Below the pieces are notes generated by a model. That model was not told the DNA's origin. It made no database searches and saw nothing but the letters and a program-made list of their open reading frames with translations. The translations under genes and the position numbers were made by a program. Of a stretch of DNA of 21,581 bases, positions 1 through 21,581 are shown piece after piece (positions within the stretch are counted from its first letter, which is position 1; the number at the start of each line of letters is the position of its first letter). The DNA comes from a virus: IMG/VR virus record IMGVR_UViG_3300031612_000089, positions 1 through 21,581 of that record; one strand, written 5' to 3'.

Positions 1-144
1 ATTAATATCATTATTGTAAACAGCTAGTTTCTCTCTCATTATATCACATAAATCAAAACAATTTTTATAGACCTCACCTTCTACCATAGCTTTAGTAACT
101 TCAATTAAGTAATATAAACCGTCTTGTAGTATAATTATATCCAT
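1..144 (-). CDS. Partial hypothetical protein (N-terminal 48 residues)
   Basis: An open frame reads from an ATG at 144 to the window edge, so only the first 48 codons are present (MDIIILQDGLYYLIEV...). Its start overlaps the last 10 bases of the upstream SNF2 helicase gene on the same strand, and a GGAGAG ribosome binding site lies inside the helicase end, so translational coupling is likely. The visible residues mix hydrophobic and charged positions with two cysteines (CFDLC) and match no motif I know. Function unknown; the overlap and in-frame opening make it probable as a real gene. Confidence 0.6.
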   Translation of the reverse strand, partial: MDIIILQDGLYYLIEVTKAMVEGEVYKNCFDLCDIMREKLAVYNNDIN

Positions 145-1568
145 TCTCTCCAATCCTCATCCATAATTTGATTAGCAATATTCATCTTAGATCTTAATGC
201 TTTTACTATCTTTTCATCTATGGTTTTTGGTGCTATAAAGTCTACATATGTTACCGATTTCTCTTGACCTATTCTATGTGCTCTATCTTCTGATTGTAAT
301 CTTTTTTCTAGGTCATAGCCATTAGAGTAATAGACAACAGTATTTGCACAAGTAAGTGTAATACCATATCCACCTGTCTGAGGATTACCTATAAAAAATT
401 TAGCTTTAGAGTTTGGATCTTGAAACTTTACAATATTTTCTTGACGTTGTTCTGATGGAACTGCGCCATAGTATTGTACTATAGAATCTTCTCCAAACTT
501 TTTACTAATAGCTTTTACTATGTGTTCTATGTCATGAATATAGTTAGCCCAAATAATAACTTTACCTTCTACTTCTTCAAGTAAATTTAGTAGTTCTGTA
601 AGTCTATTGTTTTTAATATCAGTAACAGTACCATCGTCATTTTTTAAATGACCACAAGTTATCTGGTGCAATCGCATCATTTGTGTAAGTACGTGAGGCG
701 CTGTAGCCATCTTACCTTTTAGTAGAGCGAGGGCCGCTGATTTCATGGTAGAGTAAGCTTTGTTTTGCTCATCTGTAAGATCAACTTCACGTCTGACATA
801 TACTTTTTCTGGTAGATCTAAACAATCTTCTTTTAAAACTCTGTAAGAAAAAACTTTTAATTTCTCTGCAAGTTCGTCAAGTCTTTTATAACTACCTATG
901 AGTTGGACTCTACGTCCACCAAAATTTCTATCTATCATGTTGGCATACCTATTTCTAAAAGCATAAAAAGAATCAAAGCCTAAAAGAAAAGAATTTAAAA
1001 AACCACATTGAGTAAACAAATCTAAAGGTGATTTAGTTACAGGTGATCCAGTAAGTATTCTTCTGTACTTAGCCTGCTTGCCTAATAGTAAAATTGATTT
1101 AGTTCTTTTAGCAGTTGGATTTTTTATTGTAGTAGACTCATCTATTGCAAGCATCGTTTCATGACAACGCATAAATTTAGCTGCAAATTCTAATCCTTTT
1201 TTAGTGCTTAAAGCTTCTACATTCATAAGTAAAATGTGAAGGTCATGACCAGTTTCAAATAACGAATCGTATTCTTGTTGTTTTGTTTTTGAAATTGTAG
1301 CTGTCCATAATACCATCTTAGGTTGTATGTGACTAGGTAAATGATTTGGAATTTCTTGAGAAAACCAATTTCTATATACACCTTTTGGTGCTATAATAAT
1401 CGCCCCATTAATTCTACCTTTGTCGTAAAGCATAGCCATGTTATCAACTAACACTTTAGATTTACCAGTTCCCATTTCCATGAAATAACCATACTCTGTT
1501 TTATCCCACGACTTTTCTAATGCAGTCAATTGATGTGCATAAGGTTTTGTTTTAAATTTATAATTCAT
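135..1568 (-). CDS. SNF2-family DEAD/DEAH-like helicase/ATPase
   Basis: A 477-residue superfamily 2 ATPase of the SNF2 type. Visible motifs in order: a Q-like region AHQLTALEKSW near residue 11; Walker A MGTGKS (33-37); motif Ia IIIAPKGVYRNW (about 57-69); motif II DEST (143-146); motif III LTGSP (172-176); and in the second RecA-like lobe GGYGITL and QSEDRAHRIGQ, the SNF2 motifs V and VI. Such compact SNF2 proteins are common in phage replication regions, where they are thought to remodel or translocate on double-stranded DNA during replication or recombination. It is transcribed away from the replication operon from a divergent promoter. AGAAAGAAG lies about 7 nt before the ATG. No accessory chromatin-type domains are present. 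Confidence 0.93.
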   Translation of the reverse strand: MNYKFKTKPYAHQLTALEKSWDKTEYGYFMEMGTGKSKVLVDNMAMLYDKGRINGAIIIAPKGVYRNWFSQEIPNHLPSHIQPKMVLWTATISKTKQQEYDSLFETGHDLHILLMNVEALSTKKGLEFAAKFMRCHETMLAIDESTTIKNPTAKRTKSILLLGKQAKYRRILTGSPVTKSPLDLFTQCGFLNSFLLGFDSFYAFRNRYANMIDRNFGGRRVQLIGSYKRLDELAEKLKVFSYRVLKEDCLDLPEKVYVRREVDLTDEQNKAYSTMKSAALALLKGKMATAPHVLTQMMRLHQITCGHLKNDDGTVTDIKNNRLTELLNLLEEVEGKVIIWANYIHDIEHIVKAISKKFGEDSIVQYYGAVPSEQRQENIVKFQDPNSKAKFFIGNPQTGGYGITLTCANTVVYYSNGYDLEKRLQSEDRAHRIGQEKSVTYVDFIAPKTIDEKIVKALRSKMNIANQIMDEDWREWI

Positions 1569-1586
1569 AATAATTCTTCTTTCTAG

Positions 1587-1623
1587 TTGACAATTATATA
1601 TTTTACTGTATGACTTCTGTCAA
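1587..1623. promoter_or_regulatory. Divergent, face-to-face sigma70-type promoters
   Basis: TTGACA occurs on the plus strand at 1587-1592 and on the minus strand at 1623-1618, forming an inverted repeat around an AT-rich centre. For the minus strand, TTGACA-N17-TATATA (1600-1595) is a near-consensus promoter for the SNF2 gene. For the plus strand, TTGACA-N16-TATGAC (1609-1614) is weaker and would start RNA near 1621, consistent with the start chosen at 1640. The two promoters overlap completely, so polymerases should compete and the directions may be mutually exclusive (inference). Confidence 0.65.
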
Positions 1624-1639
1624 GCAAAAAGAAATTAGA

Positions 1640-2041
1640 ATGAAAAATAAAATATTTGAGTTATATAAACCAGAGTCTTTAAAAGATTTTTTAGAATTTT
1701 ATAAAGCTAATCCTGAAGAAAAATTTGTTTACGTTGCGCAGCAACCACCAGCAAATATAAATATATTAAGTGCATCTGACTTTGGATATTTAGTTATTTG
1801 TTTACCTAACACAGGACCAGACTCACAAGTTATTTATTCCACTTCTCCATTCGTGAGAAAAATGAAAAAGAATTTACAGAATATAAGACAACAAGATTAT
1901 TTGTTAGCAATAGGAGATCCTATAGTAATTGGGATTTGCAATATTGCTATAAGTGATGTAACCAATGGAAAGTTTAATGTATTAAAATGGGATAGGAGAG
2001 AGTATAGATACTACCCGTTAGAATTAGACTTTTATAACTAG
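1640..2041 (+). CDS. Hypothetical protein, first gene of the replication operon
   Basis: A 133-residue protein of unknown function. An ATG at 1610 is in frame but lies inside the predicted -10 box, so the ATG at 1640 preceded by AAAAAGAAA is preferred. The protein starts MKNKIFELYKPESLKDFLEFY and has a mixed alpha/beta appearance with a hydrophobic core segment (DYLLAIGDPIVIGICNIAI) but no transmembrane or catalytic motif that I recognise. It is 14 nt upstream of the next gene. Its position heading the replication operon suggests an early role, but that is inference. Confidence 0.7.
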   Translation: MKNKIFELYKPESLKDFLEFYKANPEEKFVYVAQQPPANINILSASDFGYLVICLPNTGPDSQVIYSTSPFVRKMKKNLQNIRQQDYLLAIGDPIVIGICNIAISDVTNGKFNVLKWDRREYRYYPLELDFYN

Positions 2042-2055
2042 AAAGAAGAAAGAAT

Positions 2056-2619
2056 ATGAGTAATGAAGTAACCAATATGATGTTAAAAGATTCTAAGGAT
2101 CTTTTAGATAGTGTAGAGATAACTACAATAGCCGCAGAGTGCGTAAAGTTAAAAGAAAAAGAAGATGAAATAACTGCACTTGAAGAGCAATTAAAAAATA
2201 AAAAAGCAGAGGCAGATGACATAGGTTCAAGAGTAATACCAGAACTATTGGCTGAACAAGGACTATCAGAAATTAAATTAGCTGATGGATCTAAAGTTTC
2301 TGTACGTAAAGAATTTAGAGCAACTATTCCTAAGGATAATTTAAAAAGGGAAAGTTGTTTACAATGGCTTCGTGACCAAGGACTAGGTGATATTATTAAA
2401 AATAATGTGACTGTGTCTTTTGGTAAGGGGGAAGATGACAAGGCTGAGCAATTGCTTAACCTTGCAGCTGACAATGGTTTTGAACCGCAACAGAAATCTG
2501 ATGTGGCTTGGAATACATTAACGGCTCTATATCAGGAGCGTGTTCAAGCCGGCTTGGACATGCCTTCTGAAAGCTTTAGTCTTTGGATTAAAGATAAAAC
2601 TAAAATCAGCCGGAAATAA
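2056..2619 (+). CDS. Coiled-coil hypothetical phage protein
   Basis: A 187-residue soluble protein. Residues about 28-55 are rich in K and E with heptad-like spacing (LKEKEDEITALEEQLKNKK), indicating a coiled coil. This is followed by a compact domain with LADGSKVSVRKEFRATI and a C-terminal SFSLWIKDKTKI segment. The architecture recalls coiled-coil phage proteins found next to single-stranded DNA-binding proteins, and here the next gene is SSB-like, 17 nt downstream. No enzymatic motif is visible. GAAAGAAG precedes the ATG. A role as replication accessory factor is inferred from context only. Confidence 0.75.
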   Translation: MSNEVTNMMLKDSKDLLDSVEITTIAAECVKLKEKEDEITALEEQLKNKKAEADDIGSRVIPELLAEQGLSEIKLADGSKVSVRKEFRATIPKDNLKRESCLQWLRDQGLGDIIKNNVTVSFGKGEDDKAEQLLNLAADNGFEPQQKSDVAWNTLTALYQERVQAGLDMPSESFSLWIKDKTKISRK

Positions 2620-2636
2620 CTAATGGAGAATGTGTA

Positions 2637-3407
2637 ATGAGTACTGAAGTAATAAAAAAAGACTCTGGATCTATGGCCTTATTTGGCGATGATGCAGCAA
2701 AAGGTTTTGAGAACATGACGCAAGAAGATATGGCGTTACCGTTTGTCAGAATCTTAGGACAACTATCACCACAGGTAACTGAAGGTGATGCAAAACATAT
2801 AGATGGTGCTAAACCAGGCATGATTTATAATACTGTTACCAGCGATTGTTTTGATGGTAAGGTAGGTATCAAGGTAATTCCTTGTTATTATAAGAAGGAC
2901 TTTCCAGAATGGTCGGATAGAGGAGATGGCCCAGGAGCACCTGTGGCAGTACACTTACCGAATAGTCCTGTAATCCAAACAGGTAAGAGAGATGGATCTA
3001 AAATTAGATTACCTAATGGTAACTACTTAGAAGAAACAGCTTCTTATTATGTTTTGATTCAAAACAAAGCAGGTGGGATGTCACCGGCGTTGATTACTAT
3101 GAAATCTACGCAGCTTAACGTTAGTAAAAAATGGAATTCTATGATGAAAACCATACAAATTGCTGATGGTAAGGGTGGATTTGCAATCCCTCCCATGCAT
3201 GGAGTTGTGTATAGCCTAGCATCCGTACTACAAAAGAACGATAAAGGTTCTTGGTATGGTTGGTCTGTAACACAAGACAGAATTATGGGACAAGAGGATA
3301 AAACTTTATACCTAACGGCTAAAGATTTTAATACTAGTGTCGCTAAAGGAAACGTGCAAACAAAAGCAGATGTGGAAGAGAAAGCTAAAGATAATACTCC
3401 GTATTAA
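2637..3407 (+). CDS. Putative phage single-stranded DNA-binding protein
   Basis: A 256-residue soluble protein between a coiled-coil protein and the primase, the usual place for a phage SSB. It has a short acidic N-terminus, a beta-rich middle (for example GKVGIKVIPCYYKKDFPEW, then SYYVLIQNK), and a charged, flexible C-terminus ending KAKDNTPY. That end resembles the acidic/aromatic tip by which SSBs and T7 gp2.5-like proteins contact replication partners. Similar marine-phage proteins are commonly annotated as ssDNA-binding. I see no diagnostic OB-fold signature, so the call rests on size, C-terminal tip and neighbours. A GGAGA ribosome binding site precedes the ATG. Confidence 0.55.
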   Translation: MSTEVIKKDSGSMALFGDDAAKGFENMTQEDMALPFVRILGQLSPQVTEGDAKHIDGAKPGMIYNTVTSDCFDGKVGIKVIPCYYKKDFPEWSDRGDGPGAPVAVHLPNSPVIQTGKRDGSKIRLPNGNYLEETASYYVLIQNKAGGMSPALITMKSTQLNVSKKWNSMMKTIQIADGKGGFAIPPMHGVVYSLASVLQKNDKGSWYGWSVTQDRIMGQEDKTLYLTAKDFNTSVAKGNVQTKADVEEKAKDNTPY

Positions 3408-3419
3408 ATTTAGTTCCAG

Positions 3420-3440
3420 GGGGATCGCAAGATCCCCTTT
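3420..3440 (+). terminator. Stem-loop with GNRA loop and short T-run
   Basis: GGGGATC (3420-3426) pairs perfectly with GATCCCC (3431-3437) around a GCAA tetraloop and is followed by TTT. It lies between the SSB-like gene and the primase. The short T-run suggests a partial terminator or an mRNA 3'-end stabiliser, which would keep the SSB-like message more abundant than primase (inference). Confidence 0.65.
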
Positions 3441-3454
3441 ACAAAGAAAGCAGA

Positions 3455-4984
3455 ATGAAATATATGGATAAGTTCAAACAAATTTTTAGCGGATTAACAA
3501 TAGCATATGGACAATACCAACCCGGTGACAGAGGAGAGAATGGTAGTAAACAAAAAGGCAAAGCCTTTATTGTTCGTAAAAACGTCACCGACGAACTTTG
3601 GACCAATCATCTTAACGGAGAAGGACCCGCCCTTGGGATTATCCCTATCACAGAAAATAATGATTGTAGGTGGGGGTGCGTTGATATTGACGAATATGAC
3701 CTTGATCACACTAGCCTCATTAAAAGTATTCGGAGTCTTAAACTCCCTTTAGTATTGTGCAGATCTAAGTCTGGCGGAGCACACGTCTTTTTATTTACCA
3801 AAGAAAATATTCCTGCATCTTTGATGCAATCTAAATTAAAAAAAATATCAAAAGTTTTAGGATACGATGGATCAGAAATCTTTCCTAAACAAACAGAGAT
3901 ACTAGTGGAGCGTGGTGACACTGGAAATTTCTTAAACTTACCTTACCACAATCAAATGAAAGGACTACGTTATGCTATCAACGATATTGGCGCCAGTTGT
4001 ACACTTGAGGAATTTTATAAGCTCTATGATGTTTACAGTCGCACGAGGAAAGAAGTCGAAGAAATTAAAATCGAAGAAGAAAAAATAACAGAAACATTTC
4101 CTGGAGGACCCCCTTGCTTAAATAAATTAGCATCAATTGGTTTTGGTGAGGGTTCCAGAAACAATGCATTATTTAATGTAGCAGTATACTACAAACAATC
4201 ATCGCCAGATACATGGGAAGATGAGATTGTAAAAGCAAACATGGAACATATGAATCCACCACTTAGTAATAGTGAGGTTCAACAATTAATTAAATCAGTA
4301 AACAGAAAAGGTTATGACAAGTATAGATGTAAAGATGCACCTATCAATGCAGTATGTCAATCTGGTTTATGTAGAACAAAAAGATTTGGTGTAGGATTTG
4401 GTGAGGAAGAGATGCCAGTACTTGGAAGTCTTACAAAATATACATCAACGCCTCCGCAATGGTTTTTAAATGTAGATAAGACTAGAGTAGAATTAAAAAC
4501 AGAACAATTATATAGCCCACCTTTGTTTGCATTAGCATGCTTAGACCAAGCTAATTTAATAGTACCAGTACCTAAACCTAAGGATTGGAAACAACATTTT
4601 TTAAAACCTATGATGCAAAACTTACAAGAGGTAGAACCTCTTGAGTCTTTAAATCCTACTAATGAAATTACAGGACTATTGCAAGATTGGACAACTAACA
4701 GACAGTCAGCAAGAACTATGGACGATGTTCTTAACAAACTTCCTTACACAGAAGAGGGTTTTACTTATTTTAGAATGGAAGATTTTTATTCATTTCTTAA
4801 AAAAAATAACTGGGACATGGATAAGGTCAAAACTGGTAACTTAATAAAAAGATTAGAAGATATCTTTGTAGAAGAAACAAGATTAAGAATTAAACAACAA
4901 CAGCCTAGAGTTGTTAAAATTAAAACTATGAAAAAAATAGAAGCTGCGGTTTCTAAAGTGGAGTATCAACAAGATGACTTTTAA
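3455..4984 (+). CDS. Archaeo-eukaryotic-type (AEP) DNA primase
   Basis: A 509-residue primase. The N-terminal catalytic domain shows the metal-binding DID motif (D77, D79 in CVDIDEYD), the RSKSGGAHVFLF motif (103-114), EIFPKQ (141-146) and GNFLNLPYH (157-165), typical of phage primase-polymerases of the AEP superfamily. Residues about 215-310 form a helical domain (GFGEGSRNNALFNVAVY) bracketed by cysteines C221, C292, C301 and C306, a pattern like the primase C-terminal metal or Fe-S cluster domain. The rest is a C-terminal extension of unknown role. No helicase domain is fused; separate SNF2 and UvrD-like helicases are encoded nearby. The start at 3455 follows AAAGAAAG; M4 (3464) is an alternative. 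Confidence 0.85.
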   Translation: MKYMDKFKQIFSGLTIAYGQYQPGDRGENGSKQKGKAFIVRKNVTDELWTNHLNGEGPALGIIPITENNDCRWGCVDIDEYDLDHTSLIKSIRSLKLPLVLCRSKSGGAHVFLFTKENIPASLMQSKLKKISKVLGYDGSEIFPKQTEILVERGDTGNFLNLPYHNQMKGLRYAINDIGASCTLEEFYKLYDVYSRTRKEVEEIKIEEEKITETFPGGPPCLNKLASIGFGEGSRNNALFNVAVYYKQSSPDTWEDEIVKANMEHMNPPLSNSEVQQLIKSVNRKGYDKYRCKDAPINAVCQSGLCRTKRFGVGFGEEEMPVLGSLTKYTSTPPQWFLNVDKTRVELKTEQLYSPPLFALACLDQANLIVPVPKPKDWKQHFLKPMMQNLQEVEPLESLNPTNEITGLLQDWTTNRQSARTMDDVLNKLPYTEEGFTYFRMEDFYSFLKKNNWDMDKVKTGNLIKRLEDIFVEETRLRIKQQQPRVVKIKTMKKIEAAVSKVEYQQDDF

Positions 4985-5183
4985 AATAGGAATTAATTGG
5001 CATCTTAGATTTAGAGAAGAAATAGCTCAGTTAAAAGAAGAACTAGAGCTCACTCAAATGTGGCTAAACAAAGCAGAAAGGAAGTTAAAAAAATATGAAA
5101 ACAATAATATTAGGCCCACCGGGAACGGGAAAAACAACAACGTTATTAAACTTAGTGGACGAGTTCATCCAACAGGGGATTAG
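4974..5183 (+). CDS. Small coiled-coil protein overlapping primase and helicase
   Basis: A 69-codon frame whose ATG lies inside the last codons of the primase and whose end overlaps the first 89 nt of the helicase gene. Residues about 13-43 (RFREEIAQLKEELELTQMW...) have strong heptad character and predict a coiled coil. GGAG is 9 nt before the ATG. Without this gene a 110-nt gap would sit inside an otherwise tightly packed operon, which favours reality. The tail overlapping the helicase start is asparagine-rich and of low quality. Function unknown. Confidence 0.55.
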   Translation: MTFKIGINWHLRFREEIAQLKEELELTQMWLNKAERKLKKYENNNIRPTGNGKNNNVIKLSGRVHPTGD

Positions 5184-6603
5184 ACCTCGACAAATTGGGT
5201 ACTTTTCGTTTACTAAAAAAGCAGCAACAGAGGCGGCTGACCGTGCTGCGGAGAAATTTGGACTAGATAAAGAAAACGATTTACCTTTTTTCAGGACTTT
5301 ACATTCATACGCTTTTAATCAATTAGGTATGACTAAGGAAAAAATGATGAAGATAGAAGACTATAAAGAATTTGGGCAGAAATGTGGCATACCTATTAAG
5401 ACGGCTAAGTACTCAGCGGAAGATGGTACATTTAATTCTGACAATGAATACCTTACAATTATAAACACAGCCGCAGTTAAGAGAATGGATCTACTAGAAT
5501 ACTATGACTCTAGAAAAAATATTATAGACATAGAACGAAACACATTATTTTTATTAGCAGAAGAATTACACAGATTTAAAAAAGAAAAAAACTTAAAAGA
5601 TTTTAATGATCTGATTGAAGATTTTATTAAAAAAGAAACTCTTAATAAGTTTGAAGTATTATTTATAGATGAAGCACAGGACTTATCTTTACTACAATGG
5701 GAAATGGTTAGAAAGATTTGGTCAAAAGCAGAGAAAACTTACATAGCAGGTGATGATGACCAAGCTATATTTAAATGGGCCGGTGCAGATGTAGATCACT
5801 TCATAGCATTAAAAGAAGAAGTAAATGATATTAAAGTATTGGATCAATCTTATAGAATTCCGGGTGGACCTATACATGAATTGTCTCAAAATATTATAAA
5901 CAAAGTACAAAATAGATTTGAAAAAAAATATAAACCTAGAGATGAAATAGGATTATTAAAAAGATATTCTGATATAACACAGGTAGATATGAGTGCTGGC
6001 AACTGGCTAGTGTTATCTTCTGCAAACTATTTTCTAGATGATGCCAAAGACTTATGTGAGATTCAAGGATGGTATTATCAATATAAAGGTATGAATTCCG
6101 TACCATTAAAACTATTGCTTGCATTAAATAACTGGGAGTCATGGCGTAAAGGTGAGTTTTTAAATCACTTAGAGATTAAAAACATCTATCAATATTTAGG
6201 ATCTAATGTTTTAGTAGGGTTTCAGAAGGGTAAAACTTTGCATTCGGACGCGAAGTATACACTAAAGGAATGCCAAGAACAACATGGATTATTAAAATCT
6301 GACGTTTGGTTTAAATCATTTGAAGGTTTAGATCCAATGACGGAAACTTACATTCGTAACATGAGGGCGAATGGTGAGATGATAAATAAAAATCCTCGTA
6401 TTAAAATGTCAACCATACACGCAGCAAAAGGAGGAGAAGCCGACAACGTTTTATTATTACAGGACCTAACAGGTGCCGCACTAGAAACTTTTAGTCATGA
6501 CCCAGATGAATTACATAGATTATTTTATACTGGCGCGACGAGAGCGAAGCGTGAATTGCATTTACTAGATCCTAAAAACTTTGATCGAGCTTATATAATA
6601 TGA
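5095..6603 (+). CDS. UvrD/Dda-like superfamily 1 DNA helicase
   Basis: A 502-residue SF1 helicase. In order: Walker A GPPGTGKTTT (7-16); motif Ia FSFTKKAATEA; motif II FIDEAQDLS; motif III GDDDQAIFKWAGA; motif IV-like LDQSYRIP; motif V STIHAAKGGEADNVLLL; motif VI YTGATRAKRELHLL. This is the full UvrD/Rep/Dda set, so ATP-driven 3'-5' or 5'-3' unwinding at the phage replication fork is expected; the sequence does not settle polarity. An AGGAAG ribosome binding site precedes the ATG at 5095, and its end overlaps the next start (ATGA), so it is co-translated within the replication operon. Confidence 0.93.
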   Translation: MKTIILGPPGTGKTTTLLNLVDEFIQQGIRPRQIGYFSFTKKAATEAADRAAEKFGLDKENDLPFFRTLHSYAFNQLGMTKEKMMKIEDYKEFGQKCGIPIKTAKYSAEDGTFNSDNEYLTIINTAAVKRMDLLEYYDSRKNIIDIERNTLFLLAEELHRFKKEKNLKDFNDLIEDFIKKETLNKFEVLFIDEAQDLSLLQWEMVRKIWSKAEKTYIAGDDDQAIFKWAGADVDHFIALKEEVNDIKVLDQSYRIPGGPIHELSQNIINKVQNRFEKKYKPRDEIGLLKRYSDITQVDMSAGNWLVLSSANYFLDDAKDLCEIQGWYYQYKGMNSVPLKLLLALNNWESWRKGEFLNHLEIKNIYQYLGSNVLVGFQKGKTLHSDAKYTLKECQEQHGLLKSDVWFKSFEGLDPMTETYIRNMRANGEMINKNPRIKMSTIHAAKGGEADNVLLLQDLTGAALETFSHDPDELHRLFYTGATRAKRELHLLDPKNFDRAYII

Positions 6604-6872
6604 AAAAACTATACAAAGAACTAAAGAAAAAAGGAGTTGTTAACGATAATGTTAAACTTGGTGAATTATCATCGTTGTTTAAACAAGTAGGAGGTAGTCA
6701 TTATATGTACATGAAGATACAACCTGCTGAATTTATTAACAAAAATAAGTTGCTTTTTGCAGAAGGAAACGCTATTAAGTATATATGTAGGCACTCGACT
6801 AAGGGTGGCATACAAGATATAGATAAAGCAATACATTATCTAGAAATGGTGAAAGAGAGAGATTATAAATGA
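6600..6872 (+). CDS. DUF3310 family protein
   Basis: A 90-residue protein. The core GGSHYMYMKIQPAEFI followed by AIKYICRHSTKGGIQDIDKAIHYLEM is the characteristic DUF3310 signature, found in many phages and also within the T7 gp1.7 nucleotide kinase. In stand-alone form the activity is not established; a role in nucleotide metabolism is plausible given the adjoining polymerase. It overlaps by 4 nt at both ends (ATGA) with the helicase and polymerase genes, so tight translational coupling is expected. Confidence 0.88.
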   Translation: MKKLYKELKKKGVVNDNVKLGELSSLFKQVGGSHYMYMKIQPAEFINKNKLLFAEGNAIKYICRHSTKGGIQDIDKAIHYLEMVKERDYK

Positions 6873-8731
6873 GAAGAACCCAAATGCCTTTGTTTGCACC
6901 CGAAACTGAATGGGTTGCACCAGAAGAATTAAAAGATTTATCAGGTTATAAAGAAGTTGCTATTGATTTAGAAACTTATGACCCTTATCTAATAACTCAG
7001 GGCTCAGGTAGTGTTGTCGGAAAAGGACACATTGCAGGCGTTGCGGTGGCCGTAGAGGGCTGGTCTGGCTATTATCCGATTGGACATGAGGGTGGTGGTA
7101 ATATGGACAGAAAACTCGTATTACAATGGGTTCAAGATTTAGTTAATCAAGAGAAAACTACATTTATATTTCACAATGCTATGTATGATGTTTGCTGGTT
7201 AAGAGCGGCAGGTATTAAAATTAGAGGTAAGATAGTTGACACTATGATTGCGGCATCTTTAATTGATGAGAACAGAATGTCGTATGCATTAAATACTTTA
7301 GCTAAATTTTATGTTGGCCTAGGTAAAGATGAGAAAGTATTACAAGAAGCGGCTAAGAGTTATGATCTTAATCCTAAGGCAGATATGTGGAAGTTACCTG
7401 CAATGTATGTAGGAGAATATGCTGAACGTGATGCTGAAGCTACCTTAAAACTTTGGCAAAGATTAAGTATAGAACTACATAACCAAGAACTTATGGATGT
7501 ATTTAATTTGGAAACTAAATTGTTTCCTTGTTTAGTTGATATGAGATTCAAAGGTGTAAGAGTTGACATTGAACATGCAGCTAATCTAAAGAAAAAATTA
7601 ATAGTAAGAGAGAACAAAATTCTTAGTAAAATCAAAGAGTTAACAGGTATAGACGTAGAGATACATGCGGCTCGTAGTATAGCAAAAGCATTTGACAAAT
7701 TAAAACTACCATATGATAGAACAGAAAAAAGTAATGAGCCTAGCTTTACTAAAAACTTTTTACAAAACCATCCACATGAATTAGCTAGATCTATTGCAGA
7801 CGCAAGAGAGATTAACAAAGCACATACAACTTTTATAGATTCTATTACCAAGCATTCTTCTAACGGTAGAATCCATGCAGACATAAATCAAATACGATCA
7901 GACCAGGGAGGAACTGTTACAGGTAGATTCTCTATGAGTAATCCAAACTTACAGCAGATTCCAGCGAGGCATCCGGAGATTGGACCGATGATTAGATCTA
8001 TATTTATTCCAGAAGAAAAAACAACATGGGGATCGTTTGATTACTCACAACAAGAACCTAGAATTTTAGTACACTATGCTAAGTTACAAAACTTAGATGG
8101 CGTTGATGAAATTGTTAATGCCTATAACGCAGGTGATGCAGATTTCCACCAGGTAGTAGCAGACATGGCAGGCATAGAACGTAAGCAAGCCAAAACTATT
8201 AACCTTGGACTTATGTATGGTATGGGTAAAAATAAATTAATGTCAGAACTAGGTTTACAAAAAGAATCAGCTGAAAAATTAATTAGACAGTATCATGCCA
8301 AGGCTCCGTTTGTTAAAAAATTAATGGACAATGTAACTCGTAAGGCAGAAAACAGAGGTAAGATTAGAACTTTAGGAGGTAGAGCGTGTCATTTTGATCT
8401 ATGGCAACCTACTCAGTTTGGTATATTTAGACCATTACCTTTAGAACAAGCAAGAAAAGAATATGATGAGCCTTTAAAACGTGCATTTACTTACAAAGCA
8501 TTAAACAAATTAATACAAGGATCGGCAGCAGACATGACAAAGAAAAGTATGGTAGCATTGTATGAAAATGGTATAGTACCGCACATACAAATTCATGATG
8601 AGGTTGATATCTCTGTTGAATCTGATGCACAGGCCGAACAAATAATTGAAATAATGGAGTCAGCTGTAGAATTAAAAGTACCAAATAAAGTTGACTACGA
8701 ATCAGGTGCTAATTGGGGTGAAATTAAATAA
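6869..8731 (+). CDS. Family A DNA polymerase with 3'-5' exonuclease
   Basis: A 620-residue replicative DNA polymerase. The 3'-5' proofreading domain has Exo I (AIDLETYD, D33/E35), Exo II (FHNAMYDVCWL) and Exo III (YAERDAEATLKLW), so it looks active. The polymerase domain has motif A (DYSQQEPRIL, D391), motif B (RKQAKTINLGLMYGMG) and motif C (QIHDEVD, H576/D577/E578). There is no 5'-3' exonuclease domain, as usual for phage enzymes. The residue equivalent to E. coli F762 is Leu446. In marine phages this position separates F, Y and L lineages; leucine has been linked to temperate or slow-replicating phages. The start overlaps DUF3310 by ATGA and the stop overlaps the next start (TAATG). Confidence 0.96.
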   Translation: MRRTQMPLFAPETEWVAPEELKDLSGYKEVAIDLETYDPYLITQGSGSVVGKGHIAGVAVAVEGWSGYYPIGHEGGGNMDRKLVLQWVQDLVNQEKTTFIFHNAMYDVCWLRAAGIKIRGKIVDTMIAASLIDENRMSYALNTLAKFYVGLGKDEKVLQEAAKSYDLNPKADMWKLPAMYVGEYAERDAEATLKLWQRLSIELHNQELMDVFNLETKLFPCLVDMRFKGVRVDIEHAANLKKKLIVRENKILSKIKELTGIDVEIHAARSIAKAFDKLKLPYDRTEKSNEPSFTKNFLQNHPHELARSIADAREINKAHTTFIDSITKHSSNGRIHADINQIRSDQGGTVTGRFSMSNPNLQQIPARHPEIGPMIRSIFIPEEKTTWGSFDYSQQEPRILVHYAKLQNLDGVDEIVNAYNAGDADFHQVVADMAGIERKQAKTINLGLMYGMGKNKLMSELGLQKESAEKLIRQYHAKAPFVKKLMDNVTRKAENRGKIRTLGGRACHFDLWQPTQFGIFRPLPLEQARKEYDEPLKRAFTYKALNKLIQGSAADMTKKSMVALYENGIVPHIQIHDEVDISVESDAQAEQIIEIMESAVELKVPNKVDYESGANWGEIK

Positions 8732-9375
8732 TGGCTTATCTTAATGCAAACATACCCACAACTTATGCACAAATACGAAGGGAGTATTTATATGACTGTA
8801 AAAAACATCACGGAGAAGTTCAAGACTGTATTATCTTTGGCATTACCAGTATGGGTGGCAGGGCAATACTATTCCATGCTCTTATGGAGAACGGCGCAAT
8901 ATTCTATCGCCTGCCTATTAGCGCATTTATTCAACGTGGCTACGAAGTCAAAGATGTACCAATCAGACGATTGGATGAATTGGAGCTTTGGAATTCTTTT
9001 AGCTATCATCCTGCTGTTACTAGTTGGGCTATTTTAAGCGCGGCTTCGGGAAAATATATTGGTAAAGATAAGAAGTGGCACCATGGTGCATATCTTTTTA
9101 CTGTTGACTGGGCTCACCCAGATGCTAATATACTAGATACTGATCATTCAGAGATCCCACACGAACATAAGTGTGCACACATCATGGCTTTAGATGATGG
9201 AAATTATGCGGCTCAACCTAACAATAGATGTATATGGGACTTGCCTTCTTTTACTATTAAAAACGATATTCCAGATTGGAAAGTACAAAACAATGAATGG
9301 AATGTAGAGGACACTGGAGCGTGGAAGACTGAAGACACCGACAATTTCTTTTATGAAATCGAGGAAAAAAAATGA
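8731..9375 (+). CDS. Conserved hypothetical protein behind the polymerase
   Basis: A 214-residue soluble protein starting at the polymerase stop (TAATG overlap). It is rich in W, H and D, especially in the segment WHHGAYLFTVDWAHPDANIL and the following HSEIPHEHKCAHIMALDDGNYA. The C-terminal 50 residues are acidic and W/N-rich and probably flexible. Histidine clusters could bind metal, but I cannot match them to a known enzyme. Coupling to the polymerase suggests a replication-stage protein. Function unknown. Confidence 0.8.
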   Translation: MAYLNANIPTTYAQIRREYLYDCKKHHGEVQDCIIFGITSMGGRAILFHALMENGAIFYRLPISAFIQRGYEVKDVPIRRLDELELWNSFSYHPAVTSWAILSAASGKYIGKDKKWHHGAYLFTVDWAHPDANILDTDHSEIPHEHKCAHIMALDDGNYAAQPNNRCIWDLPSFTIKNDIPDWKVQNNEWNVEDTGAWKTEDTDNFFYEIEEKK

Positions 9376-9387
9376 GGAATTTAAATT

Positions 9388-9711
9388 ATGAACATTGCAG
9401 ATCTATTCAAAAAGAATTTTGTCTTGATACCAGTTATAGCTTCTGTGTTGTTCGGGACCTTCACGGGCGTTAAGTACGTCGTTAATCTTACAGACACTAT
9501 CAACGCAAACAAAAAAGCCATCACAAAAATATTAGCTGTTGAAGTAGTAGACCTTAGAAGAGACTTAGCAGTAGAACAAGAAAAAGTAGCAGATTTAAAA
9601 ATAAGATTATCATCAGCTGAAGCAACGTGGCAGATGGCAGAGAATATGTATCGAGTGCTTTCCGACCAGGTACGGGAACACGACTATGATATTAAAGATT
9701 TAGGTAGGTAA
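9388..9711 (+). CDS. Single-pass membrane protein with periplasmic coiled coil
   Basis: A 107-residue protein. Residues about 11-33 (VLIPVIASVLFGTFTGVKYVV) form one transmembrane helix after a short basic N-terminus. The remainder is a heptad-rich coiled coil (VDLRRDLAVEQEKVADLKIRL). This topology, N-terminus in the cytoplasm and coiled coil outside, is like inner-membrane spanins and other lysis or envelope-anchored phage proteins, but there is no specific signature. GAGG lies upstream of the ATG. It opens a group of small membrane or exported proteins (9388-10968); a second protein of the same plan is encoded at 10394. Confidence 0.75.
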   Translation: MNIADLFKKNFVLIPVIASVLFGTFTGVKYVVNLTDTINANKKAITKILAVEVVDLRRDLAVEQEKVADLKIRLSSAEATWQMAENMYRVLSDQVREHDYDIKDLGR

Positions 9712-9730
9712 TCATATGGAAGGTCTCCGC

Positions 9731-10306
9731 ATGGATTATAAATTTACAGCAATATTAATTTTAATGTTAACTATGTTAGCTTTTTTTGGTGGACCCTCAC
9801 ATAGTAGAAACGAATATCTACAAAATTCTGATGAAAGATGTGGAGATTTGGAAACAAGAGTTACTCAAAGTGTAAGTGAAAATCAACAATTACAAGCATT
9901 GGATCGTAATTTTAATAATGGTAGTCGTTATTTATCGCTTACTTACAGAAAATATTTAGGTGTAGATTGTAAGAGTGGCAAAGAAAATAGAATGCTTAAA
10001 CAACAATTAGAATTAATGAAGATGTGTGGTCAAGTTAATAGTAATCCGAGCCTTGCACTAAATAAAAATTTTAATTTATTAACTAGTAAATGTAGAGGCG
10101 TTACTCCAACAAGTAGTAGAAGTAGACCAGAAAATTCTGGAAGTCTTTGGGATGAATTAAAAGATGAATACAAAAAAGAGAACCCAGACGTTAAGTTAAT
10201 GGGAGATAAGTTCCTAAAACCCAGCAAAAAGAAGCTAAAAATACCTAAATACTTGACAGAGGACAACGAAATAGTATTACCACTTCCCAAACCCTCTAAT
10301 GATTGA
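9731..10306 (+). CDS. Secreted or membrane-anchored hypothetical protein
   Basis: A 191-residue protein with a hydrophobic N-terminus (FTAILILMLTMLAFFGG) that looks like a signal peptide or anchor. The rest is polar with a few cysteines (ERCGDLE, DCKSGKE, MKMCGQ, SKCRGV), consistent with disulfides in the periplasm, and a basic/proline C-terminus. The ATG at 9731 is preceded by GGAAGG; an in-frame ATG at 9716 is possible but would put charged residues ahead of the signal. It follows the membrane coiled-coil gene by 19 nt. Function unknown; a lysis or envelope role is only inferred. Confidence 0.7.
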   Translation: MDYKFTAILILMLTMLAFFGGPSHSRNEYLQNSDERCGDLETRVTQSVSENQQLQALDRNFNNGSRYLSLTYRKYLGVDCKSGKENRMLKQQLELMKMCGQVNSNPSLALNKNFNLLTSKCRGVTPTSSRSRPENSGSLWDELKDEYKKENPDVKLMGDKFLKPSKKKLKIPKYLTEDNEIVLPLPKPSND

Positions 10307-10397
10307 TAAGTTCATATATAAATGCTGTGATATAGCGGATCGTTATATGTCTTGGGTAAATAAAATATTTGAGTCTAAGCCAAAAAAGAAAAAATGA
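10299..10397 (+). CDS. Small basic peptide (32 aa)
   Basis: A 32-codon gene overlapping the upstream gene by 8 nt and the downstream gene by ATGA. It reads MIDKFIYKCCDIADRYMSWV and ends in a lysine-rich tail (SKPKKKK). The first part is amphipathic with a CC pair; the tail could bind nucleic acid or membrane phospholipid. Both ends being coupled argues that it is expressed. No known family. Confidence 0.6.
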   Translation: MIDKFIYKCCDIADRYMSWVNKIFESKPKKKK

Positions 10398-10759
10398 AGA
10401 TATCAGATAAAACTACAATAGGCATGCCACTCAAAAATATGGTTAGTATTATGGCAGCCGTGGCTGTGGGTGTCTACGGATATTTTGAGCTTACTGCTAG
10501 ACTAACAAGCTTAGAGACTTCAAGACAATTATTTAATGCAGACTTACTTAAAAAAAGTGAACAATTACCGACCGATCAGGAACAGTTTATGTTGATAGAA
10601 GGTTTGTACAAAGCAACTGAAAAATTAGAAATAACTCAAGAACAAAATATGACCAACAAGGTTAATATACAATTCCTTAATAAGCAACTAGAAAAAGCAA
10701 TAATTGATATAGAAAGATTAAAAGATAAAGTTAGAGCAAATGGTAATGGGGATCATTGA
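10394..10759 (+). CDS. Single-pass membrane protein with coiled coil (second)
   Basis: A 121-residue protein with a transmembrane helix at about residues 14-31 (NMVSIMAAVAVGVYGYFEL) followed by a long heptad-rich region (LTSLETSRQLFNADLLKK... and LNKQLEKAIIDIERLKDKV). It has the same plan as the protein at 9388 but no obvious sequence identity. Candidate inner-membrane spanin or other envelope-associated coiled-coil protein; which of the two, if either, acts in lysis cannot be told from sequence. The next gene starts at its stop codon. Confidence 0.72.
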   Translation: MKISDKTTIGMPLKNMVSIMAAVAVGVYGYFELTARLTSLETSRQLFNADLLKKSEQLPTDQEQFMLIEGLYKATEKLEITQEQNMTNKVNIQFLNKQLEKAIIDIERLKDKVRANGNGDH

Positions 10760-10968
10760 TGACAGAGATTGTTGTAGCTCTTTTAATGATCGTCTCAGGA
10801 GAAATCAAGGAGCACAGAATACAAGATTCTATGTCTAAATGTTTAAAAGGTAAAAGAATTGCTATGCGAGGGGCTTCAAAAAATGTAGAATACCATTGCA
10901 TAAAATCTAAAGCAGAAACAGAAATTTATATGGGTGAAAAATCTATAAAAAAGCTTATACTTAATTAA
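10759..10968 (+). CDS. Small exported hypothetical protein
   Basis: A 69-residue protein starting at an ATG that overlaps the previous stop (TGATG). The first 14 residues (MTEIVVALLMIVSG) are hydrophobic enough for a weak signal peptide or membrane insertion. Two cysteines (SKCLKG and YHCIKS) flank a basic stretch and could pair in the periplasm. It belongs to the same cluster of membrane or exported small proteins. No known domain. Confidence 0.6.
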   Translation: MTEIVVALLMIVSGEIKEHRIQDSMSKCLKGKRIAMRGASKNVEYHCIKSKAETEIYMGEKSIKKLILN

Positions 10969-11105
10969 TGAAAAAAAATTGTAAAAAATGCGAGAAAGAA
11001 TTTGAAACTAAAAATGAATTTAATTTGTTTTGTAGTGACGAATGTAAACAGGAAGCACTAGCTGATCTTGACAAAGACAGTGATGAGTGTTTATCTTGTC
11101 AATAA
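10968..11105 (+). CDS. Small zinc-binding protein (CxxC/CxxxC)
   Basis: A 45-codon gene beginning MKKNCKKCEKEF. Cysteine spacing is C5-x2-C8 and C22-x3-C26 with a further C41-x2-C44 near the end, a treble-clef or zinc-ribbon-like arrangement (compare FCSDECK, a common zinc-knuckle form). It overlaps its neighbours by one base at both ends (TAATG type), a strong sign of a real coupled gene. Probable nucleic-acid or protein-binding zinc protein; specific function unknown. Confidence 0.65.
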   Translation: MKKNCKKCEKEFETKNEFNLFCSDECKQEALADLDKDSDECLSCQ

Positions 11106-11338
11106 TGAAAAAGAAAAAACCCAAATTACAATTTAAAACAGAAATCGTTACAGGTACTTGTGGTTCATGTAATTTAAATACTTTATTAGTTGGAATAGAT
11201 TCTACATTTTATAGATGTATAAGTTGTGGAGAAGATCTAGAACAAAAAATTAATGGTGTAATTAAATATTTAAAAGTTGATAAACACACAGACCTGGGAA
11301 GACATTCTGAAGATGTAAATGTAACAGATAATGGCTAA
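11105..11338 (+). CDS. Zinc-ribbon protein
   Basis: A 77-residue protein starting at the previous stop (TAATG). TGTCGSCNLN and YRCISCGEDL give a CxxC-x~19-CxxC zinc ribbon. The N-terminus is very basic (MKKKKPKLQFK). The upstream in-frame ATG at 11087 would overlap the previous gene further and lacks support. Small zinc ribbons of this kind can contact nucleic acids or RNA polymerase; the partner here is unknown. Confidence 0.7.
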   Translation: MKKKKPKLQFKTEIVTGTCGSCNLNTLLVGIDSTFYRCISCGEDLEQKINGVIKYLKVDKHTDLGRHSEDVNVTDNG

Positions 11339-11468
11339 ACAAAACTTTTCCCATTTTGTAAAAAGAGATCAGCCTAAAAAAAGAGGGCCTGGTCAACATA
11401 AAAAATCTCAATCAAAGCACGAAAAAAGACAAAAGAACCAACGTAGATATTTAGGTCAAGGTAAGTAA
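11331..11468 (+). CDS. Small highly basic protein (45 aa)
   Basis: Starts 8 nt before the stop of the zinc-ribbon gene. The peptide MAKQNFSHFVKRDQPKKRGP continues with many K, R, H and Q residues (KHEKRQKNQRRYLGQGK at the end), so it is strongly basic and probably binds nucleic acid. The pattern of KKRxGxHKKS-like residues is one I associate with small conserved phage proteins, but I cannot name a family. It is the last gene before a pair of hairpins. Confidence 0.65.
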   Translation: MAKQNFSHFVKRDQPKKRGPGQHKKSQSKHEKRQKNQRRYLGQGK

Positions 11469-11495
11469 TCTTGCTTACCGTGGATAAATCCACGG
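11460..11495 (+). terminator. Tandem hairpins closing the first operon
   Basis: GGTAAG (11460-11465) pairs with CTTACC (11474-11479), and directly after, CCGTGGAT (11478-11485) pairs perfectly with ATCCACGG (11488-11495) over a two-base gap that would open to a four-base loop. The two hairpins share two bases, so they may be alternative structures. There is no T-run. The position after the last gene and before a new promoter supports a transcription end or an RNA-stabilising element. Confidence 0.5.
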
Positions 11496-11555
11496 CAAAC
11501 AAAAGGTGTGAGAAGAGATCCCCAGAATACACTAAAAATTATTTTCTTGCAACCC

Positions 11556-11585
11556 TTGTTTTATTAGTGTAACTTCCCATATATT
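11556..11585 (+). promoter_or_regulatory. Promoter with TTCCCATAT box before the RHH gene
   Basis: TTGTTT (11556-11561), 18-nt spacer and TATATT (11580-11585) form a plausible promoter in the 150-nt gap before the gene at 11619. TTCCCATAT at 11574-11582 overlaps the -10. The same TCCCATA box lies at five promoters between 17264 and 19656, so this may belong to the same regulon. The -35 is weak, so recognition could depend on an activator. Confidence 0.5.
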
Positions 11586-11618
11586 AAGATATAAATAACT
11601 AAATGAAAGAAGAGAAAA

Positions 11619-11792
11619 ATGGCTGATCCAGCAAAATTTAAGTCCGTATCGGTATCGATAGCGACTTATAAAATATTAAGATATCTTGGCGATGGTAAAA
11701 TTACTGACGCTGATTTAACTGTGAGTAAAACAATAGAAAGTTTAGCAAAGAAAGAAAGTAAGAAACATGGCTATAAAAACGGAAAAGCATAA
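11619..11792 (+). CDS. Putative ribbon-helix-helix regulator
   Basis: A 57-codon gene. The segment KSVSVSIATYKILRYL followed by a turn and LTVSKTIESLAKKESKK resembles the beta-strand, helix, helix layout of ribbon-helix-helix DNA-binding proteins (short N-terminal strand with alternating S/V, then helix A and helix B). RHH proteins act as dimers on short repeated operators and often repress their own promoter. A TTCCCATAT box sits at the -10 of its promoter, making autoregulation plausible. AGAAGAGAAAA precedes the ATG. The match is by pattern only; a structure prediction would decide. Confidence 0.55.
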   Translation: MADPAKFKSVSVSIATYKILRYLGDGKITDADLTVSKTIESLAKKESKKHGYKNGKA

Positions 11793-11910
11793 AACTATTT
11801 GTCCTCAATGTAAGGGCAATGGCTACGTAAGGGCTGTAATTGAAGAAGGTAGAGAAGAGATTATAGCTGATTGTAATAAGTGTGATAACCAAGGAGAGAT
11901 AAATGACTGA
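11767..11910 (+). CDS. DnaJ-type zinc-finger peptide (47 aa)
   Basis: Overlaps the upstream gene by 26 nt and the SET-domain gene by 8 nt. The sequence has ICPQCKGNGY and, about 20 residues later, DCNKCDNQGEI: one CxxCxGxG repeat and one degenerate CxxCxxxG repeat, which together form a single zinc-binding unit like that of DnaJ and related small proteins. A DnaJ-type finger without a J domain cannot be a full co-chaperone; it probably binds a protein or nucleic acid through zinc. Confidence 0.7.
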   Translation: MAIKTEKHKTICPQCKGNGYVRAVIEEGREEIIADCNKCDNQGEIND

Positions 11911-12340
11911 ACAAAACGACGAACATTTTGAAGTTATAAGTGAAAACAAAGCTAGAGAGTTCGAGAAGAAACAAACCTACAAACCATTACCTGATAGTTT
12001 ATTTATTGAAGAAAGTTTAATAGATGGCCAAGGATTATTTGCTAGCATAGACATAGCGGAAAATACTGATCTAGGTATTTCTCACATAGAAGTAGAAAAA
12101 AATAAAATGGCACCACTAGAAATGATTAGAACTCCATTAGGTGGTTTTATTAATCATGAGAAAACTATAAAAGAACCTAACAACGAAGGTAAAGATATAG
12201 AAGTGTCTGGTCCTAATTGTAAAAGAATAAAAGGTCGTATGGATGGTTGTGTGATTGGTTATAGTTTGATTACTAGACGAGATATTAAGGCCGGTGAGGA
12301 GCTTACATTAGAATATAGTATGTATGTACCTGTCAAATGA
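11903..12340 (+). CDS. SET-domain protein (putative lysine methyltransferase)
   Basis: A 145-residue protein consisting mainly of a SET domain. Visible landmarks: DGQGLFASIDI (41-51), the glycine loop that binds S-adenosylmethionine; GGFINHEKT (80-88), equivalent to the NH motif; SGPNCKR (102-108); and IKAGEELTLEYSMY (128-141), the GEELxxxY motif holding the catalytic tyrosine. All core SET motifs are present in order, so an active protein lysine methyltransferase is plausible. There are no pre-SET or post-SET cysteine clusters. The target is unknown; a host or phage protein is possible. It starts 8 nt before the DnaJ-type peptide stop, with AAGGAGAG upstream, and overlaps the next gene by ATGA. 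Confidence 0.85.
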   Translation: MTEQNDEHFEVISENKAREFEKKQTYKPLPDSLFIEESLIDGQGLFASIDIAENTDLGISHIEVEKNKMAPLEMIRTPLGGFINHEKTIKEPNNEGKDIEVSGPNCKRIKGRMDGCVIGYSLITRRDIKAGEELTLEYSMYVPVK

Positions 12341-12447
12341 TTGAGAAAGAATTAACACGTTTAGCTTTGTATTGGCATAGTTTGTGGTTAAAAGAAAATG
12401 GTTATCCGGGTTGGAAAAAATGTATGGAGGATAGTCATGTCAAGTAA
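12337..12447 (+). CDS. Small hypothetical protein (36 aa)
   Basis: Starts in ATGA overlap with the SET-domain gene and ends 11 nt inside the next gene. MIEKELTRLALYWHSLWLKE continues to a WKKCMEDSHVK end. It is W-rich and amphipathic, with one cysteine and no zinc motif. Overlaps on both sides support expression. Function unknown; it may partner the SET protein, but only position suggests this. Confidence 0.55.
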   Translation: MIEKELTRLALYWHSLWLKENGYPGWKKCMEDSHVK

Positions 12448-12607
12448 AGATGACCGAGGACCGCTGGATTTAGAGAGACGTATAGAAGAGCAAGACAAAT
12501 ATATTTCTGAAATTAAAAAAGACAATTTATTTATGGCAAAAGAAGTAGATCGTTTAAATGAGTATGTACAGGAAATGGAATTACTTGAAATATCTAGGAA
12601 ACTATGA
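12437..12607 (+). CDS. Small coiled-coil protein (56 aa)
   Basis: Chosen start ATG at 12437 follows an excellent GGAGG at 8 nt. The product begins MSSKDDRGPLDLERRIEEQD and continues as one charged helix (YISEIKKDNLFMAKEVDRLNEY is heptad-like), so it should form a coiled-coil oligomer. Similar short SlyX-like helical proteins are common in phages; no function can be assigned. It overlaps the next gene by ATGA. Confidence 0.62.
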   Translation: MSSKDDRGPLDLERRIEEQDKYISEIKKDNLFMAKEVDRLNEYVQEMELLEISRKL

Positions 12608-12765
12608 AAAAAGAAAAGTGGGATGGAAAGTCTAGACCCAGTACGAACAAGTATAGGGATAACTATGATTTAATTTTTGGTCAAAAAGAAATTAAAGAAT
12701 TAGATGAGTCGTTAAAACAATCAATAAGAAACAAAAAAGAAAGGAAGAGAAATAATGATAAATAA
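12604..12765 (+). CDS. Small charged hypothetical protein (53 aa)
   Basis: Begins in ATGA overlap with the coiled-coil gene and ends 11 nt inside the HNH gene. It is highly charged (MKKEKWDGKSRPSTNKYRDN, ending IRNKKERKRNNDK), likely to be helical in the second half and nucleic-acid binding by charge. Its lysine/arginine-rich end also encodes the AAGGAAGAG ribosome binding site for the HNH gene. No known family. Confidence 0.58.
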   Translation: MKKEKWDGKSRPSTNKYRDNYDLIFGQKEIKELDESLKQSIRNKKERKRNNDK

Positions 12766-13450
12766 AGAAGATATTTTAAAGAATATAAATCCTAAAGAAG
12801 GAGTAGATTTATCTACAGTTATACATACTCATAAAATTAAACCTAATCAATATTTTATGTTTAAAACAGGTGGACCACATTTTTTTAATAGATGTAAAAA
12901 TAAAGATGTAGTAGACCCTAAATACTTAGATCTTTCTTGGCCTTTTATTTATAATGTTAAAGGTGTAAAAAATAAAATAATTACAGGGAGTATTTCTAAA
13001 GTTAAAGCTTCTCTTGGATATATTGGTTGTAGGCTTCAGCACGCTGATGAAATGAGAGAAACACAAGATTTTAGAACTCCGGGAAAAGAAAAGTTTAAAA
13101 AAGTTATTAAAGAATATGAATTTCTTATGCATAGATTGGTGGGATTAGCTTTTATACCTAATGATAATGTAGATAAAACAATAGTAGATCATGTAGATGG
13201 TGTTCGTTGTGATTATAAAATAGAAAATTTAAGATGGGCTACATATAAACAAAACTCTAGAGGATCTGCTGGACAAACACCGGATCCAGATGCAGTTTAT
13301 GAAATAGTAAATCAAACACTTTGGTTTCATGGTAAAATGAATGATTATGTTGGAGGAAAACAATTATATAATAAAAACAAAGAAGAAGCGGTAAAACAAT
13401 TAAGTTTTTTAGAAAAATTTGAAAAGGAGTTACAAAGTGAAACACAATAA
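12755..13450 (+). CDS. HNH endonuclease (homing-type)
   Basis: A 231-residue protein with a C-terminal-half HNH module: HRLVGLAFIPN (126-136), VDHVDGVRCDY (144-154) carrying the D/H metal ligands, and NLRWATYKQNSRG (158-170), the usual end of HNH_3/NUMOD-type nucleases. The first 110 residues are lysine- and F/Y-rich and are presumably the DNA-recognition part. Free-standing HNH enzymes spread as homing elements or act in packaging. It overlaps the exonuclease start by 14 nt with no sign of interrupting it, so it may be a domesticated or recently inserted gene. It is more AT-rich than its neighbours. Confidence 0.85.
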   Translation: MINKEDILKNINPKEGVDLSTVIHTHKIKPNQYFMFKTGGPHFFNRCKNKDVVDPKYLDLSWPFIYNVKGVKNKIITGSISKVKASLGYIGCRLQHADEMRETQDFRTPGKEKFKKVIKEYEFLMHRLVGLAFIPNDNVDKTIVDHVDGVRCDYKIENLRWATYKQNSRGSAGQTPDPDAVYEIVNQTLWFHGKMNDYVGGKQLYNKNKEEAVKQLSFLEKFEKELQSETQ

Positions 13451-14126
13451 TTGCTTTGTCTATCCGAAGACAGTAAGAGAAGCCATCGAAGGTAAACGTC
13501 ATTACGTAGCCGGTAAAGAAAAGTTACCAAGTGTGACGACTATTTTATCTGGCACACAAGATCCTAGTAAGACTGCTAGTTTGCAGGCTTGGCGCGAACG
13601 CGTCGGCGAATCCACTGCGTTGATGATAACTGAGGAAGCAGCATCACGTGGTACTGCTATGCATAAAATTCTTGAACGTTATGTAGATGAGTCTGGTTAT
13701 TTAGATATGACTCAAGTTGGACAACAAGCCCATAACATGGCTATAAGAATAATAGAGCAAGGTCTATGTAATGTTACAGAATATTACGGAATCGAATGTA
13801 CACTATTCTATCCCGGTCTATACGCAGGCCAGACTGATATGGTTGGAGTACACAAGGGCCAAGATGCTATCATCGACTTTAAGCAAACGAACAAACCGAA
13901 GCGCGAAGAGTGGATCGGGGATTACAAAATGCAGTTGGCGGCATATGCTATGGCACATGACTATATGCATAAGACACAAATAACTAAGGGTGTAATTATG
14001 ATGTGTTCTAAAGATAATTACTATCAGGAGTTTGTAATAGAAGGCGAAGAGTTTAAAAAATGTAAACATAAATGGTTAGGAAAGGTGAGTGACTACTATG
14101 AACAAAGAACAAATAATGAACGATAG
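13437..14126 (+). CDS. PD-(D/E)XK exonuclease (RecB/Cas4-like)
   Basis: A 229-residue nuclease of the PD-(D/E)XK superfamily. Features in order: LPSVTTIL near residue 30; ASRGTAMHKILERY (69-82) with the RG...H helix; GQTDMVG (131-137) with catalytic D134; AIIDFKQTNK (144-153) with D147 and K149; and YKMQLAAYAMA (163-173), the QxxxY motif. This is the motif set of RecB/Cas4 and phage exonucleases used in recombination and DNA processing. The start is GTG at 13437, with AGGAG 8 nt upstream. A frame open to TTG at 13419 would place that ribosome binding site inside the gene, so it is rejected. There are no clear Cas4 Fe-S cysteines. Confidence 0.88.
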   Translation: MKHNNCFVYPKTVREAIEGKRHYVAGKEKLPSVTTILSGTQDPSKTASLQAWRERVGESTALMITEEAASRGTAMHKILERYVDESGYLDMTQVGQQAHNMAIRIIEQGLCNVTEYYGIECTLFYPGLYAGQTDMVGVHKGQDAIIDFKQTNKPKREEWIGDYKMQLAAYAMAHDYMHKTQITKGVIMMCSKDNYYQEFVIEGEEFKKCKHKWLGKVSDYYEQRTNNER

Positions 14127-14313
14127 ATTGAAGCAGTTGCATAATTTAAATAGAGCAATGCTAAACGCAAACAATGCAGAGATTAAAAAAATGTGGTTAG
14201 ATAAATTCTATGCTGTAATTTTAAACTTTGCTGAATCGATAAAAAGTATGAAGGTTGTAGGACTAGATCCATACAACGAACATTTAAATAAAACAAGAGG
14301 AGACAAAAAATGA
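14098..14313 (+). CDS. Small helical hypothetical protein (71 aa)
   Basis: Overlaps the exonuclease end by 29 nt. Starts considered are GTG at 14089 and ATG at 14098; the ATG is preferred but spacing from AAAGG fits either. The protein (MNKEQIMNDRLKQLHNLNRA...) is almost entirely helical with K, N and aromatic residues and no cysteine. Coupling to the exonuclease suggests a partner protein, which is inference. Function unknown. Confidence 0.65.
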   Translation: MNKEQIMNDRLKQLHNLNRAMLNANNAEIKKMWLDKFYAVILNFAESIKSMKVVGLDPYNEHLNKTRGDKK

Positions 14314-14546
14314 GTATGAGAGTAAGAGATCTACAGCAGTATTTAGGTAAGTTTACCAAGGATGAAAAAGGTACAGCAATATCCGAGTGTCATCTTTACA
14401 TAGAGACTGCGAGTGGACATTTAGAAGAGATTAGAAAAATTGAGATACAAGAAAATAATATTATAGGTCACGATGAACCGACTAGAATGGTTTTAAAGAC
14501 CGAAAGTATAGAGAGATTTAAATCTCTTACATTTAAACAGGGTTAA
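14310..14546 (+). CDS. Small hypothetical protein (78 aa)
   Basis: Starts in ATGA overlap with the previous gene after a good GAGGAG. It begins MSMRVRDLQQYLGKF, then a strand-rich part (HLYIETASGHLEEIRKIEI) and ends ERFKSLTFKQG. It looks like a compact alpha/beta domain without catalytic motif. It is the last of the tightly overlapping genes of this unit. Function unknown. Confidence 0.68.
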   Translation: MSMRVRDLQQYLGKFTKDEKGTAISECHLYIETASGHLEEIRKIEIQENNIIGHDEPTRMVLKTESIERFKSLTFKQG

Positions 14547-14610
14547 GTAGTTCCTCCGGGGATCTAGGGTGGAAGCGAGAGTGGAAGCCCTATAAAATTG
14601 AAAGGTAGTA

Positions 14611-14685
14611 ATGGAATATTTTTATATAGCGTTGATATTAGCAGTAATTATAGTTTTAATATTTGGGGGCAGAGATGATTTGTAG
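14611..14685 (+). CDS. 24-residue single-span membrane peptide
   Basis: MEYFYIALILAVIIVLIFGG followed by RDDL: a complete transmembrane helix with a short charged tail. AAAGG is 6 nt before the ATG, a good ribosome binding site, and the frame is closed by TAG. Small hydrophobic phage peptides may act as holin-like or envelope-modulating factors. Upstream, a GTGGAAGC direct repeat (14569-14576, 14581-14588) flanked by AGGG/CCCT lies in its leader and may form a structure. No homology claim is made. Confidence 0.6.
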   Translation: MEYFYIALILAVIIVLIFGGRDDL

Positions 14686-14705
14686 TTTTACGCCAAAAAT
14701 GGCTT

Positions 14706-14866
14706 TGTGCCACCATAAGAGAAATATTGAGGGCATTAGTTTTTTTTTCCATCGTAAATTAGTCGGTGGCACAGTGGCACAAGGGGTGTTTTTAGACTAT
14801 TAGTGTTGGTATAAGCGAGTAATAGCTGTGCCATTGCTCTGTTTTATGGTGGCACACCGTGGCACA
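14706..14866. repeat. TGTGCCA/TGGCACA box array (candidate origin or operator)
   Basis: Six copies of the same short box: TGTGCCAC at 14706-14713, GTGGCACA at 14766-14773 and 14774-14781 (head to tail), TGTGCCA at 14827-14833, and GTGGCACA at 14849-14856 and 14859-14866. The outer copies extend to a perfect 13-bp inverted repeat, TGTGCCACCATAA (14706-14718) and TTATGGTGGCACA (14844-14856). No gene fits between 14686 and 14970. Directly after, 14907-14950 is nearly all A and T. Repeated protein-binding boxes beside an AT-rich melting stretch are the layout of iteron origins; a multi-site operator is the alternative. Confidence 0.65.
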
Positions 14867-14906
14867 CATTGTTCATTATACGCCATTTACATGTACATGG
14901 GGCAGA

Positions 14907-14950
14907 AAAATATTTTTGTTTTTAAAAAAAATAAAATTGCCTAAATATTT
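14907..14950. other. Extremely AT-rich stretch beside the box array
   Basis: About 44 nt with only a handful of G or C, including a TTTTTGTTTTT run and a run of A. It lies between the repeated boxes and the gene at 14971. It could be a DNA-unwinding element for replication initiation. A TATAGT at 14955-14960, without a well-spaced -35, might also start RNA for the next gene just before its ATG. Confidence 0.4.
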
Positions 14951-14970
14951 CTCTTATAGTAAAACAGATT

Positions 14971-15291
14971 ATGCCAAAAAAGAGAATTAGAAATAAAAAG
15001 ACTATCCCGCTTAATACTAAATCTCTGGGCAATGACATAGCCGCTTATCCATTTGTTGAGATTCATTGGATGGACATAGAAGGTGATGCAGGCTGGAGTG
15101 ACACCAAGGACTTAAAAAAACAAGAGTTGCCTGTCTGTGTGTCTAAAGGGTACTTATTAAGTCAAAGTAAAGGCATTACTAGAATATTTACGGATTACAT
15201 TTTAAATAAAGATAAACCTACCTTTGACACCATTGGTAATACCTGTATAATTCCAACCGCAGTGATAAAATCTATTAAAAAATTACATTAA
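14971..15291 (+). CDS. Conserved hypothetical protein (106 aa)
   Basis: A 106-residue soluble protein with a very basic N-terminus (MPKKRIRNKKT) and a body with YPFVEIHWMDIEGDAGW and later FTDYILN and NTCIIPTAVIKSIKKL. It resembles small phage proteins with a short beta-barrel-like body but I cannot name a family. No clear ribosome binding site lies before the ATG, so the message may be short-leadered. It overlaps the next gene by one base (TAATG). Confidence 0.72.
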   Translation: MPKKRIRNKKTIPLNTKSLGNDIAAYPFVEIHWMDIEGDAGWSDTKDLKKQELPVCVSKGYLLSQSKGITRIFTDYILNKDKPTFDTIGNTCIIPTAVIKSIKKLH

Positions 15292-15443
15292 TGAAAAAGA
15301 ATCCGACACTTGTTAAAAACATGCCTCATGTTAAAACTAACCTTATCCCACCACTTAAAGGACCTGATCCACAAGGGATCACAGCGCCTCTTGAACCTAA
15401 AAGATTTAAAACAATACTTACTGTTTCAAAACCAAAGACTTAA
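15291..15443 (+). CDS. Small proline-rich protein (50 aa)
   Basis: Starts at the stop of the previous gene (TAATG). MKKNPTLVKNMPHVKTNLIP continues with several prolines (PPLKGPDPQGITAPLEPKR), so it is probably extended rather than globular. It ends 4 nt inside the convergent terminase small subunit gene. Function unknown; tail-to-tail overlap means the two messages are antisense to each other at their ends. Confidence 0.6.
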   Translation: MKKNPTLVKNMPHVKTNLIPPLKGPDPQGITAPLEPKRFKTILTVSKPKT

Positions 15444-15946
15444 TTTAGTTTTTTTATGTTTTTGGGTGTTGCAGATACCTCTGCTGGTATGTCTGTTGAT
15501 GTACCTTCTATAATATCTTTGTGGTCTTTTAAGATATCTTTCATTCTCAACTCTATTTCTTCTTCTGATAAGTTATCTAAACTTCCAGTCATGATTAATT
15601 TTTGATCTACGTATAACCCACCTGCCTTACCACGTGCAACTTCAGCATTGATTGCCGCTGACCAAGCACCTTTTTTTGTGGCTTCATCTCTAAGTTTAGA
15701 TAGTTCCTGTAAATGTCTTTCAAATGTAATTCCGTATTTCTCCTGCACCTCTGCTCTAAGTTCACCAATGTATCTAACAACTAAAGGTGACTTCTTTGCA
15801 CTTCTTAATTCACTTGCCGCTTGTCTAGGTCTAGTTTTATATCCTGCTTCCATAGCACACTCGGCTGGTGACATACGTCCTTCATTATAAACTAGCAACT
15901 CTGCAAATTTAATCTGACGTTCTGTTAATTTAGCTGGTACACCCAT
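15440..15946 (-). CDS. terS: Terminase small subunit (TerS)
   Basis: A 168-residue protein from the ATG at 15946. KLTERQIKFAELLVYN followed by PAECAMEAGYKT is the Terminase_2-type helix-turn-helix region (DNA recognition for packaging). The ASELRSAKKSPLVVRYIGEL helix follows, then a helical oligomerisation part (YGITFERHLQELSKL) and an acidic C-terminal tail (EEEIELRMKDILKDHKD). TerS selects phage DNA and passes it to TerL. The frame extends 42 codons upstream, but that extension overlaps an opposite-strand lipoprotein gene and a promoter, so MGVPAKLTERQ is preferred. There is no ribosome binding site before it, and the promoter predicts RNA starting at the ATG. TerL is on the other strand about 4.2 kb away. 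Confidence 0.88.
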   Translation of the reverse strand: MGVPAKLTERQIKFAELLVYNEGRMSPAECAMEAGYKTRPRQAASELRSAKKSPLVVRYIGELRAEVQEKYGITFERHLQELSKLRDEATKKGAWSAAINAEVARGKAGGLYVDQKLIMTGSLDNLSEEEIELRMKDILKDHKDIIEGTSTDIPAEVSATPKNIKKLN

Positions 15947-15949
15947 AGG

Positions 15950-15982
15950 TTGACTTATAACGTAACTTGCCGTACAAGTCAA
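15950..15982 (-). promoter_or_regulatory. terS promoter within a TTGACTT/AAGTCAA inverted repeat
   Basis: On the minus strand TTGACT (15982-15977), a 17-nt spacer and TATAAG (15959-15954) form a good sigma70-type promoter for terS. TTGACTT (15950-15956) and AAGTCAA (15976-15982) are a 7-bp inverted repeat that could be an operator. The predicted RNA start falls at about 15947, next to the terS ATG, implying a leaderless message. Confidence 0.6.
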
Positions 15983-15986
15983 ACAG

Positions 15987-16112
15987 ATGAGAATAATTCT
16001 AATATTAGTATTTATAACGGTTTCTGGGTGTGCTAAAGATTTAGACTTCAATCCATATACCACAATAATCAAACAAATTTACAAGGCTTCGTACGATGAA
16101 AAAGGAAAGTGA
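15987..16112 (+). CDS. Small lipoprotein (41 aa)
   Basis: MRIILILVFITVSGCAKDLD is a classical short lipoprotein signal: a basic N-terminus, hydrophobic core and a VSGC lipobox with Cys15. The mature part would be only 27 residues. A lipoprotein this small recalls outer-membrane spanins (Rz1-like) and other envelope lipoproteins, but no spanin-specific proline content is visible. It is divergent from terS and overlaps the nuclease gene by 17 nt. The ribosome binding site is weak. Confidence 0.55.
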   Translation: MRIILILVFITVSGCAKDLDFNPYTTIIKQIYKASYDEKGK

Positions 16113-16485
16113 TCTCTGGAAATTATTAAAGAAAAACACACCTGAAATCAAGTGGACAAGGTTGGAATCATGGGCGTCTTTTGGAGTACCGGATGTGCTC
16201 GGTTATCATGATTCATGCGGATTCTTCTTAGTAGAATTAAAATTAGTAAAGAAATTAAAACAGAAAAAAATAAGCCTAAGTCCTCATCAAATCCTGTTTC
16301 ACTCAACCATGACAAAGCGTAATTTCATCTTGGTCGGACTATCACAGGACGCCGGGCCTGTGTCCATAAAACTTTATGGAAGTTCATCGGTCCTCGGTCT
16401 GCTTGATGACTACCGCGAGGTCCCACCGCTGGCCGTCGATGACTGGGGCCACATCAATGCGCTTCTGCTCGCGAACCGCTCGTGA
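16096..16485 (+). CDS. VRR-NUC/Holliday-junction-resolvase-like nuclease
   Basis: A 129-residue PD-(D/E)XK-type nuclease. LESWASFGVPDVLGYH (23-38) carries the D33 of the motif, FFLVELKLVKK (43-53) the ExK pair (E47, K49), and LSPHQILFH (61-69) the usual glutamine. VRR-NUC and phage resolvase-like enzymes share this layout and cut branched DNA during recombination or packaging. Its position beside terS fits debranching of packaging substrates (inference). From about base 16340 the gene becomes GC-rich, so its last 45 codons differ in composition from the first part. The stop codon lies inside repeat copy A. Confidence 0.85.
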   Translation: MKKESDLWKLLKKNTPEIKWTRLESWASFGVPDVLGYHDSCGFFLVELKLVKKLKQKKISLSPHQILFHSTMTKRNFILVGLSQDAGPVSIKLYGSSSVLGLLDDYREVPPLAVDDWGHINALLLANRS

Positions 16486-16505
16486 CCTTCGGGCCCACCC
16501 TCCCT
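16478..16505 (+). repeat. 28-nt GC-rich repeat, copy A
   Basis: GCTCGTG-ACCTT-CGGGCCCACCCTCCCT, one of four nearly identical copies in the same orientation (A 16478, B 17313, C 17826, D 20028). This copy covers the stop codon of the nuclease gene. On the minus strand, together with the adjoining C-run, it has four or more runs of three or more G (GGGGGGAGAGGGAGGGTGGG), so a G-quadruplex is possible. Confidence 0.85.
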
Positions 16506-16514
16506 CTCCCCCCA

Positions 16515-16556
16515 GCTCGCTCGCTCGCTGCTCGCTCGCTCTCTTGCTTGCTCGCT
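16515..16556 (+). repeat. GCTC tetranucleotide tract
   Basis: A run of GCTC units with slight breaks, directly after repeat A. A shorter version (17346-17364) follows repeat B. Such tracts are prone to slippage and could vary in length between related genomes. No ORF with support crosses it. Confidence 0.85.
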
Positions 16557-16570
16557 AACTACTCTTAAAT

Positions 16571-16611
16571 TAAAAAAAAACGGCGCACGCCAGCAGCTTG
16601 CGCTGCTGGCC
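16571..16611 (-). terminator. Intrinsic terminator for the GP88-like gene
   Basis: On the minus strand, 31 nt after the stop of the GP88-like gene, GCCAGCAGC pairs with GCTGCTGGC (16610-16602 and 16597-16589) around a GCAA tetraloop. A small GGCGTGCGCC stretch follows, then nine T (complement of 16572-16580). This is a strong rho-independent terminator. Confidence 0.75.
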
Positions 16612-16641
16612 ATGGCCTTCTCTTCGGAGTGAAAAGTTTGT

Positions 16642-17241
16642 TTAGTGTTTACCATAACTAATATTTTTAATGTCTTTATTCCAGCAAGCTCGACAGTCTA
16701 AGCACTTGCCTCCCTGGCTGCCGGATGGGCATGTCTCGGATTTATCTGTAACAACCGTTGAAGTGTGCTCCCACGCTTTAGGCGCTGCGCCGTCAACCTT
16801 AGCTCCGGATAACCTGATGATCATGTTAGCTGGGACCGCTGCAGGATCTGGCAAGTATGGCCGCTCCTGTGTTGGCATCCAGTGCTGCGTGTCCGGCGTG
16901 AGTCTTGCGACTTCTAAAATTTTCGCCATGTGTTCGTGTGACTGTACATCGCCGGCGTCGTGCCATCTAAAAAACTTTTGCCTGATCACCTGTGCGACCA
17001 TGGCCGCGATCCAGCGCTGGTCCTCTAATGATTTTAATCTTACATATTGCGCTGCCTTGATAGCTGGATAACGTGTATAGTTTCCCTTCAGGGCATAACA
17101 ACCAAAACACGGTGAGGTTGGAACCTTCCTGAGCTTCGCGCCTGTTTGGCACTCCCACGCTGGCAGGCTATAACTTAAGCCTGGCATTTTTGACGTCCGG
17201 GTCATAGACCCGGTAATTGCTTTTGCTTCTTTTACTTTCAT
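16642..17241 (-). CDS. GP88-family phage protein
   Basis: A 199-residue protein resembling the phage gene-product-88 family (mycobacteriophage gp88-like). Key features: PGLSYSLPAWEC (20-31), a CFGCYALKGNY motif (45-55), FRWHDAGDVQSHEHM (91-105), and a C-terminal CPSGSQGGKCLDC plus RACW (C171, C180, C183, C186) ending KNISYGKH. The cysteines suggest a metal or iron-sulfur centre; activity is not established. It is GC-rich, in contrast to the AT-rich genome, and stands alone on the minus strand with its own promoter (17291-17264) and terminator. GGAG lies 6 nt before the ATG, in a GGAGTGA context shared with the genes at 18007, 19097 and 19693. Confidence 0.8.
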   Translation of the reverse strand: MKVKEAKAITGSMTRTSKMPGLSYSLPAWECQTGAKLRKVPTSPCFGCYALKGNYTRYPAIKAAQYVRLKSLEDQRWIAAMVAQVIRQKFFRWHDAGDVQSHEHMAKILEVARLTPDTQHWMPTQERPYLPDPAAVPANMIIRLSGAKVDGAAPKAWEHTSTVVTDKSETCPSGSQGGKCLDCRACWNKDIKNISYGKH

Positions 17242-17263
17242 TTCTCACTCCTTGGTTAACTAC

Positions 17264-17291
17264 TATATAATCCCATATTAATATATGTCAA
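17264..17291 (-). promoter_or_regulatory. Promoter P1 of the GP88-like gene
   Basis: On the minus strand TTGACA (17291-17286), a 16-nt spacer and TATATA (17269-17264). The spacer contains ATATGGGAT, the same box found at four other promoters. The A/T-rich 21 nt upstream, between it and repeat B, could serve as an UP element. Confidence 0.8.
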
Positions 17292-17312
17292 GTACTAAAT
17301 TTTTTTAATTAA

Positions 17313-17339
17313 GCTCGTGCCCTTCGGGCCCACCCTCCC
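17313..17339 (+). repeat. 28-nt GC-rich repeat, copy B
   Basis: GCTCGTG-CCCTT-CGGGCCCACCCTCCC, here running into more C and then CTGGG. It lies 21 nt upstream of the -35 box of P1. On the minus strand four G-runs (GGGGGGAGGGTGGGCC, then CGAAGGG) meet the standard G-quadruplex pattern. A GCTC tract follows at 17346-17364. Confidence 0.85.
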
Positions 17340-17345
17340 CCCTGG

Positions 17346-17364
17346 GCTTGCTCGCTCGCTCGCT
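17346..17364 (+). repeat. Short GCTC tract after repeat B
   Basis: GCTTGCTCGCTCGCTCGCT, matching the longer tract at 16515-16556. The fact that copies A and B share this tail, while C and D share a TATAAA tail instead, defines two subtypes of the 28-nt repeat. Confidence 0.8.
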
Positions 17365-17369
17365 ATCTA

Positions 17370-17770
17370 TTTTTATTTATATTCATATCACCGGCGGCGC
17401 TCGATGATCAGTCGACTCAGCGCTGCCAGCGGCCATCCCACACCTCCCCTTGCGGATCAACGGTTGTCGTACAGAGGTCCAGCGCGAAGCTGACATGGAC
17501 GCAGAGATTAGCATCATTAGGAGAACCTTCTTAGGCGGGTAGTACTTAACTAGTATTTAACTACTATCCGTAAAGCCAATTTACTCTCGACCTAAAATAT
17601 AGGGTTTTGGTTATTACCCAGGTTCACCAAATAATCCGGATCAGTAGTAGGTACAACTGATTTGAAACCTACTAAAGCTCCAGCGAGTGATTGACAAAGT
17701 TAACGACCGGAAATCACTCCAACGAGGTCATAGTTTGATCAGAGGTAGTTTAACTTAACATGACAATACT
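17370..17770 (-). ncRNA. Putative structured non-coding RNA (unknown class)
   Basis: This stretch of about 400 nt has no supported ORF but has a strong minus-strand promoter in front (P2, predicted RNA start near 17770). It contains perfect or near-perfect hairpins: GAGTGATT (17685-17692) with AATCACTC (17712-17719); TAGTAGGT (17645-17652) with ACCTACTA (17667-17674); and a 14-bp imperfect stem, 17536-17549 with 17557-17570. The left third (to about 17520) is GC-rich, the right part AT-rich. I see no tRNA, tmRNA, RNase P or group I intron hallmark. A 42-codon ORF (17514-17386) after AGAAGG exists but is doubtful. The left end of the RNA is a guess. Confidence 0.5.
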
Positions 17771-17776
17771 AAAATC

Positions 17777-17804
17777 AATATAAGACTTTATGGGAATATG
17801 TCAA
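17777..17804 (-). promoter_or_regulatory. Promoter P2 reading into the non-coding region
   Basis: On the minus strand TTGACA (17804-17799), 16-nt spacer, TATATT (17782-17777). The spacer carries TATTCCCATA. Repeat copy C starts 21 nt upstream of the -35, the same distance as repeat B from P1. Since no gene follows within 500 nt on this strand, it is the main evidence for an RNA gene. Confidence 0.78.
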
Positions 17805-17825
17805 GCGCTTATTTTATTTTATTAA

Positions 17826-17853
17826 GCTCGTGGCCTTCGGGCCCACCCTCCCT
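17826..17853 (+). repeat. 28-nt GC-rich repeat, copy C
   Basis: GCTCGTG-GCCTT-CGGGCCCACCCTCCCT followed by ATATAAA. Within it GTGGCC and GGCCCAC can pair around a TTCG tetraloop with one bulge. It sits between the divergent promoters P2 and P3 and shares the preceding ATTAA with copy B. Confidence 0.85.
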
Positions 17854-17866
17854 ATATAAAAAAATT

Positions 17867-17912
17867 CAACCTCAGGTTGTATCAACTATAAGTTGAATTT
17901 AGAATAATTCTA
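17867..17912. repeat. Three tandem small palindromes
   Basis: CAACC-TCA-GGTTG (17867-17879), CAACT-ATA-AGTTG (17883-17895) and TAGAAT-A-ATTCTA (17900-17912) follow each other directly upstream of promoter P3. They may be binding sites for a dimeric regulator or transcript hairpins. The remainder of 17854-17944 is AT-rich and otherwise featureless. Confidence 0.6.
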
Positions 17913-17944
17913 AACTAACCCAGCTTTTTATTTTCTTTTTTTAT

Positions 17945-17972
17945 TTGACAATAATAACCATTAATGTATATT
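17945..17972 (+). promoter_or_regulatory. Promoter P3
   Basis: TTGACA (17945-17950), 16-nt spacer, TATATT (17967-17972), followed at once by CCCATATTAAC. The leader contains TAACTTAACAAAT (17980-17992), repeated exactly in the leader of the gene at 19693, then AGGAGTGA as ribosome binding site. Confidence 0.82.
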
Positions 17973-18006
17973 CCCATATTAACTTAACAAATAAATAGGA
18001 GTGAAA

Positions 18007-19023
18007 ATGCCAGACAAAAAAAATAGAATAAGACTTAACCAAGAATACAGAAACAAGATAGCCAAGAGAATAGAACTTGGACTTGACCAAGAAAATACTA
18101 TTGAGAAAGAAAAGTATTTACAGCTTAGAGAACAAATCAAACCCTTGCAAGATAAGGCATGGGATTTAATGTATAAGATAGGTAGAGAGAATTATCCACA
18201 AGCTGATGTAGATATGGCATGGCACTTGCAAAAAAAATATGACAATGTCAACACCATAGCACCTGACAGTTGTTTTCATGTTGCATATGAAACCATAAGA
18301 ACTGAGGACAAACTTGATTACAATGGTAATGTCAAAGAGGCTAAAGGTCAACCAATGGAAGTTGAGGAACACTTTGATTTCAAAGTTGATGGTAGTGTTG
18401 AGAGTGGTAGCAATTCAAGATCAAGTGGTAATAAGTTTGCTTATGCTTATTTTAGAGATGAGTTAAAAGCACAACCAGATTGTAATCCTGACATCAATAT
18501 AATGATGAAAGATAAGGACAGCAATAATCCATATCAAAGAAAAATAACTGAGGCTAATGATAAATACTTAGGCATTGGACATGACAGCAGTAGCAATCAC
18601 ACAAGCTATCAAGCTGAGTGGGACAAAGATTATTCTATGGACTTGATTGGTAGAGAATATTGTAGAGATAGACAGTTGATAACTACTGCTGAAAACTATG
18701 CTGAGTTATTATTTTGGAAAAACCAGAAAGCACAATTTGTAATTGCTCACGAACAATGGGTAGAGAGTATTCAAAACCAAATGAGTGAAATCAAATTAGG
18801 ACTTAAAGGATATAAATATCTTGATGAGGCTTTGGAACTTGCTACTGAACTTGGTTTAACAATTCAAGATAGTGAGATCATAAGAACTGATAGCACAGGC
18901 TTAACAATCTTCAATCCTAAAAATCTTGCTGATAGAATTAAAAGCATGAAAAACAAAGTTAAGCAAACTAGAGAGGAAAAAATAGCCATAGCTAAACTAC
19001 AACAATCACAAGCTATAAATTAA
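18007..19023 (+). CDS. Hypothetical protein of the accessory module (338 aa)
   Basis: The largest gene of the accessory region. ATG at 18007 is preferred over GTG at 18001 because GGAGTGA is the shared ribosome-binding context of the module. The protein is polar and mostly helical: N-terminal K/R-rich helices (NRIRLNQEYRNKIAKRIELG), a central S/N-rich segment (DGSVESGSNSRSSGNKFAY), an aromatic-rich part (YSMDLIGREYCRDR) and a C-terminal K-rich helix (NKVKQTREEKIAIAKLQQ). No catalytic or membrane motif is visible and I do not recognise a family. It has its own promoter, P3, and no terminator before P4, which starts 7 nt after its stop. Confidence 0.78.
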   Translation: MPDKKNRIRLNQEYRNKIAKRIELGLDQENTIEKEKYLQLREQIKPLQDKAWDLMYKIGRENYPQADVDMAWHLQKKYDNVNTIAPDSCFHVAYETIRTEDKLDYNGNVKEAKGQPMEVEEHFDFKVDGSVESGSNSRSSGNKFAYAYFRDELKAQPDCNPDINIMMKDKDSNNPYQRKITEANDKYLGIGHDSSSNHTSYQAEWDKDYSMDLIGREYCRDRQLITTAENYAELLFWKNQKAQFVIAHEQWVESIQNQMSEIKLGLKGYKYLDEALELATELGLTIQDSEIIRTDSTGLTIFNPKNLADRIKSMKNKVKQTREEKIAIAKLQQSQAIN

Positions 19024-19030
19024 TATAGGC

Positions 19031-19058
19031 TTGACTATGTATGGGGTTAGTATATAAT
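19031..19058 (+). promoter_or_regulatory. Promoter P4
   Basis: TTGACT (19031-19036), 16-nt spacer, TATAAT (19053-19058). TATGGGG in the spacer and ATCCCATA after it form an imperfect inverted repeat around the -10. It drives the genes at 19097 and 19288. Confidence 0.8.
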
Positions 19059-19096
19059 CCCATACATAATAACAACTAACATAGGAGTGAGAACCG

Positions 19097-19288
19097 ATGG
19101 AACTAAATAAAACTTTTAGAATAACTTATTATTCTAATAAAGATAAATGCCACATAACTAGAAACGCAAAATGGACAGACCTTAGTAGATACTTTACTAG
19201 CAAGGTTGGTGCTAGTCTGATGACATACTTTGATATGGATAAGCAAGGGTACAGAACTGCCAAAGGCAGTTGGACAGTGAGGTTTTAA
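19097..19288 (+). CDS. Small hypothetical protein (63 aa)
   Basis: MELNKTFRITYYSNKDKCHI continues as a compact, beta-looking, aromatic and basic protein ending GYRTAKGSWTVRF. GGAG lies 9 nt before the ATG in the shared GGAGTGA context. It overlaps the next gene by one base (TAATG), so the two are co-translated. A small DNA- or RNA-binding protein is possible by charge; function unknown. Confidence 0.72.
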   Translation: MELNKTFRITYYSNKDKCHITRNAKWTDLSRYFTSKVGASLMTYFDMDKQGYRTAKGSWTVRF

Positions 19289-19626
19289 TGAAATATTGCC
19301 AAGGTACTAAGTGCCATACATACGACACCTCTGATAGAAAGAGAGGTGTCAAGGGTAGCAAAACAAACCAGACCAGAAAGAGAACTAGCTTTGAGTATGG
19401 TCATGGAGATTTTTGCACCTTACAATGTCAGAACGATTGGTTCAGAACTCATGGAAATAATGCTGTCACTCACTTTGGTAGAGTGACAAGCCCTATTATA
19501 TTGACAGAGGATAATGCGTGGCAACGTCAATACAATTATAACTATTGGGAGAACAGAGATACTCAAGATCGAATGGTGGAACGCAACACTGTCACTGGTG
19601 CTGAACGACCATGCAGCCAAGATTAG
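19288..19626 (+). CDS. Zinc-finger-like hypothetical protein (112 aa)
   Basis: Starts at the TAATG overlap. Cysteines occur as YCQGTKCHTY near the N-terminus and FCTLQCQNDWF about 45 residues later, the CxxxxC...CxxxC-W/F layout of a treble-clef zinc finger. In between is a basic linker (RKRGVKGSKTNQTRKRTS) likely to touch nucleic acid. The C-terminal half is N/Y/R-rich (QRQYNYNYWENRDTQDRM). Its stop is two bases before the next -35 box. Function unknown; nucleic-acid binding is inferred. Confidence 0.72.
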   Translation: MKYCQGTKCHTYDTSDRKRGVKGSKTNQTRKRTSFEYGHGDFCTLQCQNDWFRTHGNNAVTHFGRVTSPIILTEDNAWQRQYNYNYWENRDTQDRMVERNTVTGAERPCSQD

Positions 19627-19628
19627 AT

Positions 19629-19656
19629 TTGACAAGTGTATGGGATAGTATATTAT
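19629..19656 (+). promoter_or_regulatory. Promoter P5 with perfect operator palindrome
   Basis: TTGACA (19629-19634), 16-nt spacer, TATTAT (19651-19656). TATGGGATA (19639-19647) and TATCCCATA (19654-19662) are a perfect 9-bp inverted repeat overlapping the -10, the clearest operator candidate in the window. Confidence 0.85.
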
Positions 19657-19692
19657 CCCATACATACTAACTTAACAAATGGAGTGAACACA

Positions 19693-19950
19693 ATGCAAAT
19701 AGAATACAAAGGAACTACTTACACAATACCGAAACCCTTTGATCAAGCCTTTATGGGTGACAATCCTATCAAGGAACTTAACATCATGAACCCTTACAGC
19801 AATGATAGTGCAACACTACCCGCGTTTGCTGTTGCAGTTTATGACACGATTAAAGGTGCTGAACTAACAGAAGATTACGACATAGTTAGACAGGGTATCA
19901 ACTGGTTCCAAAAGAACTTCACTCAACAATATATGGTGCTGTTAGACTAG
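19693..19950 (+). CDS. Small conserved-looking hypothetical protein (85 aa)
   Basis: ATG at 19693 follows GGAG by 8 nt; in-frame ATGs upstream lie in the promoter. MQIEYKGTTYTIPKPFDQAF begins the protein; the second half (NPYSNDSATLPAFAVAVYD and a C-terminal FTQQYMVLLD) has the look of a compact helical domain. I have an impression of similar small proteins in cyanophages but cannot confirm it. It is followed by a strong hairpin at 19960. Function unknown. Confidence 0.75.
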   Translation: MQIEYKGTTYTIPKPFDQAFMGDNPIKELNIMNPYSNDSATLPAFAVAVYDTIKGAELTEDYDIVRQGINWFQKNFTQQYMVLLD

Positions 19951-19959
19951 CACCAACGA

Positions 19960-19982
19960 GGGCTAAGCCTACGGCTTAGCCC
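19960..19982 (+). terminator. Strong hairpin after the last accessory gene
   Basis: GGGCTAAGCC (19960-19969) pairs perfectly with GGCTTAGCCC (19973-19982) around TAC, 9 nt after the stop at 19950. Only TT follows, so it is a terminator-like or RNA-end-stabilising hairpin rather than a textbook intrinsic terminator. Confidence 0.7.
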
Positions 19983-20027
19983 TTACAATCCTACATCAAT
20001 AGAGGTACCAACAACTTCTGGTTGTAT

Positions 20028-20055
20028 GCTCGTGAACTACGGGCCCACCCTCCCT
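20028..20055 (+). repeat. 28-nt GC-rich repeat, copy D
   Basis: GCTCGTG-AACTA-CGGGCCCACCCTCCCT followed by GTATAAA. It is the most divergent copy (loses the TTCG) and marks the right border of the accessory region, between the hairpin at 19960 and the terL promoter. The rest of 19983-20092 holds no gene. Confidence 0.83.
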
Positions 20056-20092
20056 GTATAAATTAGGGGTCCCAGTATATTTCTCTTTAGGG

Positions 20093-20120
20093 TTGGATTT
20101 ACAGATAGACGTGCTATAAA
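20093..20120 (+). promoter_or_regulatory. terL promoter with extended -10
   Basis: TTGGAT (20093-20098), 16-nt spacer, TATAAA (20115-20120), with TGC directly before it as an extended -10. No TCCCATA box is present, so it is outside the accessory regulon. RNA should start near 20127. Confidence 0.68.
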
Positions 20121-20126
20121 ATCGTT

Positions 20127-20177
20127 ATGAGAAAAAATAAGGTGTTAAAAAAATATTACAAAAAAATTTATGGATGA
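20127..20177 (+). CDS. Possible 16-residue leader peptide before terL
   Basis: ATG at 20127 opens a 16-codon frame, MRKNKVLKKYYKKIYG, whose stop (TGA 20175-20177) overlaps the terL start region by 8 nt. It lies at the predicted RNA start, so it would be leaderless, and terL itself has no ribosome binding site, so translation of terL could be coupled to this peptide. It is strongly basic. Existence is uncertain because such short frames arise by chance in A-rich DNA. Confidence 0.3.
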   Translation: MRKNKVLKKYYKKIYG

Positions 20178-21581
20178 AGACAAAATAAACAGGCTTCCGC
20201 CTGACGTTAAGAAACAGTTTCTTAAGCTTGGCTTAAAATTATCTGAAAAAAAAAATAAGAAAAAAATACATGATGATTTTCTTACCTTTGTAAAACATGT
20301 TTGGCCTGAGTTTATTGAAGGTGCACATCATAAAAAAATTGCAGAAAAATTTAACGACATAGCAAATAAAAAAATTAAAAGATTAATTATAAATATGCCA
20401 CCTAGACATACTAAGTCTGAGTTTGCATCTTTCTTACTTCCTGCCTGGATGGTAGGTCGTAAACCTGATTTAAAAATTATTCAATCGACTCACACAACAG
20501 AACTCGCGATCCGCTTTGGTCGAAAAGCTAAGACCTTAATGGATTCCCCTGAATACAAACAAGTCTTTGAGACTAGACTAAGAGAAGACTCGCAAGCCGC
20601 GGGCAAATGGGAAACTGAGCAAGGTGGTGAATATTATGCAGCTGGTGTTGGCTCTGCCATAACGGGACGTGGAGCGGACTTACTTATTATCGATGATCCT
20701 CACTCTGAGCAAGATGCTTTGAATATGACATCAATGGAACGTGCTTATGAATGGTACACATCAGGACCCCGACAAAGACTACAGCCGGGCGGAACGATTG
20801 TTGTGGTTATGACTAGATGGAATATGAAAGATCTAACTGGAATGTTACTTAAGAATCAAAAAGGATTAAAAACTGACCAATGGGAACTGATAGAATTTCC
20901 AGCCATACTACCATCGGGTAAATCTGTTTGGCCTGAGTATTGGGAAATAGGAGAATTAGAAACTGTTAAAGCATCGTTGAGCGTGGGTAAGTGGAACGCC
21001 CAATGGATGCAAAACCCAACGTCTGAAGAAGGCTCATTAATTAAAAGAGAATGGTGGCGAAAATGGGATAGGGACTATATTCCAAAATTACAACATGTCA
21101 TACAATCTTATGATACAGCTTTCTTAAAAAAAGAAACTGCCGATTACTCTGCTATTACAACGTGGGGTGTATTTCAAGAATCTATAGATTCTGCTCCAAA
21201 CCTAATGTTACTGGATGCAGTAAAAGAAAGATTAGAGTTTCCAGAACTACGTAAGAAGGCTAAAGAACAGTATGACTATTGGAAACCAGAAACGGTAATC
21301 ATCGAGGCTAAAGCATCTGGATTACCTTTAACTTATGAGTTGCGTAAAATGGGCATACCTGTTATAAACTTTACTCCTAGCAAAGGTAACGATAAACATG
21401 CTAGAGTTAACGCTGTGTCACCTCTCTTTGAGAGTGGACAAATTTGGGCGCCGGACGAAAAGTTCGCAGAAGAAGTTATAGAAGAGTGTGCATCATTTCC
21501 TTATGGCGATCATGATGATTTGGTGGATAGTATGACACAAGCGGTAATGAGATTCCGTCAAGGCGGATTCGTTGGTCATCC
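20170..21581 (+). CDS. terL: Terminase large subunit (partial, 3' end cut)
   Basis: ATG at 20170 opens a frame that continues to the window edge (470 codons). The N-terminal ATPase has a variant Walker A, MPPRHTKSEF (76-85), and Walker B LLIIDDPHSEQ (D175, D176). The TRWNMKDLTGM segment follows. The C-terminal RNase H-like nuclease has SYDTAF (D315), VIIEAKASG (E379) and GDHDDLVDSM (D449, D450). This is the phage packaging motor: it hydrolyses ATP to translocate DNA into the capsid and cuts the concatemer. The Walker A with R-H-T-K-S is usual in this TerL group. Few residues should be missing. It is on the opposite strand from terS. Confidence 0.96.
   Translation, partial: MDEDKINRLPPDVKKQFLKLGLKLSEKKNKKKIHDDFLTFVKHVWPEFIEGAHHKKIAEKFNDIANKKIKRLIINMPPRHTKSEFASFLLPAWMVGRKPDLKIIQSTHTTELAIRFGRKAKTLMDSPEYKQVFETRLREDSQAAGKWETEQGGEYYAAGVGSAITGRGADLLIIDDPHSEQDALNMTSMERAYEWYTSGPRQRLQPGGTIVVVMTRWNMKDLTGMLLKNQKGLKTDQWELIEFPAILPSGKSVWPEYWEIGELETVKASLSVGKWNAQWMQNPTSEEGSLIKREWWRKWDRDYIPKLQHVIQSYDTAFLKKETADYSAITTWGVFQESIDSAPNLMLLDAVKERLEFPELRKKAKEQYDYWKPETVIIEAKASGLPLTYELRKMGIPVINFTPSKGNDKHARVNAVSPLFESGQIWAPDEKFAEEVIEECASFPYGDHDDLVDSMTQAVMRFRQGGFVGH

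Follow-up and report, generated by a model that had tools for sequence, protein, structure and literature searches.

Why would a bacterial virus encode a SET-domain protein? SET enzymes are best known, and have been studied, as histone methylases, and bacteria have no H3 tails. We addressed this question for a 21,581-base stretch of DNA, a single IMG/VR virus record referred to here as the window, for which an initial annotation had proposed a SET lysine methyltransferase in a phage of a probable marine bacterium.

The SET gene and its phage

The gene and the sequence elements on which its assignment rests are the following:

11903..12340, + strand: SET-domain protein, 145 aa (ORF, Pfam PF00856, AlphaFold2, Foldseek)
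11892..11897, + strand: Shine-Dalgarno-like AGGAGA, 5 nt before the SET start (sequence)
12026..12034, + strand: GQG, residues 42-44, GxG motif of the SAM loop (alignment of 65 relatives)
12128..12157, + strand: RTPLGGFINH at residues 76-85, the core of the signature that marks the family (alignments)
12212..12220, + strand: PNC at residues 104-106, which completes the NHSxxPNC motif (pairs with the KMT2D/MLL4 PNC)
12293..12316, + strand: GEELTLEY at residues 131-138; Tyr138 is the expected catalytic residue (alignment of 65 relatives)

The reading frame opens with ATG and encodes the four motifs that had been noted, GQGLFA (residues 42-47), GGFINH (80-85), GPNC (103-106) and GEELTLEY (131-138). 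Their order is as claimed, with the qualification that NHSxxPNC, usually contiguous, is here split by an insert. The Pfam SET model PF00856 matched the window protein at E=6e-5 and 23.9 bits, above its curated cut-off of 22.4, and matched 65 of 65 relatives at E<=0.01 (best 3e-14), while PHROG 28741, to which no function is assigned, matched at E=6.6e-20. A single-sequence phmmer search of the PDB with the window protein alone gave no match; family profiles did match, recovering KMT2D (1.9e-12), vSET (1n3j; 7e-8) and LegAS4 (1e-5), and in the KMT2D alignment the NH, PNC and GEEL..Y of the family pair with the matching KMT2D elements. Sixteen columns are invariant in the alignment of 65 relatives, among them G44, N84, N105, E133 and Y138, the last of which pairs with residue 105 of vSET; G42 is conserved in at least 90%. 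Because RTPLGGF served as a search pattern, its invariance is inflated, and strict invariance was rejected as partly an artefact, given that pattern-free profile matches yield R[TL][PS][LM]G[GA]FINH. The zinc-ligand Cys cluster is absent from the sequence of the window protein.

Structure prediction also agreed with the initial annotation. AlphaFold2 modelled the window protein with pLDDT 84 and a relative without the insert with pLDDT 91 and pTM 0.80. In Foldseek searches, the first-ranked solved structure for the uninserted relative was vSET (3kma; TM 0.71/0.69), and the window protein fell among the SET domains of SETD8, vSET and MLL, with vSET at rank 10; identity to vSET in the structural alignments was 17-24%. 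For both models, the best solved structures listed are proven or putative lysine methyltransferases of the SET type. The window protein is thus predicted to adopt the SET fold. Compared with a homologue at 88% identity, the gene has dN 0.066 and dS 0.836 (dN/dS ~0.08), that is, synonymous change per site is about twelve-fold above protein change, and in the SET core and C-terminal part dN/dS is ~0.07. The gene is under strong purifying selection. We conclude that positions 11903-12340 encode a genuine SET protein and that chance resemblance is ruled out.

The host could be narrowed further than a marine bacterium. The window PolA is 84% identical to that of phage 023Pt_psg01, 55.6% to that of Pelagibacter phage HTVC027P and 54.4% to that of HTVC023P, and the terminase large subunit (TerL) is 76% identical to that of HTVC027P. 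HTVC023P-type pelagiphages, which are viruses of SAR11, are delimited by a PolA at least 45% similar to cultured members (PMC9599517), and the window PolA lies above this threshold. Thus, the PolA and TerL identities place the window virus among the HTVC023P-type pelagiphages, with SAR11 as its predicted host. Complete members of the group are ~59 kb, so the record is a fragment; it contains no tRNA genes. HTVC027P and 023Pt_psg01 share with the window a common lineage and the gene order polA ... exonuclease ... terminase but, unlike the window, have no SET gene in their genomes, and the main text of the paper on this phage group names neither a SET domain nor a methyltransferase (PMC9599517). 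Elsewhere in the window, positions 8731-9375 encode a 214-aa protein that matched a PHROG labelled ferredoxin (1.8e-71), and related phages have at this position a gene named phosphoribosylaminoimidazole synthetase; the protein has no Pfam match, and both names are therefore doubtful.

Neighbours and distribution of the SET gene

In the window, the SET gene lies among replication and nuclease genes, in a slot of variable content. Its neighbours are:

11767..11910, + strand: DnaJ-type zinc peptide, 47 aa, upstream of SET with an 8-nt overlap (Pfam)
12398..12607, + strand: 69-aa protein, function not assigned, downstream of SET (neighbour clustering)
12755..13450, + strand: HNH endonuclease, edge of the variable slot (Pfam HNH_3, E=6.7e-9)
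13419..14126, + strand: PD-(D/E)XK exonuclease, a conserved gene marking the right-hand side of the slot (PHROG 298, E=3e-49; order kept in relatives)

The slot holds the zinc peptide, SET, two small proteins and the HNH gene in the window, compared with the zinc peptide, a 52-aa protein and the HNH gene, without SET, in 023Pt_psg01, the nearest sequenced relative. In HTVC027P its occupants are a leader protein and, after it, a class-I methyltransferase (Methyltransf_24; L149:6234-6821). Since the contents of the slot vary between such close relatives, the SET gene is accessory cargo. The initial annotation had described an overlapping cluster with the zinc peptide, which is real, and had suggested this peptide, which carries two CxxCxGxG-like motifs (DnaJ_CXXCXGXG, E=3e-6, below the cut-off), as a possible cofactor. 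The latter suggestion is weakened, because 023Pt_psg01 retains the peptide without SET, which indicates that the peptide is independent of SET, and because most relatives of the SET protein have other neighbours; the peptide is best regarded as a neighbour and at most a putative partner. Relatives of the 69-aa protein lie directly 3' of SET in 13 loci of the phage lineage of the window.

The phage-encoded SET protein is not an isolated oddity. It belongs to a family of compact proteins of ~100 aa with at least 581 relatives in IMG/VR, as detected by a pattern scan. Among 50,697 annotated phage records, clear relatives are found in only four distinct phages, namely Pelagibacter phage Kolga, cyanophages P-RSM6 and P-SSM7, and marine virus AG-345-P14, three of them labelled 'hypothetical protein' and one in a record without annotation. 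These members of PHROG 28741 are 39-44% identical to the window protein over ~80% of its length, but they are ~100 aa long, begin at Y(K/R)(P/A)LP, lack the leader and have a contiguous NHSxxPNC.

Bacterial members are sparse. They occur in 10 of the 200 genomes sampled from one flavobacterial family and in 5 of 98 genomes of a Porticoccaceae sample (seed genomes included in both counts), and in 1 of 53 genomes of a SAR11 family sample, the seed G009 with its chromosomal copy, the other 52 having none; the organism labels of single-cell and metagenome assemblies behind such counts may be wrong. In Porticoccaceae-type gammaproteobacteria, a chromosomal SET lies between fabB and a peroxiredoxin-like gene, ssb, an MFS gene and uvrA (L115:3655-10291 and syntenic loci), a gene order conserved in ~7 loci. 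Flavobacterial SET genes lie within argG-argC-SET-proC-argD-argF-argB (L118 and L122, ~4650-5300; L121:3768-4043), with a 4-nt overlap between SET and proC in L118 and L122; a link to the arginine operon as a general function was rejected, as it is confined to these three related loci. In the SAR11-family single-cell genome AG-900-M14, a chromosomal SET lies between ccm/NUDIX and dapF-ftsY-ffh (L117:4998-5279). This copy groups with cyanophage SETs, which suggests exchange of the gene between phage and host.

The split NHSxxPNC motif and the N-terminal leader

Two features of the window protein are unusual:

12158..12208, + strand: clade-specific insert, residues 86-102, inside NHSxxPNC, modelled as a beta-hairpin (alignment, AlphaFold2)
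11903..11974, + strand: N-terminal leader, residues 1-24 (MTEQNDEHFEVISENKAREFEKKQ), a shuffled module of SAR11 phages (sequence comparison)

Nearly all relatives, including the sister protein L014, have a contiguous NHSxxPNC. In the window clade, the motif reads NHE or NHQ, then ~14-20 residues, then GPNC, the Ser of NHS being changed to Glu or Gln; in the window protein itself, N84-H85 and P104-N105-C106 are present, without the Ser and separated by the insert. Across the inserted clade, N84, H85, P104, N105, C106, E133 and Y138 are all retained. The beta-hairpin is modelled by AlphaFold2 with fairly high confidence, and the insert is less constrained than the SET core in the dN/dS comparison. 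In the SET family tree, which was built from few columns and in which most deeper forks are unsettled, the inserted proteins lie on one side of a single (starred) branch and form a supported set (96) with L014. This grouping indicates that the insert is derived, and it appears to have arisen once. The split motif, together with the replacement of Ser, could alter activity.

The leader, of ~24 residues with the consensus M[AT]EL.[ED][EA]HF[EH][VL]I..N[KR]AR, also occurs apart from SET (L149:6064-6137; L151:4001-4072; L152:1501-1572; L155:1501-1572). When phage records were searched with a leader protein, all 9 records recovered belonged to Pelagibacter phages, each with a single matching place, several of the matches being individually weak (E 0.1-2). 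The proteins that it opens include a T7-type exonuclease (HTVC011P, Gjalp and Eyrgjafa), an HNH nuclease (HTVC112P) and proteins of 53-57 aa (HTVC027P, HTVC111P and HTVC202P). An architecture-neutral DNA scan of IMG/VR placed it before SET in 17 loci and also before HNH proteins, small proteins of two kinds and at least four other short tails, counts that are not frequencies, as several leader loci were found by leader-based patterns; a second DNA pattern, for the exonuclease-type leader, gave no match. Long phage contigs carry at most one copy each, and in the SET-bearing contigs tested that copy belongs to the SET gene. Change between leader pairs is mainly synonymous, with dS far above dN in most pairs. 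Thus, constraint on the leader acts at the protein level, and the possibility of an RNA element was rejected on the same grounds.

The leader is therefore a separate module that is shuffled among unrelated proteins in SAR11 phages, each phage having one copy. It might be a docking tag fused to differing effectors (here a SET methylase, elsewhere a T7-type exonuclease, an HNH nuclease or a small protein), with a single such fusion in each phage and with every effector sent to one shared SAR11 or phage partner, in which case it would here aim a lysine methylase at the complex of that partner; we consider this explanation unlikely. Being common to unrelated enzymes, the leader offers a concrete handle for finding a shared target.

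Probable function of the SET protein

The window protein is probably a compact, SAM-dependent SET methyltransferase of an HTVC023P-type SAR11 phage, an accessory enzyme most likely directed at protein lysines that modifies a host or phage protein. With the core residues all kept, selection strong and the closest structures methylating protein lysines, an active protein-lysine methyltransferase is the simplest reading and a plausible one. Catalysis, lysine as the acceptor, and the roles of the leader and the insert are inferred. The SET core (residues 26-141) would bind SAM via its GxG, NH and GEEL..Y region, and the substrate lysine would enter a narrow channel ending at Tyr138, to be methylated there. 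The hairpin insert and the N-terminal leader may help in selecting or retaining the substrate. This would be a protein of the host or of the phage, probably modified during infection to the advantage of the phage.

A close parallel is vSET (PBCV-1 A612L), the H3K27 methyltransferase of an algal virus. Both are minimal viral SET proteins without pre- or post-SET regions, but the host of the window phage is a bacterium without H3, and, of the two, the window protein is the one with the insert and the leader. Go1-SET, LegAS4-type proteins and BurB, the last of which acts on methionine (PMC12542666), have the SET fold and core motifs in common with the window protein but belong to other subfamilies. 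vSET trimethylates H3K27 (PMC7019647), and the methylation target of archaeal Go1-SET is MC1-alpha, a DNA-binding protein (PMC3980110). Both precedents, one viral and one archaeal, modify proteins bound to DNA, so the substrate might reasonably be sought among nucleoid, transcription and replication proteins. Against a protein-lysine methyltransferase, no substrate candidate emerged from the analysis, and neighbours vary across the family, so that genomic context gives no pathway. A defence or anti-defence annotation was rejected, as PADLOC returned no match.

On the side of chemistry, the main alternative is that the protein methylates a small molecule, as BurB does, with free methionine or another amino acid as the acceptor, and that its gene serves as an auxiliary metabolic gene. 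BurB is itself a SET enzyme and S-methylates free methionine (PMC12542666), the three flavobacterial loci hold a family member in an arginine operon with SET overlapping proC, and a small pocket of fixed shape could be built from R.PLG.FINH, which is strongly conserved. However, the other chromosomal copies lie beside fabB/ssb or ccm and ftsY genes, which makes the arginine context local, and no metabolic gene adjoins SET in the window. The best solved structures are protein methyltransferases, and BurB was missing from the best 50 Foldseek structures for both the window protein and the uninserted relative, so we regard this alternative as improbable.

A catalytically inactive SET domain kept as a binding protein, which the insert and leader would have made into an adaptor, seems less probable again. 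The loss of the NHS Ser and the insertion of 14-20 residues, both peculiar to the window clade, are what such a protein might display, but the retention of all seven core residues in that clade and the low dN/dS of the SET core and C-terminal part argue for an enzyme. The lowest probability, by a small step, goes to an enzyme acting solely on phage proteins of the virion or of replication, for example to protect or regulate them, and not on the host. Consistent with such a restriction, the family is found across SAR11 and Prochlorococcus phages, SET lies among replication genes in the window lineage, and in Kolga and its relatives it is directly 3' of a gene annotated as an AAA protein; yet no conserved phage partner gene adjoins SET across the family, and chromosomal copies exist in bacteria. 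The preferred reading remains a protein-lysine methyltransferase with a host or phage substrate.

Given a mostly unnamed family on more than 580 marine viral contigs, lysine methylation may be used by phages while they infect ocean bacteria that are very abundant. Methyl-proteomics of infected cells is feasible, as cultures exist of SAR11 and Prochlorococcus hosts and of several of the phages. The fold was already known. As an annotation, SET in phages is not new either, since UniProt gives the name 'SET domain containing protein' to other phage proteins, more distant from the family. In the open-access literature, outside which most subscription journals lie, we found no functional study or discussion of the phage SET family. 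A distant SET forms the C-terminus of a 276-aa protein of Pseudoalteromonas phage PH1 (L018:3473-4300); the N-terminal part of this protein has no Pfam match, and its gene lies near a putative TerL gene.

Follow-up and report, generated by a model that had tools for sequence, protein, structure and literature searches.

A plus-strand-locked 27-nt repeat as the probable border of exchangeable cassettes between orf129 and terL in putative SAR11 phages

The packaging region of this virus raises the question of what a short, GC-rich repeat is doing between the two terminase genes, and why different kinds of content lie between its copies. In the window (the whole stretch of DNA analyzed here, 21,581 nucleotides), the sequence GCTCGTG-N5-CGGGCCCACCCTCCC has four exact matches, all on the plus strand, where zero are expected by chance (100 dinucleotide shuffles). 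No further copies with up to three mismatches were found in the window or in the full record. The sequence-only reading had described four copies of a 28-nt repeat in one orientation; number and orientation stand, and the unit is corrected to 27 nt. The features of the region are as follows.

15440..16072, minus strand: terS, terminase small subunit, left anchor of the region (phrog_51, E 1.3e-9)
16096..16485, plus strand: orf129, left neighbor of copy A (phrog_2165, E 2e-11)
16478..16504, plus strand: repeat copy A, exact match, at the convergent orf129/GP88 junction
16642..17241, minus strand: slot 1, GP88-family gene (PF17338, E 1.7e-28), homolog of HTVC027P gp33
17263..17291, minus strand: sigma70-like promoter of the GP88 gene (TTGACA/TATATA), predicted from sequence, some 20 bp to the left of copy B
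17313..17339, plus strand: repeat copy B, exact match, between the GP88 gene and the ORF-free stretch
17390..17512, minus strand: slot 2, candidate relative of Flavobacterium-1 RNA (RF02976), full-length weak match, 32.1 bits
17778..17804, minus strand: promoter-like site (TTGACA) directed into slot 2, predicted from sequence, some 20 bp to the left of copy C
17826..17852, plus strand: repeat copy C, exact match, at the divergent junction of the RNA slot and the four-gene slot
17945..17972, plus strand: sigma70-like promoter of the four-gene slot (TTGACA-16-TATATT), predicted from sequence
18013..19023, plus strand: slot 3 gene o340, ORF with same-slot homologs, including HTVC027P gp35
19097..19288, plus strand: slot 3 gene o63, ORF with same-slot homologs
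19288..19626, plus strand: slot 3 gene o112, ORF with same-slot homologs
19693..19950, plus strand: slot 3 gene o85, ORF with same-slot homologs
20028..20054, plus strand: repeat copy D, exact match, directly upstream of terL
20170..21581, plus strand, running off the window: terL, terminase large subunit, right anchor (phrog_38, E 6e-106)

The content between adjacent copies is as first described: a GP88-like gene, an ORF-free stretch, and four plus-strand genes for which no convincing family was found; no defence families were identified among the cassette genes. Copy A overlaps the final codons of orf129, the TGA stop of which lies inside GCTCGTGA. Copy B lies upstream of the GP88 promoter, and a promoter about 20 bp left of the repeat, as at copy B, is present at 20 of 25 tandem (--) junctions. 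The pairing of tails is likewise as reported, with GCTC repeats starting approximately 10 nt after copies A and B, TATATAAA following copy C and TGTATAAA following copy D.

The reading frame between terS and copy A, orf129, had been overlooked in the sequence-only reading. Its alignment contains an invariant D...ELK...SPHQ pattern, and comparisons with the Holliday junction resolvase family phrog_5702 (E 0.011) and the nuclease 4qbo (weak match, E 0.23) suggest that it is probably a PD-(D/E)XK nuclease and a conserved neighbor of copy A. Also overlooked was the weak match of the ORF-free stretch to a known RNA family, RF02976 (E 0.012 for the whole window, E 3e-4 for the slot alone). As its score falls short of the family gathering score (58.9 bits), slot 2 is graded only as probably holding a relative of Flavobacterium-1 RNA; the match in the syntenic slot of HTVC027P, on the same strand, passes the gathering score at 90.2 bits (E 4e-16).

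A scan of IMG/VR identified 20 stretches carrying the strict pattern and at least 120 carrying a looser one; a literature search for the repeat sequence found nothing. The window TerL is 76% identical to that of HTVC027P, 62% to that of HTVC023P, and 82% over 93% of the protein to that of 023Pt_psg01, and a 62-kb contig from a SAR11 single-cell genome carries a relative. From this TerL kinship, the window would belong to an HTVC027P/023P-type phage of SAR11. With a relaxed pattern, 514 copies were found in 280 loci (2.07 Mb) whose orientation was set by terL or orf129; 512 of these copies are on the plus strand and all within the orf129 to terL interval, while the remaining two are weak, chance-level matches. 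The copies always point toward terL. They are confined to one strand in 30 long records, and all five copies of the complete 59.8-kb 023Pt_psg01 genome fall between terS and terL. In copies drawn from loci found by protein search, independently of the repeat, the 27 columns are strongly conserved and the flanks are near background. Up to six copies occur per genome, terL usually has one just upstream, and the repeat is absent from relatives in which orf129 and terL are only 255–335 bp apart. Copies lie between ORFs in 201 of 204 cases, rather than at random positions inside genes, and serve convergent (+-, 62), divergent (-+, 58), ++ (58), and -- (25) junctions.

If the repeat is a cassette border, as had been suggested, relatives should hold different genes between conserved copies, and they do. 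The repeat is not private to the window genome. Of 67 non-redundant complete regions, 51 carry at least two copies, and these display 44 distinct architectures with 40 distinct contents between adjacent copies, so that a shared short sequence flanks different genes in related phages. The last slot before terL holds o340-o63-o112-o85, family F5, h082, or small minus-strand genes. On the TerL tree it shows a minimum of 18 changes, compared with 4 as the lowest possible number and a mean of 33 after shuffling. The window and locus L138 differ in this slot although their TerL proteins are 93% identical; loci L005 and L114 share a 1009-bp block at 99.7% identity while their terL genes are 82.5% identical. 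Slots keep nearly the same order, and versions of the repeat specific to a junction are inherited, indicating that exchange is not free shuffling.

Random positions served as the reference for where homology blocks end. Within 16 bp to the right of the repeat there are 17 right ends where 1.5 are expected (≥95% identity), or 9 where 0.5 are expected (≥97%), counts that share sequences between pairs and reduce to about five independent right-edge cases. On the upstream side, left ends are enriched 17–87 bp from the left edge of the repeat (30 versus 8). Two of the approximately five edge cases (L117/L123 and L005/L114) are short replacements, with identity returning beyond them; with such small-scale replacements counted in, the mosaic breakpoints expected of a homologous-recombination linker are found at the repeat. 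Three pairs were identified in which one member has a unit flanked by two copies and the other a single copy (L225/L239, L237/L228, L051/L044), a number not clearly above chance for the search windows, and copies within a genome are only slightly more alike than copies from different genomes. The suggestion of a recombination site has indirect support from the block ends at the right edge; the crossover step itself is what we infer.

Alternative forms of the repeat occupy the same region. In loci L138–L140 and L214, CATATTCCTGTTCNCGGGCGGGCCCACCCC-type repeats lie at the same junctions, with the left half swapped and GGGCCCACCC retained. In HTVC027P and others, arrays of GCTYGNN heptamers take the place of the 27-mer, with 87 arrays on the plus strand, none on the minus strand, and all within the orf129 to terL interval. 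GCTYGNN units are common to the 27-mer and the arrays, and in one locus (L289) heptamers run in phase into the GGGCCCACCC core, linking the two forms. TerS, orf129, and TerL are about equally alike between close relatives of which some carry the 27-mer and others the swapped left half. The DNA-binding region of TerS is nearly identical across phages with all three forms, and the same repeat also accompanies a TerS of 34% identity. The near constancy of this region argues against TerS as the reader of the site and is in keeping with a sequence for which matching its other copies is enough.

Taken together, strand locking, restriction to one site, use with any gene direction, variable contents, and sequence switches at the right edge support the view that the repeat is an oriented border of a cassette array between orf129 and terL, most likely a short homology linker; we put the probability of this reading at roughly 0.6. 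Each slot would be a self-contained unit, in many cases with its own promoter, and carry a single repeat copy at its right end, the succession running from the GP88 gene through RNA or small genes to a larger gene block. Co-infecting phages would recombine through the shared short sequence, such that whole transcription units may be swapped, gained, or lost while neighboring genes stay unbroken. Given one right-end copy per unit, the common orientation would follow, since a crossover between direct repeats can exchange a unit or delete it but does not invert it. Changes in repeat sequence without change in the packaging proteins are likewise expected if copies need only resemble one another. 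Against a passive linker is the confinement of the repeat to the packaging region, as such a linker would be expected elsewhere in the genome too. The GGGCCCACCC core bases are kept across distant phages, which also speaks against a passive role and suggests a bound factor; it is possible that a factor binds the repeat. A fuller version of such a role, which we think rather improbable, would make the GCTYGNN heptamers, with or without a GGGCCCACCC cap, recognition sites of a dedicated pelagiphage cassette-capture system. Here a phage enzyme, for which orf129 is the candidate, would cut or resolve the sites and, next to the packaging genes, insert or exchange units in a single orientation, in the manner of an integron without an integrase.

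The location of the repeats, found only beside terS and terL, always directed at terL and usually with a copy just upstream of it, would also suit cos- or pac-type sites bound or cut by terminase, with genes gathering between them because DNA ends form there. Whether the GGGCCCACCC core is present or absent broadly tracks TerL clades, and mispackaging has already been proposed to drive spontaneous gene loss and gain in a cyanophage (PMC4503421). We nevertheless regard packaging sites as unlikely, given the behavior of TerS described above, the presence of as many as six copies in a genome, and contig ends that are commoner near repeats yet at no fixed position. Recognition by TerS was rejected because the type of repeat changes without the TerS DNA-binding domain, and fixed genome ends at the repeat seem unlikely, as contig ends do not cluster on one base. 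A role in transcription, with the repeat serving as an insulator, terminator, or promoter-upstream site that separates cassette units, would explain why these units have promoters of their own and why a distance of about 26 bp between the repeat and the -35 box is common at junctions of types B and C. RNA-seq of HTVC027P shows gp33, the GP88 homolog, and gp34 as a separate expression cluster (PMC12753301), which favors this role and is also in line with cassettes as independent units. However, the repeat is used at all four junction types, including the promoter-less A type, is absent from the genome's other junctions, and does not keep its hairpin (two of the three stem pairs in 72–75%, the next two inward in 10–25%). 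The insulator offered in the sequence-only reading is not supported on these points, and we judge transcriptional roles in general to be quite unlikely. An intrinsic terminator or RNA hairpin was discarded on the same lack of conserved pairs, divergent junctions being as frequent as convergent ones, and a promoter element because none lies near copy A.

It is more doubtful still that the GCTYG-type repeats signal to a tracking enzyme, either Chi-like or a phage nuclease such as orf129, and so create a recombination hotspot. The strand bias is complete in both the 27-mer and the heptamer arrays, both contain GCTYGNN units, and a nuclease-like gene adjoins copy A, all of which would favor such a signal. 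Yet orf129 stays unchanged whichever type of repeat is present, and in the SAR11 single-cell genome heptamer arrays are restricted to the phage contig, with none in the rest of its 1.2 Mb, which argues against a host-wide Chi. A host-derived or Chi-like origin of the repeat was also dismissed on the lack of any exact match in 84,980 prokaryote genomes, together with the absence of arrays from the other contigs of that single-cell genome. Two other candidates were set aside: from the sequence, most copies have only three G runs for a minus-strand G-quadruplex and the tail is not retained in the swapped-left-half form, and an operator search of the window with TATCCCATA revealed no excess.

SAR11 are the most abundant bacteria in the ocean, and their phages rank with the most abundant known viruses. 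Gene gain in such phages has mostly been described without a named junction. The junction here can be named and is easily searched for, and it identifies a single fixed place where accessory genes and an RNA plug in. The repeat offers a means to list exchangeable pelagiphage genes and to measure their exchange in population reads, and a way to test passive homology against sites read by a protein.

An oriented cassette border of this kind has partial counterparts in known systems. In integrons, direct copies of a single oriented site, attC, stand between the cassettes, which is also the arrangement here. Unlike attC, the repeat has no conserved folded palindrome, and unlike integron cassettes, the slots have their own promoters, contain genes in both directions, and keep a nearly fixed order. 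In lambdoid phages, short conserved boundary or linker sequences flank exchangeable genes; these usually differ from junction to junction, whereas one family serves all junctions of one region here. The PeSLs of T4-type phages are mobile cassettes of promoter and early stem-loop (Arbiol 2010 and Comeau 2014, as cited in PMC4503421), and resemble the present repeat as repeated short intergenic sequences in a plastic region for which modular shuffling has been proposed. PeSLs are composites of a promoter and a terminator stem-loop; the repeat has neither, and is fixed in strand and restricted to a single site. At copy A type junctions, a search for early promoters found nothing beyond background within 140–160 bp, and stem-loop pairs are not conserved among 177 distinct 27-mers. 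The 17-bp repeats of Cluster O mycobacteriophages such as Corndog are palindromic, genome-wide, free in orientation, and partly within genes, unlike those described here, but the two systems share many near-identical short repeats and segments flanked by two copies that are missing in one-copy relatives (PMC4351075).

Two short sequences, AGGGGTCC and AGAGGTACC, together constitute a second conserved element preceding terL. Of the AGGGGTCC occurrences among relatives, 189 are at ≤600 bp from terL, and most are 100-210 bp ahead of it. AGAGGTACC is present in 34 relatives, mostly phages lacking the 27-nt repeat. Most related loci also carry sequence of one of these types ahead of terL. In the window, both fall within ~170 bp upstream of the gene:

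near 20003
near 20069

Palindromes are present in the cassette promoters (e.g., TATGGGATAGTATATTATCCCATA), and one also precedes copy D, the repeat copy closest to terL:

19639-19662, window, palindrome in a cassette promoter
L057, L084, L117, and L129 (related phage loci), palindrome upstream of copy D

Phages differ in the latter, some having GGGTATGGGATTAATCCCATACCC and some GTGTGTAGGCTGTAGCCTACACAC between similar flanks. The palindrome is possibly an operator whose specificity would change between phages.

Contigs of this phage group in IMG/VR end within ~150 bp of a repeat several-fold more often than expected from their length, a surplus that may reflect population-level variation at the repeats. 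In the SAR11 single-cell genome AG-404-L13, the heptamer arrays (GCTYGNN repeats replacing the 27-mer in some relatives) are confined to one contig:

L291, 62-kb contig of AG-404-L13, phage of the window's type

Several relatives contain a multi-copy RNA-like unit, bordered by ACTTGACCCCAGATC and GATCAGGGCTCAAG, for which no Rfam match reached the gathering score:

L201, 1-1300, and also L161, L163, and L198, several copies upstream of terL

Slot 2, the ORF-free stretch between copies B and C, matches the Flavobacterium-1 RNA (RF02976), in a slot and on a strand identical to those in pelagiphage HTVC027P:

17390-17512 (-), window, weak but full-length match
8754-8874 (-), HTVC027P (L130), strong match
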